DNA of 36,125 nucleotides from a virus. The notes below the pieces were generated by a model. It was not told the origin of the DNA. It ran no database searches and saw only the letters and a program-made list of their open reading frames with translations. The position numbers and the translations under genes are program-made. How positions within the stretch are numbered: position 1 is the stretch's first letter; each line of letters opens with the position of its first letter. The DNA lies in the IMG/VR virus record IMGVR_UViG_3300012357_000009, positions 1 to 36,125 of that record; one strand, given 5' to 3'. This document shows, piece by piece, positions 1 to 36,125 of this stretch.

Positions 1-2
1 CG

Positions 3-287
3 TTTGGCGATCATGTCGAAACAAACTGGTATCAATTCCAGAAGCCGAGTAAGCAAATCGATTTTAGTATTCACGTCTTCAGTCAGAAAGCGACCTATCA
101 GGAAGCCATGAACATTATCGATGTGATCTGTAGCATCATCGAGAGCCAAACCTTGAGCCTGACAGGAGGAAATTTCACTAATGCGCAAAATGGGGTGATG
201 TTCCTCACAGCGACGAAAGTGCCCGAAGCCGATGGAACCACACGCCATATCGAGGCTCGGTGGCACATCTGGAATAATGCGAATTAA
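3..287 (+). CDS. Tail completion protein, DUF3168-like (5' end cut by window)
   Basis: The gene runs in from the left edge and only its last 94 codons are present, ending at TAA 285-287. The visible protein has the alternating beta-strand pattern of the DUF3168 / gp17-like tail completion family: a strand with IDFSIHVFS, a helix with YQEAMNIIDVICSIIE, then LSLTGGNF, a strand ending in EADGTTRH and a final strand IEARWHIWN. Family members sit at the head-tail or tail-terminator position and are usually encoded next to an HK97 gp10-like gene, as here. The next gene starts 14 bases downstream after a GGAGGG ribosome binding site, so they are probably co-transcribed. The family call rests on pattern recognition and gene order. 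Confidence 0.65.
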   Translation, partial: FGDHVETNWYQFQKPSKQIDFSIHVFSQKATYQEAMNIIDVICSIIESQTLSLTGGNFTNAQNGVMFLTATKVPEADGTTRHIEARWHIWNNAN

Positions 288-301
288 GGAGGGCAATCCT
301 G

Positions 302-622
302 ATGGCTTCAGTGCAAACAGGTGATTCTAAGGGAAGGGACTTTACTGCCGAGGAACTTGTTGGGATGCGAATTAGAATCGTCGGGCCTGTCCCGAAACAT
401 GGGGCACCTCCTGTTGGGTATGTGATGATGGTCCTCGCTGACGATGAGATGATTAACAACGTGAGCAAGATTGTTCTGACCATAGAGCCTAACAACATCG
501 TTGAGGCAAAGTTGACGCTCTATCGTGGGGAGACGGCTGAGAATGAATCAAGAACTGAAGAGATAACATTGCGGAATGATATCGAGGTATCATTCTCAGC
601 ATTCGTCTCAGAGGTGCAATGA
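302..622 (+). CDS. Hypothetical phage protein in head-tail connector region
   Basis: This is a 106-residue protein starting at ATG 302 with a GGAGGG site about 8 bases upstream. I do not recognise a family. The sequence is hydrophilic and beta-rich, with a strand-like stretch GYVMMVLADDEM, a second block IVLTIEPNNIVEAKLTLYRG, and an acidic C-terminus. It contains no cysteine and no membrane segment. It overlaps the next gene by ATGA (619-622), a translational coupling arrangement, so it is a genuine member of the tail-completion operon. A small structural or stabilising protein at the tail terminus is possible, but this is position-based inference only. Confidence 0.6.
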   Translation: MASVQTGDSKGRDFTAEELVGMRIRIVGPVPKHGAPPVGYVMMVLADDEMINNVSKIVLTIEPNNIVEAKLTLYRGETAENESRTEEITLRNDIEVSFSAFVSEVQ

Positions 623-1026
623 TGGGCACAAGAGTCATGATCACCATCGAAGGCTTGGACACGGTGCTCAATCGCCTTACCGAGATCGAAGAGAAGGCGG
701 GCGAGAACCTGATCAAGCAGACGGCGAAACTCGCAAAGGATACCGAAGCCGCGTGGAAAGCAGCCACACCGCGCAAGACAGGGCGATTGCAAGAGGGGGA
801 TCGTGCAGAAGTAGGCGGGCTGTCCTTCACGCTGCGCAATAGCGTGTATTACTATCCATTTGTTAGTGAGGGCCACATGACGAGGCGTGGGCATATGACG
901 AGGCGTGGATATGTAGCGGCAAAACACCGGAGACGTGTTGAAGGGAAACAGATCACCGAGAAGGCTATTCAATTCATTGAACAAAATATTCGCGAATATC
1001 TCTCAAAGTTCCTGGATGGTGTGTGA
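619..1026 (+). CDS. HK97 gp10-like tail completion protein
   Basis: The protein is 135 residues from ATG 619; the second ATG at 622 is also possible. It begins MITIEGLDTVLNRLTEIEEKA, the typical opening of HK97 gp10-like proteins: a short strand followed by a long helix, then TPRKTGRLQEGDRAEVGGLSFTLRNSVYYYPFVSEG. The pattern of T-x-R-K-T-G-R-L followed by a Y-x-x-x-V-x-x-G edge is characteristic of the family. These proteins assemble at the head-tail interface or tail terminus of siphoviruses. A short in-tandem duplication encodes GHMTRR twice (residues about 85-96), an unusual local repeat in an otherwise conserved region. The gene is joined by ATGA and GTGA overlaps to its neighbours. Confidence 0.75.
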   Translation: MMGTRVMITIEGLDTVLNRLTEIEEKAGENLIKQTAKLAKDTEAAWKAATPRKTGRLQEGDRAEVGGLSFTLRNSVYYYPFVSEGHMTRRGHMTRRGYVAAKHRRRVEGKQITEKAIQFIEQNIREYLSKFLDGV

Positions 1027-1253
1027 ACATGGTAGCCAACACAAGCATGCAGTATAATGGAGCGAGCACACAGATAGAGCGTATACCGCTCCGATGTCCG
1101 CTCACAGGCAAGATGATGATACGCGTGAGTCGTACTGGTGACTGGCCTGCTGAGTTACGGCAGTGGGTTTGGTGTCGTGGCTGTCATACAGAGCATGAAA
1201 TTGGAAGAGAGTACATTGAGGAAGCGAGGACGCATAATGCTCATGAAAAATGA
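1023..1253 (+). CDS. Small cysteine-rich protein, putative zinc ribbon
   Basis: This is a 76-residue protein. The GTG start at 1023 overlaps the preceding stop (GTGA); ATG 1029 is an alternative. It carries CPLTGKMM in the first half and CRGCHTEH near residues 52-59, giving a possible zinc site formed by three cysteines and a histidine. The spacing resembles small zinc-ribbon proteins seen in phage operons. No known family is recognised. It overlaps the next gene by 17 bases, in the compact style of this operon. The coding call is supported by overlaps and by the absence of an alternative frame in this interval. Confidence 0.5.
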   Translation: MNMVANTSMQYNGASTQIERIPLRCPLTGKMMIRVSRTGDWPAELRQWVWCRGCHTEHEIGREYIEEARTHNAHEK

Positions 1254-1554
1254 ATGGCAGGCGATCATCCAGCAGTGGTTTCAGAGGGATGAGTCACCGT
1301 ACCGAGAGATACGACAGATTGTCACGCAAGACTTGAAGCACTCTCTTGAAGACGTGCAAGAAATAAGATTCAAGAATGAGACGATGCCTGTCTCGTCAAA
1401 TGGTCACTGGGTATGCCGTGAACTGACTGGACGGAAATGGATCACCCTGACCTTTGCTGAAGGAGACCAGTTCACGTTTGTACACGACCGTGAAGGTGTG
1501 CGGATTGCGCCCAATCCCGACGATCCTGTTTTGATCATAGGAAAGCTTTATTAA
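1237..1554 (+). CDS. Hypothetical protein preceding tail-tube gene
   Basis: The frame is open from 1138, but I start it at ATG 1237 (105 residues) because GAGG lies at the right distance upstream; ATG 1243 is an alternative. The protein starts with an amphipathic helix (WQAIIQQWFQ), followed by a charged helix and a beta-rich half containing HWVCRELTGRKWITLTFAEGD and a strand ending at LIIGKLY. I recognise no family. It is the last gene before the structured leader at 1591-1660, so it closes the first translational block. An adaptor or small tail protein is possible, but nothing in the sequence proves it. Confidence 0.5.
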   Translation: MLMKNEWQAIIQQWFQRDESPYREIRQIVTQDLKHSLEDVQEIRFKNETMPVSSNGHWVCRELTGRKWITLTFAEGDQFTFVHDREGVRIAPNPDDPVLIIGKLY

Positions 1555-1590
1555 GAACAAGCTAACAATCGAATAACCAACCGGAGCCCT

Positions 1591-1660
1591 AGAGGCCATA
1601 CAACGAACAACCGTTCGAGGTATGGCCTCTTCTTCTGTGCCATACCTCCTCGACAGGAGG
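1591..1660 (+). promoter_or_regulatory. RNA leader with three competing hairpins ending in the tail-tube Shine-Dalgarno
   Basis: Four segments can pair in two mutually exclusive ways. Segment 1 AGAGGCCATAC (1591-1601) is perfectly complementary to segment 2 GTATGGCCTCT (1620-1630). An overlapping copy of segment 2, GAGGTATGGC (1617-1626), is perfectly complementary to segment 3 GCCATACCTC (1639-1648). The end of segment 3, CCTCCT (1645-1650), is perfectly complementary to segment 4 AGGAGG (1655-1660) across a CGAC loop, and segment 4 is the Shine-Dalgarno of the gene at 1669. Pairing 1:2 frees segment 3 to mask the ribosome site; pairing 2:3 exposes it. There is no uridine run after 1:2, so a translational rather than transcriptional switch is the natural reading. 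Confidence 0.7.
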
Positions 1661-1668
1661 AAAGCAAA

Positions 1669-2052
1669 ATGGCTGCACTGGCTGGCATAGGCGCAAGTTG
1701 CACAGAGGCAAGCACGGCCTTTACAGATGCATCAAAGTGGACATTATCGTTAAAAGGTGCAACAAAGGATGTGACCCCATTTGGTGCTAGTGGCAACTGG
1801 GCTATCAACTTGGCAACCATCAAATCATGGACCGCGAAGATCACCGCGTTTATTGATACCGCTGATACGGCACAGACCAACCTCTACGCCTTATTGAATT
1901 CGTCGCTGTCGATCACGCTCACTATTCAGTCCACGCCTCACGCATTCACAGGAACTGCGATCTTGACCGGGATTGATCCAAATGTCGATGTCCAGAATGC
2001 GCAAACGGTGGATTTCAGTTTCACCGGTACTGGGGCATGCGTGTACTCGTAA
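1669..2052 (+). CDS. Major tail tube protein
   Basis: The protein has 127 residues. The start at ATG 1669 is fixed by AGGAGG ending 8 bases upstream. It is small, beta-rich and lacks cysteine clusters or membrane segments. It has the motif WTLSLKGATKDVTPFGASGNWAINLATIKSWTAKI, then a helix and a strand pair ending in VDFSFTGTG. The core KxxTKDVTPFxAxGxWAxNL recurs in the C-terminal half of the next protein, showing the two are paralogues. Position (after tail completion genes, before the tail chaperones and tape measure) and size fit a siphovirus tail tube subunit. It is likely made in high copy number, which fits the elaborate leader RNA in front of it. A homology search was not possible, so the name rests on context and paralogy. 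Confidence 0.65.
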   Translation: MAALAGIGASCTEASTAFTDASKWTLSLKGATKDVTPFGASGNWAINLATIKSWTAKITAFIDTADTAQTNLYALLNSSLSITLTIQSTPHAFTGTAILTGIDPNVDVQNAQTVDFSFTGTGACVYS

Positions 2053-2081
2053 AATGTAGTAGTGGACACGAGGTATATATA

Positions 2082-3410
2082 ATGAGTGCGATTGCAGGAA
2101 TAAGTGGAGATGTCTGGCTCTCCACGTCGCCACCAACGGCGCTCGGTTCACCTGAGATCTTCATAGACCAGGGCGACCAGATTCACTATTGGTTTAATTC
2201 GACTGGACCCCAGAAGGACGCGGTGTCGAATTCCAGCAATGCCTCTGCAAGCTCCCTCACCTGGAGCCATACCGTTACGAATGCGCAGAGTAATCTGATC
2301 CTGCTCGTCGCGGTTTCAGTCGGTTCCAGTGCCACTTGTAGCGGCGTGACCTATAACGGCGTGGCACTCACGTCGTTGACTAGCAAGACGCAGGGCACGC
2401 AGACGGTCTACCTCTTCTACAAGGTCGGTCCCGCAACTGGTGTGAATAACATTGTAGCTTCTTTGAGTGGTGCAGCTCCGGTGATTGGGCTGGCTACAAG
2501 TTACTACAACGTGGCACAAACGAGCACCTTTGGAACAGCGGCCAGTAACTCAGGCACAAGCGGCAACAGTAGTAACACGGTGACAACGACCGTCAACACT
2601 CAACTTGTGCTCGATATCAACTATGCGAATGGTACGTCAAGCGCTCCAGGTCTTACGCAAACCATCGAGACGAGCAATACCGCAGTTGCTCCTTTCTACT
2701 TTGCTGATAGAGGAGCCGTTGGAACAAACCTTGCTCAAGCCTGGACCAATGCTGGTAGCCCAACCATCTGGGTTGAGGTTGGTGTAGCGATGAATGGCGC
2801 GGCAGGTGCAGGCTCCAATCATCAGGCATGGGACCCGTCGCAGACGTTCACCGTGCAGACCTCGCCCAATGGCACTGGCTCATGGACGACTGATGCCAGT
2901 GGCGATTATACCGTGAACTGGCCGGTCGGTGAAATTGTCTTCACCTCAGCACGCACCGTTGGCACGAACAACTATGTACGCGTCTCAGCAGGCAGCTATT
3001 TCACGCTCTCTGCACTATCCGGGGCACATGCCTGGAAGATGAGCGGGAAAGGTATGACCAAAGATGTCACACCGTTCCAAGCGGCAGGCGGTTGGGCGGT
3101 CAATCTTGGGATTACCAAGTCAATGACATGCTCCGTGGACTGCTATAGCCAGGATGCACGCGTCTTGAACGAAATGATTACTACAGGCGGGGGCACTGTT
3201 ATCAACATTTCAGGTGGAATTATCTTGTGTCAACTCTGGTGGAATGAGTCTGGTGGTGATCGATACCAGTTTTACGGACTGCCGACAGGAATCACCCAAA
3301 CCGTCGTCGCGCAAGATGTCGATAAACAAGCGGTCACTTTTATTGCAAGCGGACCAATCTATCAGATCACATCAAATACATTCTCTACGACAACAGTCGT
3401 ACTGATGTAA
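2082..3410 (+). CDS. Second tail-tube-like protein with a large inserted beta-sandwich domain
   Basis: The frame is open from 2037, but a GAGG site places the start at ATG 2082 (442 residues). The last ~130 residues repeat the tail-tube core: WKMSGKGMTKDVTPFQAAGG then WAVNLGITKSMTCSVDCYS, matching the preceding 127-residue protein. The N-terminal part has the short strand of the same fold, followed by an insertion of about 230 residues rich in Ser, Thr, Asn and Val. This resembles an extracellular immunoglobulin-like or adhesin beta-sandwich (SNLILLVAVSVGSSATCSGVTY, LASLSGAAPVIG). I infer a decorated tail tube or tail-tip-proximal ring whose extra domain projects from the tube and could touch host surface sugars. 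It could instead be a minor tail protein. Confidence 0.6.
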   Translation: MSAIAGISGDVWLSTSPPTALGSPEIFIDQGDQIHYWFNSTGPQKDAVSNSSNASASSLTWSHTVTNAQSNLILLVAVSVGSSATCSGVTYNGVALTSLTSKTQGTQTVYLFYKVGPATGVNNIVASLSGAAPVIGLATSYYNVAQTSTFGTAASNSGTSGNSSNTVTTTVNTQLVLDINYANGTSSAPGLTQTIETSNTAVAPFYFADRGAVGTNLAQAWTNAGSPTIWVEVGVAMNGAAGAGSNHQAWDPSQTFTVQTSPNGTGSWTTDASGDYTVNWPVGEIVFTSARTVGTNNYVRVSAGSYFTLSALSGAHAWKMSGKGMTKDVTPFQAAGGWAVNLGITKSMTCSVDCYSQDARVLNEMITTGGGTVINISGGIILCQLWWNESGGDRYQFYGLPTGITQTVVAQDVDKQAVTFIASGPIYQITSNTFSTTTVVLM

Positions 3411-3425
3411 ATAGAAAGCAAACCT

Positions 3426-3863
3426 ATGGCAGAGACAGCAGAACTTGATACAACGCAGGAAACAGCATCAACGAACGGTCATGACGACACGTGGAAGATG
3501 TTCGACACTGATGCGGCTCTGTTCCAACACATCACCTCAAAAGAGCCTGCCGAGGAAGTGATCGAGGTCCCAGAGTGGGGCGTCAAGATCTTGTGCAAGG
3601 CATTGGATGCTGAGAGTCGTATCGAGGTGGAAACGCTCGCATTTAACAAGCTAACGAAGGCGATTAATTATAAGAAGGTGTTGCCAGAAGTAGTGATCTA
3701 CGGATGCTATAACCCGCAAACCGGCAATCGCGCTTTTTCCGATGGACATTTGAGCACATTGAAAGATCCACGACACGGTGGAGCCGTCGTGCGCCTGGCT
3801 TTTACGATTCTGCGCCTCTCTGGCATGCTGTCTGCCGACGTGGAGAACGCGAAAAAAAACTAG
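3426..3863 (+). CDS. Tail assembly chaperone, short form (gpG-like)
   Basis: This 145-residue protein begins at ATG 3426 and stops at TAG 3861-3863. Its position between tail tube and tape measure is where siphoviruses encode the G/GT chaperones, which bind the tape measure and recruit tube subunits but are absent from the virion. The N-terminus is acidic and disordered; the rest has ALFQHITSKEP, VPEWGVKILCKALDAESR and AVVRLAFTILRLSG. These fit the first domain of a tail chaperone in which a strand and several helices bind the tape measure. The stop lies directly after the slippery sequence at 3854-3860, and the -1 frame is open from there to 4156. Confidence 0.75.
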   Translation: MAETAELDTTQETASTNGHDDTWKMFDTDAALFQHITSKEPAEEVIEVPEWGVKILCKALDAESRIEVETLAFNKLTKAINYKKVLPEVVIYGCYNPQTGNRAFSDGHLSTLKDPRHGGAVVRLAFTILRLSGMLSADVENAKKN

Positions 3864-4156
3864 AGTCTCGCCCGAATCTCTACAACGTCTATCGCCTCAC
3901 AGAGCGGCTTGGCTACCAGCATGTGAGCGATTTCTTACAAGGTCAGACCAGTGGAGAGTTAGCGGGATGGATCGCCTACTTGCTCGTAGACGATGAAGTA
4001 CAAACGCAGCGAACAACCATTGCCATGCTCAAAGCGCTGATTAAGGCAGGAACGATCCATCCAGCAAAACCTGTAGAGGAGGATGAGCCGGTCATTGATA
4101 CGACGAATCCAGCGTTCGCGAAAAACTTTCAGGGATTCATCAATGCGCCAGGATAG
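3426..4156 (+). CDS. Tail assembly chaperone, frameshifted long form (gpGT-like)
   Basis: Translation through the slippery site gives a fusion of about 243 residues. The -1 part reads LESRPNLYNVYRLTERLGYQ and then HVSDFLQGQTSGELAGWIAY and LLVDDEVQTQRTTIAMLKAL. This is a helical domain of the T type seen in GT chaperones: W-x-A-Y-L followed by an acidic loop and a long helix. A GTG at 3923 could be read as an independent start, but the coding potential clearly begins upstream of it, right after the shift site, and no ribosome site precedes the GTG. In lambda-like phages the T domain recruits tail tube protein while the G domain coats the tape measure. The ratio of products is set by shift efficiency, which I cannot estimate. 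Confidence 0.75.
3854..3860 (+). other. Programmed -1 ribosomal frameshift site A-AAA-AAC
   Basis: In the zero frame the codons read GCG AAA AAA AAC TAG, so positions 3854-3860 form the classical heptamer A_AAA_AAC with the stop codon immediately after it. Slipping back one base gives AAA AAA CTA GAG, which continues open to 4156. Such a site between tail tube and tape measure is a conserved feature of long-tailed phages. There is no obvious upstream Shine-Dalgarno-like stimulator and I did not establish a downstream pseudoknot. Confidence 0.8.
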
Positions 4157-4180
4157 AGATAAAACCAGACGAGAAAGGAG

Positions 4181-7100
4181 GTGATTGACATACCGGATGC
4201 AGGCGAAATTAAGGCGAAAATAACAATAGAATACGATCCATCAGGGGTTGAGGCGGCAAAGAAAGACCTTGCCAGCCTTGCCGATATCGGAGGTGGTGCC
4301 GGTGACAGCCTGAGCAGTGCGGGTGATGAGCTTGCAAACTTTGGAGACAAGGCTGCGAAGGGGGCGGAGGGCGCTCAGACATTTAACGCTGCTCTCTCTG
4401 AACTCCCAAAGATGGCTGAGAGTGGCACAGAATCCATTGCGAGCATGAATGATGCGCTCTCCGAGAGTCCGAAAGCCTTCGAGGATACAGGTACGGCGGC
4501 TGAAGAGACAGCATCCAAATTACAAAAAGTCGCACAGCCGATGCAAGTACTTACTGAGCACGCTCAAACAATGGCAGACCGGGTAAGTGCAGCCGCAGAT
4601 AATATGTCTGTCTTCCAGAATGCGCTTGATGACCCTTTTCCATTCCAGATGATCAACAGTCATTTGAGCGAAAGCGGACAATCCTGGAATGATTTCACCT
4701 CATCCATCGGCAATGAGAACACAGCCTTGCTTGAGGGTATGGGGCATACGGGGATGAGTGCCGAAGGGTTGCTCGGCCAAATGAGCGGAAGTTTCCAAAG
4801 TGCAGGGAAAAGTATCTCAGATTCTATTAATTGGGACACCGTAGGGCCTCCAACCGATTTCGCTGCCGAGTGGAGCAAAGTCGGTGACACATTGGTTCAA
4901 ACAGGACACGCCGCTGAAGGTGCTGGTAGCGCTATAGGGAAAGCAGGAAAAGCATCGAGTGCATGGTGGTCTGGAGAAGCGGAGTCAGTATTCGGTGGTG
5001 GTGGCGTTATGGGTATCCTCAATGATCTTATGATGCCCATGATGGCTGCACAGATGATCGGTATGGCAGTTGGCGCGGTAGGACAGGGAATTTATAATGC
5101 CGCAGTGATCGCTGAAGGCCCAGGCGCTCATGGGATAGGAACGTTTACCGGGGCCATCGATACCATGACCGCATCGGCTGGTAAAGCAGGGCAGTCATTC
5201 TCAGAAAATTTTGGACAAGGGGTGCTCCCCGCTCTGAATGCGGCAAACAGTGTCGCTGCACAAGGAAAGGCTGGGTTTGATTTCTGGGGGAACTTAGGGG
5301 AAGGACTCGGCATGCAATTAGGGATAGTTACCGATCTTGCACAGGTTGCAGGCGGGGCTATCCTGAGCGCGTTTACTGTTGATGGTGCTGGTCAGGGTAT
5401 GCTTGACGCTGGTTCTCACGGACTCGCCAATTATTGGGCGAATTGGACGGGGCAAGCACAGCCGTATCCAGGTCCCACACCGCCAGATCAGATGCAAATT
5501 GCGTATCAGCAACAAATGGCAAATATGCCACGAACGGTGGAAGGCCAAACCATGACGATGAAGACGCAAGCGGGCACACTGCTTGCGGATTCAGTTACCC
5601 CTGCCTATCTCCAAGCGCAGGATGAGTTATCCGCCTCGCAAGCGATTTATCAGCGCGTACAGGCATCCTACAATGCTTCACACCCTATTAACCAGCAACG
5701 CATGCTACAAGAGGCTCAATACCAGGAATATGCAGCACAACAGAACGCTCTCTATCAAAATTACACGGGACAAGGGCCAGGCGCAGGCGCTGCGGGACAA
5801 TCCTCTCCACTGGACTTTTTGACGGGCATGGGGCCAGCCTCAGTAGCAGGGTTGCAGGGGCAAGGTGGTCAAACGTATGGGGACATGATTGGGCAAGGGA
5901 TAAAGGACTTTTTCGGCGGCACTGGCTTTGGTGGAGAAGTCATGCAGTTTCTTACTGGTGCAGGACCTGCAAATACAGCAGGTGGGCAAACGTATGGTCA
6001 GGCTATTGGTGGTGGCATTGGTAGCTTTTTCGGCGGCATGGGTGCAGGCATCGGAGGTTTCTTTGGTGGGCTAGGGCAGGATTTCAATAATCTCATTGGT
6101 GCTGGCGGCGCTACTCCACCTACCACGTCTATGGGTTGTTTCCCATCTGGCACGCTCGTACTGATGGCTGATAACAGCGAACGAGCCATTGAGTCACTTG
6201 AGATCGGGGACCGGGTGAAATCTCATGACGGACCCACGCCTGTTCTTGCCCTGCTCAAACCACCGCCACGGATCGTCTATGAGTTGACCTTCGATGATGG
6301 CAATAGATTACTACTGACCGCTTCGCATCCGATAGCCACTGAGCGAGGATGGAAGTCACTTTCGCCCAGACTGAGTAGGAAGGAGAATCCTGCTCTCGAA
6401 GTCGCAACGCTTCAAGTAGGCGATAGTGTCCACACCTCTGATGGTACCGCGTGCAAACTCTTGGACATAAAGGCACGTAGCGTTGCACAAGTGTATAACA
6501 TCACTGTTGCGGAACCTCATACCTTTTACGCAAACAAGATCCTTGTGCACAACAAAATGGGCGCAATGGCAAGCGACGGCACAGGGAGCGAGAACGTCAG
6601 TCTTTCGCATACCTTCACCGCTACCGTCAATTGGGCTGCAACCGGACTAGAGAAACAGTTTACCGCCGCGGCACAGTGGGCGGAGCAAAATCTTGTTCAT
6701 ACCGCAGTAGCAGCGGCTCAATGGGCGGAACAAAATCTTACTCATATGGCGGTTGCCGCTGCTCAGTGGGCAGAGCAGAACCTTACCCACTCAGCTACGG
6801 CGGCCGCTGAGTGGGCAGAGCAGAACCTTATCCACCCGGCAATAGCAGCGGTACAGTGGGCAGAGCAAGGGCTTGAGCATGATGCGGTAGCGGTTGCTAA
6901 CTGGGCAGAGCAAGGATTAGAGCACTTGTTCACCGGAAAGGCCAGTTGGATTGGTCAAGACCTCAACCATATGTTTACAGCGGTGGCCCAGTGGACTGCA
7001 CAAAATCTGACCCCCTCATTCACGGTGAATCCAAGCGTCACCATGCTTGCGGAAGGCACGTCCAACTTCCCAGGTGGCCCCGCAATCGTCGGAGAGGCAG

Positions 7101-7411
7101 GAACAGAGGTTGTATCACATAACGGGCAATACTCGCTTTTCGATCAAGGGGCAGCGCTGGTCAATCTTCCCTCTGGAGCGAATGTGTATCCGATGCAAGA
7201 TCTGAGCTATTCTCCAACCGCGCCGGTACAGTTTGCCGAAGGAACAGGCGGCCCTGTCATCCCCGTCTCACTTGGTATGAGCGGCAGGGGTGCGAGTATG
7301 CCAGAGTCCGTCAATGTCATTGTCAATCTGGACAGTCAGACATTCCTCTCCGCAATGGGCGCACCATTCGCGCAAACTATACGGGTAGGTATGGGCATGA
7401 GAAGCTTTTAG
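4181..7411 (+). CDS. Tail tape measure protein with internal Hint domain
   Basis: The protein has 1076 residues counted from GTG 4181. The N-terminus (KAKITIEYDPSGVEAAKKDL) and following helical region are typical of tape measure proteins. A hydrophobic stretch, residues about 273-312 (MGILNDLMMPMMAAQMIGMA and onward), could enter the host membrane. Gly-rich repeats near residues 545-640 contain two copies of a GQTYG...FFGG unit. Residues 653-791 form a Hint (intein-like) domain, and residues 808-942 are nine 15-residue repeats. The C-terminus has PAIVGEAGTEVV and a GANVYP-like ending usual in tape measure proteins. The start is uncertain: the near-perfect ribosome site AAAGGAGGTGAT (4174-4185) overlaps GTG 4181 and would instead fit an ATA codon at 4190. 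Tail length would scale with this protein. Confidence 0.85.
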   Translation: MIDIPDAGEIKAKITIEYDPSGVEAAKKDLASLADIGGGAGDSLSSAGDELANFGDKAAKGAEGAQTFNAALSELPKMAESGTESIASMNDALSESPKAFEDTGTAAEETASKLQKVAQPMQVLTEHAQTMADRVSAAADNMSVFQNALDDPFPFQMINSHLSESGQSWNDFTSSIGNENTALLEGMGHTGMSAEGLLGQMSGSFQSAGKSISDSINWDTVGPPTDFAAEWSKVGDTLVQTGHAAEGAGSAIGKAGKASSAWWSGEAESVFGGGGVMGILNDLMMPMMAAQMIGMAVGAVGQGIYNAAVIAEGPGAHGIGTFTGAIDTMTASAGKAGQSFSENFGQGVLPALNAANSVAAQGKAGFDFWGNLGEGLGMQLGIVTDLAQVAGGAILSAFTVDGAGQGMLDAGSHGLANYWANWTGQAQPYPGPTPPDQMQIAYQQQMANMPRTVEGQTMTMKTQAGTLLADSVTPAYLQAQDELSASQAIYQRVQASYNASHPINQQRMLQEAQYQEYAAQQNALYQNYTGQGPGAGAAGQSSPLDFLTGMGPASVAGLQGQGGQTYGDMIGQGIKDFFGGTGFGGEVMQFLTGAGPANTAGGQTYGQAIGGGIGSFFGGMGAGIGGFFGGLGQDFNNLIGAGGATPPTTSMGCFPSGTLVLMADNSERAIESLEIGDRVKSHDGPTPVLALLKPPPRIVYELTFDDGNRLLLTASHPIATERGWKSLSPRLSRKENPALEVATLQVGDSVHTSDGTACKLLDIKARSVAQVYNITVAEPHTFYANKILVHNKMGAMASDGTGSENVSLSHTFTATVNWAATGLEKQFTAAAQWAEQNLVHTAVAAAQWAEQNLTHMAVAAAQWAEQNLTHSATAAAEWAEQNLIHPAIAAVQWAEQGLEHDAVAVANWAEQGLEHLFTGKASWIGQDLNHMFTAVAQWTAQNLTPSFTVNPSVTMLAEGTSNFPGGPAIVGEAGTEVVSHNGQYSLFDQGAALVNLPSGANVYPMQDLSYSPTAPVQFAEGTGGPVIPVSLGMSGRGASMPESVNVIVNLDSQTFLSAMGAPFAQTIRVGMGMRSF
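6137..6553 (+). other. Hint / bacterial intein-like domain inside the tape measure
   Basis: Residues 653-791 of the tape measure open with Cys653 in CFPSGTLVLMADNSERAIES followed by LEIGDRV, the N-terminal splicing motif (block A). The T-x-x-H motif of block B is TASHPIA, with Thr713 and His716. Block F is VYNITVAEPHTFYANK and block G ends ILVHN with His790 and Asn791. There is no homing endonuclease insertion (139 residues in all). The residue after Asn791 is Lys792, not Cys, Ser or Thr, so the standard second transesterification needed for splicing lacks its nucleophile. This is typical of bacterial intein-like domains that cleave rather than splice. Confidence 0.85.
6602..7006 (+). repeat. 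Nine tandem 45-bp (15-residue) repeats in tape measure
   Basis: The repeat register is L-x-H-x-x-x-A-x-x-x-W-x-x-Q-x, for example LTHMAVAAAQWAEQN, LVHTAVAAAQWAEQN and LEHDAVAVANWAEQG. Nine units run from 6602 to 7006 and a decayed tenth follows. The invariant Trp and the alternating hydrophobic residues suggest a repeated strand-turn or amphipathic helix. DNA copies are similar but not identical, so they are not a recent slippage product. Each unit could add a fixed length to the tail ruler. Confidence 0.85.
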
Positions 7412-7428
7412 TTAGAAGGAGTAACACT

Positions 7429-7950
7429 ATGGGGGCTGCAACTTGCCAAGCGCAGCTAGGGACCGGAGCTAGTGTGTCATGGGCTAATGCGGAAACAGGG
7501 ATTGTTTTTAACCTCGTGGATACCCAGACTGGTACGACGCCAGTAGCCATACCAACTGCCACAGGAACCGTGTTCTCGTGGATCAAGAACCTCGTCATTG
7601 CCGTAACCGTTACCGGCACCACCGCAATAACCAACAGAACCATTAAGATGTCAACGACGACGGCAACAGGACTTGCACTCTGGTACAAAGCCGTTGCCGT
7701 CGCATCGTATGTACAAGCAGCAAGTGGCAATAGGCCCTCGTCCTCAGGCTCGAACGGTGCCACACCAGCTGGATATACGTCCATGACGACCAGCGCTGTG
7801 CAGTATGACAATACGAGCGTGGCAACGAGCGGATCAGGCCCCAACGGGTCAATGGCGGTATGTGTGCTTGGTGTAGACAATTTATACGTAGGAGGAGCAG
7901 GTTCTGCCATTGCACTACCTTCAATCGTGTTGAGCTACGATGAAGCTTAA
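7429..7950 (+). CDS. Hypothetical beta-rich structural protein
   Basis: The protein has 173 residues; ATG 7429 is preceded by AAGGAG at good spacing. It is rich in Thr, Ser, Ala and Val with few charges. The alternating pattern VFSWIKNLVIAVTVTGTTAI and TNRTIKMSTTTATGLALWYK suggests a beta-sandwich, and the ending GGAGSAIALPSIVLSYDEA is a terminal strand. It lies directly after the tape measure, where distal tail or baseplate components are encoded, so a tail-tip component is likely. No specific family is recognised. The stop at 7950 is followed by a short AT-rich stretch (7951-7990). Confidence 0.55.
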   Translation: MGAATCQAQLGTGASVSWANAETGIVFNLVDTQTGTTPVAIPTATGTVFSWIKNLVIAVTVTGTTAITNRTIKMSTTTATGLALWYKAVAVASYVQAASGNRPSSSGSNGATPAGYTSMTTSAVQYDNTSVATSGSGPNGSMAVCVLGVDNLYVGGAGSAIALPSIVLSYDEA

Positions 7951-7992
7951 CGATTATTTATATAATATTAATAGTACATAAGGATAAAAAAC

Positions 7993-8385
7993 ACGCAAGA
8001 AGATATCTATACTCTAGGATTCAACGCTGGGCAACCATCGGCACAAAAGGATGCGTATACGTGGTGTGCGATCTATAATGACGACCGCACAGTCATCTAT
8101 GAGAACGATGAAAATAGCTTTGCCGATGTTCATCCGTCACGTGTCCAGACGCTTCTGCTCTTGCCCATACCGGGTACAGAGGGAGAAGCACAGCGCATGG
8201 ATATTCCGTCTGACGCTACTCCTGTATTCTTCAGGCGGCGAAGTATGACGCTCAATCTCGAAACTTCCGAGGAAACACACAAGACAGCCCATTGCATCGG
8301 GTGGAAACGTGGTGATGAGGCCATCTATCTCTTCGTGCTCTCAGATGGCTCAACGCTCTTAACAGACAATTTACAGGCAATTTAG
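7993..8385 (+). CDS. Hypothetical tail protein, apparently with a non-standard start (ACG)
   Basis: The frame is open from 7975 to TAG 8383-8385 and reads as coding throughout (TLGFNAGQPSAQKDAYTWCA and onward), but it contains no ATG, GTG or TTG before TTG 8161. A ribosome site AAGGA (7979-7983) points at ACG 7993, nine bases on, which gives about 130 residues. The protein contains TWCAIYNDDRTVIYENDEN, VQTLLLLPIPGTEGE, MDIPSDATPVFFRRR and a C-terminal strand pair with YLFVLSDGSTLLTDNLQAI. It shares this order of elements with the next gene (8401-8829), so the two are probably tandem paralogues. Function is unknown; a tail-associated role is inferred from position. Confidence 0.5.
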   Translation, partial: TQEDIYTLGFNAGQPSAQKDAYTWCAIYNDDRTVIYENDENSFADVHPSRVQTLLLLPIPGTEGEAQRMDIPSDATPVFFRRRSMTLNLETSEETHKTAHCIGWKRGDEAIYLFVLSDGSTLLTDNLQAI

Positions 8386-8400
8386 AACAGAGGTACACAT

Positions 8401-8829
8401 ATGGGATTGGTTGAGGAAATACTCGGATACACATTACAGGAACTTGCAATATCCTTCTGGGCGGTAAAGCTGACGAATGGTGAGTGGGTATGCAATGCAA
8501 ACAATATCTTTGATGAAGGTAAAAATTGCTATCGATTCATGAATTGGGAGAATGACATCATTGCCAATGGTGAACATAAGAACATCACAGAACTATGGTT
8601 GTTTTGTCCACCGTCGAGAGCGTTGCCTGACGGTGCAACGGCTCACATGCTTATCACGCGACCGTGTACCGCATTCCAGGTGAAGAGAGGCAGAGGCAAG
8701 GAACAGAAACACATCATTGGAAGGAGAGACGATGACCAGGGGCATTGTACTTGCTTTATTTGGGACTCGGCACAGGGGAGCCTGACAGCAGAGACGACCA
8801 CACTTGATCATCTAGGAGTAACTTTATAA
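8401..8829 (+). CDS. Hypothetical tail protein, paralogue of the preceding gene
   Basis: This 142-residue protein starts at ATG 8401 after a GAGG site. Its layout mirrors the gene before it: an N-terminal helix (EEILGYTLQEL), a strand pair with WAVKLTNGEWVCNANNIFDE, then ITELWLFCPP...DGATAHMLITRP matching VQTLLLLPIP...SDATPVFFRRR, and a C-terminal strand region (GHCTCFIWDSAQG). The similarity is weak but consistent over the length. I do not recognise the family. Its position between tape measure and hub suggests a tail-tip or chaperone role. The stop at 8827-8829 lies just before the hub start at 8831. Confidence 0.55.
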   Translation: MGLVEEILGYTLQELAISFWAVKLTNGEWVCNANNIFDEGKNCYRFMNWENDIIANGEHKNITELWLFCPPSRALPDGATAHMLITRPCTAFQVKRGRGKEQKHIIGRRDDDQGHCTCFIWDSAQGSLTAETTTLDHLGVTL

Positions 8830-8830
8830 A

Positions 8831-11800
8831 GTGACCGTTCTGTATGGTAGTAACGTCGCCGATGGCACATTAACCACCGCCTGTAAGATGTCCACGACGA
8901 CAGGTGGGACAGAGACATCGAATACGAGCACCTTTGTCAGTACCGCGCTTACCTTTGCCGAAGTGCTGAGCAAAGGTGGTGCGAGTGCGCCAATTGCTGC
9001 CATACCAGCCCCAACGGGCAACGGCTGGATCTATTTTCCTGGTGTTGCTGGTTCCTTTGCGGCAGGCAATTGGAGCGCGGCTCATACCCATTCATGTGTG
9101 TCGCATGGTACTGATACCACCATTCGCTTCTATAAATATAGCAGTGGCACCTATACCTCTATCGGCAGCATTGTTGCGACTCAAACGGTTACTACCAAAA
9201 CCACTTATACTCATGCGGCAACCGCAATGGGGGCTGTCACACTTGGTGCGAGTGATGGTATCTATGTAGACCTCTGGTGGCATGATAACGGCGCGAACGT
9301 CGGTGGTGACAATCCGACGAACTTCATTTCTAACTCTGGCACAGCGGGTGTCACCAATGACATGATGGTGACGACGAGCACATGGACGGTGTCTGGCTCT
9401 ACTGTCTCGCGCACCGTCCCTGCTACCGCTGCATTGCTCTCGACTACTAGCCACGTTGTCCCTGATACTGCCGCTCTGCAATCGGTACAGAATCCAAGAA
9501 TTGTCCCAACAAATGCGGCATTCCAATCGTTGGGGCTTGGACGAAACGTTCCTGCTAACGCGTCCATTGCCAACAACAAGAGTAGGATCGTGACCGCAAC
9601 AGTGGCCCTCGACCAGCCGAGTAGCAGGAACGTCGCTGCATCTGCCTCCCTCACAAGCTTGGGCTTATTTCGCTCCGTGCCTACATCTGTATCGCTCATC
9701 GTAAACAATAGCCGTACCATCCCGGCAACGGTAGCACTCACGTCGCCCGCCGTATTCTATGCCTCCAACGTTGCACAGGCACTAGGAGGCTTAACACAAT
9801 CCGATCAGATGTCAGAAGTGCTGGGAGGCGTAGAAACCAGTGTAACAGTCACCATGCCAGCCAGCTCGCTCAATACCTATGTCGAACTCCTGGCGCAAGG
9901 TGGCACCGCAACAGGGACGCCCGTTCTACCCTCTCCAACCGGTAAAGGCTGGTCTATCGCGCTCAGCGGAAACACGATCTTATCCGGGTACTGGTCAGGT
10001 GCGTTCACGCTCGCGAAGAGTGGATCTAGCATGAGCGGGGCATCGCTCTATGTACGCTGGTACAGGCGCACGATGGATGGCACCTACTACTCTATCGCTG
10101 CATCATCACTCATCGGCCAAACATTCTCAACCACAAAAACGACATTTACAACCCCGTCCGTTTTCGCGGCACTCTGGGAATTCGTGGCGGGCGATACCTT
10201 ATATATGGATGCGTTTGTTGCCAATGGGGCGTCGTCGTGGGCCAGCGCGGTCTTTACCAACTACGTCTCCAATAGTGCCAGTTTGGGCGTCTACAACGAT
10301 GGTATGACCATTGCGCCTATGCTCATCGCTACACCTGCTGAGCTTGCCTGTTACATCAGTGCTGACAGTTTTCAAACTGGTGCTACTCTCCCTGTGCGCG
10401 ATCAATCTTTTGTGTTGGCAGACGCTATTGATCAACGCTCCATTGTCACGCTCACTGGTGAGGATGTAGCGGGTACGCTCTCCTATCAGCGCGGCTCTCC
10501 GATGATCCTGTCAGACCATGACCAGGGGCGACTCTATACTGGCTATGTCAATTCCGATAAGGTATCCAAGCCAGCAGCCGGGAACAGCAACGCGCAACTC
10601 GAACATATGTTGACGTTCATGGACCCGCATTATTTGGTAGATAAAAGAGCGAACACCACCGACTATCTCAACTGGTCAGCAGGCGACATGGTGTGCGACT
10701 TCATCCAGTCCACATTGTCACAGGAGGGCATCACCGGACAATTCGCGCTGGAGAGTGACTACATGCCCGCAACGTTCGGACAGGGCACGCTCACCAATAC
10801 CGTTGCAACGACCACAACGACGCCCTTCACCTATGCGCCAAATACAGCAACTCCTCCCATCACATCAAACACAGGTGACCTGGAGCTTGTCCGAGCAGGG
10901 ACACAATTCACGCTGACTGAAGATCTCACTGCTGACTTTGCCAGTGGCACGCTCACGAACATGGTGGCAAGCAATAATCAGTTGTCACCTTCCACGCAGA
11001 GCGCGATCAAAGTGACGGCTCTCTACTCACCAGTGGCAGGAACGAATAATGCACCTGCCACCGAAGCGGCAGGCATACAAACGGATTCGGAGCTTATCGC
11101 CAATCTTGTACGCGCGAGCATATGGACGGGTAGCATGACGGTCGGGGTGAGTGACACGCTCAATTATGGCATCTGGATCAGTAGCACGTCTCCCGCATTC
11201 CAAGCCGGGGTTGACATCCTGTTCAGCGATGGCTCACACATGACTGATATTTATGGCACGCTGGACACCACCACAGATCTCGGATTGTTTGACTCCAATG
11301 GGGTTTCGGTGGATCTCCTACAAGATTTATCAGCGTATGCCAAAGATGTCTGGTACACGCGAACTATCACATTGACTGGCCTCAATGGGAAGACCATCAA
11401 CGAAATCGATGTCTATCTTGCAGGTTCAAGCAGTGGAACCTACACCTTTTTTGTCAAGAATTGCTATTTGGGATCGCAATCAGGAAGCCCATTCTTCAGT
11501 ACCACGGCAACGACAATAGAAGATGCCACGAAGATTGCTACGCTTGGGGCCTATCTCATAGGCACGATCAACAGGTCAGTAGTCACTGTCTACAATCCAC
11601 TGTCCAGCAATCGTGTGTCGGGCGCTCATAGCATCAGTAGCGTAGGGCTGGTACAAAACTCCTCGATCACGTGGACGGCCAGCCTGCCCGCTTCTGGCAC
11701 CTCACCAACTGCTTACCCACCAGGAACGTCAGGGGCTAGTACGACATCAACTGGTGGCGCATCCTCAATGGTCATGCTAGTGTCCTACGACGGCAACGCG

Positions 11801-14779
11801 TGGCTTCAGTGCCAGAATAGTCAAGCCCTTCCAGGGTTGCCGCCCGGCGCAAACGTGAGCGGGTTATCGCTGTATTTGCGAGAACAATTTCAAGCGGGCA
11901 GTGATCCAACCGCTATACCAGCACTGCTGAATGTGCAGGTTACCATCAACAGTGCAGCCAACCAGACAGTGAGCGATATTGTCGCCACCTACGGGACATC
12001 CACTCAATGGAATACCGGAACACAGGTGTTGACGAATCCAAATGCAAATGGAAACTTGACGATTGGCGGGAGCGCCAACCCGCTCACACAAGGATGGAGT
12101 AGCAGTGCTATTCTCGCTCAGCAGACGCTTTTGCCGGGCACGTTCAATAGCGGAACACAATCTGTATCAGGTGGCGCATTTCTTCTGACCACAGGGGCCA
12201 ATAGTGGCGGCTCATGGTGCCAATCTCGCTTTGATTTTGCAGGTTACTTTCAGAATGGCACGATTGAGGCTGATGTCAAAGTGAGCACAATAGGCGTATA
12301 TACCGAATGCGGTATCGAATATAGGCAAACTGGATGGGGCAACGCCAACAACAACATGTCCTACTACGTTGCTATCAACCAGGGCGGCGCTGTTTTCTTA
12401 GGCTTTGGGTCAAATAGCTTTTCTAATACAGGTGGAACCTTCACCACCATCAAAAGCGTTTCGCAAACCATTGCAGCGAATACCTACTATCATCTCAAGG
12501 TGGTTGTACAGGGAAACAGGCATACTGTCTATTTCAACCACGCAGGGACGCCCACGATAGATGTCATTGACAATACCTATACATCGGCGGGTCAAGTCGG
12601 CTTTCGCGCCTATATCAATGCTAGTTCATCCTTTACGGCAAGCATCGACAACTTCTCGATGATCACGACCACCAGTGGCACCTGGACAAGCCCGTCAACC
12701 TCGCTCTCTGCACTTGGCACCTGTGGCTATAGTCAAGTCTGTTGGACAGATTTAGACAGCAGAGGGCAGGTAGAGCAGACCACCACAGTACTTGCCACCA
12801 TCGATGGTGGTACGACCTGGCAACAGTGCACCAACGGCGCGGAGATTCCACAACTGCCGAGAGGAACGAGCGTATCAGGCGTGTCTATCCAGTTCCAGGC
12901 TATCCTTTTCAGCGGCACGCCGCCTATCTCTACGCCTATCCTGATGGGCCTCTACATGCGTTGCTGTGGCAATTATGGGACGGTCACTGGCACGCGCATC
13001 AGCCCCGCACTCAATCTCAGCCCGGTTGGTTACATCGGCAGCAGTAATGTGTTCTGGAACGCCAACATTCCCACCAGCACGACGCTTGCAGTGGCAACCA
13101 CACAAGATCTCTCGACATATCACACCGTTGGCAGCAACGGCGCTGGTGAAGCGTTGCCATATTGGGCCAATCAGGTAGCAGCCACACAGGATCTGTTCAA
13201 TACGAATACGCTCGCCAACTACACCAATACCAGCAAGAGTGGAGGGAGCGCGGCGAGTGTAGCCTACACCACACAGCAGAGTTCAGTGACGTTATCTGGA
13301 GGCTCAAGTGCTCTTTACCTGAACAATGCCATCTCTTGCACTGACGTAGACCTGCTTTGTGATACTTCGTGGTCTGATGCTGGCGGGCTGGTGTGGCGCA
13401 AAGTTGACGCGAGTAATTTCTACGAGGTCGGCGTATACGATGCCTCTTCCTCTGGAGGCTTTACCAATCAACTCAGGCTCTATAAGGTTGCGTCTGGTAC
13501 GCGTAGCCTGCTCGGAAGCGCATCAAGTATCACGTTCACACGCAGCACATTCCATCGGGTACGAGTGAGCATGCAAGGTGGACTCATCAATGTGTACTGG
13601 GATGGACAGTGTGTGCAATCCTACCTGGACACATCCCCACTTGGCGCGGGCGCATGTGGATTACGTAATGACTCTGGCATCTCAGCCTACTATCAGTTGT
13701 GGATTCAGCCATTAGGAACGAATTTAACTGGGCAGGCGCTCTCTACCAAAGTGACGATGACCACGACTGACCCGTCGCAGATGCCACAGTTGTTTGTCCT
13801 GGTCGCCTGCATGCGTGGCCCGGCGATTGCGACAGGTGCCACCATCGCGCAATTGCACCCGGTTACGAAGCCGTTCGCTGCGTACTATAGCACGGAGATA
13901 GACACACTTGTGCAGGCGTCTGGTGACTTCTACTGGTATGTGGACAAGTGGAAACAGTTACGATTCGGCCCAAGACTGGCCCGTCCTGGTGCATTCCCGA
14001 TACAGTCTGTAGCAGATCCGGCAGGGGTCTATTCTGGCTATCTACTCTATCAGCCACAGGTGAGCGTGTTATCATCTGCTGACCTGTTCCGCAACGAGAT
14101 GATCATTAACAACGTCAACGGACTGGTGACACCACCACCTGAAACGAAAGTGTCGGATGGTTCAACCACAAGTTGGACGATGGGTTATCCGTTGTACTCA
14201 GCACCAACGATCACCATCAATGGGCAAGGTGCAAGCGTTGGGCTGCAAGGAGTTGATAGTGGTCATCAATTCTACTGGCAACCTCAAAGCGCGAGCATCT
14301 CCTACGATAGCAGCCTCCCGAAACTACCGGCTGGTACGATCCTTGTCTTTGCCTATGTCGGATCAAGCACCGTCAACGTCATCCTCAACAATAGTGCAAG
14401 TCAGACAGCACAGGCAGCACTTGAGCAAAATAGCGGGATCGTGGCGGCTATTCAATCAGCGCTCAGCAACAACGTGCTTGGCATGACGACGGACCAGGCG
14501 ACGACCTTTGGCAATGGCCTGCTAGCGAGGAACGGCAATAACAACACGATAGAGGTGGTAGGTGTAACACGCTACGGCGGGCTGGTCCCTGGCACAACGG
14601 TCCCGCTATTTCTTCCCGAATTACTTTCTACCTGGAACGCGCAACTGCCTATTGTTAAAGTCACAACAACGGCATTTCAGGGACAGAATGGGTTAATTTG
14701 GCTTTACATGGTTGATGCGACAAACGGCCCCAACTTGTCACAATGGAGTCGTGTTTGGTTCGGGAGTGGAAATGCATAA
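8831..14779 (+). CDS. Giant tail hub / receptor-binding protein with sugar-binding modules
   Basis: The protein has 1982 residues. GTG 8831 is the only reasonable start, with AGGAG 12 bases upstream. Residues 1-190 and 305-500 are two divergent copies of one beta-sandwich module (LYGSNVADG... and FYASNVAQA...), joined by eight 14-15-residue repeats. Residues about 500-640 (VTLTGEDVAGTLSYQRGSPM and onward) and 1685-1982 (DTLVQASGDFYWYVDKWKQL and onward) resemble the hub portion of siphovirus tail proteins. Between them lie two LamG/concanavalin-like modules at about 1098-1278 and 1453-1631, recognised by strands such as GTIEADVKV, YHLKVVVQGNRHTVYFNHAG and HRVRVSMQGGLINVYWDGQC. I infer the tail-tip hub with attached carbohydrate-binding domains. 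Confidence 0.65.
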   Translation: MTVLYGSNVADGTLTTACKMSTTTGGTETSNTSTFVSTALTFAEVLSKGGASAPIAAIPAPTGNGWIYFPGVAGSFAAGNWSAAHTHSCVSHGTDTTIRFYKYSSGTYTSIGSIVATQTVTTKTTYTHAATAMGAVTLGASDGIYVDLWWHDNGANVGGDNPTNFISNSGTAGVTNDMMVTTSTWTVSGSTVSRTVPATAALLSTTSHVVPDTAALQSVQNPRIVPTNAAFQSLGLGRNVPANASIANNKSRIVTATVALDQPSSRNVAASASLTSLGLFRSVPTSVSLIVNNSRTIPATVALTSPAVFYASNVAQALGGLTQSDQMSEVLGGVETSVTVTMPASSLNTYVELLAQGGTATGTPVLPSPTGKGWSIALSGNTILSGYWSGAFTLAKSGSSMSGASLYVRWYRRTMDGTYYSIAASSLIGQTFSTTKTTFTTPSVFAALWEFVAGDTLYMDAFVANGASSWASAVFTNYVSNSASLGVYNDGMTIAPMLIATPAELACYISADSFQTGATLPVRDQSFVLADAIDQRSIVTLTGEDVAGTLSYQRGSPMILSDHDQGRLYTGYVNSDKVSKPAAGNSNAQLEHMLTFMDPHYLVDKRANTTDYLNWSAGDMVCDFIQSTLSQEGITGQFALESDYMPATFGQGTLTNTVATTTTTPFTYAPNTATPPITSNTGDLELVRAGTQFTLTEDLTADFASGTLTNMVASNNQLSPSTQSAIKVTALYSPVAGTNNAPATEAAGIQTDSELIANLVRASIWTGSMTVGVSDTLNYGIWISSTSPAFQAGVDILFSDGSHMTDIYGTLDTTTDLGLFDSNGVSVDLLQDLSAYAKDVWYTRTITLTGLNGKTINEIDVYLAGSSSGTYTFFVKNCYLGSQSGSPFFSTTATTIEDATKIATLGAYLIGTINRSVVTVYNPLSSNRVSGAHSISSVGLVQNSSITWTASLPASGTSPTAYPPGTSGASTTSTGGASSMVMLVSYDGNAWLQCQNSQALPGLPPGANVSGLSLYLREQFQAGSDPTAIPALLNVQVTINSAANQTVSDIVATYGTSTQWNTGTQVLTNPNANGNLTIGGSANPLTQGWSSSAILAQQTLLPGTFNSGTQSVSGGAFLLTTGANSGGSWCQSRFDFAGYFQNGTIEADVKVSTIGVYTECGIEYRQTGWGNANNNMSYYVAINQGGAVFLGFGSNSFSNTGGTFTTIKSVSQTIAANTYYHLKVVVQGNRHTVYFNHAGTPTIDVIDNTYTSAGQVGFRAYINASSSFTASIDNFSMITTTSGTWTSPSTSLSALGTCGYSQVCWTDLDSRGQVEQTTTVLATIDGGTTWQQCTNGAEIPQLPRGTSVSGVSIQFQAILFSGTPPISTPILMGLYMRCCGNYGTVTGTRISPALNLSPVGYIGSSNVFWNANIPTSTTLAVATTQDLSTYHTVGSNGAGEALPYWANQVAATQDLFNTNTLANYTNTSKSGGSAASVAYTTQQSSVTLSGGSSALYLNNAISCTDVDLLCDTSWSDAGGLVWRKVDASNFYEVGVYDASSSGGFTNQLRLYKVASGTRSLLGSASSITFTRSTFHRVRVSMQGGLINVYWDGQCVQSYLDTSPLGAGACGLRNDSGISAYYQLWIQPLGTNLTGQALSTKVTMTTTDPSQMPQLFVLVACMRGPAIATGATIAQLHPVTKPFAAYYSTEIDTLVQASGDFYWYVDKWKQLRFGPRLARPGAFPIQSVADPAGVYSGYLLYQPQVSVLSSADLFRNEMIINNVNGLVTPPPETKVSDGSTTSWTMGYPLYSAPTITINGQGASVGLQGVDSGHQFYWQPQSASISYDSSLPKLPAGTILVFAYVGSSTVNVILNNSASQTAQAALEQNSGIVAAIQSALSNNVLGMTTDQATTFGNGLLARNGNNNTIEVVGVTRYGGLVPGTTVPLFLPELLSTWNAQLPIVKVTTTAFQGQNGLIWLYMVDATNGPNLSQWSRVWFGSGNA
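9410..9754 (+). repeat. Eight short protein repeats linking two hub modules
   Basis: Residues 194-308 of the giant hub consist of eight units of 14-15 residues with the form R-x-V-P-A-x-A-x-L-x-S. Examples are RTVPATAALLSTTS, HVVPDTAALQSVQNP, RNVPANASIANNKS and RTIPATVALTSPAV. They look like a beta-strand stalk separating two paralogous sandwich domains. Copies have diverged, so this is an old duplication. Confidence 0.75.
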
Positions 14780-14794
14780 AAGGAGAATACGGAA

Positions 14795-14878
14795 GTGACG
14801 ACTACGCTCAAAACAAGAAGTGGCACAGCAACGCTCAAGACGAGGAGTGGAGCATCCACCCTCAAGACGAGGAACTAG
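14795..14878 (+). CDS. 27-residue basic peptide with three TLKTRSG repeats
   Basis: GTG 14795 follows GGAG (14782-14785) at a normal distance, and the frame ends at TAG 14876-14878. The predicted peptide is MTTTLKTRSGTA followed by TLKTRSGAS and TLKTRN, so TLKTR occurs three times with a period of 8-9 residues. It contains no acidic residue. The gene fills the whole gap between the hub and the tailspike and leaves only three bases before the next ATG. Its stop region carries the ribosome site of the tailspike gene, so it may also serve as a translational relay. Function unknown; it could be a short assembly peptide. Confidence 0.5.
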   Translation: MTTTLKTRSGTATLKTRSGASTLKTRN

Positions 14879-14881
14879 CAC

Positions 14882-16555
14882 ATGAGCAATTCACCGCGCT
14901 ATATTGGATTTATCGATCCTCCGTACAACGTAACCATCACTGATGACAGCGGGGCTGTCATGAATCTGACCGGGTGCACTTCCAACAGTTTCACGCTGAC
15001 GATGATCAATCCCTCCACCAATACTGGGAAAAGTGGTGTTGGTGCCTGGACCGTCACAAATGCCACAGCGGGGCAGGCATCTTATCAGTATGCCGCTGCT
15101 GACATGAACACGGCGGGCACCTGGCTGCTGTATACAACAGTGAAGTTACCCAGTGAACCAGGGCCGCGTGAATTGGACCCGGACACACTGGTCATTTATC
15201 CCGGCTCAGTTGGTGCGGGTGCTGCCCCTGCTGGAGTGCTGTCTACGCCTCCTGCATCTCCACTCATCATCAATGTGCGAGACTACGGCGCATATGGTGA
15301 CGGTACAACGGATGATACCGCTGCTATTCAGTCGGCTATCAATGCGGCAGCAACGACGAGTGGCGCGATGTATTTACCGCCGGGAACCTATAAGCTCACA
15401 GCCTCACTCACACTCCCTGCAACACTGCTCTCTGGTTTTCGCATGACGGGCGCTGGATGGGGAACAATCCTCGCTCTTGCCAATGGAGTGAACGACTATG
15501 CCATTAAATTCCTTGAAGCGGCAAATGGTCTCAACGGAGCAGAGTTCAGCCATTTCAAAATCGATGGAAATTGCACCCATCAAACGTCTGGCGGTGGGAT
15601 CGATGCCAATGGCGCAACAAATTGTCTGTTCCACAATTTGTGGATACATGCGCCGTACAACGACGGCATTCACATCCATAACGGCACGCTCACCGGCGGC
15701 TTTGGTGTCCAGTCTTTCGTGACCAACTGTCTCTTTGACGCGGGCAATACCAGCGCTGGCAATGGGCGGGCGCTATCCCTAGACTCAACAGACCAGATTA
15801 TGATTATCGGCAATGATTTCAGAGAGATGGGCGGGTCATCTGGAGCGGACGCTGATTGTATCCGAGACAACAATGGTCTCAGTGCGGTTATCGGGAACAT
15901 CTTTACGAGCAATAATTCTGTGTCGAATGTTGGTGGTGGAGGTATCAAAACATATAGCAATTTCTCAAGGATTATCGGCAACCAGTTTGAGAGCATTCCA
16001 GGTGGGAGCATCATTCTACTGGGAAATAAACACATCGTTTCGGGCAACCAATTCTTGAATATTGGCAAGGGTGCAGGGTCTGCAAATCAGGCATCAGGTA
16101 TCTATACCAGTGCGAACAATAGCATCTTTGCAGATAACTACTTCAATACCGATGGCAGCGGCACCAACGGTACGCAAGCCTTCATCTTCATGGACAACGG
16201 CACGACTGGCAACATTGTATCTGGCAACCAGTTCGATGTGTCCAATGGTGGCTCTGGCTATCTCGTCATCAAACTTGGCACCTCCACCACAAACCAGATC
16301 CGGCGTAATGTCGGGTGGACCACCGAAAATAGCGGGACTGCCTCGATCACCAGCGGCAATACCTCGGTGACGGTGACGCATGGGCTGTCGGTGACACCAA
16401 CGCTCCAACAGATTGCTATAACACCACAAACGAGCCTGGGAAGTGCTGCATTCTTCTGGGTCTCTTCACCAACATCTACACAATTTACTTTGAACGTCAA
16501 TGCAAATCCTGCGCAAACTGTAACATTCTCTTGGAGGGCTGATGCAGGATTTTAG
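14882..16555 (+). CDS. Tailspike with pectate-lyase-type right-handed beta-helix
   Basis: The protein has 557 residues, starting at ATG 14882 after GAGGA. Residues 1-105 form a BppU-like N-terminal domain (FIDPPYNVTITDDSGAVMNL and onward) that would attach it to the tail tip. Residues about 128-460 are a pectate-lyase superfamily beta-helix: VRDYGAYGDGTTDDTAAIQS, then AINAAATTSGAMYLPPGTYK and repeated coils with N-x-F and G-N-x-F motifs such as IIGNDFRE, VIGNIFTS, IIGNQFES and VSGNQFLN. Residues about 475-557 form a compact C-terminal domain seen on many phage spikes (SVTVTHGLSVTPTLQQIAIT and onward). It probably binds and depolymerises a surface polysaccharide. The catalytic residues cannot be assigned from the sequence alone. 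Confidence 0.85.
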   Translation: MSNSPRYIGFIDPPYNVTITDDSGAVMNLTGCTSNSFTLTMINPSTNTGKSGVGAWTVTNATAGQASYQYAAADMNTAGTWLLYTTVKLPSEPGPRELDPDTLVIYPGSVGAGAAPAGVLSTPPASPLIINVRDYGAYGDGTTDDTAAIQSAINAAATTSGAMYLPPGTYKLTASLTLPATLLSGFRMTGAGWGTILALANGVNDYAIKFLEAANGLNGAEFSHFKIDGNCTHQTSGGGIDANGATNCLFHNLWIHAPYNDGIHIHNGTLTGGFGVQSFVTNCLFDAGNTSAGNGRALSLDSTDQIMIIGNDFREMGGSSGADADCIRDNNGLSAVIGNIFTSNNSVSNVGGGGIKTYSNFSRIIGNQFESIPGGSIILLGNKHIVSGNQFLNIGKGAGSANQASGIYTSANNSIFADNYFNTDGSGTNGTQAFIFMDNGTTGNIVSGNQFDVSNGGSGYLVIKLGTSTTNQIRRNVGWTTENSGTASITSGNTSVTVTHGLSVTPTLQQIAITPQTSLGSAAFFWVSSPTSTQFTLNVNANPAQTVTFSWRADAGF

Positions 16556-16572
16556 TTTTAAGGAGTAACACA

Positions 16573-17334
16573 TTGAACAGACGTTATGGCTGGACGCCTG
16601 ACAAACCGGATCAGCGAGATCATCGCTTCCCTATCCACTTATTCGACCTCGGAGGATTGCCGCCAGTGGTGGATCTGAGATCGCAGTGCCCACCTGTGTA
16701 TGACCAGGGTGCCCTGGGGAGCTGTACCGCTAATGCTATTGCAGGCGCTCTTGAGTTTGACCAGATGAAACAGCAAGAGCAACAAGTCTTCACGCCTTCC
16801 CGGCTGTTCATCTACTACGATGAGCGGACGCGGGAGGGCACGGTCAATGCTGATGCAGGCGCGGCCATTCGAGACGGTATCAAGGGCGTGAATGCGCAAG
16901 GTGCCTGCCATGAGTCGCTATGGCCGTACGACATCTCACAATTCACGGTACAACCGCCTGCCCAGTGCTACCAGGATGCACTGTTACACCGCTCGCTCTC
17001 CTACCAGCGAGTCAAGCAAGATGTGACACACATGAAAGCGGCGCTGGCTGCGGGCTATGTCATCGTCTTTGGGTTTACGGTCTATGAGAGCTTTGAGAGT
17101 CCACAAGTCGCCAGTACTGGTGTGGTGCCGCTACCTGGTCTTGACGAATCAGTGCTCGGAGGTCATGCCGTGGTTGCAGTTGGCTACCGCGATGATGAAC
17201 AGACGTTCATTATAAGGAATTCGTGGAGTGACCAATGGGGCGGGCCAATGCAGGGCTATTGTACGATGCCATACGCCTACCTGGGAAATCGTGGGTTAGC
17301 GAGCGACTTCTGGGTGATCCAGACGGTTCAGTAA
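16573..17334 (+). CDS. Papain-family (C1) cysteine protease
   Basis: The protein has 253 residues. The TTG start at 16573 is set by AAGGAG eight bases upstream. It has all three papain active-site motifs: YDQGALGSCTANAIAGAL with Gln45 and Cys51, GGHAVVAVGY with His198, and IIRNSW with Asn216. It lacks both a signal peptide and a propeptide. The opening RYGWTPDKPDQRDHRF is typical of bacterial papain-like proteins that start directly at the mature enzyme. It sits between the tailspike and lysis genes, so it may be a virion-associated protease used at entry or a protease that matures tail proteins. A processing role on host surface proteins is equally possible. All catalytic residues are present, so it is probably active. 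Confidence 0.85.
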   Translation: MNRRYGWTPDKPDQRDHRFPIHLFDLGGLPPVVDLRSQCPPVYDQGALGSCTANAIAGALEFDQMKQQEQQVFTPSRLFIYYDERTREGTVNADAGAAIRDGIKGVNAQGACHESLWPYDISQFTVQPPAQCYQDALLHRSLSYQRVKQDVTHMKAALAAGYVIVFGFTVYESFESPQVASTGVVPLPGLDESVLGGHAVVAVGYRDDEQTFIIRNSWSDQWGGPMQGYCTMPYAYLGNRGLASDFWVIQTVQ

Positions 17335-17346
17335 AGGGAAACGACG

Positions 17347-17529
17347 ATGAAAACATTACTCGACTTCAACTTCTTAGTCATCCTCAATCTGTTAGTGATC
17401 GTGCTATGGCCTGCTTCGGGCGCATATCCTGGTACACGTGCCAATGTGCTCACTGTCATTATGGTCATCTTAACGGTCATCGCTGTGGTGATCGATATTG
17501 TGTTTTTGGCAATTCGTTTGGGGTCATGA
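17347..17529 (+). CDS. Small membrane protein with two transmembrane segments
   Basis: This 60-residue protein starts at ATG 17347. It is almost entirely hydrophobic: FNFLVILNLLVIVLWPASG forms one transmembrane segment, and NVLTVIMVILTVIAVVIDIV the second, separated by a short loop GAYPGTRA. The size and layout fit a class II-type holin or a small lysis accessory protein. It is the first gene of the lysis block, 12 bases after the protease and 24 bases before the XhlA-like gene. Confidence 0.6.
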   Translation: MKTLLDFNFLVILNLLVIVLWPASGAYPGTRANVLTVIMVILTVIAVVIDIVFLAIRLGS

Positions 17530-17552
17530 GCAGGGGAAGCGAGTAATAAAGT

Positions 17553-17918
17553 ATGGCTCCACAAGAACAACAACCGGACATTGCCACCATGCTCTATATG
17601 ATCAAGTCACTGGAGCAACAGCTTACACATGTCCAAGAGCAACTCAAGTCGTATGTACCGATTTCTTTAAACGATCTCCAACTCCAGAACATCCAGACAA
17701 CGGTGAGCCGCATTGAGCGTGATGTCGTTGCAATGAAGGCCAAACAGGAGGCGATGGAGAAGGATGCGAGGGAAGCCGCTGATAAGCAGCGGGAGGCGAC
17801 GGAGAAGCAGCGGGCTTCCCTCGCTGCACTGCAAATACGCTTTCTGCTTGGCTTTGCGGGCGTGGTGGTCACCATCATCTCTACGGTGATTGCGGGCTTC
17901 ATCACCCATCTTCTCTGA
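17553..17918 (+). CDS. XhlA-like holin/hemolysin protein
   Basis: The protein has 121 residues. It begins with a soluble N-terminal part of coiled-coil character (MLYMIKSLEQQLTHVQEQLK and IQTTVSRIERDVVAMKAKQE) followed by a charged helix with repeats of EKxREA. A single C-terminal transmembrane helix follows (FLLGFAGVVVTIISTVIAGF). This is the XhlA/haemolysin layout found in lysis cassettes of Gram-positive phages, in which XhlA acts with a holin to let the amidase through. Its neighbours (small membrane proteins and an amidase 1 kb downstream) fit. An Rz-type spanin is less likely given the C-terminal anchor. Confidence 0.7.
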   Translation: MAPQEQQPDIATMLYMIKSLEQQLTHVQEQLKSYVPISLNDLQLQNIQTTVSRIERDVVAMKAKQEAMEKDAREAADKQREATEKQRASLAALQIRFLLGFAGVVVTIISTVIAGFITHLL

Positions 17919-17929
17919 AAGGAGGACAC

Positions 17930-18592
17930 ATGAAAGCAAAAACACTCCGAGTCGCGATGCTGACCACGCTCGGTATGAGTATCTTCCTGCTGATTGCACT
18001 GGGAGTGAGCGAGGCTATTCCGATCACCAGTGGCAACAATGACAGCGTGATCCAGCAACAGGCGACCATTCAGTTAGCACGCGATGAATTTCTGGTCAAA
18101 GATATCTTTGCACTCGCCTATAGGCCGGTAACGGTTCGTCCACAAGCAGTAAGCGAGATACAGATACAACTGCCAGCATTCCAGAAAACACAAGCAGGAC
18201 TGATGAATGGTGATGCGGCGCTTGGACTGCCGGGCAATCCCTCTAGTGGAGTCAAAGCCGGGCTGTTGGATGCCCAGCCTGACTATCTGGCAATGACCAC
18301 GGCTATGCAGATTATTCTGGCACATTCTGATAACACCCCTGACCCGATACAGGTGAACATCATCGCTCAGCACGAACGGCCTTACACAGCTGCGATGTAT
18401 ACCGTGGTGATACTGCTCCAACAAGAGGCACAGGCACGCGCCATTCAACTCCTGATTCTCAAGATGACGTTGATCGGGCTGGTGATTATCCTGGTCCTGC
18501 TGAAATATCTCCTATTCACACTGCCAGTGATCAAGCAGAAGATCGAAGAGGAGGCAGCGACCGAAGCGAAAGAGCATTCTCCGGCAACATAA
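17930..18592 (+). CDS. Membrane protein with PilJ-like sensor domain
   Basis: The protein has 220 residues; GGAGG precedes ATG 17930. An N-terminal membrane helix (VAMLTTLGMSIFLLIALGVS) and a C-terminal one (MTLIGLVIILVLLKYLLFTL) bracket an external domain of about 150 residues. That domain is helical, and has the arrangement QLARDEFLVKDIFALAYRPV, LPAFQKTQAGLMNGDAALGL and a later helix pair. It resembles the PilJ-type ligand-binding domain of methyl-accepting chemotaxis transducers, though no HAMP or signalling domain follows; the protein ends with an acidic tail. In a lysis cassette this is unusual. It may anchor or gate the lysis machinery, or be a superinfection-exclusion protein. The PilJ resemblance is from memory of the pattern and should be treated as tentative. 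Confidence 0.45.
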   Translation: MKAKTLRVAMLTTLGMSIFLLIALGVSEAIPITSGNNDSVIQQQATIQLARDEFLVKDIFALAYRPVTVRPQAVSEIQIQLPAFQKTQAGLMNGDAALGLPGNPSSGVKAGLLDAQPDYLAMTTAMQIILAHSDNTPDPIQVNIIAQHERPYTAAMYTVVILLQQEAQARAIQLLILKMTLIGLVIILVLLKYLLFTLPVIKQKIEEEAATEAKEHSPAT

Positions 18593-18677
18593 CACAGAAC
18601 AATGTAGAACAATGCAATCACATTGTCAGTATTTGTATCTATCCCTGCCAGGTCAGGAATGGTAGGAGAGGCGCATT

Positions 18678-18917
18678 ATGAATCAATTTAAATTACCGTC
18701 ATTCGAGAGAAGTCCCTACGAACAGGACACCGCCAAAAATCCTGTTGTTTATCGTTATCCGCCGCAGTGGGACCAACAGAGTAACCGTCACAACAAAAAC
18801 ACAACCCCGTCTATCCCTTATTTGTTCGGATTCATCATGATCCTATTCTTTACAGGCTATGGGGCGCTCATGACGGGCTGGTTGCTCGTCAAAGCGTTCT
18901 GGCTGGCTACCCATTAG
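18678..18917 (+). CDS. Small single-pass membrane protein
   Basis: This 79-residue protein starts at ATG 18678 after AGGAGAGGCGC. The first 45 residues are hydrophilic and rich in Pro, Gln, Asn and Tyr; the remainder is one long membrane helix (SIPYLFGFIMILFFTGYGAL and onward). Such a layout is found in small lysis or accessory proteins. No family is recognised. It lies between the PilJ-like gene and the amidase and is read in the same direction. Confidence 0.5.
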   Translation: MNQFKLPSFERSPYEQDTAKNPVVYRYPPQWDQQSNRHNKNTTPSIPYLFGFIMILFFTGYGALMTGWLLVKAFWLATH

Positions 18918-18969
18918 AAGTTGAGTTGGCTGCTCATTCGAGCGTTCATGGAATCAGTGAGGTGAAGCA

Positions 18970-19815
18970 ATGAGGTTTGATTCTCTGGGATGGCTTGATA
19001 TTGCACAAGGATATGACATCTCTGGAAACAGTTTTGATCGTAGCGGGGTGAAAGCTACGCACTTGGTTATTCACGGTACTGCAGGAGGCTCTGATGCTCA
19101 TGGAACAATGGCCTATATGGGTGCAAATGGCGTATCCACGCATTTTGCAATCTCAACTGATGGAACAATCGTTCAGGGAGTTAACTGTAATAAAGCGGCA
19201 TGGGCCAATGCACCACTCAATGCACCACGTCTCAACTTCGCGCATGCTGACATAAACCCTAACCTTTGGACTGTTAGTGTGGAATTCTGCAAGCCTGACA
19301 TCACTAATCAGGTCAATATCACGGATGCACAGAAACAATCAGGTTTTGCACTCATCAAAATGATCTGTGAGACGTACGGTATTCCAAAGAAGCAGGGCGA
19401 CGGCAATGGGGGTATTATCAGCCACGCAGACATCAATAGTGTAGATCGTGCCCGTTGCCCTGGCACCTTTCCGTGGAGCGATCTCATGGCATTCCTGAAA
19501 GGAGGGACACCAGTGGCACCAAACAAAAACCAGATTATAGCGGCGCAGCAAGAGTGGGGCAGCACTGCCTCTTCCTTTCCAAACAACGTCTCGCCCTCCT
19601 ACACGACAGGCATTGCAGCAGCATGGAGAGACCGCTACTATCGCGGCCAGCAACTCGGCGGTCCAACGTCTGACGAAGTAACGACTGACCATGATGGCAA
19701 GAGTAGAATCGATTGGGGCGGTAATACTGTCATCTTTCAGTATTTCCGTTATGGGCATGCTGAATGGAGCAATGGAAGTTGTCGCTTCTTCGATGGACGG
19801 AGCGAGATCATCTAA
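18970..19815 (+). CDS. Endolysin: N-acetylmuramoyl-L-alanine amidase
   Basis: The protein has 281 residues with ATG 18970 after a GAGG site. Residues about 29-175 are an amidase_2 (T7 lysozyme / PGRP fold) domain that cuts the amide bond between muramic acid and the stem peptide. The zinc ligands are visible: His35 in LVIHGTAGG, His152 in IISHADINS and Cys163 in DRARCPGTFPW, with Glu105 in TVSVEFCK nearby. A linker with VAPNKNQIIAAQQEW leads to a C-terminal domain of about 90 residues (RGQQLGGPTSDEV, DWGGNTVIFQYF, GHAEWSNGSCRFFDG) that resembles cell-wall-binding modules. There is no signal peptide, so it depends on the holins around it for release. Confidence 0.9.
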   Translation: MRFDSLGWLDIAQGYDISGNSFDRSGVKATHLVIHGTAGGSDAHGTMAYMGANGVSTHFAISTDGTIVQGVNCNKAAWANAPLNAPRLNFAHADINPNLWTVSVEFCKPDITNQVNITDAQKQSGFALIKMICETYGIPKKQGDGNGGIISHADINSVDRARCPGTFPWSDLMAFLKGGTPVAPNKNQIIAAQQEWGSTASSFPNNVSPSYTTGIAAAWRDRYYRGQQLGGPTSDEVTTDHDGKSRIDWGGNTVIFQYFRYGHAEWSNGSCRFFDGRSEII

Positions 19816-19859
19816 TCTCTGCTGTTCTTCACAGGTTTTTCATAAAGGGGGATACCATC

Positions 19860-20180
19860 ATGCCAACCATCCCACAAGACTATCTCGGCGTCCTTGCCGT
19901 CCTTATTACCTTCTTCAGTCACAGACTCAGAACAGACAGGCTCTCAAATGGAGCGAACTCTTGGCTGGCTGGAGGGGCTATCGTGGCTATCGTGATTCTC
20001 ACAGCATGGATGACCACCGGATTCACAACGGACTTGCGAGCGAATATCCTACTGTGTTGCTCTATCGCGCTCTCGCTCACTTCGGTCATCAAAGAGTTGC
20101 TGGACCTGCTGGACTACCAGGCGCAAGCATCGTCACCACTTGCACCAGAGCCGAAAGTAGTGCCACCAGTGCACGAATGA
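19860..20180 (+). CDS. Putative holin
   Basis: The frame is open from 19764 inside the amidase gene, but AAAGGGGG before ATG 19860 sets the start (106 residues). Three hydrophobic segments can be traced: YLGVLAVLITFFSH, WLAGGAIVAIVILTAWMTTG and ANILLCCSIALSLTSVI. A charged, proline-rich C-terminus follows, LLDYQAQASSPLAPEPKVVP. The pattern of three membrane segments with a polar tail, directly after the endolysin, fits a class I holin. It is the last gene of the late operon; the terminator at 20256-20280 follows. Confidence 0.6.
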   Translation: MPTIPQDYLGVLAVLITFFSHRLRTDRLSNGANSWLAGGAIVAIVILTAWMTTGFTTDLRANILLCCSIALSLTSVIKELLDLLDYQAQASSPLAPEPKVVPPVHE

Positions 20181-20255
20181 AATGGATGTTCCAAAAAGAG
20201 AGCCTGGAGCGTTCTATGGATGAGTGAAGATTCATACAAGGGTTTTTCATCCGGT

Positions 20256-20280
20256 CCCAACAGCGGTACTGTTGGGTTTT
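20256..20280 (+). terminator. Intrinsic terminator of the late operon
   Basis: CCCAACAG (20256-20263) pairs with CTGTTGGG (20269-20276) across a CGGTA loop, followed by TTTT (20277-20280). It is the only strong terminator found after the structural genes. The U-run directly abuts the tRNA gene, so the tRNA would be expressed by readthrough or from a promoter that I cannot see. Confidence 0.8.
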
Positions 20281-20354
20281 AGCGGGTTGGAGAAGAGGTC
20301 TATCTCGCTAGTCTCATAAATTAGAGAACGCAAGTTCAAATCTTGCACCCGCTC
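20281..20354 (+). tRNA. tRNA with anticodon CAU (Met or modified Ile)
   Basis: All arms fold: acceptor AGCGGGT with ACCCGCT (7 bp), D-stem GAGA/TCTC with a GG-containing loop, anticodon stem CTAGT/ATTAG with loop CTCATAA, five-base variable loop AGAAC, and T-stem GCAAG/CTTGC with loop TTCAAAT. The G15-C48 tertiary pair is possible. The anticodon is CAU, so it is elongator Met, initiator Met or Ile2 after lysidine modification. Position 1-72 is an A-U pair, unlike the usual bacterial initiator. The discriminator base is C, which is unusual for these classes, and no CCA is encoded. It is adjacent to the late terminator. Confidence 0.9.
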
Positions 20355-20698
20355 TATACCGTGGGGGATGTTTTCGGAAAGCAGGAAGAGGCCCCCAAGT
20401 GTGATTATCGAGTAGCACTTGCAGATACCGTGGGCTGGTCATTCCCCACGGTATTTCTGTGTTATACTGAGGTGGACGGATACACATTGAAACAACACAT
20501 CCCCGCGCTGAGCATTCCGGTATTCAGCGCGGGGATGTCGCGTTCTTGTGTCGGTCTGTTATACTAGCAGCGGCATGCTAATCGAGGTGTGCCGGATCGC
20601 AACGCAATGGTAACACAGAATCAATATCGGTCTCTAAGTACAGCAAACGAGCCAGAGGTAAGTGTTCCTCTGGCTCGTTTGTGTCTATCCTGCCGATC
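20355..20698 (+). ncRNA. Gene-free stretch with two promoter-hairpin units
   Basis: No protein gene is convincing here. ATACCGTGGG occurs twice (20356-20365 and 20425-20434), and the second copy pairs with CCCACGGTAT (20445-20454). TGGGGG (20362-20367) can pair with CCCCCA (20392-20397). An extended -10 element TGTTATACT (-10 at 20463-20468) is followed by a perfect 15-bp hairpin (20497-20511 with 20524-20538). A second TGTTATACT (-10 at 20560-20565) is followed by a 14-bp hairpin at 20645-20680. Both units could produce short structured RNAs. Confidence 0.5.
20645..20680. terminator. Bidirectional hairpin between plus-strand unit and minus-strand gene
   Basis: AAACGAGCCAGAGG (20645-20658) pairs over 14 bp with CCTCTGGCTCGTTT (20667-20680) across an 8-base loop. 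It lies at the end of the minus-strand gene 20699-21016 and of the plus-strand unit. The uridine runs are short (TTT), so termination strength is uncertain. Confidence 0.6.
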
Positions 20699-21016
20699 CT
20701 ACGGGGCTGTACGCCTTTCTGGTGGGAACGGATCATCAATCTCCTCATCGACAATCAGCCAATCGGATGATGATGATTGACGTCCTAACTGTTTAAGCAC
20801 ATCTGACCATTCCAGTAGATCAGTATGTTCGCTAAATTGTCGCGTCTTTTCACCTTTCTCATCTAAGAGAAGAAAGATCTTGAGCCGGTGAACATACCAG
20901 TCCTCAAACTTCTTAATGCCTATCTCATGGATGTAGTGAATAGAATTCACTGGCTTAAATCGTATCTTAGCGACACGACCATTTTCGATCAGTTCGCGTA
21001 ACTGACTCAACAACAT
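20699..21016 (-). CDS. Hypothetical early protein
   Basis: The frame is open from ATG 21043, but I prefer ATG 21016 (105 residues): GGAAGGG lies upstream at a fair distance, and a -10-like TATAGC lies just before it. The protein is mixed alpha/beta: LLSQLRELIENGRVAKIRFK, YIHEIGIKKFEDWYVHRLKI, FLLLDEKGEKTRQF and a helical segment LLEWSDVLKQLGR. It ends in an acidic, proline-rich tail (WLIVDEEIDDPFPPERR). I do not recognise a family. It is the last gene of the leftward block and is separated from the rest of it by the plus-strand XRE gene and the permuted tRNA. Confidence 0.5.
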   Translation of the reverse strand: MLLSQLRELIENGRVAKIRFKPVNSIHYIHEIGIKKFEDWYVHRLKIFLLLDEKGEKTRQFSEHTDLLEWSDVLKQLGRQSSSSDWLIVDEEIDDPFPPERRTAP

Positions 21017-21043
21017 AATACGCGCCCTTCCACGCACCACCAT

Positions 21044-21357
21044 ATGCTATACTGATGGTGCAGAAACTAGCTGTAACTCCTCAAACAATCATCGGGCGGG
21101 ACTGCCATCTCGCCCAAACCCCTTCATCACTCTCGTTTGTGCTCTCACCTCCCTTCTCTGGAACACTTGCACTATAATGCTGTCCTCTCGATTGCCGATA
21201 GAGGGTAGTAGCCTTAAAAACATATGATTACATGACGCGTGGTGTCAAGAGAACTGCTTTTATAACCATTGGCTTGATAAACGCTGATAAGCTCCCGGCT
21301 CTTCTTTTCGCAAGGACGTGTGTAGACTGATGCTCATCATATGAGGCAGGATGCACA
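21044..21357 (+). promoter_or_regulatory. Gene-free stretch with promoters upstream of the XRE gene
   Basis: No gene is seen. TGCTATACT (-10 at 21048-21053) is followed by a hairpin GGGCGGGA / TCTCGCCC (21094-21101 with 21108-21115, one G-U pair). A TATAAT at 21173-21178 lies before a weak hairpin. A TAGACT at 21323-21328 with a preceding TG is well placed to drive the XRE gene at 21358. -35 boxes are not obvious at any of these. Confidence 0.5.
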
Positions 21358-21594
21358 ATGGTTCGTCTAAAAGTAAAAGAGATCGCAAAACAGAAGGGGC
21401 TGAGTCAACGCAAGCTCTTTCTTCGCTCAGGCGTGGATATCAGAACACTCCAGCGTATTTGGAGAGATGAGTACACTAACATCACGCTAGACACACTTGG
21501 CAGGCTAGCGCGTGCGTTGGGTGTGGATTCTTCAGAGCTTATAGAGGGAGTAGCAGAGGTGCCAGATCATATCAGGGAGTTACCACCAGAGTAG
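21358..21594 (+). CDS. XRE/Cro-CI family DNA-binding regulator
   Basis: The protein has 78 residues, essentially one HTH domain. The helix-turn-helix reads KEIAKQKGLSQRKLFLRSGV followed by DIRTLQRIWRDEYTNITLDT and LGRLARALGVDSSELI, the standard five-helix Cro/CI fold with a conserved GLSQ and LARALGV. It has a short acidic tail and no dimerisation domain, as in Cro-like phage regulators. Start ATG 21358 follows AGGCAGGA. It is the only plus-strand protein gene in a leftward region, which suggests a lysis-lysogeny or early-gene switch. A role as repressor of the surrounding promoters is an inference. Confidence 0.85.
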   Translation: MVRLKVKEIAKQKGLSQRKLFLRSGVDIRTLQRIWRDEYTNITLDTLGRLARALGVDSSELIEGVAEVPDHIRELPPE

Positions 21595-21612
21595 GGAAGA
21601 TCTTGACTCGCG

Positions 21613-21621
21613 TGCTACGAT
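21613..21621 (+). promoter_or_regulatory. Extended -10 element before the permuted tRNA
   Basis: TGCTACGAT at 21613-21621 matches the TGnTAnnnT form seen repeatedly in this region (TGCTATACT and variants). Transcription would start near 21628, about 30 bases before the tRNA 3' segment. No proper -35 box is seen; TTGACT at 21603-21608 is too close. Confidence 0.45.
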
Positions 21622-21659
21622 GGAGACGAGCGTACTCTTATGGTAGGGGCATACAAACA

Positions 21660-21737
21660 TTGCTTTGCGGAAGCAGAGGTTGGAGGTTCGAGTCCTTCTC
21701 CCGGCTCCATATGCCGGGATAGCTCAACGGTAGAGCG
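21660..21737 (+). tRNA. Circularly permuted tRNA, anticodon GCG (Arg), 3' part first
   Basis: The 3' part comes first: anticodon stem TTGCT (21660-21664) and AGCAG (21672-21676) around loop TTGCGGA, variable loop AGGTT, T-stem GGAGG/CCTTC (21682-21686, 21694-21698) with TTCGAGT, acceptor strand TCCCGGC (21699-21705), T, then encoded CCA (21707-21709). After three bases the 5' part begins: acceptor strand GCCGGGA (21713-21719), TA, D-stem GCTC/GAGC with loop AACGGTA, and G26 (21737). The acceptor strands match over 7 bp. Put together, the parts give one complete tRNA with exactly one base between D and anticodon stems, and with A15-U48, U8-A14 and G26-A44 contacts. No matching 5' half lies upstream and no matching 3' half lies downstream. 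It might also be a remnant of two broken tandem genes. Confidence 0.65.
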
Positions 21738-21871
21738 CTTAGTTTAGCACCTGCGACTTGTACGCCAAACTCACTACAGTTTGCTATTTGTCAAGTATGT
21801 GGCACTCATCCGAGATTGAAACGATCTGGCAAAGATGCGTCTCCAGGTGGGTATTCCCGTTAGGGTGTAGC
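21738..21871 (+). other. Non-coding trailer after the permuted tRNA
   Basis: No gene is seen. The stretch may pair with the leader of the permuted tRNA: GTTT (21742-21745) with AAAC (21655-21658), and GTACGCC (21760-21766) with GGCATAC (21648-21654), one mismatch. A small hairpin CAAACT/AGTTTG lies at 21766-21783. The rest shows no feature. Confidence 0.35.
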
Positions 21872-21911
21872 AAGAGGAGTGTTCTCACATTCGAGAACAC
21901 TCCTCTTTGTT
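21872..21911. terminator. Strong bidirectional terminator
   Basis: AAGAGGAGTGTTCTC (21872-21886) pairs over 15 bp with GAGAACACTCCTCTT (21893-21907) across a six-base loop, followed by TTTGTTGTTG. It would end both the permuted-tRNA transcript on the plus strand and the leftward operon on the minus strand. Confidence 0.75.
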
Positions 21912-21924
21912 GTTGCGCGGGCTT

Positions 21925-22182
21925 CTATCGTGCTCGCTCTGGACGCTGCGGGCGAGGGTTGCGATTTGGCAGCGGATCACGTAACTTGCGTGGCGAACGA
22001 GGAGATTCGTACTCTTCCTCAACTTCCTCCTCTTCTTCGATCTCTTCCTCATCTTCAACCTCGATTAAATCGAGGTTTGTCTGCTCATCACCGGGATAAT
22101 TGCCGTGTCCATCGCGCTGGCAAGGGTCGGATTTGCAATAGCCACAATAGGTCTTTGAGTCGAATGGATTGAAATTTAACAT
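21925..22182 (-). CDS. Small acidic protein with N-terminal cysteine cluster
   Basis: The protein has 85 residues. ATG 22182-22180 (minus strand) follows AAAGGAAC at good spacing. The N-terminal third contains YCGYCKSDPCQRDGHG, three cysteines and a histidine that could bind zinc. The middle is a run of Glu with Asp and Val (DLIEVEDEEEIEEEEEVEEE), and the end is basic and proline-rich (RSPRKLRDPLPNRNPRPQRP). A DNA-mimic or nucleic-acid-binding adaptor is imaginable, but the sequence supports no function. It is the terminal gene of the leftward operon, before the terminator at 21872-21911. Confidence 0.6.
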   Translation of the reverse strand: MLNFNPFDSKTYCGYCKSDPCQRDGHGNYPGDEQTNLDLIEVEDEEEIEEEEEVEEEYESPRSPRKLRDPLPNRNPRPQRPERAR

Positions 22183-22230
22183 GATTGTTGTTCCTTTCTC
22201 GATGATCGCGCCACTCTGGCGGTCACATTA

Positions 22231-22761
22231 CTATTCAGCGAGTGCCCTTCGCAACTCGTTAGCAAGCTCGTTCTCTTCGTTGAAGAACGCTTCAGAGAGG
22301 TAATCATCTTCAGAGCCAGCGCCACCATCAACATATTCGCTCATGTCGTCAGTGTCCAATGCTGGCAGGCGAAGCATAACGCCTGCGCTCTCATACAGGT
22401 TCCCGATCTGATTATTCCAGAGATTTTGCCATGTCCCATCCGGGAGTAGCTCAACGCTGTAACCAGATCCGCCCCATGATGCACGTGTGCTGGATATAAC
22501 GCCAGATTTGAAATCATCGGATAACAGGTAACTATCCAACGTCATGGCAATCTGATGCTTGGCAGTCGCAATCATCTTATCGTGAGGTACATTTGATAGG
22601 TATTTCTCTAACGGTGTCATGTCAGTAAACCTGCTTTCTAGTAAATGCTCAATAAACACTCTTCTGGATTCGGGCTGTCGATCTAGACGTTCCAAGAGAT
22701 CTTGGCGAACGTCTAAATTAATCTGTACGTAGACTCCCTTTCGTGTTCTTGGTCGGGCCAT
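22231..22761 (-). CDS. Hypothetical protein with ribbon-helix-helix-like N-terminus
   Basis: The protein has 176 residues, and the start is secured by AGGAGGTGATGAG before the ATG. The N-terminus MARPRTRKGVYVQINLDVRQ has the basic strand and following helices (DLLERLDRQPESRRVFIEHL) of a ribbon-helix-helix DNA-binding domain. The rest contains a beta region with GSGYSVELLPDGTWQNLWNN and an acidic C-terminus. A consensus promoter lies 24 bases upstream. It therefore heads a leftward transcript that includes the 85-residue acidic protein. A transcriptional regulator is the likeliest role. Confidence 0.6.
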   Translation of the reverse strand: MARPRTRKGVYVQINLDVRQDLLERLDRQPESRRVFIEHLLESRFTDMTPLEKYLSNVPHDKMIATAKHQIAMTLDSYLLSDDFKSGVISSTRASWGGSGYSVELLPDGTWQNLWNNQIGNLYESAGVMLRLPALDTDDMSEYVDGGAGSEDDYLSEAFFNEENELANELRRALAE

Positions 22762-22784
22762 CTCATCACCTCCTCATGTCATTA

Positions 22785-22813
22785 ATTATATACATAAATA
22801 ACTATCTTGTCAA
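22785..22813 (-). promoter_or_regulatory. Consensus sigma-70 promoter reading leftward
   Basis: On the minus strand TTGACA (22813-22808), a 17-base spacer and TATAAT (22790-22785) form a perfect consensus promoter. Transcription would start near 22778, 17 bases before the ATG at 22761. It is the best-matching promoter in the window. Confidence 0.9.
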
Positions 22814-23149
22814 CCCGTATTCCCACCAATCTCACCAGGTCGCGCGCATCTCGACTGACAAGGGCAACAAGTAGGCGAGTTGGGGGCATTGACGGGTGCG
22901 ATAGACTGGGGATGCCTAAGTTTGAATATACATCGATACCTACCGGTCCTCGCAGCGGCATACTGTGAGGCTTTTTCTTGTGCTATACTGACAGTACGAG
23001 AATGCTTCTATTCCATACCCTATCTTTGCTCTCTGGGCCTCGACGCTGAGGCCCATCTCCCGCTATACCGCATACTCACGATCTGCTATGATGGCTGAGC
23101 AGGGCTGTGCATCTTCCAGAGCTTTACCCCATGCACGTCCCTGCTATGC
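22814..23149 (+). promoter_or_regulatory. Gene-free stretch with two extended -10 elements and a hairpin
   Basis: No gene is seen. TGCTATACT (-10 at 22984-22989) is followed at 23035-23054 by a hairpin GGGCCTC/GAGGCCC. A second TGCTATGAT (-10 at 23087-23092) follows. No clear uridine tract is visible. Confidence 0.4.
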
Positions 23150-23229
23150 TATACTAGGATTGAATACAAAGACCTTTTCTACAAGAACGCCACATGGGCA
23201 GGAGCGACGTGGTAGCTCCTGCCTTTTTG
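23150..23229 (+). ncRNA. Candidate short RNA, promoter to terminator
   Basis: TATGCTATACT (-10 at 23150-23155) would start transcription near 23162. An intrinsic terminator follows: GGCAGGAGC (23197-23205) pairs with GCTCCTGCC (23215-23223) across a nine-base loop, then TTTTTG. The product would be about 65 nt. It lies tail to tail with the minus-strand gene 23230-23451. The same hairpin can also end that gene. A start upstream makes this the most convincing small RNA of the group. Confidence 0.55.
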
Positions 23230-23451
23230 TTACTCTTTCGTGTTACTGTCGCAAATTTCTATCCAATCTTCAGCAAACATATAACGTCCCTTCCTACTCT
23301 CTTCAATATTCTCGGTAATCTCAACCATATATGGTCGAGCCAGTGAGATGGAAAGTGGGTGTCTCTGTGGATTCCTGATGATCTGACGGATATATCCTAT
23401 ACCCCCTTGGTGTCGTCCTTTTGTTACTCGGACGCGATCTCCGATATCCAT
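23230..23451 (-). CDS. Small protein with KOW/SH3-like beginning
   Basis: The protein has 73 residues with GGAG just before the ATG. It opens MDIGDRVRVTKGRHQGGIGY IRQI, a pattern (G-D-x-V-x-V-x-x-G-x-x-G-G-x-G-x-I) typical of KOW or SH3-like barrels in nucleic-acid-binding proteins. The rest is charged, with YMVEITENIEESRKGRYMFA. A small RNA- or DNA-binding protein is plausible. It lies between the short RNA unit and the excisionase-like gene in the leftward block. Confidence 0.55.
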   Translation of the reverse strand: MDIGDRVRVTKGRHQGGIGYIRQIIRNPQRHPLSISLARPYMVEITENIEESRKGRYMFAEDWIEICDSNTKE

Positions 23452-23518
23452 GATTCTCCGTTCTGTCGTAGCGAGCAGACACCATAGGTCATCTGCTCAC
23501 AACTGATACATTACACGG

Positions 23519-23722
23519 TTAGGATGCAACCGTAGGGGTGCCGTTGAGCACCTGGTCTAGGGTTGCACGCTTGACGCGATAAGCCCGGCGCTTGTTGGCA
23601 TGTGGAAGCACAATTGCTTCTAGTGCCCCACTTTTCACCCAGCGTCTGATCGTTGTGTCATCGACCCTTAAAATCTTGGCAACCTCCGCGACAGTGAGAA
23701 GCCCGCTCTCATTCTGATTCAT
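23519..23722 (-). CDS. Excisionase-like MerR-type helix-turn-helix protein
   Basis: The frame is open to 23803, but the ribosome site GGAAGGTG places the start at ATG 23722 (67 residues). The protein is a single winged helix-turn-helix: LLTVAEVAKILRVDDTTIRR followed by WVKSGALEAIVLPHANKRRA and YRVKRATLDQVL. This is the HTH_17 pattern of excisionases and small regulators. No integrase lies in the window, so an excisionase role cannot be confirmed. Upstream of it, a TATAAT lies near 23783-23788 on the minus strand without a good -35. Confidence 0.75.
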   Translation of the reverse strand: MNQNESGLLTVAEVAKILRVDDTTIRRWVKSGALEAIVLPHANKRRAYRVKRATLDQVLNGTPTVAS

Positions 23723-23816
23723 GTATTTCACCTTCCTTGTGTATATAGTAACGATAGTATTCAATGTACTCTCTACAACGGACATTATACTGGGTACGCA
23801 CAAGTAGTACTGATGT

Positions 23817-24152
23817 TCACTGCTCCTTTTTCTTGACTGACTTGCCTGTCAGCGCCTCTAACAGCTTGTAGGCCGTGGAGGGTGTCATAGTGATCATCCT
23901 GCCGGTTACAGGACGCCTGATGATGAATTGCTCCAGTTCGCCGTTTGCTGGCTCGTAACTCATCGTATAGAGATGATCGGTGTACGTATGCCGCGTGCTT
24001 GGATCATCCTTCGCCTCTTGTATGATTCGCTCTAGGACCGCCATTTGATCTAGTGAGAAGTCGAATTGTGTTTGTTGGATGAGAAAGGTATAGTCTTCTC
24101 CAATCTCAACAGAATGCTCGGTAGTAGGCGTGCGTGTTAAGAGTCGTTTCAT
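23817..24152 (-). CDS. Hypothetical early protein
   Basis: The frame is open to 24182, but AAAGGA before ATG 24152 favours the shorter protein of 111 residues. It has a beta opening (EHSVEIGEDYTFLIQQTQFD), a long helix (SLDQMAVLERIIQEAKDDPS), a beta segment (LYTMSYEPANGELEQFIIRR) and a helix with TAYKLLEALTG. The C-terminus is basic (KSVKKKEQ). I recognise no family. It lies just downstream, in transcript sense, of the 366-nt structured RNA, so the RNA may act on it in cis. Confidence 0.5.
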   Translation of the reverse strand: MKRLLTRTPTTEHSVEIGEDYTFLIQQTQFDFSLDQMAVLERIIQEAKDDPSTRHTYTDHLYTMSYEPANGELEQFIIRRPVTGRMITMTPSTAYKLLEALTGKSVKKKEQ

Positions 24153-24185
24153 AACAAATTCCTTTCTGGAAACCTCGTGCATTCA

Positions 24186-24552
24186 TGTCAGGGAGGCGCA
24201 TAAAGTTGCCCGAAGGCAGAGCGTTTTTGATGGGAACGCTCTAAACCCCACTACTCAGCGTTGCTGCTTTGTAGGTAAAGTGGGCCTCGACAAGGTTAGC
24301 GAGCGGTACTTTCTCCTGAGCACTGACTTAACCCTCGTACATCTGTTTAACTCAGGAGTTCTAGGGCTTCAGGCTGGCCGCGCACCCAAAGGTAGGAACT
24401 CAAACGCTTCTCGCTAACGTAGTTTGAACTTGGCTGATTGTATCCAGGCAATACGTTCAAACTGAGTCTGGTCAGGTGAGCTTGTAACAGCCTGAGCCAA
24501 AGCGCTCAACAGTTTGCAAGCCCCTGGTTTTTAAACCAGAGGGTCCCTGACG
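24186..24552 (-). ncRNA. Candidate ~366-nt structured RNA with closing helix
   Basis: The whole stretch is closed by GTCAGGGA (24187-24194) with TCCCTGAC (24544-24551), 8 bp. Inside are further perfect stems: 24218-24225 with 24235-24242 (8 bp), 24247-24252 with 24279-24284, a long-range 9-bp stem 24295-24303 with 24410-24418, nested 24313-24320 with 24351-24358 (8 bp), and 24421-24429 with 24455-24463 (9 bp). Pairs TTGGCT (24430-24435) with AGCCAA (24495-24500), TCAGG with CCTGA (24472-24476, 24491-24495), and GCTTG with CAAGC (24480-24484, 24517-24521) cross one another, hinting at pseudoknots. A C(UUCG)G tetraloop appears only on the minus strand (24207-24218), and flanking genes also run minus, so I assign that strand. 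No convincing protein frame exists. Confidence 0.65.
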
Positions 24553-24750
24553 CTATACCTCTACAAATGTCCTTCCGATACGATCCATCACCTGCTTCAA
24601 TGCCGATTCATGGTCACCCAGCCAGTAGAACACGGGTTGCACCATGCCCATAAACTTCTCGCGCCTCACGTCCGGGTCTGACTCCTGCACAATAGTCTCA
24701 AGGCATTGTGCCGTGTGCTCAAGGTAACGTACCAAATCTTCTGTACTCAT
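24553..24750 (-). CDS. Small helical early protein
   Basis: The frame extends to 24921, but AGGAGGTGAAGGT before ATG 24750 fixes the start (65 residues). It is entirely helical and acidic: STEDLVRYLEHTAQCLETIV, SDPDVRREKFMGMVQPVFYW and HESALKQVMDRIGRTFVE. No family is recognised. Its ATG overlaps the stop of the preceding gene (ATGA). Its stop lies directly against the closing helix of the structured RNA. Confidence 0.55.
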   Translation of the reverse strand: MSTEDLVRYLEHTAQCLETIVQESDPDVRREKFMGMVQPVFYWLGDHESALKQVMDRIGRTFVEV

Positions 24751-24995
24751 ACCTTCACCTCCTGCTTGATGTAATCCTGCACATTCAGACCTGCCCACAG
24801 AGCGAGGGTTGCCATTGTATGAACACTCATAGCGTGCGTGCCTTGCCCTCTCTGCCAGCGCTTGCGTCTGCTCTCCGAAGCAACCCCGTACACGCCTGTT
24901 TGGTGATGCACGCCAAACCACGTGAGGTTGCGTGACTGTCGCACCTGGTCTAGTACTGCCATAAATTGGACAATATCAAAATAGCCATTGATCAT
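24747..24995 (-). CDS. XRE-like DNA-binding protein
   Basis: The frame is open to 25028, but GGAGA before ATG 24995 favours 82 residues. The central part (LDQVRQSRNLTWFGVHHQTG, VYGVASESRRKRWQRGQGTH, AMSVHTMATLALWAGLNVQD) matches the layout of XRE-type HTH domains in which a W-x-x-V-x-x-x-T-G-V is followed by a basic recognition helix and a W-A-G-L last helix. It resembles the small HTH proteins common in actinobacterial and Chloroflexota phages. A regulator of early genes is likely. It is coupled by ATGA to the next gene. Confidence 0.6.
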   Translation of the reverse strand: MINGYFDIVQFMAVLDQVRQSRNLTWFGVHHQTGVYGVASESRRKRWQRGQGTHAMSVHTMATLALWAGLNVQDYIKQEVKV

Positions 24996-25046
24996 AACTG
25001 TCTCCAATGGTGCACCCCACCGGAGCAAGGTGCAACCGTTTGCTTG

Positions 25047-25664
25047 CTAGAATATCGCGCTGTCCAGGTCTCCTAATTCGTCCCCATCATCGTTGCTCTG
25101 GGCTGAGGTTGGCGGCGTCGCACGTCCCTCTGCCATCGCTTTAAGCAGGGCGAGTTGCCCCTCTGCTCGCTGTTTAGCAAGCGGGCGATCCGGGAGGATG
25201 TAGCCGATACGAGCACAGGCAGATTGCAATTTGAGGTTGTAGCCAGTGAAACCAGCAGGACGGAAATACGGTACTGCCGTCTGCATCAAGCAATCGCCAA
25301 TCATGTGCACTGGCTTCAATCCATAGAACTGTGCGTTCTCGTACAATCTCTCTTGCAAGAAGTCGAAACCATAGGCCAGCACAAACTGACCTCTGAGCGC
25401 TTCACGGATATCAGTCCATGATTCTTGTAGTGTTCGTGCCTGTCTCATCTCTTCCTGTGTGATCCCAGTCCATTCTGTGTTCGGGCTATCGGGATGACGC
25501 ACCGAATACACGCGCATGCTGTTGATGGTGAAACCATGCTTGTCCAACGTCAAGAGGCGGATAATATCTGCATCCTTCTTGACGCTCGTCGTGTCTACTA
25601 CGGCAAACACGAGGTTCGGGAACTCTAGCAGGGCTTGTGCCCATTGTTGAATGTCATTGGTCAT
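25047..25664 (-). CDS. DnaQ-fold exonuclease-like protein with lost catalytic residues
   Basis: The protein has 205 residues; AAAGGAC precedes ATG 25664. It follows the DnaQ/RNase T fold: motif I region LVFAVVDTTSVKKDADIIRL, then WTGITQEEMRQARTLQESW, motif II LAYGFDFLQERLYENAQFYG, LMQTAVPYFRPAGFTGYNLK and a motif III region LPDRPLAKQRAEGQLALLKA. The usual D-x-E of motif I is D-T-T, and the His/Asp pair of motif III (H-x-x-x-x-D) is not found. Only the Asp of motif II (GFDF) remains. It therefore looks like a non-catalytic derivative, perhaps a DNA-binding accessory factor. The fold assignment is strong; loss of activity is inferred from the missing residues. Confidence 0.65.
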   Translation of the reverse strand: MTNDIQQWAQALLEFPNLVFAVVDTTSVKKDADIIRLLTLDKHGFTINSMRVYSVRHPDSPNTEWTGITQEEMRQARTLQESWTDIREALRGQFVLAYGFDFLQERLYENAQFYGLKPVHMIGDCLMQTAVPYFRPAGFTGYNLKLQSACARIGYILPDRPLAKQRAEGQLALLKAMAEGRATPPTSAQSNDDGDELGDLDSAIF

Positions 25665-26016
25665 TGCTTCGTCCTTTCAACTCCTGTAGCAGTTGCTCAG
25701 CATTGTCATCCATGTCAGCGACAATCTCGCACGCCGCGCATGAGGGAATACCGCCAATCGTGGAAGGCTCACCAAAGAACTCATTACCGATAAAGTTATA
25801 GTGTTCTGGCTCAACCATCAGTGTGCAAAATGGACACAATCGAGCGAGCCACTCAAAGAACACTACAAGGTGACCACCTACACACCAATGACACACATGT
25901 TCACCACTGCCATCATTCGCGCTTGAGCAGAGTTGCCTGCCGGGATACGTGCCACCGCAGGCGACACATCGCCCAGCACAACTATCTGCCCATGTGCCCT
26001 GTAGTTCTATTGCCAT
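25654..26016 (-). CDS. Cysteine-rich putative zinc-finger protein
   Basis: I choose ATG 26016 because GGAAGAGG lies upstream (ATG 26037 is also in frame), giving 120 residues. There are three cysteine pairs: CAGRCVACGG, HVCHWCVGG and LCPFC, plus a fourth pair near the end in SCAACEIV. With eight or more cysteines and several histidines it could hold two zinc ions. The C-terminus is a helix rich in Glu (DNAEQLLQELKGR). It overlaps the next gene by 11 bases. A nucleic-acid-binding role is possible, without proof. Confidence 0.55.
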   Translation of the reverse strand: MAIELQGTWADSCAGRCVACGGTYPGRQLCSSANDGSGEHVCHWCVGGHLVVFFEWLARLCPFCTLMVEPEHYNFIGNEFFGEPSTIGGIPSCAACEIVADMDDNAEQLLQELKGRSNDQ

Positions 26017-26018
26017 TG

Positions 26019-26477
26019 CTAAACCTCTTCCAGCCAACGAATAACCTTACCATTAGCCTGAGCATAGGCTATTTCGCGCTTCGTGGACTGACCAATATAT
26101 CCATCGACATTAATCACAAGCACTTCATCGCACAGATCAATCTTACGTAAGTGCAACTCGTCCAGACGTTCTTTATCCGCTGGCGTTAAGACACCCGCCA
26201 GAAGTAAATCAGTGTCACTTTTGAAGTCACATCCTACGGACAAGACAATATTGCCCGCCAGAGTTTCATGCAAGTTGGCGGCGTGGTATGCGTCTGTGAA
26301 CCGCGTGCTACCACATAAGCACACGATAGTAGGGCGTGCCCTCTGATCGTTTAGCCCACAGGCCAGGGCATTGTAGAAATCGTGCATGTAGGGAGCGTCT
26401 TCCCATGCTATATTCTCCAGCCCTGACTTCACAAATTCAATCATCGAAATGTTGTAGATCTCTTTTCCAGTAATCAT
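26019..26477 (-). CDS. Nucleoside 2-deoxyribosyltransferase-like protein
   Basis: The frame goes to 26495, but GGAAGAG before ATG 26477 supports 152 residues. After a helical N-terminus the Rossmann-like core reads TIVCLCGSTRFTDAYHAANL, then IVLSVGCDFKSDTDLLLAGV, KERLDELHLRKIDLCDEVLV and INVDGYIGQSTKREIAYAQA. The C-L-C-G-S-T-R start, the D-E-V-L-V-I-N strand and the G-x-S-T-x-x-E-I motif define the nucleoside 2-deoxyribosyltransferase-like / DUF4406 superfamily. Members remodel nucleotide pools or modify phage nucleotides. The Glu in STKREI would be the candidate nucleophile. Two similar 15-bp repeats lie upstream (26535-26582). Confidence 0.7.
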   Translation of the reverse strand: MITGKEIYNISMIEFVKSGLENIAWEDAPYMHDFYNALACGLNDQRARPTIVCLCGSTRFTDAYHAANLHETLAGNIVLSVGCDFKSDTDLLLAGVLTPADKERLDELHLRKIDLCDEVLVINVDGYIGQSTKREIAYAQANGKVIRWLEEV

Positions 26478-26534
26478 AATAGCTCTTCCATTCACAACAG
26501 CCCTACACTGCGAGAATTCGGGCTGTTCCTTTTG

Positions 26535-26582
26535 ACTGCCAGCGCTACGTTTTTCTCTTCCAAAATTACTGTCAACGCTACG
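26535..26582. repeat. Two 15-bp direct repeats upstream of the leftward gene
   Basis: ACTGCCAGCGCTACG (26535-26549) and ACTGTCAACGCTACG (26568-26582) match at 13 of 15 positions and lie 33 bp apart, close to three helical turns. The minus-strand form of the second copy contains TTGACA. They may bind a regulator or overlap a promoter; nothing else identifies them. Confidence 0.45.
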
Positions 26583-26613
26583 AAATCGATTTCCCTATCA
26601 TTCTAGAGCGAAG

Positions 26614-26645
26614 GTGCGGACGAGTTCACCACAACTCGTCCGCAC
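26614..26645 (-). terminator. Long hairpin after the Rad52-like gene
   Basis: GTGCGGACGAGTT (26614-26626) pairs perfectly over 13 bp with AACTCGTCCGCAC (26633-26645) across a six-base loop. It follows the stop of the gene 26654-27349 by eight bases. There is no clear uridine run on the minus strand, so it may stabilise the transcript end rather than terminate it. Confidence 0.55.
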
Positions 26646-26653
26646 GACGCGGC

Positions 26654-27349
26654 TCACGATGCCTTTTTACTGGTGTCCGCTGCTTTCCGCTCTTCCTTGA
26701 CGAGATCGCCATTGATGCGTGCAATCTGGAATGTGTCCAGGTCAGGGTCAGCAACGTCTTTGCTCAGGAGATAGACTTTGTATCTGGTCCAGCGCTCCTC
26801 AAAATCTCCATCCTTGACGTTGTAGGCTTTCCCCCAGCGTGTTCTGAGTTTATTTACCTCGGAGATCGGGGCTGTATTGCCATCAGTTGCCGCTGCCTCG
26901 TTCGGTGGCTGTGAATCGACTGGGCTGTCTACAATGCGGTGACCTTCAGAGAGTTCATCGCCAGTAAATTGTGTGCCGAAGCCTAGTGCAGCCAGGGCAC
27001 GCCCGATAGAGCCAGTCTCCGCCTTTTCGATGAAATCAGGGAAGTCAGCCGCGCTCTCGGACTTCGTGCCCGTTGCTCTGCCACCTTCACCATTGGTGGC
27101 AACTGTACGGAAACGAGCATAGCCTTTAGCCTGCTTGATCACCTTCTCGCTACGGCGTTTCTCTGCATTCCACACATAGGCTTCAGCTTCAACTATGCGG
27201 TCAAGATCAACCTCCACCTCTTCGGTATCGATGGTGCCGTTGGGATACTTGGATCGAAACCAGACGAGTCGCCACTTCACTTCTAAGTAATCTTGTGAGC
27301 CTTGCTTACTCTTCAATTGTGTTAAATGATCTGATGGATCGAATGACAT
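26654..27349 (-). CDS. Rad52-like single-strand annealing / recombination protein
   Basis: The frame is open to 27421, but AGGAGGATATTC before ATG 27349 gives a start for 231 residues. The conserved core reads LTQLKSKQGSQDYLEVKWRL, VWFRSKYPNGTIDTE, then FIEKAETGSIGRALAALGFG with TQF. The E-K-A-E-T-G-S-x-G-R-A-L-x-x-L-G-x-G motif matches the conserved helix seen in Rad52 and Sak-type annealing proteins (E-A-x-T-x-A-x-K-R-A-L), and the same layout is common in phage recombination modules. It would bind single-stranded DNA and promote annealing during replication. The C-terminal third is disordered and charged. The assignment is by motif memory and not confirmed. Confidence 0.55.
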   Translation of the reverse strand: MSFDPSDHLTQLKSKQGSQDYLEVKWRLVWFRSKYPNGTIDTEEVEVDLDRIVEAEAYVWNAEKRRSEKVIKQAKGYARFRTVATNGEGGRATGTKSESAADFPDFIEKAETGSIGRALAALGFGTQFTGDELSEGHRIVDSPVDSQPPNEAAATDGNTAPISEVNKLRTRWGKAYNVKDGDFEERWTRYKVYLLSKDVADPDLDTFQIARINGDLVKEERKAADTSKKAS

Positions 27350-27457
27350 ACGAATATCCTCCTGTAAAACGAGATAATCAATTTGGGAACCTATCGCCTG
27401 GTTGGTCACCTCCACCAACATGTCCAGATTGCACGGGATCAGGCGGCGACGCGGACG

Positions 27458-27718
27458 CTATCTAAACCTGCGACTCAGGCATCGATCACAAGCACAACTA
27501 TAGGGATGGCTACCAGCGTAGCGTGTACCTTTCTCTTCATAGCCACGTCGGTCGGTCTCTTCCTGCTGGCTATACTCTAGCGACCTTACACGTGATTGCA
27601 GATCAAAGATCTCATTACGCAAGTCTTGGACCGATGTCTTGAGGTTCTGGATCGTCGCGAGCAGTCCCACGACATCCACTTTACTGGCGATCTTTGCGCG
27701 AACAATACTATTCTTCAT
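27458..27718 (-). CDS. Small coiled-coil protein with C-terminal cysteine motif
   Basis: The protein has 86 residues, starting at ATG 27718 after AAAGGAGC. Residues about 15-55 form a coiled coil (VVGLLATIQNLKTSVQDLRN and EIFDLQSRVRSLEYSQQEE). The C-terminus contains CACDRCLSRRF, a possible zinc site, and basic residues. A dimeric DNA-associated factor is a possible reading. It precedes the annealing protein in transcript order, with about 108 bases between. Confidence 0.6.
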   Translation of the reverse strand: MKNSIVRAKIASKVDVVGLLATIQNLKTSVQDLRNEIFDLQSRVRSLEYSQQEETDRRGYEEKGTRYAGSHPYSCACDRCLSRRFR

Positions 27719-27765
27719 AATGTGCTCCTTTGCCGGTATGGTGACGGCCCCGGCTGGCCCTCGAT

Positions 27766-27894
27766 TTATAGATAAAATCCAATTGCTCTATTCTGTCGAA
27801 AGATCCAACTCTCTACGTTGTACGCTCGCCTCGTCGCCTCACTCCTACCCATGTCGTACACCTGCACGTACGCGCTAATCGCCTCCTCTACCAT
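27766..27894 (-). CDS. Possible 42-residue protein overlapping the next gene
   Basis: ATG 27894 begins a frame of 42 residues (MVEEAISAYVQVYDMGRSEA and onward) that overlaps the end of the gene 27875-28081 by 20 bases. A GAGGAG lies before the ATG but only about one base away, so the signal is weak. The product is short and unrecognised. The longer version of this frame, from 28113, has a hydrophobic start (MWTLLLLSLLVGSLAAWEYY) but then becomes compositionally odd, so I do not call it. Confidence 0.25.
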   Translation of the reverse strand: MVEEAISAYVQVYDMGRSEATRRAYNVESWIFRQNRAIGFYL

Positions 27895-28081
27895 GCTCCT
27901 CGACACTGTGCAACGTGTCCGGCTCGATCCATGTGCCCGTCCAATCGGGCCAGCCATCCGGGACGAACCACACGCTCTCATCGATAGGCGGCGTCTCGAC
28001 AGCACTGGATGGGGGTAGTATTCCCACGCTGCCAGTGATCCCACCAGCAACGACAGTAGCAGCAGTGTCCACATAGCGCAT
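27875..28081 (-). CDS. Hypothetical small protein
   Basis: The frame is open to 28129, and GGAGGGAGCGAG before ATG 28081 supports a 68-residue product. The first half (MRYVDTAATVVAGGITGSVG) is moderately hydrophobic, and the second is acidic with Pro, Trp and Asp (WFVPDGWPDWTGTWIEPDT). It overlaps another frame (27766-28113) that shares the same ribosome site, so only one of the two may be real; this one has the more protein-like composition. Function unknown. Confidence 0.45.
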   Translation of the reverse strand: MRYVDTAATVVAGGITGSVGILPPSSAVETPPIDESVWFVPDGWPDWTGTWIEPDTLHSVEEHGRGGD

Positions 28082-28130
28082 CTCGCTCCCTCCTTGCCGG
28101 GATGTCTCAGCATCCCGGCGTCTCGTCAAT

Positions 28131-28634
28131 CTACGACGCTAACTCTTGCGCCGCTTTGATGGTTGCCAAACTTGCGGCCATTTCTTTGCGGGCTGCACGG
28201 TCATTGGCTTTTTGGCGCTTCGTCGCTGTCTTCCACTCTTCCTTTGTGTGAGGAGGTTCGACAACACCAACCTGATTGGAAACAGCGGCCAAATAGCGTT
28301 GTAGTTCCTGCTCGGCCACTTGCCTAACAGGATCAGGCATGGCAACGACCTTCTTTGATTGCAGCACCTGCTGAACTTTTTGCTGCTCTCGACGCACGCG
28401 CTCCAACCCGTTTGCACGCAGCATGTGTTTGCAAGGTGTGCCAGGGTGAAAGTGACGTACTGGGCATTTCTCGCCATCAGGCTGGAGGCAACAGATTGCG
28501 CGGCCATTGTTCATCTGAACGGTGTAGTAGGTGGTATCATCGCTGCTGAGGATGCGGTACTCAACGCGGTTCTGCTGTTTCGTCAGGACGAGACGGATGT
28601 AAGATACTTTGGTGCTTATCTGTAGTGTCTTCAT
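28131..28634 (-). CDS. SWIM zinc-finger protein
   Basis: The protein has 167 residues with ATG 28634 after GGAAGCACC. Around residues 38-75 it shows YYTVQMNNGRAICC, then CPVRHFHPGTPCKHM, the SWIM pattern C-x-C...C-x-H that binds zinc and DNA or protein. The C-terminal half is a long basic helical region (ERVRREQQKVQQVLQSKKVV, EEWKTATKRQKANDRAARKE). SWIM domains occur in recombination and transposition-related proteins, and here it lies in the early block near the annealing protein. It is the first gene of the leftward block as transcribed. Confidence 0.7.
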   Translation of the reverse strand: MKTLQISTKVSYIRLVLTKQQNRVEYRILSSDDTTYYTVQMNNGRAICCLQPDGEKCPVRHFHPGTPCKHMLRANGLERVRREQQKVQQVLQSKKVVAMPDPVRQVAEQELQRYLAAVSNQVGVVEPPHTKEEWKTATKRQKANDRAARKEMAASLATIKAAQELAS

Positions 28635-28859
28635 GGTGCTTCCAACCTTCTAGTAGTCGATTGATTTATCATCACTTCATGTCTATAGTTTACCATGCCG
28701 AAGGAAATTATGCAAGTGTTTTGAGCACGAATTCAGGGGAATTTTGCAACTCTCTCAAAATTGGTGCACATGGTATAATGATCGAGCTATCGTGTATTTT
28801 TGGCATGAGGTTCATAAGAACGTATTTTCGATTTCATTACACAAGAAGGGGGATTATCC
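28635..28859 (+). promoter_or_regulatory. Divergent intergenic region with extended -10 promoter
   Basis: This region separates leftward and rightward genes. On the plus strand TGGTATAAT (-10 TATAAT at 28774-28779) is an extended -10 promoter for the gene at 28860; no -35 is seen at the right distance. On the minus strand a TATAGA-like box lies in the stretch just upstream of the SWIM gene, but it is weak. Confidence 0.55.
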
Positions 28860-29252
28860 ATGCAGAATCGACGTAAAACGTCATTGTGGGAGCGGGCTGG
28901 AACCGTCGTCATTTTCGTGCTCGCTCTTGCCATTGGCATCACTATCTCCGATATCTACTATCCACAGACCATCAACGGACTCTTCTTTGGCATGGCACCA
29001 TCATGCTCCATCGGCGTAGGCAGTGCTACCGTGACCGTCAAAGGGTGGCACAATGATTGTCAACAGATGGAGGCCGGAGGAAATAACAATTTTACCGGGA
29101 TCGATTGGTCAAAGTATCGAGCCTATGCAGCATCCGAGGCCAATGGAACGGTCCAGTGTGAGTTTGACCTGGGTGGGAGGCATATCTCCATAAGAGATAG
29201 CGGTATGTCGAATACTGGCAGCGAGATCTGCGTAATCATGCGAGGACCATAA
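28860..29252 (+). CDS. Membrane-anchored extracellular protein
   Basis: The protein has 130 residues; AGGGGG precedes ATG 28860. A basic start (MQNRRKTSLWERA) is followed by a membrane helix (GTVVIFVLALAIGITISDIY), after which an external domain of about 95 residues follows (ATVTVKGWHNDCQQMEAGGN and onward) containing five cysteines. The basic N-terminus predicts an inside-N topology. A superinfection-exclusion or host-interaction protein expressed from its own promoter is a possible role. No family is recognised. Confidence 0.6.
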   Translation: MQNRRKTSLWERAGTVVIFVLALAIGITISDIYYPQTINGLFFGMAPSCSIGVGSATVTVKGWHNDCQQMEAGGNNNFTGIDWSKYRAYAASEANGTVQCEFDLGGRHISIRDSGMSNTGSEICVIMRGP

Positions 29253-29258
29253 GAGCAA

Positions 29259-29495
29259 ATGAACTTTGATATTTTCACTATCCGCCAATGGCGCGAAGGT
29301 TACACACTTGAAGTCAAGATCGCTAGACCTCGCAACGCACCACGCCACAAGCACACGGAGGCTGACATGAAACGCATCATTGCAGCCAGTAGGAAGGACC
29401 AGGAACTAGCCTCGCGCATGTTTGGCTCTCTGGAGGAAGTATTCGAGGAAATCAAGCGACTTCAGTTTCCTTTGTTGGAAACTGAATCACAGTGA
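29259..29495 (+). CDS. Hypothetical basic/helical small protein
   Basis: The protein has 78 residues and starts six bases after the previous stop, with an AAGAG site that overlaps that junction. It is helical and charged (DMKRIIAASRKDQELASRMF and GSLEEVFEEIKRLQFPLLET). The last codons form a hairpin in the RNA (TTCAGTTTCC with GGAAACTGAA, 29461-29486). Such a structure could act in termination or translation control. The function is unknown. Confidence 0.5.
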   Translation: MNFDIFTIRQWREGYTLEVKIARPRNAPRHKHTEADMKRIIAASRKDQELASRMFGSLEEVFEEIKRLQFPLLETESQ

Positions 29496-29568
29496 TGTTA
29501 CTTTTGCGGCCAATCTGTCATTATTTTAGTAGAGCGCTCTCATTACCTAGCTTCAGCAAACGTAACAG

Positions 29569-29610
29569 CAAAGCACCGGCTTTACAAGCATAAAGCCGGT
29601 GCTTTGTATT
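29569..29610 (+). terminator. Intrinsic terminator
   Basis: CAAAGCACCGGCTTTA (29569-29584) pairs perfectly over 16 bp with TAAAGCCGGTGCTTTG (29591-29606) across CAAGCA, followed by TATTGTT. It ends the transcript of the two plus-strand genes before it. Confidence 0.8.
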
Positions 29611-29810
29611 GTTAGCTTGTATAACAGGTAGTTTTGATACACTGTGTATATTTATCAAGATTATATAAGATTTATATTGACAGTCGTGAAAGCACATATG
29701 TTATTCTTAAAAGTGGCATCTCTCTTCCACATCACAAAGGGATATCTTGATCTCATTGGCATAGATTTCTGGGGAGATGCCCGATGTACTAAAATCTCCT
29801 TCGTTTCCCC

Positions 29811-29839
29811 TTGCACAATTGCTCACGGCATAGTAAAAT
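29811..29839 (+). promoter_or_regulatory. Sigma-70 promoter of the HTH gene
   Basis: TTGCAC (29811-29816), a 17-base spacer and TAAAAT (29834-29839) give a near-consensus promoter. The start would lie near 29846, followed by GAAGGAGA before ATG 29875. Confidence 0.65.
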
Positions 29840-29874
29840 AATAGGGTAACATCAATCATGAAGGAGACCTATCT

Positions 29875-30171
29875 ATGCCAATAGAGATCAACGGGGTAAA
29901 ACTTTATGGCCCTGCTGAGACTGCGAAAATCCTGGGAACCGATGTCAATATGTTGCGTTATTATCGCAACGTCGGATACATCGAGGGGACGGTCATGGCG
30001 ACAGCGACTTACTACACAATGGAACAGATTGAAGCTGGACGAAAAGTCATCGCAGCACCGAAAAAACGAGGGCCAAAGAATCGGAACAAGCGGGATGAAG
30101 AGGACACCACCTCATCGGTGACGTATCCGTCTTCTTCCTACAGCGCGGCGGCACTGGGAGCGACGGCGTGA
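29875..30171 (+). CDS. MerR/excisionase-like HTH protein, C-terminus read into IS end
   Basis: The protein has 98 residues; GAAGGAGACC precedes ATG 29875. Residues 1-62 form a winged helix-turn-helix (LYGPAETAKILGTDVNMLRY followed by YRNVGYIEGTVMATATYYTM). A basic linker KKRGPKNRNKRDEEDTT follows. The final part (SSVTYPSSSYSAAALGATA) overlaps the end of the IS110-family element, and its composition (Ser/Ala-rich) differs from the core, so the natural C-terminus may have been replaced by the insertion. The gene may have been longer or different before insertion. A DNA-binding regulator or excisionase is the likely role. Confidence 0.6.
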   Translation: MPIEINGVKLYGPAETAKILGTDVNMLRYYRNVGYIEGTVMATATYYTMEQIEAGRKVIAAPKKRGPKNRNKRDEEDTTSSVTYPSSSYSAAALGATA

Positions 30172-31572
30172 GTGCGATGCGTGCGACCAATGGCACGCAA
30201 ATGCTTTTCAACGCTGTAGAGTTCCGGCGCTGGCAGATCGCTTCCGGGTGGCAGTCCGGTAAGCAGATCGGCGTCCTTTTTCAAGAGGCGATACAAGAGG
30301 CCAATAAACTGACCCGCGATCCGTCCGATCACGCGGGTTTTGCCGACGTATTCACCACGTTTGACATCGAAGGGGCACATACGGGCGACCAGAGGGTCGT
30401 AAATGGCCTTCCACGCTGCGTCATACGTGACCATGTTGATGACAGACATGTAGATAGCAGATCTGGCCTGCTTGTTTCCGGCCCTGTCCCGTTTGCTAGA
30501 GTCAAAGGTCGTGCCAGTCTGGCTATGCCTGATGCCCCAGCCGAGAGACAGTCGAAGCTTACCGATGGTGGCAAAATTGGCAATATTACCGATAGCCGCA
30601 AGCAATACGGCAGCGGTCACAGGTCCGACACCGGTAAAGGACAACAAGATCTGTCCTTCTCGACTGTTTGCCAGGATATCGGTAATCTCGCTTTCCAGAC
30701 GGCTGATATGTGTCTGATGCAAGCGCCATTCAGCGATCAACTGTTCTTGCTCAATGAGCAACGAGCGGCGGCGGCTGATATCCTTTGTGCCAATAGTGAC
30801 GCGGGACAGTTCCTGCAACTGTGCGAGGCCGCCACGCGATGGATAGCGCCACTGACGAGCTGCGCACAGATCATCGAGACTGGCACGGGCAACATCTTGA
30901 GGCGTGGGGAATTTCTCACGGATCGCCAGGGCTGCAAGCGTGTTCGGCTTTTTGAAGACTTGCGTGAATTCGGGGAACAGTTCATCGCAAATCGCAGTGA
31001 GCTTATTTTCTCGTCTGACGGTCTCCCTGGTCAATTCGCTGTGGTGTTTGACCAGGCCGCGCAACATAGTGGCGACTGGACTGGGCGGGAGAAGTCGGTG
31101 CACTCTCTCTTGTTCATCAGTCACCGGGGCGCGGCGCTCTATCTGGTTATAGAGTCGCAATCCAAGAGCCTGAGCATCACGTCTATCGCTTTTCTCTTGC
31201 CCATATCGCTTCATGGCCTGGATGCGATACAAGGTGACGCCGTGCTCTTGAAGGAATTGTTCCAATGCTGCTCCATAGTGTCCTGTTCGCTCCATGAGGA
31301 CGTGAGCATTCTTGAGACGACTCACATGGATCTTGATGGCATGCAGGAGCTTCTCGAAGCCTTCCCGGCTGTTGGAGAATGCGAAGGCAGGGCAGCGGCT
31401 AAAAACCTTGTGGTGGTCCAGTAGAGGGGTAGAGATGAGACCTGCATAGTGGCCGGTCTTGCCGATATCTACGCCGACGTAGATTGTATCAACCATATCG
31501 ACTCATCCTTTCAAACTGTAGAGGAGGAAGAGGGACAGACGGAGCGGAAGCGAGGCCAATCACCGATGAGGT
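30108..31572 (-). mobile_element. IS110-family insertion element (ends uncertain)
   Basis: The transposase at 30138-31496 is flanked by a perfect 13-bp inverted repeat: ACCTCATCGGTGA (30108-30120) and TCACCGATGAGGT (31560-31572). Those limits give 1465 bp, but they could be subterminal. If the element carries a leader RNA, as IS110 members do, its left end may lie further out, near 31735. No target duplication is visible, in line with IS110 behaviour. The right end overlaps the 3' part of the HTH gene. Confidence 0.6.
30138..31496 (-). CDS. IS110-family transposase (DEDD-RuvC plus Tnp20)
   Basis: The protein has 452 residues with AAGGATGAG before ATG 31496. The N-terminal DEDD (RuvC-like) domain shows Asp10 in IYVGVDIGKTGHYA, Glu69 in HVLMERTGHYGAAL and Asp104/Asp107 in KSDRRDAQALGLRL. 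A helical linker follows. The C-terminal Tnp20 domain is recognisable from LLSFTGVGPVTAAVLLAAIG, LRLSLGWGIRHSQTGTTFDS (Ser325 probably catalytic) and AGNKQARSAIYMSVINMV. It would cut and join DNA using an RNA guide encoded by its own element, as described for IS110 recombinases. The length is above the usual 330-400 residues. All catalytic residues seem intact, so it may be active. Confidence 0.9.
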   Translation of the reverse strand: MVDTIYVGVDIGKTGHYAGLISTPLLDHHKVFSRCPAFAFSNSREGFEKLLHAIKIHVSRLKNAHVLMERTGHYGAALEQFLQEHGVTLYRIQAMKRYGQEKSDRRDAQALGLRLYNQIERRAPVTDEQERVHRLLPPSPVATMLRGLVKHHSELTRETVRRENKLTAICDELFPEFTQVFKKPNTLAALAIREKFPTPQDVARASLDDLCAARQWRYPSRGGLAQLQELSRVTIGTKDISRRRSLLIEQEQLIAEWRLHQTHISRLESEITDILANSREGQILLSFTGVGPVTAAVLLAAIGNIANFATIGKLRLSLGWGIRHSQTGTTFDSSKRDRAGNKQARSAIYMSVINMVTYDAAWKAIYDPLVARMCPFDVKRGEYVGKTRVIGRIAGQFIGLLYRLLKKDADLLTGLPPGSDLPAPELYSVEKHLRAIGRTHRTHAVAPSAAAL

Positions 31573-31731
31573 CTGATGACCAAACGTATATAAGGCATTT
31601 CGCTGATCCGCGTGCCAATCACGTTCAAGGTCTTGGGACCAATTGTAGTAACGGCATGTTCCGATCTGTGCTGACGTGTTGCAAGCACGACCGCTTTCCC
31701 TCTGGTTCCAAGTATAGGATTACTTGGAACC
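31555..31731 (-). ncRNA. Candidate bridge RNA of the IS110 element
   Basis: The stretch lies upstream of the transposase start, where IS110 elements encode their bridge RNA. On the minus strand it begins with an 11-bp hairpin, GGTTCCAAGTA (31731-31721) with TACTTGGAACC (31714-31704), and includes smaller stem-loops such as GTGCT/AGCAC, GGTC/GACC and GGCA/TGCC. Towards the 3' end it contains ACCTCATCGGTGA (31572-31560), the same string as the element's right end (30108-30120), so it could pair with one strand there as a donor guide. Boundaries are guesses. The alternative is an IS1111-type element with simple inverted repeats. Confidence 0.45.
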
Positions 31732-32057
31732 GGTAATCCAGTGGCAAACGCTCTAACGGCATTAAGATTGTATAAACGTTCTGTGGCAATTGGTAGGCTA
31801 TACGATAGCAAGCAGGCAGTATATTGTAGAAACGTCTCGTAGTGTGTTATTGTAGGGGAGTAGCTTCTCTGAAAAAGGGCAAAAAAATTGATAGGAGAAG
31901 CTACCGTCTTTTTTATCTTTGGTTGGAAGCAAAATCGACCTGAACACATTCTCGCTATCGCGTACTATCATAACATATTCTCTTGCCCTCATCTAGTGGA
32001 TGAGTACAGGCAAGAGGCAATGATGAGACGCGTGGGGAGATGAAGGGGAATAGTTAT
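31732..32057 (+). other. Intergenic region with terminator-like hairpin
   Basis: No gene is convincing. GTAGCTTCTC (31860-31869) pairs with GAGAAGCTAC (31895-31904), followed by CGTCTTTTTTAT, a likely terminator for a short RNA started at a TATACG near 31800. A second hairpin (CTCTTGCC with GGCAAGAG, inner CTCAT/ATGAG) lies just before the methylase gene at about 31980-32020. A 129-codon frame on the minus strand lacks coding features. Confidence 0.45.
31860..31912 (+). terminator. Intrinsic terminator with 25-nt loop
   Basis: A 10-bp perfect stem (31860-31869 with 31895-31904) is followed by CGTC and TTTTTTAT. The long loop contains a poly-A stretch. It is placed on the plus strand, downstream of the IS element. 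Confidence 0.6.
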
Positions 32058-32630
32058 ATGAGTACGAATGAATGGTATACCAGGCCAGTGTATATTGAAG
32101 CCGCACGTAAAGTTATGGGGACAATTGAACTTGATCCCGCCTCCTGTGCTGCAGCGAACGCAATTGTAAAAGCTGAACGGTACTTCACCAAAGAGCAAAA
32201 TGGACTCCTCCAGCATTGGTGCGCTCGTTCGCTCTGGCTCAACCCTCCCTATGGCAGATCAGCAAAGATGCAAGGGCATCATCTGAGCACCATCAAGTTA
32301 TTTGTCGATAAATGCCTTGATGCCTATACCTGTGGAGATGTAGAGCAGGCGATCATCCTGGCAACCACTGAGGTCAATGCGAAATGGTTTTATCCACTCT
32401 GGCAATATCCGCTATGTATTCCCGATCATCGCGTCAACTTTATTGTTCCTGAGCAGCAAAAGAATAAGTATAGTCAGATGTTTGGCACATGCTTCGCCTA
32501 TCTTGGACCCAACATGGACACGTTTGTGGAGGTGTTCAGCGAATTTGGGCGCATCGTGCAAGCCATCGACACACCTAAGCCTCGACCAACCATCCACACT
32601 CTATGGGCAGGAAGCGAGGTGGTAGCATGA
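32058..32630 (+). CDS. Phage Dam-type DNA N6-adenine methyltransferase
   Basis: I start at ATG 32058 (190 residues), since AAGGGGA lies just upstream; ATG 32040 has no site. It begins NEWYTRPVYIEAARKVMGTI followed by ELDPASC, the usual phage Dam opening, and carries the catalytic motif NPPY at residues 62-65. Later segments VEQAIILATTEVNAKWFYPL and DHRVNFIVPEQQK match the family. It would methylate adenine, perhaps to guard the phage DNA or mark the origin. The family size (about 170-190) fits. Its stop overlaps the next ATG (ATGA, 32627-32630). It opens the replication operon. Confidence 0.85.
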   Translation: MSTNEWYTRPVYIEAARKVMGTIELDPASCAAANAIVKAERYFTKEQNGLLQHWCARSLWLNPPYGRSAKMQGHHLSTIKLFVDKCLDAYTCGDVEQAIILATTEVNAKWFYPLWQYPLCIPDHRVNFIVPEQQKNKYSQMFGTCFAYLGPNMDTFVEVFSEFGRIVQAIDTPKPRPTIHTLWAGSEVVA

Positions 32631-34084
32631 AATTTGACGGATTTATCACTCCAACAAAAAATTGGTTCCCCATGCCGAATAACTGGACTGACATCACTGC
32701 TGAAATTAAAAGCTTAGCAGAGCTAAAGGTAGTAGAGTACGTGATGCGACATACCTGGGGCTATCACGAATATGGCATCAAAAAAACTATTACTACTGAC
32801 GAATTCATGCATGGTAGACTGCGCAGTGATGGTTCTCGGATGGACAAAGGGACAGGGCTAAGTAACCGTAGCGTGATCGATGGGCTAAGGGCTGCGGAAG
32901 AACACGGCTATTTAGTGAGCGAGATAGACACAACTGATCTGGCGAGACAAGTGAAATCGTATGCACCTAACATGGCCGAGTCAGATGTGAAGAATCTTCA
33001 TAGCCAACAAGATGATATTTTAGATGTGAAGAATCTTCATAGCAGGTGTGAAACATCTTCATATCAAGCTGAAGAAACTTCACAGCAGCGTGTAGAATCT
33101 TCACACCGATCAGAGAAAGAAACTATAGAAAGAAACTATAGAAAGAAACCTAAGAAAGAAAAGAGTGGTGACGACGCTAACGCATCGCACCGCGCCACAC
33201 AAAACTCTCATGTTTCTCATAATGCAGAGGAGAAGTTGCCAGATGACGACACTACTGTGGATGATCGTAGGGGGAGTATATCTCTCGTATCTCGCGGGGA
33301 TAGCGACGGGGATACTCGCCGTGTACCTGCCCATCACATACAAGCAGACAGTAATTCCTATAGCCCAACAAGACAGCCACAACGAGGAGGGATAGATGGA
33401 CCCGCAACAATTCACGGAGATCTGCATCATGGTAGTGCTGTGTTGCATAGCGTGGCTCCTGAGATTACTACATCAAACGCTCCTCTTGATCCTCAGCGAA
33501 CTGCAACAACTCAACAACAAGTTGCACCCACGGTAAGCACATCTGTTCGAGGTGTTACACAAGCATCTGATGCCACGACAACCGGGGGAAAGGGGGATGC
33601 ATCCACGAAGCCAGCACGCAAGCCCACCAAAGCACAACTTCTTGCCTCCAAGAAAGAGCGCATTGATAAGGTGTACAAGGCGTTCAACGAGTTAGGGCAG
33701 GAAGTCACGGGCAACCCCGACTTCCACTATAGCCAATTTAAAAAGACCACTGATGTGATTGCTGAATGGCTTGATCAGCAACCAACGCCACAACTCCTGC
33801 GCACCATTTATCTGGAGATGGCCCACGCGCAACCGGACCCTCGTTCTGGCTTTTCCTGGTCTGACCATTTGAGCATTGAGTCAGTGATCCGGCAATGTGA
33901 CAGGCGTGCTCTTGCGATCCAGATTAAGCAGAATCGCCCAGCGCCTGTAGTACCGCAGCCATCTGACGGCCCACGCTATGCGAAGCTTCCTATCCCCTCC
34001 AAGCAAGAGTTGGAGCGTACGCCGATCAGTGCCAGTTATGCAAAATTGCCAGTGCCGCCAATGGCTATGGGAGGTGTACGATGA
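32627..34084 (+). CDS. Replication initiator, lambda-O-like (winged helix)
   Basis: The start ATG 32627 overlaps the methylase stop; the upstream frame (from 32603) is not used. The protein has 485 residues. The N-terminal 120 residues form a winged-helix replication-initiator domain: FDGFITPTKNWFPMPNNWTD, ITAEIKSLAELKVVEYVMRH and TWGYHEYGIKKTITTDEFMH, followed by NRSVIDGLRAAEEHGYLVSE. A long low-complexity centre contains the repeated DVKNLHS, which is encoded by DNA iterons. The last ~130 residues are helical (KAQLLASKKERIDKVYKAFN and onward) and may bind the helicase loaded next door. Gene order initiator then DnaB is the lambda-like O/P arrangement. Confidence 0.75.
   Translation: MKFDGFITPTKNWFPMPNNWTDITAEIKSLAELKVVEYVMRHTWGYHEYGIKKTITTDEFMHGRLRSDGSRMDKGTGLSNRSVIDGLRAAEEHGYLVSEIDTTDLARQVKSYAPNMAESDVKNLHSQQDDILDVKNLHSRCETSSYQAEETSQQRVESSHRSEKETIERNYRKKPKKEKSGDDANASHRATQNSHVSHNAEEKLPDDDTTVDDRRGSISLVSRGDSDGDTRRVPAHHIQADSNSYSPTRQPQRGGIDGPATIHGDLHHGSAVLHSVAPEITTSNAPLDPQRTATTQQQVAPTVSTSVRGVTQASDATTTGGKGDASTKPARKPTKAQLLASKKERIDKVYKAFNELGQEVTGNPDFHYSQFKKTTDVIAEWLDQQPTPQLLRTIYLEMAHAQPDPRSGFSWSDHLSIESVIRQCDRRALAIQIKQNRPAPVVPQPSDGPRYAKLPIPSKQELERTPISASYAKLPVPPMAMGGVR
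32986..33166 (+). other. Probable replication origin: five iterons plus A-rich tract inside the initiator gene
   Basis: Five copies of the imperfect palindrome TGTGAAG-AAT-CTTCAnA lie at 32986-33002, 33025-33041, 33047-33063, 33068-33084 (inverted) and 33091-33105. The first two are identical over 17 bases. A purine-rich, AT-rich tract follows (about 33110-33166) with a repeated GAAAGAAACTATA (13 bp). Lambda ori has the same layout: iterons within O bound by O protein, followed by an AT-rich unwinding element. Confidence 0.75.
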
Positions 34085-35406
34085 ACGAAAAGAATATCCC
34101 TTTTAGTATTGAGGCAGAGTGCGGCGTGTTGGGGAGCATTCTCATTGATCCAATGGCACTCGATGAAGTCATGGACCGATTGCGTGCAGAAGACTTCTAT
34201 CGTGATACACACCGTCTCATCTACACAACGATGGTGGACCTGGCACGTCGGCGTATCACGCCTGATTCCCTCACGCTCTGCGATGAGTTAGAACGTCTAG
34301 GGCATTTAGAGCACGTGGAGCGCTCTTTCATCAACAGACTGATCAACGAGGTGCCTACCTCTGGCAACATCTTGCACTATGCCGCTATCGTGAGCAGGAA
34401 GGCCATCTCTCGACGCCTCATTCATGCCGCTGGGCAAATTGCGGCCTTTGGCTATGCAGAGGATGAGCACGCGCTAGAAGAGGCTGAGAAGTTGCTTATG
34501 GCAGTCGGTGGACAAGTAACAGGGGCTGATTTCTCGTTTGCGCCAGAACTGATTGACAGCAGTCTCAATACTCTTATGGCGATCTATAGCGGGAAGAAGT
34601 CTCTACGCGGGGTTCCGACCGGATTCCGAGGCATTGACTACTATCTAGGTGGCATGCAGAAATCAGACCTCATCATCCTGGCTGCTCGCCCCTCTGTCGG
34701 CAAGAGTAGTTATATGCTCTCTGTCGCGTTCCACGCGGCATTTGTGGCGAATATGAAAGTCGGGATCTTCTCACTGGAGATGAGCAAAGATCAATTGATG
34801 TTGCGCCTGATCTCCTACGAGACACATATCGATTTGTACCGGTTGCGCAATGGCTACATCCAGGATGACGAATGGGAAAGGATCTTTGCGGCACGTGATC
34901 GCCTTTCCTCTGCCAATCTTGCTATCGATGACACAGGTGGCATCACGCTTTCAGCATTACGCAATAAGGCGCGACGGCTCAAAGCTACGCGGGGCGTTGA
35001 TCTCATCATTGTGGACTACCTACAACTCATGCATGCAGATACAGGCAATCGAGACCACAATCGTGAGCGCGAGGTAGCAGAAATTAGCGGCGGACTCAAA
35101 GAGCTTGCTAAGGAGTTGGATGTGCCAGTGCTGGCCCTGGCTCAACTCTCCAGGGCTGTTGAGGGACGGCAGAACAAGAAACCCCAACTCTCAGATTTAC
35201 GCGAGTCGGGCGCAATTGAGAATGATGCTGACATTGTGCAATTCATCTATCGAGAGGAACTGTACTTCCCTGACACCGAGCGCAAGGGCATTGCTGAGAT
35301 CATCATCGGCAAGCACCGCAATGGCCCTGTGGGTAGTGTAGACCTGCACTTCAATGCAAGTGAGACCCGCTTCGAGGAGATCTATGTCGAGGGAGGTGCA
35401 TCATGA
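34081..35406 (+). CDS. dnaB: Replicative DNA helicase DnaB
   Basis: The protein has 441 residues; its ATG overlaps the initiator stop (ATGA). The N-terminal domain (PFSIEAECGVLGSILIDPMA and onward) and the RecA-like C-terminal domain are both complete. Walker A is ARPSVGKSS (Lys208), Walker B lies in DLIIVDYLQL, followed by the DnaB element LAQLSRAVEGR...KPQLSDLRESGAIENDAD (in pieces) and a final KHRNGPVG. It unwinds the fork after loading by the initiator. The length is typical for the phage/bacterial family (430-470). No intein is seen, and the gene is not fused to a primase. Confidence 0.95.
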   Translation: MNEKNIPFSIEAECGVLGSILIDPMALDEVMDRLRAEDFYRDTHRLIYTTMVDLARRRITPDSLTLCDELERLGHLEHVERSFINRLINEVPTSGNILHYAAIVSRKAISRRLIHAAGQIAAFGYAEDEHALEEAEKLLMAVGGQVTGADFSFAPELIDSSLNTLMAIYSGKKSLRGVPTGFRGIDYYLGGMQKSDLIILAARPSVGKSSYMLSVAFHAAFVANMKVGIFSLEMSKDQLMLRLISYETHIDLYRLRNGYIQDDEWERIFAARDRLSSANLAIDDTGGITLSALRNKARRLKATRGVDLIIVDYLQLMHADTGNRDHNREREVAEISGGLKELAKELDVPVLALAQLSRAVEGRQNKKPQLSDLRESGAIENDADIVQFIYREELYFPDTERKGIAEIIIGKHRNGPVGSVDLHFNASETRFEEIYVEGGAS

Positions 35407-35702
35407 CCCACAAGCAGATCATGGCCTGGGGCGAGCAGTGGCACTATCTCTTTTTGCAGATTGGACTGGAGGCCACACCACCAACGTCAGAGGTGCTCAG
35501 ACATGGGCGCGAACACTATGAGGCCCTGCGCCATGATGCAAAGAGGAGACGACTCACAGCACGTCGGATTGAGTACCTGATGACCTACCGAACACGCGTG
35601 CAGGTGAGCGAGGCCATAGAGCGAGTTGATGAGGCTCTCTCGCAAACGAAACAAACGAAACATATACATCAGATGGAAGAAGAAAGGATACCACAACTAT
35701 GA
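35403..35702 (+). CDS. Hypothetical small replication-operon protein
   Basis: The protein has 99 residues and begins in an ATGA overlap with the helicase. It is helical and rich in Arg, His and Glu: MAWGEQWHYLFLQIGLEATP, HGREHYEALRHDAKRRRLTA and RTRVQVSEAIERVDEALSQT. The basic middle could bind nucleic acid. No family is recognised. Its place directly after DnaB suggests a loader-like or accessory role, but it is much smaller than typical DnaC-type loaders and has no ATPase motif. Confidence 0.6.
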   Translation: MTHKQIMAWGEQWHYLFLQIGLEATPPTSEVLRHGREHYEALRHDAKRRRLTARRIEYLMTYRTRVQVSEAIERVDEALSQTKQTKHIHQMEEERIPQL

Positions 35703-35890
35703 CCACAATCGACAAACGGAGAACAGGCGGCTTTGCGTCCATGCCACTAGAGCAACGGCGCGAGATCGCCAGTCGTGGTGGCAAGAAGTGCCAGGAGAGC
35801 GGCAAAGCCTACCGCTGGACCACAGAGCAGGCACGGGAAGCTGGGCGTAAGGGTGGCTCGAAATCGCGCAAGGGAGGGCAACAAGCATGA
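35699..35890 (+). CDS. KGG-repeat small protein
   Basis: The protein has 63 residues, starting in an ATGA overlap with the previous gene. It contains the KGG-type pattern: RTGGFASMPLEQRREIASRG, then GKKCQESGKAY and GRKGGSKSRKGGQQA, seen in YciG-like stress-induced proteins and in many small phage proteins. The family is often annotated as stress-related, and the biochemical role is unknown. It is strongly basic. It overlaps the following gene by ATGA. Confidence 0.75.
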   Translation: MTTIDKRRTGGFASMPLEQRREIASRGGKKCQESGKAYRWTTEQAREAGRKGGSKSRKGGQQA

Positions 35891-36125
35891 GCTATGGACA
35901 ACAGCAGAGCGATGATGAGCATTTACGTCACCTCCTCGATAGCATCCTGTATGAATATGAAGCCAACGTCAATGGTGGCACGTTTCTACGGCTCGATGAG
36001 AACGCTGATTCGCTCGTCCCGGTCGTGGTATATCTTTGCGGCAATTGCCATAAGGAGCATCGTATCATGGTCCATTTTGTGACGGTTCCCCTTGATGATG
36101 CCATTGTGCCAACGCGGTCAGCAGA
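35887..36125 (+). CDS. Hypothetical protein with CxxC-type site (3' end cut by window)
   Basis: The ATG 35887 overlaps the previous stop, and the frame is open to the right edge (79 codons so far). The visible part contains a helix (DDEHLRHLLDSILYEYEANV) and a zinc-ribbon-like segment VVYLCGNCHKEHRIMVHFV, with C-G-N-C and nearby His. It belongs to the same translationally coupled chain as the DnaB operon. The function is unknown, and the C-terminus lies outside the window. Confidence 0.55.
   Translation, partial: MSYGQQQSDDEHLRHLLDSILYEYEANVNGGTFLRLDENADSLVPVVVYLCGNCHKEHRIMVHFVTVPLDDAIVPTRSA

Follow-up and report, generated by a model that had tools for sequence, protein, structure and literature searches.

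Sequence comparison indicates that positions 1591 to 1668 of a soil phage genome are the core of a conserved leader of about 90 nt that precedes a major virion gene. The window, i.e. the whole stretch of DNA analysed, is IMG/VR virus record IMGVR_UViG_3300012357_000009 and is 36,125 nt in length. The leader can form two hairpins, termed 1:2 and 2:3, which are mutually exclusive as both use segment 2, and the competition between them in front of the tail gene, which had been described in an earlier note on this DNA, was upheld in that both hairpins are well beyond chance and are kept in diverged relatives. Judged by sequence, the leader and a small zinc-ribbon gene that travels with it look like a new phage gene-control module.

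Architecture and conservation of the leader

The leader runs in the order 5' block (ACCGGAGCC-N-GAG), hairpin 1:2, alternative hairpin 2:3 and a variable Shine-Dalgarno/start region, all on the + strand. The conserved block, segment 0 (ACCGGAGCCC, 1580-1589), is near-invariant in alignment A7 and forms with segment 1 the sequence GAGCC-N-GAG, a candidate protein-binding site. Segment 1 (AGAGGCCATAC, 1591-1601) is the 5' arm of the terminator-shaped hairpin 1:2, as shown by covariation over 13 sequences, and the loop of that hairpin holds in the fold of the window an inner hairpin (CGAAC/GTTCG, 1604-1617); most other members also carry a stem in this loop, differing in sequence, and the loop sequence is not conserved. 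Segment 2 (1617-1630), the arm common to both hairpins, was recognised from an inverted-repeat scan, covariation, the consensus fold and shuffles, and serves as the 3' arm of 1:2 (GTATGGCCTCT, 1620-1630; 11 bp) or as the 5' arm of 2:3 (GAGGTATGGC, 1617-1626; 10 bp). A T-rich tract 3' of 1:2 (1630-1638), seen in the sequence tails, is followed by segment 3 (GCCATACCTC, 1639-1648), identified as the partner of segment 2 by shuffled linkers and the A7 consensus fold, and the GCCAT of segment 3 also complements ATGGC, i.e. the start codon plus codon 2. The Shine-Dalgarno hairpin 3:4 (CCTCCT-CGAC-AGGAGG, 1645-1660), present in the minimum-free-energy (MFE) fold of the window, pairs CCTCCT (1645-1650) with AGGAGG (1655-1660) over 6 bp, and the Shine-Dalgarno lies 8 nt before the ATG at 1669. 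The three pairings of 11, 10 and 6 bp reported earlier are therefore all present where they had been placed. The inverted-repeat scan of the window recovered both 1591-1630 and 1617-1648, and folding of 1560-1700, suggested in the earlier note as a check, gave an energy of -53.3 kcal/mol, far beyond the shuffled mean of -35.8 (z -4.3; 0/200 shuffles). No Rfam family matched 1591-1668 at the gathering threshold.

The gene that follows (1669..2052, +, 127 aa) encodes a major tail (tail-tube) protein, as had been proposed, with matches to phrog_1407 (E 6.9e-8) and phrog_4574 (E 2.2e-5). On its 3' side there are a larger ORF repeating a short tail-protein-like motif, a tail assembly chaperone and a tape-measure-like ORF, and the leader is preceded by a neck protein gene (phrog_5) and two small genes. 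Only viral contigs contained relatives of the tail gene; GenBank phages yielded no DNA or protein relative and two scans of bacterial genomes yielded none. The tape-measure-like ORF (4181-7411, +) contains a Hint/intein-like domain at about residues 648-791 (PF01079 E 1e-8), for which ordinary splicing is doubtful because the residue following the terminal HN is K. Elsewhere in the window there are a tRNA gene (20281-20354, +) and a HEARO RNA (RF02033, 125 bits; 24275-24551, -); no Pfam match was obtained for the 120-205 aa ORFs tested next to the latter, so that no recognisable HEARO-associated nuclease was found among them.

The element was found in 13 distinct phage contigs, in 12 of which it precedes the major tail protein gene and in one (L313) a decoration-like and major capsid gene. 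The tail-gene leader is homologous in contigs L003, L004, L005, L012, L019 (partial), L022, L032, L033, L035, L036 and L312, with an invariant or nearly invariant 5' block (GGAG..C), CCATA of segment 1, GG..TGG of segment 2, the T-run and TGCC of segment 3. Covariance model R1 found the full element once per record examined. For most pairs of tail genes the identity at fourfold-degenerate sites is close to that expected by chance (about 0.2-0.4), and since these sites are near saturation the conservation of the leader points to selection or to transfer as a unit.

Across the 13 sequences 93% of the cells of hairpin 1:2 are paired and four pairs are altered on both sides, e.g. GAGGCC/GGCCTC in the window against AGAGCC/GGCTCT in L033 and GAGACC/GGTCTC in L312. 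On four of five measures the covariation was reached in 2-10 of 500 shuffles, and pairing is thus far beyond chance and kept via compensatory changes. The stem is followed by TTTTT or longer in most relatives, by TTTTCTCTT in L004 and by an interrupted TTCTTCTGT in the window. On these sequence grounds, the U-run in relatives and the compensatory pairing, 1:2 is an intrinsic-terminator-shaped hairpin, whose efficiency in the window is uncertain, and the primary control could therefore be exerted on transcription rather than translation.

In these phages terminator-shaped hairpins often stand directly before genes. A terminator-like hairpin commonly lies within about 120 nt downstream of a promoter-like site (TGNTATAMT; 23/71 against 8% of random positions), and the layout of promoter, leader, terminator and gene occurs phage-wide (window 23147-23222, +, and L351-L370). 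The record of L022 contains a short relative of the element (L363:6798-6860), comprising the block and terminator without segment 3, before another gene, which by eye is the orthologue of a window ORF near 8161-8385 that itself has no such element. A tandem GAGCC(N)GAGCC recurs ahead of other terminators, and a scan for the exact 5' block gave matches that were mostly chance, with one true. Terminator arms in these phages often contain GAGCC as well, and the sequence hence need not be a protein site.

Hairpin 2:3 is retained in 12 of the 13 members (p <= 0.018 for each against shuffled linkers; 0/1000 in the window) and was picked unsupervised as the consensus fold of A7. A double compensatory change is seen in L022, which has GGGGTGGC and GCCACCCC as segments 2 and 3 and an unchanged segment 1; formal covariation of 2:3 is modest (36/500) and comes largely from one sequence. 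Conservation of the pairs in relatives, another check put forward in the earlier note, thus came out positive for both hairpins. Folding gives 1:2 a probability near 1 in the window at every transcript length examined, so that at equilibrium 2:3 would need a trans-acting factor or the loss of segment 1. When folding was followed over transcript lengths 2:3 was dominant only in L022 and a transient competitor in L032 and L036. In most members 2:3 is formed by transcripts that lack segment 1, and in several the start codon is then more accessible. The comparison with a classic attenuator did not survive, as segment 3 (1639-1648) lies downstream of the U-rich tract, so that 2:3 cannot be a classical antiterminator, and by inspection there is no antiterminator upstream.

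Access to the ribosome-binding site

The third helix fared differently from the other two. Pairing of 3:4 is no better than expected from base composition (duplex p 0.28, accessibility p 0.17), and in L313, L019 and L035 it is weak or lacking; in L313 another hairpin sits between segment 3 and the Shine-Dalgarno. Folding indicates that 2:3 can coexist with a shortened Shine-Dalgarno hairpin (UCCUC/GAGGA), and when 1:2 was forbidden 2:3 formed, yet most members retained the Shine-Dalgarno hairpin. The unpaired probability of the Shine-Dalgarno then moved from 0.05 to 0.34 in the window and from 0.01 to 0.03 in L005. A switch of the Shine-Dalgarno between paired and free was accordingly not seen in folding, the hairpin persisting without 1:2, and a clean hidden/exposed logic is unsupported. 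The earlier note had envisaged two exclusive sets of helices: the exclusion of 2:3 by 1:2 holds, the exclusion of the Shine-Dalgarno hairpin by 2:3 does not, and the suggested hiding and exposure of the ribosome site is borne out only in part.

Modelled folds suggest instead that 2:3 would chiefly free the start codon region from segment 3 (GCCAT:ATGGC), a pairing that appears in several MFE folds of relatives. Covering the start codon was rejected as the sole reason for keeping segment 3, GCCAT being retained in L035, L036 and L019 despite GTGAC/TTGAC starts. Leader-peptide or ribosome-driven attenuation was likewise rejected: the upstream gene ends at 1554, segment 0 in the window has no start codon at Shine-Dalgarno spacing, and ATG/GTG within segment 2 is in no conserved frame. 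As a further observation, in the element-less contigs L007, L008, L014, L026 and L029 the MFE folds place other, unrelated hairpins near the Shine-Dalgarno of the tail gene.

A zinc-ribbon gene that travels with the leader

A zinc-ribbon-like gene (1023..1253, +; 76 aa, GTG start) lies upstream of the leader in the window and encodes a weakly Com-like protein that is a candidate trans-acting RNA-binding regulator. Between it and the element, and last before the leader, is a small gene with no assigned function (1237..1554, +), to which an ORF in L019 is similar by eye. Homologues of the zinc-ribbon gene, with the motif C..T.KLL.R...WC.GC..EH, lie just 5' of the element in L004, L005, L012, L032, L033, L035, L312 and L313, and in most phages with the element the gene is one or two genes upstream of it. 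Among the contigs with the element 11 extend over the region, and 9 of these, the window and the capsid copy included, also have the gene, which occurs in one of seven contigs without the element, giving a nominal Fisher p of 0.013 (9,2;1,6) from counts made by hand and ignoring kinship, a value which overstates independence because the contigs are related. The tail gene has no zinc-ribbon gene next to it in L007, the L008 group, L014, the L026 group, L029 and L304, all of which lack the element, and the short, fragmentary records of L003 and L019, which have an altered element, contain none. In L031 the gene is present with a different leader, and a homing-endonuclease-like ORF (NUMOD3/DUF559; L031:3024-3845) is inserted between the two. 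The record of L007 has a distant zinc-ribbon paralogue elsewhere (L334), followed by a GAGCC(N3)GAGCC terminator.

A search with the zinc-ribbon protein alone retrieved L313, otherwise a different phage, in which gene and element stand before a decoration-like protein (PF09956 E 0.0017, below the cut-off) and the major head protein (phrog_3990 E 3.8e-41). Since both precede decoration/capsid genes in this otherwise different phage, the two behave as a cassette. The earlier note had offered transcription rate, a metabolite or a phage protein as the signal; the last is the only one with evidence, namely the co-travelling gene, and the role of its product is put forward here as a possible one. 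A metabolite riboswitch of a known class was not borne out, there being no known aptamer domain and no Rfam match at the gathering threshold.

The zinc-ribbon protein has no Pfam, PHROGs or NCBIfam match above the cut-off, no relatives in GenBank phages (E 0.5 or worse in a second search) or in plasmids, and its AlphaFold model (pLDDT 79.8) gave no informative match by Foldseek or VIA-align. Alignment of its profile by hhalign with six Com proteins of the Mu Com family gave E 3.7e-4 (prob 36.6), and the Com profile score of 24.1 was reached in none of 150 shuffles in which the cysteines were kept (maximum 18.9), so that it appears weakly to resemble Mu Com beyond the cysteines. In the first Com knuckle another residue stands in place of the second Cys, so that one of the four zinc cysteines is lost, and PF10122 gave no match at E <= 1; the protein is thus best called Com-like, not a Com. 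The motif bound by Mu Com is CC(N)2-3GAG, and Mu Com has been proposed to melt a stem containing the mom start codon (PMC6483171). By inspection 11 of the 13 leaders contain CC(N)2-4GAG, with a spacing of 2-3 in seven, the window among them, and the motif overlaps the 5' arm of 1:2. The two systems are alike in having a small zinc-ribbon gene immediately before the leader under control, hairpins at or near the beginning of the following gene and a leader motif of the CC(N)2-3GAG type (PMC6483171). They differ in that the target here is a major virion gene, whereas that in Mu is concerned with DNA modification, in the addition of a terminator-shaped hairpin with a U-run and of the alternative hairpin 2:3, and in a protein that has neither one of the four Com cysteines nor a PF10122 match.

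Proposed mechanism, alternatives and significance

The explanation that we favour, tentatively and with slightly less than even confidence, is a leader of the terminator-attenuator type in which a Com-like protein on the 5' arm would permit both polymerase passage and the formation of 2:3. By default 1:2 would form and terminate part of transcription, and in the RNA that is nevertheless read through segment 3 would remain unpaired and able to mask the start codon. In the manner of Mu Com, the zinc-ribbon protein would bind the GAGCC-N-GAGCC block overlapping the 5' arm of 1:2 and block the terminator hairpin, the polymerase would read through, and segment 2, thus freed, would pair with segment 3 and unmask the start region. 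The outcome would be a late burst of tail-tube protein (capsid protein in L313) after the small regulator had accumulated. The interrupted U-run of the window, the use of GAGCC as a terminator arm and the weak similarity to Com all count against the full mechanism, as do the records of L003 and L019, in which the element occurs but not the gene, and the dependence of 2:3 covariation largely on a single sequence. A broader proposal, held with less confidence, is that the Com-like protein and its own leader RNA, with terminator and alternative hairpin, may constitute a mobile phage control cassette placed before major virion genes that need a late burst, the tail tube in the window and decoration/capsid in L313, and would couple antitermination to the opening of the ribosome site.

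A plain intrinsic terminator between two transcription units, accompanied by a copy of its arm that is conserved without having a function, is an unlikely alternative: such hairpins are common before genes here and follow promoter-like sites at the raised frequency given above, but despite saturated divergence all but one of the 13 members retain the 2:3 partner, and in L022 segments 2 and 3 change in concert. Rather less likely is a self-contained translational switch driven by transcription speed or a metabolite, with 1:2 and 3:4 hiding the ribosome site and 2:3 exposing it. All three helices do exist in the window, and segment 3 also covers the start codon in several relatives, but 3:4 does not exceed composition, is weak or absent in three members (L313, L019 and L035) and can coexist with 2:3, and 1:2 has a probability of about 1 in the window, where 1591-1668 lacks an Rfam match.

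The behaviour of RNAs without segment 1, which fold to 2:3 in most members and in several have a more accessible start codon, would be expected if transcripts starting or cut between segments 1 and 2 formed 2:3 near their 5' end and were translated, long read-through RNAs being blocked. There is a precedent in T4 genes e, soc, 49 and I-TevI, and the late promoters of gene e leave out the 5' strand of its hairpin (PMC3014915); this arrangement is nonetheless improbable here, as a search of the window revealed no promoter-like site within the element, the 1:2 loop sequence is not conserved, and the conserved 5' block and zinc-ribbon gene would be left unexplained. Least probable is a DNA operator with three GCCATAC/GTATGGC half-sites for a phage repressor and incidental RNA hairpins. 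Most members do carry three copies of the heptamer or a close variant, with orientation alternating, but segments 2 and 3 change jointly in L022 while 1 stays, and segments 1 and 2 jointly in L312 while 3 stays, so that changes follow pairs rather than sites, and the U-run fits RNA.

Among known systems T-phi of T7 is an intrinsic terminator between the capsid and tail genes, within the virion-gene region, and is expected to lower downstream transcription, as hairpin 1:2 may do here; we know of no alternative hairpin or dedicated zinc-ribbon gene associated with it. Transcription attenuators under protein control, for which L10(L12)4 at B. subtilis rplJL is an example (PMC4538822), resemble the present leader in the competition of a leader terminator, putative here and probably controlled by protein, with another pairing. 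They differ from it in that the competing segment here lies 3' of the U-run, so that it cannot serve as a classical antiterminator, and in that the gene controlled here is a phage structural one. The T4 gene e/soc/I-TevI group shares an RNA structure near a phage gene start that may delay translation (PMC3014915); promoters omitting the 5' strand of the hairpin, as in gene e, were not found here.

The timing and dosage of structural genes are understood mainly in a few model phages, and a conserved leader RNA with a dedicated small RNA-binding protein would offer a compact and directly testable mechanism. If the favoured explanation is true, Com-like control would extend beyond the DNA-modification gene of Mu to virion structural genes, and the leader with its zinc-ribbon gene would provide a marker for locating such modules in metagenomic phages.

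Follow-up and report, generated by a model that had tools for sequence, protein, structure and literature searches.

A Hint domain followed by a conserved lysine inside a phage tape measure protein: a predicted self-processing tail ruler

The tail ruler of the virus described here probably cuts, or unusually rejoins, itself. Its tape measure protein (TMP) is encoded on a 36,125-base virus contig (IMG/VR record IMGVR_UViG_3300012357_000009), which was analysed over its whole length and is referred to below as the window. Between the body of the TMP and its C-terminal repeats lay a complete Hint domain. According to our preferred reading, to which we assign a probability of roughly 0.55, this domain is a catalytically intact Hint of the type-A bacterial intein-like (BIL) kind that self-processes the TMP, mainly by cleaving the body from the repeats and with ligation as a minor outcome. 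Lysine was found at +1 or +2 behind the domain in all ten Hint-bearing lineages, which is a new observation.

Results

Identity of the tape measure gene

The TMP gene (4181..7411, + strand) had a GTG start and encoded 1076 amino acids. The window TMP itself gave a weak PHROG match to a family of unknown function and did not reach the TMP families. The orthologue in L021 matched phrog_167, 'tail length tape measure protein' (E 1.9e-12), that in L025 had a PHROG tape measure match (E 7e-9) and that in L016 matched phrog_1272 (E 8.6e-8); the tape measure matches of the L017 and L018 orthologues were weaker. The gene was located downstream of a gene for a tail assembly chaperone, its upstream neighbour (3426..3863, + strand; phrog_344, E 6.4e-7), and of one for a major tail protein. 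Since the orthologues matched TMP families and the gene order fitted, the Hint-bearing protein is assigned from sequence as a tape measure.

The phage record also contained an IS110 family transposase (30138-31496, - strand; Pfam PF01548 and PF02371). A papain-family cysteine protease (16573-17334; PF00112, E 2e-14) adjoined a pectate-lyase-like tail spike gene and is a possible alternative protease for tail processing. In two relatives, ORFs resembling HNH/AP2-type homing endonucleases by sequence were situated beside the tape measure region (L230:7142-8005 and L007:89-1285).

The Hint domain

Residues 653-791 of the TMP (6137..6553, + strand) are a complete Hint domain without an endonuclease and no chance match. 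The window TMP exceeded the cut-offs of Pfam PF01079 Hint (E 1e-8; 35.5 bits, cut-off 29.7), PF14623 Vint (29.7, cut-off 27) and NCBIfam TIGR01443 intein_Cterm; the scores for TIGR01445 intein_Nterm and PF07591 PT-HINT (17 bits) were under theirs. The Hints of L025 and L037 scored under the Pfam Hint cut-off. With eight phage sequences as input, AlphaFold2 modelled the domain with a pLDDT of 92.7 and a pTM of 0.86. The top solved fold for this model was Tetrahymena BIL2 (PDB 6Y75, 6TMM; Z 22.2, 26% identity over 141 residues), and further matches were the gp41-1 intein (Z 21.2), DnaB inteins (Z approximately 20), the Clostridium BIL 2LWY (Z 18.1, 32% identity over 126 residues; E 1.6e-11) and Hedgehog (Z 17.2). 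BIL2 and gp41-1 thus scored as high as or higher than the type-A BIL 2LWY. Profile match and fold, with Z up to 22, place the domain in the Hint superfamily, and its length of 139 residues leaves no room for an endonuclease.

The domain began with Cys653 (Cys1, the predicted nucleophile of the N-S acyl shift; 6137..6139, + strand) and contained the block B motif TxxH as Thr713-Ala-Ser-His716 (6317..6328, + strand) and the block F histidine as His780 in HTFYAN (6518..6520, + strand). It ended with the block G pair His790-Asn791 (6548..6553, + strand), where Asn cyclisation is predicted, and was followed by Lys792 at +1 (6554..6556, + strand). The His-Asn end, a +1 residue other than Cys, Ser or Thr, and the Cys1 and TxxH motifs are those of a type-A BIL. 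The initial annotation had named Cys653, Thr713/His716, His790-Asn791 and Lys792 and had predicted a complete Hint fold without endonuclease; the residues were exactly at the positions claimed, and the profiles, the confident model and the structural matches (Z 18-22) bear the fold out.

Two other identities were rejected. A class 1 intein would have Cys, Ser or Thr at +1 and sit at a conserved site, and this Hint had Lys792 and sat at a variable joint. The Hog domain of Hedgehog is C-terminal, carries a sterol-recognition region and has no His-Asn end; the TMP Hint was internal and ended with His-Asn, although the folds are alike.

Relatives and conservation

Orthologous TMPs were fetched from IMG/VR via the neighbouring 1982-aa tail protein and then with TMP alignments. 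Apart from the window, these searches yielded 15 contigs encoding the TMP. The Hint was present in nine (L016, L017, L021, L024, L025, L026, L027, L037/L236 and L230) and absent in four (L018, L019, L020 and L022), which were nearly identical and were counted as one lineage; the L022 contig breaks off just past the Hint site. The remaining contigs, L028 and L032, end ahead of the Hint site. L037 had first been met in the Hint search and was met again in the TMP search. Among the 11 informative lineages (the window and ten from IMG/VR), ten had the Hint, always in the same place. No relative, and hence no host, was found in genome contigs searched with the TMP alignment. When the complete TMP or its Hint served as a single-sequence query against viral contigs, the searches returned nothing, or terminase inteins only. 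In the phage collection, the TMP N-part had no match, and the Hint matched 18 records, none of which was annotated as tape measure.

Cys1, T61, H64, H128, H138 and N139 (domain numbering) were invariant among the nine aligned Hint copies and likewise in L230. The Cys1 and His-Asn pair, the absence of which from relatives would have counted against the initial annotation, was thus kept in every Hint-bearing lineage. The body of the TMP (residues 1-652; 4181..6136, + strand) had a Gly-rich end, and Gly was at -1 in 10/10 Hint-bearing lineages. The +1 residue was K in the window, L017 and L230, I in L021 and A in the other six, so that Cys, Ser or Thr occurred there in 0/10, as the initial annotation had noted for the window. 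Over 28 pairs from eight lineages, the mean pairwise identity was 58% for the Hint, 42% for the body and 44% for the C-part, and the Hint was more similar than the body in 27 of these pairs; the Hint is therefore maintained. The TMP Hints were 46-74% identical to one another. Nine of them formed one clade among 126 Hint domains (SH-aLRT 98), in a tree with few columns for its rows. As far as the aligned copies tell, this pattern does not match an intein that is decaying or has recently been mobile.

A recombination joint behind the Hint

The part of the TMP behind the Hint (residues 792-1076; 6554..7408, + strand) is the predicted C-terminal fragment of 285 aa. It contained approximately 15-residue repeats of the AAAQWAEQNLVH type (6596..7015, + strand) and a conserved C-terminal segment (LAEGTSNFPGGPAIVGEAG...LPSGANVYP; 7043..7195, + strand), which followed all repeat types. 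The AlphaFold model of the C-part (pLDDT 32) was not used. W-containing AAAQWAEQNLVH-like repeats were present in the window, L016, L018, L037 and L230, IQLPHLDLSG-like repeats in L017, L021, L025, L026 and L027, and WPSLPEIK repeats in L024. Within a conserved phage gene, at least three mutually unrelated repeat types thus lay behind the Hint and before a conserved end.

The Hint tree placed the window with L017 (99/97), while the C-part tree placed it with L016, L018 and L037 (100/100). A clade of the window, L016 and L037 was rejected by the Hint data (AU p 0.0017), as was the grouping of the window with L017 by the C-part data (p 2.4e-42). A clade of the window, L016, L018 and L037 was not rejected by the N-part data (p 0.115); the case for the swap is therefore made by the Hint and the C-part. 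The identity of the window with L017 fell from 21/31 at the Hint end to 8/45 directly behind it (residues 806-850), where the identity with L016 was 34/45. Given the conflict between the part trees and this drop, the border between Hint and C-part, at the C-terminal edge of the Hint, is a recombination joint.

A lineage without the Hint

The lineage of L018, L019, L020 and L022 had an uninterrupted TMP of 1082 aa without a Hint. In L018, the motifs LFGGNxQT and GTxxVxLxHTFTA, found on either side of the Hint in L016, were linked by approximately 20-25 other residues, and Lys was absent at the position matching +1/+2. Its C-part nested among those of Hint-bearing lineages, which makes loss of the Hint likelier than its never having been gained (the trees were unrooted). 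A continuous TMP seems to work in this lineage, so that processing would not be obligatory in the TMP family. The initial annotation had proposed that self-cutting fixes the length of the ruler, releases the C-terminal repeats or generates a pore-forming fragment. From the comparison with this lineage, it cannot be obligatory in the family for setting tail length or producing a pore fragment; the continuous TMP of L018 argues more strongly than any other evidence against cutting as a required step in length setting.

Lysine behind the Hint

Lys was at +1 or +2 in 9/9 aligned C-parts and in L230, hence in 10/10 lineages. In the nine aligned lineages, it occurred at 0/162 residues from +3 to +20 and at 29/2862 residues (approximately 1%) from +3 on. 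The chance figure of 5.5e-16 for Lys at +1/+2 assumes independent lineages; the lineages are related, and we do not rely on it. The initial annotation had treated Lys792 as a mere non-nucleophile, which is correct insofar as Cys, Ser and Thr are lacking and leaves out that Lys at +1/+2 is invariant.

A wider set of Hints was assembled from 80 of 137 viral and 80 of 188 genome loci. It comprised 174 matched ORFs, of which 118 had a recognisable HN end; 123 ends including that of the window were used, and 95 were left once near-copies had been removed. ORFs lacking an HN end (on cut contigs, split by an endonuclease or ending otherwise) were excluded, and the search profile (A5) included six residues behind the domain. 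Lys was at +1/+2 in 39/51 Hints with a non-nucleophilic +1 versus 1/44 with Cys, Ser or Thr (Fisher p 8e-15). For +2 alone, with the +1-Lys rows omitted, the counts were 11/23 versus 1/44 (p 1e-5), and with the tape measures removed, 32/44 non-nucleophilic Hints had Lys at +1/+2. The -1 residue was Gly or Ser in 29/43 non-nucleophilic Hints.

A second sample, obtained with a domain-only search, gave a weaker signal (Lys at +1/+2 in 5/16 non-nucleophilic Hints versus 0/13), and two of the five Lys cases (L194, L205) were genes already in the first sample. For L202, a mid-domain match was omitted and the second end counted; the ends of L226 and L227 were not counted. On the Hint tree, the Lys label of the non-TMP rows was clustered (15 changes, shuffled mean 27); the association is therefore partly due to common descent. 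In the Hints compared, the lysine rule holds for the subfamily around the TMP Hint and not for all Hints.

Some non-nucleophilic Hints of the second sample had Cys at +2/+3, e.g. L207, L208, L217 and L224; this Cys is a possible second replacement for the +1 nucleophile. In five phage proteins (L043, L049, L060, L104, L105), the Hint was at the extreme C-terminus, and the protein stopped with HN-K or HN-IK or shortly after it, so any payload must precede the Hint. L104 matched a virion structural family and L105 a tail family.

Discussion

Predicted self-processing

The preferred reading draws on profile scores above cut-off, a confident model and structural matches to inteins, BILs and Hedgehog (Z 17-22). 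In the predicted reaction, Cys653, aided by Thr713/His716, would take over the carbonyl of Gly652 in an N-S acyl shift, giving a thioester. Asn791, aided by His790 and His780, would then cyclise, breaking the bond to Lys792 and freeing the 285-aa C-part. As the +1 residue is not Cys, Ser or Thr, the thioester would mostly be hydrolysed, leaving a 652-aa body, the 139-aa Hint and the 285-aa C-part; amine attack would give a ligated 937-aa chain as a minor product. Type-A BILs, which end with His-Asn and lack the +1 nucleophile, are reported to mostly cleave (PMC4031507, PMC7664689). Ligation, in which the C-fragment attacks the thioester with its free amine, is described as the lesser outcome (PMC4031507), while the wording of PMC7765530 on type-A BILs denies ligation. 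The initial annotation had expected standard splicing to fail in favour of cleavage at one or both ends. This holds for canonical class 1 splicing, with cleavage the main product expected from the type-A BIL analogy, but the missing +1 nucleophile does not abolish splicing, since type-A BILs reportedly ligate by amine attack.

To our knowledge, the purpose of the cut in the T5 and lambda TMPs is still poorly understood. A phage family with a predicted, conserved, built-in autocatalytic cutter of its ruler, together with a natural Hint-less control, would make that purpose testable. The TMP Hint would probably serve to part the body from the C-part as the tail matures, comparable to the proteolysis of these two tape measures. 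In T5, the TMP is cut after R1127, at a point between a hydrophobic stretch and the C-terminal domain, and the lambda TMP is also cleaved during morphogenesis (PMC10038345), which makes release of the C-terminal part, as the initial annotation had suggested, plausible by analogy. Against self-processing stand the Hint-less lineage, in which joined body and C-part seem to work, the Lys conserved behind the domain, and the Hints of L025 and L037 that fall short of the Pfam cut-off.

Alternative readings

Possible, although we consider it unlikely, is that the Hint removes itself and ligates the body to the C-part, giving a 937-aa TMP, with the free alpha-amine of the C-part attacking the thioester; the Hint would then be nearly neutral for the phage. 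This route is known for type-A BILs, body and C-part form one working chain in the Hint-less lineage, and Gly is always at -1; however, cleavage dominates in the reported BILs, and a neutral passenger without endonuclease should vanish or decay, whereas the Hint is kept in 10/11 lineages with all catalytic residues. The conserved Lys suggests that +1/+2 has a job, and plain hydrolysis would need none. The side chain of this Lys might replace Cys, Ser or Thr and attack the Gly652 thioester, which would join body and C-part by an isopeptide bond. The absence of Lys from +3 to +20 and the wider set argue for such an acceptor, as does the top structural match: in BIL2, ubl4 becomes linked through an isopeptide bond to the side chain of a lysine in the following domain (PMC8616854), and the N-flank reportedly ends with RGG. 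Nevertheless, we regard this reading as rather doubtful. The domain-only sample had few Lys cases, the proteins of L043 and L049 stop right at HN-K with nothing left for joining, the acceptor of BIL2 lies in the downstream domain, and the Lys could aid cleavage instead. Equally speculative is the extension to a lysine class of Hints, widespread in phage virion and bacterial proteins, in which Lys at +1/+2 is the acceptor in place of Cys, Ser or Thr. If true, body and interchangeable repeats would form a branched, isopeptide-linked ruler without ATP or a separate ligase, and the TMP Hint would be a viral counterpart of the lysine-directed Tetrahymena BIL2. A chemical lysine rule would explain how Hints function after loss of the +1 nucleophile, which the reviews, in the parts available, treat as a mere lack, and might offer an ATP-free protein ligation tool.

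An inactive Hint serving as a structural spacer between body and repeats is improbable: the activity of the Hint is predicted, and the Hint-less lineage has a short linker at this place, but a spacer would have no need of Cys1 and the final His-Asn, which are invariant despite the divergence of the TMP Hints. Very improbable is a decaying mini-intein that has lost its endonuclease and +1 nucleophile. The match to the intein C-terminal motif is in line with such an origin; the non-nucleophilic +1 with Lys was, however, kept over long divergence within one clade, and the ancestral state with Cys, Ser or Thr at +1 occurred in none of the lineages found. This reading is disfavoured.

Comparison with known systems

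Like the type-A BIL of Clostridium thermocellum (2LWY), the TMP Hint has a Hint fold, Cys1 and a His-Asn end and has neither a +1 nucleophile nor an endonuclease. Type-A BILs are reported from hypervariable regions of non-conserved proteins (PMC7765530); the C-part behind the TMP Hint is swapped between repeat types, but the gene that contains it is a conserved one. Unlike it, the TMP Hint resides in a phage tape measure and not in the variable bacterial proteins reported as hosts, and Lys is fixed at +1/+2, for which the consulted portions of the BIL reviews give no rule. BIL2 from the Tetrahymena BUBL1 polyubiquitin locus shares Gly before Cys1 and is the best structural match. It differs in its eukaryotic ubiquitin-like hosts and in an acceptor lysine located in the next domain, and its activity has been shown, while that of the TMP Hint is predicted. 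The PT-HINT of polymorphic toxins is also found directly before an interchangeable C-terminal part (PMC3482391); the swapped part of the TMP consists of repeats plus an end conserved among the TMPs, and no match to a toxin family was found in the window TMP with Pfam or PHROG. Streptomyces-type Hints differ from the TMP Hints in starting with SF and in mostly having Cys, Ser or Thr at +1. T5 pb2 and lambda gpH are likewise cut during morphogenesis, T5 before the C-terminal domain (PMC10038345), but there another protein is assumed to be the protease, whereas here the predicted cutter is built in. The tape measure gene of ICP1 is also interrupted, by an intron with a homing endonuclease that is removed from the RNA and not from the protein. 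phiCbK, Mooltan, Shashou, ICP1 and cluster J were rejected as precedents, having, according to the text seen, an intein in another gene or a TMP intron. In the literature searched, with most subscription journals outside its scope, no paper was recognised that reports a Hint or intein within a TMP, and nothing recognised as a lysine rule was found on intein-like domains with isopeptide or lysine.

Hints also occurred as arrays. A Bacteroidetes MAG contig (L190) had four consecutive Hint ORFs, with an HN end recognised in none. On a 434-kb viral contig (L075:4276-6873), an 866-aa protein contained three tandem Hints with Lys after each (KGS, KGG and KKD). In an unrelated setting, a Phycisphaerales protein (L149:4130-6835) contained three tandem Hints, each ending with HN-K.

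What the first reader, a model, noticed from the sequence alone, without database searches (positions are those of the whole stretch)
21660..21737. Circularly permuted tRNA gene: 3' half, CCA, then 5' half
Seen directly: an anticodon arm, variable loop, T-arm and 3' acceptor strand TCCCGGC followed by T and CCA (21660-21709), and only three bases later the 5' acceptor strand GCCGGGA, TA, D-arm and G26 (21713-21737). The acceptor strands match perfectly over 7 bp. The reassembled molecule has all arms with canonical loop sizes and plausible tertiary pairs (A15-U48, U8-A14, G26-A44). Leader and trailer can pair (GGCATAC with GTACGCC, one mismatch; AAAC with GTTT), which would bring the ends together. 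Known permuted tRNAs come from algae and archaea, and two-piece tmRNA shows that bacteria can process permuted RNAs. A phage example would need a bacterial ligation or a functional two-piece tRNA. Alternatively, it is what remains of two broken tandem tRNAs.
Basis: partly seen in the sequence, partly recalled or inferred. Interest (0 to 1): 0.92.

Follow-up and report, generated by a model that had tools for sequence, protein, structure and literature searches.

The report
Phage Y RNA mimicking permuted tRNA
The apparent 'back-to-front tRNA gene' is a Y RNA, a small RNA that carries a tRNA look-alike in scrambled order on a stem that binds Ro60-type proteins; this virus encodes a copy closely resembling those of Chloroflexota bacteria, with an unusually complete tRNA shape.

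Summary
At 21660-21737 there is an anticodon arm, T-arm, acceptor 3' strand and CCA, then, three bases later, the acceptor 5' strand and D-arm. The arrangement is not chance: 0 matches in 1000 shuffles of the window.

It is not a tRNA gene and not a pair of broken tRNAs. It is the tRNA-mimic domain of a longer RNA (21627-21767), a bacterial Y RNA, the class bound by Ro60/Rsr. A covariance model built only from three Chloroflexota RNAs finds it over its full length (66.9 bits, E 2.5e-14, the only hit in the window). Those three RNAs lie just upstream of a divergent Ro60-like gene. In several phages the same element lies directly upstream of a TROVE (Rsr) gene. Thirty relatives support all seven helices by compensatory changes (33 of 38 pairs).

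Circular permutation relative to tRNA is already known for Y RNA (YrlA, PDB 6CU1). What appears new is a complete cloverleaf: an anticodon arm with U33, R37 and A38, and often CCA. Also new is an 'orphan' phage copy: neither this 36-kb fragment nor its nearest relative encodes a detectable Ro protein. Binding to a host Ro60-like protein is inferred, not shown.

The parts
21627..21767 (+). whole Y RNA (stem plus complete permuted tRNA-like domain)
   Evidence: Full-length match (positions 1-145) to model R2, built without the window, 66.9 bits, E 2.5e-14
21630..21635 (+). helix 1, 5' strand GCGUAC (basal stem)
   Evidence: Pairs with 21760-21765; 9/9 pairs of this helix have compensatory changes in 30 relatives; same CGUACUCU.../...ACUUGUACG sequence in L171
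21760..21765 (+). helix 1, 3' strand GUACGC
21643..21650 (+). helix 2, 5' strand GUAGGGGC
   Evidence: Pairs with GCACCUGC (one G-A mismatch); its four modelled pairs all covary
21747..21754 (+). helix 2, 3' strand GCACCUGC
21651..21658 (+). conserved AUACAAAC: unpaired AUAC plus helix 3 5' strand AAAC
   Evidence: Same (U/A)UACAAAC in Chloroflexota Y RNAs
21742..21745 (+). helix 3, 3' strand GUUU, closes the tRNA-like domain
   Evidence: 4/4 pairs with two-sided changes
21660..21676 (+). anticodon arm, loop UUGCGGA (GCG at the anticodon position)
   Evidence: U33 in 18/18, R37 18/18, A38 17/18 of distinct arms; stem covaries
21682..21698 (+). T-arm
21699..21709 (+). acceptor 3' strand, U73 and CCA
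   Evidence: CCA also in 7 of 17 other distinct members with an anticodon arm
21710..21712 (+). UAU linker that joins CCA to the acceptor 5' strand (the permutation joint)
21713..21737 (+). acceptor 5' strand, U8-A9, D-arm, G26
21872..21907 (+). intrinsic-terminator-like hairpin, possible end of the transcript
   Evidence: 15-bp stem followed by a T-rich tail
21358..21594 (+). HTH (Cro/C1-type) gene upstream; context only
   Evidence: Pfam HTH_3; a related HTH protein lies near the closest viral Y RNA, in L237

Best explanation
21627-21767 encodes a Y RNA. Shown by sequence, structure and relatives: a basal stem (helices 1 and 2 with a conserved asymmetric internal loop) carries a tRNA-like domain in the circularly permuted order anticodon arm - T-arm - acceptor - D-arm, with the two acceptor strands joined through CCA-UAU. 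Inferred: the basal stem is bound by a Ro60/Rsr-type ring protein. The phage's own fragment has no such gene, so this would be the host's divergent Ro60-like protein, which Chloroflexota genomes encode just downstream of closely similar Y RNAs. The tRNA-like domain would then act as in YrlA, as a handle for tRNA-recognising enzymes or an exonuclease such as PNPase, or as a gate on the Ro ring. By supplying its own Y RNA the phage could redirect or block the host Ro RNP during infection. The domain is not expected to be spliced, ligated or used as a decoding tRNA. Confidence: about 0.9 for the identity as a Y RNA, about 0.5 for action through a host Ro60-like protein.
For: (1) Model R2, built from three Chloroflexota RNAs only, finds the window full length at 66.9 bits, E 2.5e-14, the only hit; ordinary tandem tRNAs reached at most 41 bits, as partial matches. 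(2) The three model RNAs lie directly upstream of a 'HEAT+VWA' gene. Pfam misses it, but the best phmmer PDB matches of the L170 protein are TROVE proteins (E 0.002), and in a Foldseek search with its AlphaFold model all 8 matches with E<=0.001 are Ro60 structures (best 4e-6). (3) In six phage records from five lineages the element lies 0.7-1.6 kb upstream of, and on the same strand as, the first TROVE match. (4) Rfam YrlA (RF02553) hits 21674-21741 at 32.1 bits, in the range (32-41 bits) of the elements next to Rsr genes. (5) Across 30 relatives, 95.5% of cells pair, 33/38 pairs have two-sided changes, 0/500 shuffles reach this, and slid controls fall to 36-50%. (6) Known YrlA: basal stem binds Rsr, tRNA-like domain mimics D, T and acceptor arms (PMC8394870), circularly permuted relative to tRNA (PMC11472068).
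Against: No RNA or protein-binding data. The window has neither TROVE nor the divergent Ro-like gene (the positive controls rang), so the partner is assumed to come from the host, whose identity is itself inferred. RF02553 is below its gathering score (32.1 vs 69 bits), and ordinary tandem tRNAs can score up to about 30 with that model. No sigma-70-type promoter was found nearby.
Confidence: 0.88

Rival explanations
1. A true circularly permuted tRNA gene, whose transcript is cut at the acceptor ends and either ligated (26 to 27) or used as a two-piece tRNA that decodes Arg or another codon.
For: Complete cloverleaf with canonical loops; CCA encoded; ARAGORN accepts the reassembled molecule; U33/R37/A38 kept in relatives; one relative (L013) lies inside a dense tRNA array.
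Against: Homologues lie next to Ro60-type genes and carry long conserved basal stems. The anticodon arm is shortened or missing in many close relatives, including the nearest one, L237, whose loop is 5 nt. CCA is missing in 10 of 18 distinct members with an anticodon arm. U73 with GCG, GUU with U73, and GCU without a long variable arm do not fit known identity rules (inference from tRNA knowledge).
Confidence: 0.04
2. Remnant of two broken tandem tRNA genes.
For: Tandem phage tRNAs often lie 1-10 bases apart, so a 3' half followed by a 5' half can arise by decay.
Against: Acceptor pairing is 7/7, not seen in about 125 ordinary adjacent pairs. The same order with covarying helices, including stems outside the tRNA halves, occurs in 30 relatives. 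No relative showed the halves in normal order.
Confidence: 0.01
3. A Y RNA that no longer works: a degraded copy picked up from a host rsr locus.
For: No Ro gene nearby; basal helix 1 is shorter (6 bp plus mismatches) than in host copies (about 8-13 bp).
Against: All seven helices are intact. A second viral contig (L237) has an 81% identical element over 97 bp with the same 3' stem strand and likewise no Ro-like gene in 59 kb, which suggests the viral copy is kept.
Confidence: 0.08
4. A permuted tmRNA or a natural permuted group I intron-exon gene that makes a circular tRNA.
For: Both have permuted order; this was my early idea for the actinophage copies.
Against: No tmRNA or group I intron match at relaxed thresholds in the window stretch or in five related loci; a D-stem is present, unlike tmRNA; the flanking strands pair as a Y stem.
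Confidence: 0.01

Closest known systems
YrlA bacterial Y RNA (Rfam RF02553; Salmonella YrlA, PDB 6CU1)
   Same: Basal stem plus tRNA-like domain in permuted order T-arm, acceptor, D-arm; association with Ro60/Rsr genes; conserved T- and D-loops.
   Different: Published YrlA is described as mimicking D, T and acceptor arms (PMC8394870); the Rfam consensus shows no anticodon arm and only a 2-nt acceptor loop without CCA. Here there is a full anticodon arm inserted 5' of the T-arm, a CCA-containing loop, and different basal-stem sequence; score below the family threshold.
Y RNA-like RNAs next to a divergent Ro60-like gene in Chloroflexota (L170, L171, L177, L197, L199; no Rfam or Pfam hit found here)
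   Same: Same helices 1 and 2, same permuted order, closely similar UAC(A)AAC and ACUUGUACGC-type segments.
   Different: The bacterial copies often come as 2-4 in a row upstream of the Ro-like gene; the phage copy is single and has no Ro gene.
Permuted tRNA genes of algae and archaea
   Same: 3' half precedes 5' half.
   Different: Those are processed to decoding tRNAs by splicing and tRNA-end enzymes; here a Ro-type stem flanks the domain and relatives lack anticodon arm or CCA.

Membership tests
Bacterial Y RNA (YrlA-type) | tRNA-like domain in the order T-arm, acceptor hairpin, D-arm | tested here: met
Bacterial Y RNA (YrlA-type) | 5' and 3' ends pair into a basal stem with an asymmetric internal loop | tested here: met
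   helices 1 and 2, covarying in 30 relatives
Bacterial Y RNA (YrlA-type) | gene close to a Ro60/Rsr (TROVE) gene | tested here: inconclusive
   Not in the window fragment; met for the same element in other phages and for closely similar RNAs in Chloroflexota
Bacterial Y RNA (YrlA-type) | Rfam RF02553 gathering score (69 bits) | tested here: not met
   32.1 bits; elements adjacent to Rsr genes also score only 32-41, so the Rfam model is narrow. I therefore call it a Y RNA, not an RF02553 member.
Bacterial Y RNA (YrlA-type) | binds a Ro60/Rsr protein | not testable with these tools
   needs a binding assay
Functional (permuted) tRNA gene | complete cloverleaf with CCA | tested here: met
Functional (permuted) tRNA gene | anticodon arm and CCA conserved among homologues | tested here: not met
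   anticodon arm reduced or absent in many relatives, CCA absent in 10 of 18 distinct members with an arm
Functional (permuted) tRNA gene | joined or charged product | not testable with these tools
   needs RNA sequencing
Permuted tmRNA / group I intron | match to Rfam tmRNA or group I models | tested here: not met

The most novel reading that the evidence does not exclude
The phage RNA is both a Y RNA and a cryptic tRNA: RNase P and 3' processing cut the CCA-UAU-G joint and leave a two-piece tRNA held together by the Ro-bound stem, with a free, possibly aminoacylated CCA end. The complete cloverleaf and retained CCA would then be used to feed, block or decoy tRNA enzymes, or anticodon nucleases of the host.
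Probability: 0.06. Interest if true: 0.9.

Novelty: new variant of a known kind. Interest (0 to 1): 0.5.

Why it matters
It explains a class of 'permuted tRNAs' that an annotator will keep meeting in phages: the sets fetched here held dozens of unannotated copies. It extends Y RNAs to Chloroflexota and at least one virus that appears to infect them, links them to a divergent Ro60-like protein that Pfam does not detect, and suggests that some Y RNAs are, or derive from, whole tRNAs including the anticodon arm. A phage carrying a Y RNA without a Ro protein makes a specific question testable: do phages use orphan Y RNAs to take over or block the host Ro RNP, or to decoy tRNA-cutting defences?

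Tried and rejected
Amidase-based search for related phages in viral contigs: no relatives. Permuted group I intron-exon hypothesis for the actinophage copies (a TTCAGACTAA motif and an anticodon-stem match): dropped, no group I match and the flanks fit other pairings. TROVE search in Chloroflexota genomes: negative, because the partner is too divergent for PF05731; resolved by phmmer and Foldseek. Core-only model R1 over Chloroflexota: mostly ordinary tandem tRNAs, so replaced by the full model R2. The first fold with a GGCAUACAA/UUGUACGCC stem was replaced after comparison with L170 and L171. The generic T-arm-CCA-D-arm scan mostly returned ordinary tandem tRNAs and served as a control. TROVE in 25 control records without a detected permuted element: 1 of 25 positive; one further 'control' with TROVE (L049) turned out to hold two permuted elements. 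Two records with permuted-type elements (L135, L039) have no TROVE.

Full report
The feature is real. Reassembled in normal order the halves make a 75-nt molecule that ARAGORN accepts as tRNA-Arg(gcg), while nothing is called in place. A finder for T-arm, acceptor, joint, acceptor, D-arm gives one hit in the window and none in 1000 dinucleotide shuffles. Ordinary adjacent phage tRNAs do not show it: in about 125 such junctions the neighbouring acceptor strands paired 7/7 in only two cases, and neither of those was a pair of ordinary tRNAs.

First lead. At relaxed thresholds the best Rfam match of the stretch is YrlA, 'Y RNA-like' (21674-21741, 32.1 bits, E 5e-5, gathering score 69). YrlA is the bacterial Y RNA: its basal stem binds the Ro60 orthologue Rsr and its other domain mimics the D, T and acceptor arms of tRNA (PMC8394870; PMC7790460). 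Structure comparison describes it as a circular permutation of tRNA (PMC11472068). A permuted tRNA order is therefore the hallmark of this class. The score alone would not settle it, because ordinary tandem tRNAs can reach about 30 bits with that model.

Gene neighbourhood in phages. A pattern scan of viral contigs gave 12 loci with the same permuted junction. Five of their records encode a TROVE (Ro60/Rsr) protein, as does a sixth found by the second scan (L129). In all six (G004 and G012 are one lineage) a permuted element lies 0.7-1.6 kb upstream of, and on the same strand as, the first TROVE match. Of 25 comparison records without a detected permuted element, 1 has TROVE. With the YrlA model the elements next to Rsr genes score 32-41 bits, the same range as the window.

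Bacterial relatives. One scan of 84,980 bacterial and archaeal genomes for the junction gave only two hits, both Chloroflexaceae. These share with the window the basal stem CGUACUCU.../...ACUUGUACG. A core model then led to further large-genome Chloroflexota with one to several such RNAs directly upstream of a 'HEAT+VWA' gene. Pfam does not recognise that protein. The best phmmer matches of the L170 protein in the PDB are TROVE proteins. Its AlphaFold model has modest confidence (pLDDT 57.5), but in Foldseek all eight matches with E<=0.001 are Ro60 structures. It is therefore most likely a divergent Ro60 homologue.

Independent test on the window. A covariance model of the whole RNA, built only from three of these bacterial copies, matches window 21627-21767 from its first to its last position at 66.9 bits, E 2.5e-14, and nothing else in the window. 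Ordinary tandem tRNAs reached at most 41 bits as partial matches. In a sample of 400 Chloroflexota genomes 15 had strong matches, often 2-3 side by side. On 30 aligned matches from bacteria and viruses, 95.5% of pair cells are standard, 33 of 38 pairs have changes on both sides, and no shuffle of 500 comes close; all seven helices are supported. The alignment was fitted to the model, which favours the structure somewhat, but slid versions drop to 36-50% paired.

Anatomy in the window. Helix 1 is 21630-21635/21760-21765; helix 2 is 21643-21650/21747-21754; helix 3 is 21655-21658/21742-21745. The anticodon arm is 21660-21676, T-arm 21682-21698, acceptor 3' strand with U73-CCA 21699-21709, joint UAU 21710-21712, acceptor 5' strand 21713-21719, D-arm 21722-21736, G26 21737. 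A terminator-like hairpin follows at 21872-21907.

What is unusual. The published domain has D, T and acceptor arms. Here, and in 17 other distinct members, a complete anticodon arm is present, with U33 in 18/18, purine 37 in 18/18 and A38 in 17/18, and with compensatory changes in its stem. CCA is kept in 8 of these 18 (one of the scans that supplied members required CCA, the others did not). Other members have a shortened arm or none, as does the window's nearest viral relative (L237, loop of 5 nt). The full cloverleaf is therefore a recurrent but optional state, as if these RNAs derive from whole tRNAs. I did not find this described, but the main Y RNA papers were not readable here, so this point stays open.

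Mechanism. Shown: the fold, the family and the genomic link of the family to Ro60-type proteins. Inferred: that the window RNA binds such a protein, and that the protein is the host's, since neither TROVE nor the divergent form (positive controls rang) is encoded in the 36-kb fragment; the 59-kb relative was tested for the divergent form only. A transposase of the window has relatives (43-50% identity) in large Chloroflexota genomes, some with these Y RNAs, which fits a Chloroflexota host but was sought only in that phylum. By analogy with YrlA, the RNA would tether or gate the Ro ring through its stem while presenting a tRNA mimic. The phage gain could be redirecting RNA decay, blocking the host RNP, or decoying tRNA-directed enzymes; these are not distinguished here. 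Decoding is unlikely: U73 does not suit an Arg-type GCG anticodon, and anticodon triplets change freely between relatives (inference from tRNA-identity rules).

Noticed in passing
window 24275-24551 (-): Strong HEARO RNA match (125 bits, RF02033).
   Followed up: no
window 30138-31496 (-): IS110-family transposase (DEDD_Tnp_IS110 + Transposase_20); relatives at 43-50% identity in large Chloroflexota genomes. Flanking bridge-RNA region not examined.
   Followed up: partly
window 20281-20354 (+): Ordinary tRNA-Met (CAT) gene.
   Followed up: no
L001 ~576-863 (Racecar), L002 ~597-833 (GodonK), L006 ~578-832 (Streptomyces nigrescens plasmid SNP1), L010, L012, L016-L019: Actinobacterial phages, a plasmid and related viral contigs carry two permuted tRNA-like modules side by side, each with a matching acceptor hairpin, most with a conserved (A)UCGACC-like segment, in unannotated stretches; no TROVE or Ro-like gene found in these records.
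   Followed up: partly
L243, L248, L250, L253, L257, L258, L266, L273, L286, L287, L292, L298, L299: A widespread unannotated viral RNA type, AGGAUACAUACAGCAAA...[permuted tRNA domain]...UGUAUCCUGU, with a sister type AGGUUCUUUUCAGCAA...GAGAACCUGU, often beside tRNA genes.
   Followed up: no
L015 around 6908 (-) and L171 around 1949 (-) (reverse-complement coordinates): Permuted tRNA-like elements resembling class II tRNAs with a long variable arm; in L171 the anticodon arm follows the D-arm, so the permutation point differs.
   Followed up: no
L170 2897-3580, L171 4563-5585: Near the Chloroflexota Ro60-like gene lie a ThiF/E1-like protein and an RNA ligase (PF09414), suggesting an RNA-repair type operon.
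   Followed up: no
L135 5852-6477 (-), 187-276 (-): A phage contig with ROOL RNA, a weak OLE match, a long tRNA array and two permuted elements but no TROVE.
   Followed up: no

Follow-up and report, generated by a model that had tools for sequence, protein, structure and literature searches.

The viral DNA analysed here (IMG/VR record IMGVR_UViG_3300012357_000009, positions 1 to 36,125; the whole 36,125-nt stretch is called the window below) carries on its minus strand a HEARO guide RNA, a member of the class used by the Cas9-like nuclease IscB. It is a standalone omega-RNA, that is, an omega-RNA without an adjacent nuclease gene. What is unusual about it is its anatomy and setting: IscB is lacking, a second domain follows on the 3′ side, and the whole is positioned at the start codon of a gene. 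The best explanation is probably that the RNA belongs to a non-autonomous element of the IscB/IS200-IS605 type, whose omega-RNA would act, if at all, with IscB in trans, so that the element homes into element-free alleles. This explanation is supported by the identity of the RNA, its recurrence, its boundaries, the targeting of start codons, empty sites in bacterial relatives and the retention of the fold.

A known RNA class on the minus strand

An Rfam search (cmscan) places the full-length HEARO / omega-RNA scaffold (RF02033, model positions 1-211 of 211) at 24551-24275 on the minus strand with a score of 125.3 bits (E = 9e-26), which exceeds the gathering score of 83 and thus the threshold for membership. 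The paired regions are mostly intact in the Rfam alignment, and in P1 the partner of the 5′ strand GUCAGGGA is CCUGAC, some 70 nt further downstream. An earlier note on this DNA had seen no hallmark of a known RNA here and had suggested that it may be a new class of large RNA, comparable in setting to phage RNAs such as GOLLD and ROOL; the size and structure of the RNA and its place in an early phage region are in keeping with this. The Rfam search that the note itself suggested finds the known class HEARO, and by the note's own reckoning a match to a known RNA tells against the proposal. In the window, only HEARO and tRNA reach their Rfam gathering scores, with no such match for GOLLD, ROOL, tmRNA, RNase P or group I introns, and a permissive Rfam search of 24000-24800 returned only HEARO and a miRNA model at chance level. 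With HEARO matched over its full length, we regard a GOLLD- or ROOL-like class as extremely improbable. The tRNA is an ordinary tRNA-Met (CAT) at 20281-20354 on the plus strand, called by both ARAGORN and Rfam.

Much of the structural description in that note holds. The leftward early region does hold a large structured RNA here and no protein gene. Internal pairing within the stretch is indeed rich, with eight perfect 8-bp inverted pairs. This is above chance: mononucleotide shuffles averaged 0.97 such pairs (1 of 500 reached 8), and 199 other 367-nt phage windows averaged 1.96 (4.5% reached 8). The UUCG loop noted on the minus strand is that of a hairpin, TGCC-TTCG-GGCA, at 24207-24218. The suspected pseudoknots are likely: HEARO has a known one, and the 3′ domain contains another that covaries. 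Both strands of the stretch fold somewhat better than shuffled controls (z = -2.21 for 24153-24551 on the minus strand, z = -2.37 for 24186-24552 on the plus strand).

Only part of the proposed terminal helix (24187-24194/24544-24551) survives. The 8-bp complementarity is perfect, but the helix itself is not conserved: of the 13 elements compared, the window alone shows the long-range 8-bp match, which shrinks to 3-6 nt in the remaining 12. It is the HEARO fold, and not this helix, that covariation supports, and the helix was rejected as marking the ends of the element because it is not conserved. Inverted repeats of the HEARO 5′ end were also missing downstream of IscB in IscB-linked viral loci, repeat arrays excepted.

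Absence of an adjacent IscB gene

The name of the HEARO family implies an HNH endonuclease ORF (IscB or IsrB) directly downstream. Such an ORF is absent from that position, where the neighbouring gene has no family match, and the IscB family model PF14239 has no match in the 36,125-base virus record. The model works, as it matches 33 of 47 other viral records chosen by a pattern for the HEARO 3′ end, 35 of which carry HEARO (E of at most 0.001, with 34 exceeding the cut-off). The virus record may be a fragment, so IscB could still sit in the complete phage genome.

Two other arrangements of HEARO were seen in viral sequences. Virus record G019 has a tandem pair of HEARO RNAs (L116, 633-863 and 895-1116, minus strand) that lack the 3′ domain of the window family, and no IscB was found in this 39.9-kb record. 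In the viral contigs L060-L074 (e.g. L005, L019, L021, L023 and L042), HEARO and IscB are followed by repeats with a period of about 71 nt, each unit being complementary to the 5′ end of HEARO; these are CRISPR-like arrays beside IscB.

Anatomy of the element and its 3′ domain

The inserted element as a whole spans 399 bp (24153-24551, minus strand). Its ends were set by homology to 18 sharp-ended copies in one bacterial genome, G082, and to relatives with empty sites. The limits proposed in the earlier note (24186-24552) fall about 34 nt short at the low-coordinate end. An alternative right end at the ATGA of 24183-24186, which would give an element of 24187-24551, was dropped because homology extends to 24154 and the G082 copies end at the start codon. 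At 399 bp there is no room for TnpA or IscB, and the element encodes neither.

Downstream of the HEARO scaffold (24275-24551), and likewise on the minus strand, lies a structured 3′ domain. It begins with hairpin a (CTAC..GTAG, 24251-24274), in which three of three pairs are changed on both sides in relatives and 100% of the alignment cells are paired. A pseudoknot follows at 24219-24249, supported by covariation, in which GGGG at 24246-24249 pairs with CCC at 24232-24234 in the loop of the stem GAGCGTT/AACGCTC (24219-24241). This central hairpin is paired in 96.7% of cells. For the pseudoknot itself (the GGG before the central hairpin with the loop CCC), 42 of 48 possible pairs form in 16 distinct combinations, counted from strings transcribed by hand; shuffles gave a mean of 35.5 pairs, and 26 of 20,000 were as high as 42. 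Hairpin c (24207-24218) is the TGCC-TTCG-GGCA hairpin described above, and both of its sides change in relatives, for example to CCCC-GCAA-GGGG. The terminal hairpin (CCTC..GAGG, 24173-24196), identified in alignment A1, resembles the subterminal palindromes of the IS200/IS605 type and is like a hairpin in IscB-bearing elements. The last feature is a Shine-Dalgarno sequence borne by the element itself, AGAAAGGA at 24160-24167, with an anti-Shine-Dalgarno duplex energy of -5.6.

Taken as a whole, the 3′ domain has 23 predicted pairs, 13 of them altered on both sides, and a covariation score of 0.424, compared with 0.185 for shuffled and at most 0.137 for slid controls. The HEARO fold also shows compensatory changes, in 37 of 54 predicted pairs among 17 copies that lack IscB, some of which may predate the loss of IscB. 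Eighteen of 20 scanned loci pass the HEARO gathering score over the full model.

A short version of the pseudoknot hairpin (GGGTTT..CGTTCCCAYCAAAAACG) was seen apart from HEARO in unrelated viral contigs. An exact search of viral contigs for the 3′ hairpin found nothing, and a looser one found eight contigs with the short hairpin only and no element. Sites include L331 8802-8830 (minus), L332 6723-6751 (plus), L333 5543-5571 (minus), L334 3124-3144 (minus) and L337 4035-4103 (minus). In L332 and L333 the hairpin has drum RNA and tRNAs nearby, and in L331, L334 and L337 it directly precedes a Shine-Dalgarno sequence and an ATG. It may represent a small phage RNA motif not yet described.

Recurrence of the element in Ktedonobacteria

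A genome search with a pattern for the HEARO 3′ end returned six loci, among them loci in Ktedonobacter sp. SOSP1-85, which has 54 HEARO and 51 PF14239 matches, and in a Ktedonobacteraceae MAG. When window positions 24187-24551 were used as the query against 47 genomes of the class to which Ktedonobacter sp. SOSP1-85 belongs, 18 of them matched. Several of these matches continue beyond the HEARO end into the 3′ domain, and the domain common to these loci ends at the Shine-Dalgarno sequence and start codon of unrelated genes. By reading of their translations and not by family searches, the downstream genes were named DnaA-like (L180), sugar nucleotidyltransferase-like (L160), NrdR-like (L170), LmbE-like (L183) and XRE-like (L168), among others. 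L170 and L172b hold the 3′ domain only, and L172a has a truncated HEARO.

Genome G082 contains the clearest series. Eighteen of 20 fetched copies are at least 90.6% identical (14 at least 98%, counting the reference copy) and have identical ends: each starts at the first G of HEARO and finishes ...CCAGAAAGGATTTCTT, after which comes ATGG. The 5′ flanks, which occupy the guide position, differ among all of the G082 copies.

To these 20 elements from G082 we added 15 hand-picked from elsewhere. The four bases immediately 3′ of the 35 elements are ATGG (26), ATGA (6), GTGA (2) or GTGG (1), and therefore conform to RTGR in every case; RTG was demanded when the ends were set, and the G082 end was fixed independently by alignment. 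In 18 of the 35 (12 of 20 from G082) this RTG is the first ATG or GTG of an ORF of at least 70 amino acids, compared with 3.4% of 842 control RTGR sites. Under this strict test the other 17 are not at a clear ORF start. When the flanks are joined as if the element were removed, a native Shine-Dalgarno sequence is placed at the correct distance from the start codon, and its energy is -5 kcal/mol or lower in 17 of 35 joined flanks versus 11% of 525 control windows (Mann-Whitney p = 3e-5). The 5′ boundary of L168 used in the flank and Shine-Dalgarno tables is about 14 nt too far downstream (the Rfam start is 1792), which worked against this result. The Shine-Dalgarno sequence borne by the element reaches -3 or lower in 27 of 35 and is weaker in the other 8, including all four tabulated copies from G083. 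In these bacterial relatives, insertion at start codons, recent multiplication and conservation of the RNA without IscB are all shown.

These data bear on whether the window element is a functionless remnant, that is, an IscB element whose gene was lost after it landed in the phage. Omega-RNAs normally adjoin IscB, and the gene is missing from the record. A one-off relic would nevertheless not be expected to share a 3′ domain with other elements. The standalone form is a repeated family with its own conserved and covarying 3′ domain and with recent amplification to 18 near-identical copies, and many HEARO RNAs linked to IscB score no higher than the one in the window. We consider such a remnant unlikely.

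Empty sites in bacterial relatives

Twenty joined flanks were used as queries against the 47 genomes, and eight sites were examined. At each of the eight there was at least one alignment that crosses the junction, with 20 such alignments in all. The cleanest are at L243, where three element-free genomes have the identical 12 bases 5′ of the start codon, and at L244, where the empty site AGAGAGGAGCCTCCTC|ATGGCG is matched by AGAGAGGAGCTTCCTC|ATGGCG. At L180, the DnaA-like gene, and at L160 (seven genomes), the start of the gene is intact and contiguous in the element-free sequences. At several empty sites the alignment of the upstream flank is loose or contains small gaps, and the exactness of insertion therefore rests on the clean ones, where neither target duplication nor deletion was seen. 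The empty sites thus show that in these relatives the element is inserted between the native Shine-Dalgarno sequence of a gene and its start codon. Precise insertion beside a fixed short motif without target duplication is accordingly found in the bacterial relatives (eight sites, RTGR flank).

The same sites help to weigh a second function, in which the RNA is a domesticated cis-acting leader whose 3′ pseudoknot and Shine-Dalgarno sequence control translation of the downstream gene, either in the manner of a riboswitch or through repression by an RNA-binding protein such as IscB. The 3′ domain does end at a Shine-Dalgarno sequence and ATG in most copies, and in viral contigs L331, L334 and L337 the pseudoknot hairpin alone lies close before such a pair. 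The downstream genes are nevertheless unrelated between copies and the sites are empty in relatives, which fits mobility and not a conserved regulon. A leader function of this kind seems somewhat unlikely. It is compatible with a mobile element, and both can hold.

IscB and transposase genes in relatives

The elements that do carry IscB share features with the standalone family. They have a similar CCCC..GGGG terminal hairpin, and in 8 of 19 loci, those with a readable end, they stop before ATGG, GTGG or ATGA. Model R1 gives weak matches near the ends of IscB-bearing elements, and near IscB 3′ ends in several other genomes. The window scores 87.3 bits with R1 by construction, because it belongs to the training set. 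IscB is present in 31 of the 47 genomes of the class, and all 10 genomes with an R1 match of at least 54 bits carry it (hypergeometric P = 0.0086, with a threshold chosen post hoc and genome size as a confounder). The Y1 transposase family PF01797 occurs in 41 of the 47 genomes, in no case tied to these elements; G090 has a 54-bit element match and no PF01797 match at threshold.

The phage locus

In the phage, the element lies between two minus-strand genes that have no family match. The upstream gene (65 amino acids, 24553-24750) ends with the stop codon TAG 1 nt before HEARO. From its position relative to the HEARO 5′ end, the presumed guide is the 17-nt sequence ATTTGTAGAGGTATAGC (24552-24568, minus strand), which comprises the 3′ end and stop codon of this gene and holds a native Shine-Dalgarno sequence, AGAGG, at 24558-24562. 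A guide length of 16-17 nt is given in PMC9640706. The downstream gene (111 amino acids, 23817-24152) begins with ATGA (24149-24152, minus strand; ATGAAA in context), which would serve both as its start codon and, by analogy with the RTGR 3′ of all 35 elements, as the target-adjacent motif (TAM). Searches of Pfam and PHROGs with this gene as a 121-aa ORF, and of NCBIfam with the 111-aa form, found no family; the start of the longer ORF, at 24182, falls inside the element, and 24152 is the likely start. Joining the flanks yields GACATTTGTAGAGGTATAGC|ATGAAACGA, in which the stop of the 65-aa gene and a Shine-Dalgarno sequence 6 nt before the ATG lead into the 111-aa gene. As a sequence, the phage ATGA agrees with the TAMs described for IsrB (NTGA, NTG and NTGG) and OgeuIscB (NNRR) in the relevant portions of PMC9581776 and PMC9640706.

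Insertion and mobility in the phage itself are suggested by ends that were placed by homology to the bacterial copies. We found no viral relatives of either flanking gene (one query ORF was partly out of frame), no empty site for this locus among the viral relatives searched, and HEARO in none of eight phage records related via another gene. Searches of phage and plasmid collections returned no useful match. The relatives of the element by themselves suggest that the host of the phage belongs to the Ktedonobacteria.

The presumed guide has no second match in the window at up to three mismatches. An exact 18-nt match to guide plus ATG occurs in one viral contig, in an unrelated structural gene, where one or two are expected by chance if the collection is taken to be roughly 60 Gb. 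A phage-borne, nuclease-less guide RNA might be a decoy or a weapon that loads host IscB in order to block it or to redirect it at competing phages, and this contig, unrelated to the window, does carry the 17-nt guide followed by ATGGCA. The match is nevertheless about what chance provides in a collection of this size, and, as in the bacterial copies, the guide is no more than the native sequence beside the element. We judge a decoy or weapon very unlikely.

Some further features of the window and a related phage deserve mention. The related phage has a structured-looking early intergenic stretch (L110 7295-7480, plus strand) with a start like the HEARO 5′ domain (GTCAAGCCACCC..GGCTTGAC), for which Rfam gave no match. 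It also encodes an IS110-family transposase that is 49% identical to that of the window, an RNA-guided transposase at 30138-31496 on the minus strand (NF033542, 136.8 bits, just below the cut-off of 140). At 4181-7411 on the plus strand, the window encodes a long tape-measure-like protein with an internal intein/Hint-like domain (TIGR01443, above cut-off).

A model for trans-acting homing

PATEs are non-autonomous relatives of IS200/IS605 elements that lack a transposase gene, have subterminal hairpins, make no target duplication and insert at a fixed short motif. The family of the window element has all four of these features in common with PATEs and differs from them in carrying a guide RNA and its own Shine-Dalgarno sequence; mobilisation by TnpA would be the counterpart here. 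The original insertion was perhaps made by a Y1 TnpA supplied in trans. What it would have inserted is a standalone HEARO omega-RNA together with a structured 3′ domain and its own Shine-Dalgarno sequence, and it would have landed at an early phage gene, between that gene's native Shine-Dalgarno sequence and its ATG. On this reading the sequence 5′ of the element is the guide, and the target-adjacent motif is the start codon, ATGAAA, at the opposite end. Because guide and ATGA are contiguous only in the element-free allele, that allele would be the target and the occupied one would not. If the guide RNA acts at all, it presumably acts with IscB supplied in trans: host IscB would load the RNA and cut the guide plus RTGR in element-free copies, and the cut might lead to the element being copied in, by homing or retention. 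The Shine-Dalgarno sequence borne by the element would keep the interrupted gene translated.

A bolder version can be put forward tentatively, in which a nuclease-less guide-RNA element parasitises host IscB, homes into start codons and rides phages between Ktedonobacteria. Insertion would swap the native Shine-Dalgarno sequence for a pseudoknot-controlled one, and so translation of the captured gene might come under the control of the element, possibly in an IscB-dependent manner.

Omega-RNAs that stand alone and function with IscB in trans were reportedly described by Altae-Tran and colleagues in 2021. Such RNAs working with IscB are mentioned in the part of PMC9581776 that concerns them, and so the principle is known. 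Going by that mention, they resemble the window omega-RNA in lacking an adjacent nuclease gene, and the present case differs in its phage setting, its organization as a 399-bp element, its covarying 3′ domain and its insertion at a start codon. Compared with the IscB omega-RNA as portrayed in PMC9755519 and PMC9640706, the window RNA has the full-length scaffold and a 5′ flank in guide position; here, however, a 3′ domain and the start codon of an ordinary gene replace IscB. There is also a likeness to the TnpB gene drive of IS200/IS605 elements in plasmids, where, according to the pertinent text of PMC11870625, the guide records the insertion site and element-free copies would therefore be cut; in that system the element itself encodes the nuclease, whereas here it would act in trans. 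Our literature search, whose coverage stopped short of Weinberg 2009 and Altae-Tran 2021, found no account of HEARO/IscB elements at start codons, of the form with the 3′ domain or of its presence in phages. Standalone omega-RNAs are thus already known, and the start-codon form with a 3′ domain appears to be new.

Implications

If the proposed explanation is true, a HEARO match that an annotation pipeline reports with no IscB beside it can be a genuine element and need not be a relic. The element would be a natural, testable case of trans-acting RNA-guided homing, and also of a mobile element altering how the genes it lands on are translated. Its use of start codons as landing sites would follow from their double role, since the same bases also serve as the target-adjacent motif. 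OMEGA guide RNAs would then spread as a two-part system, with the nuclease in one place and self-propagating guide elements in many, phages included.
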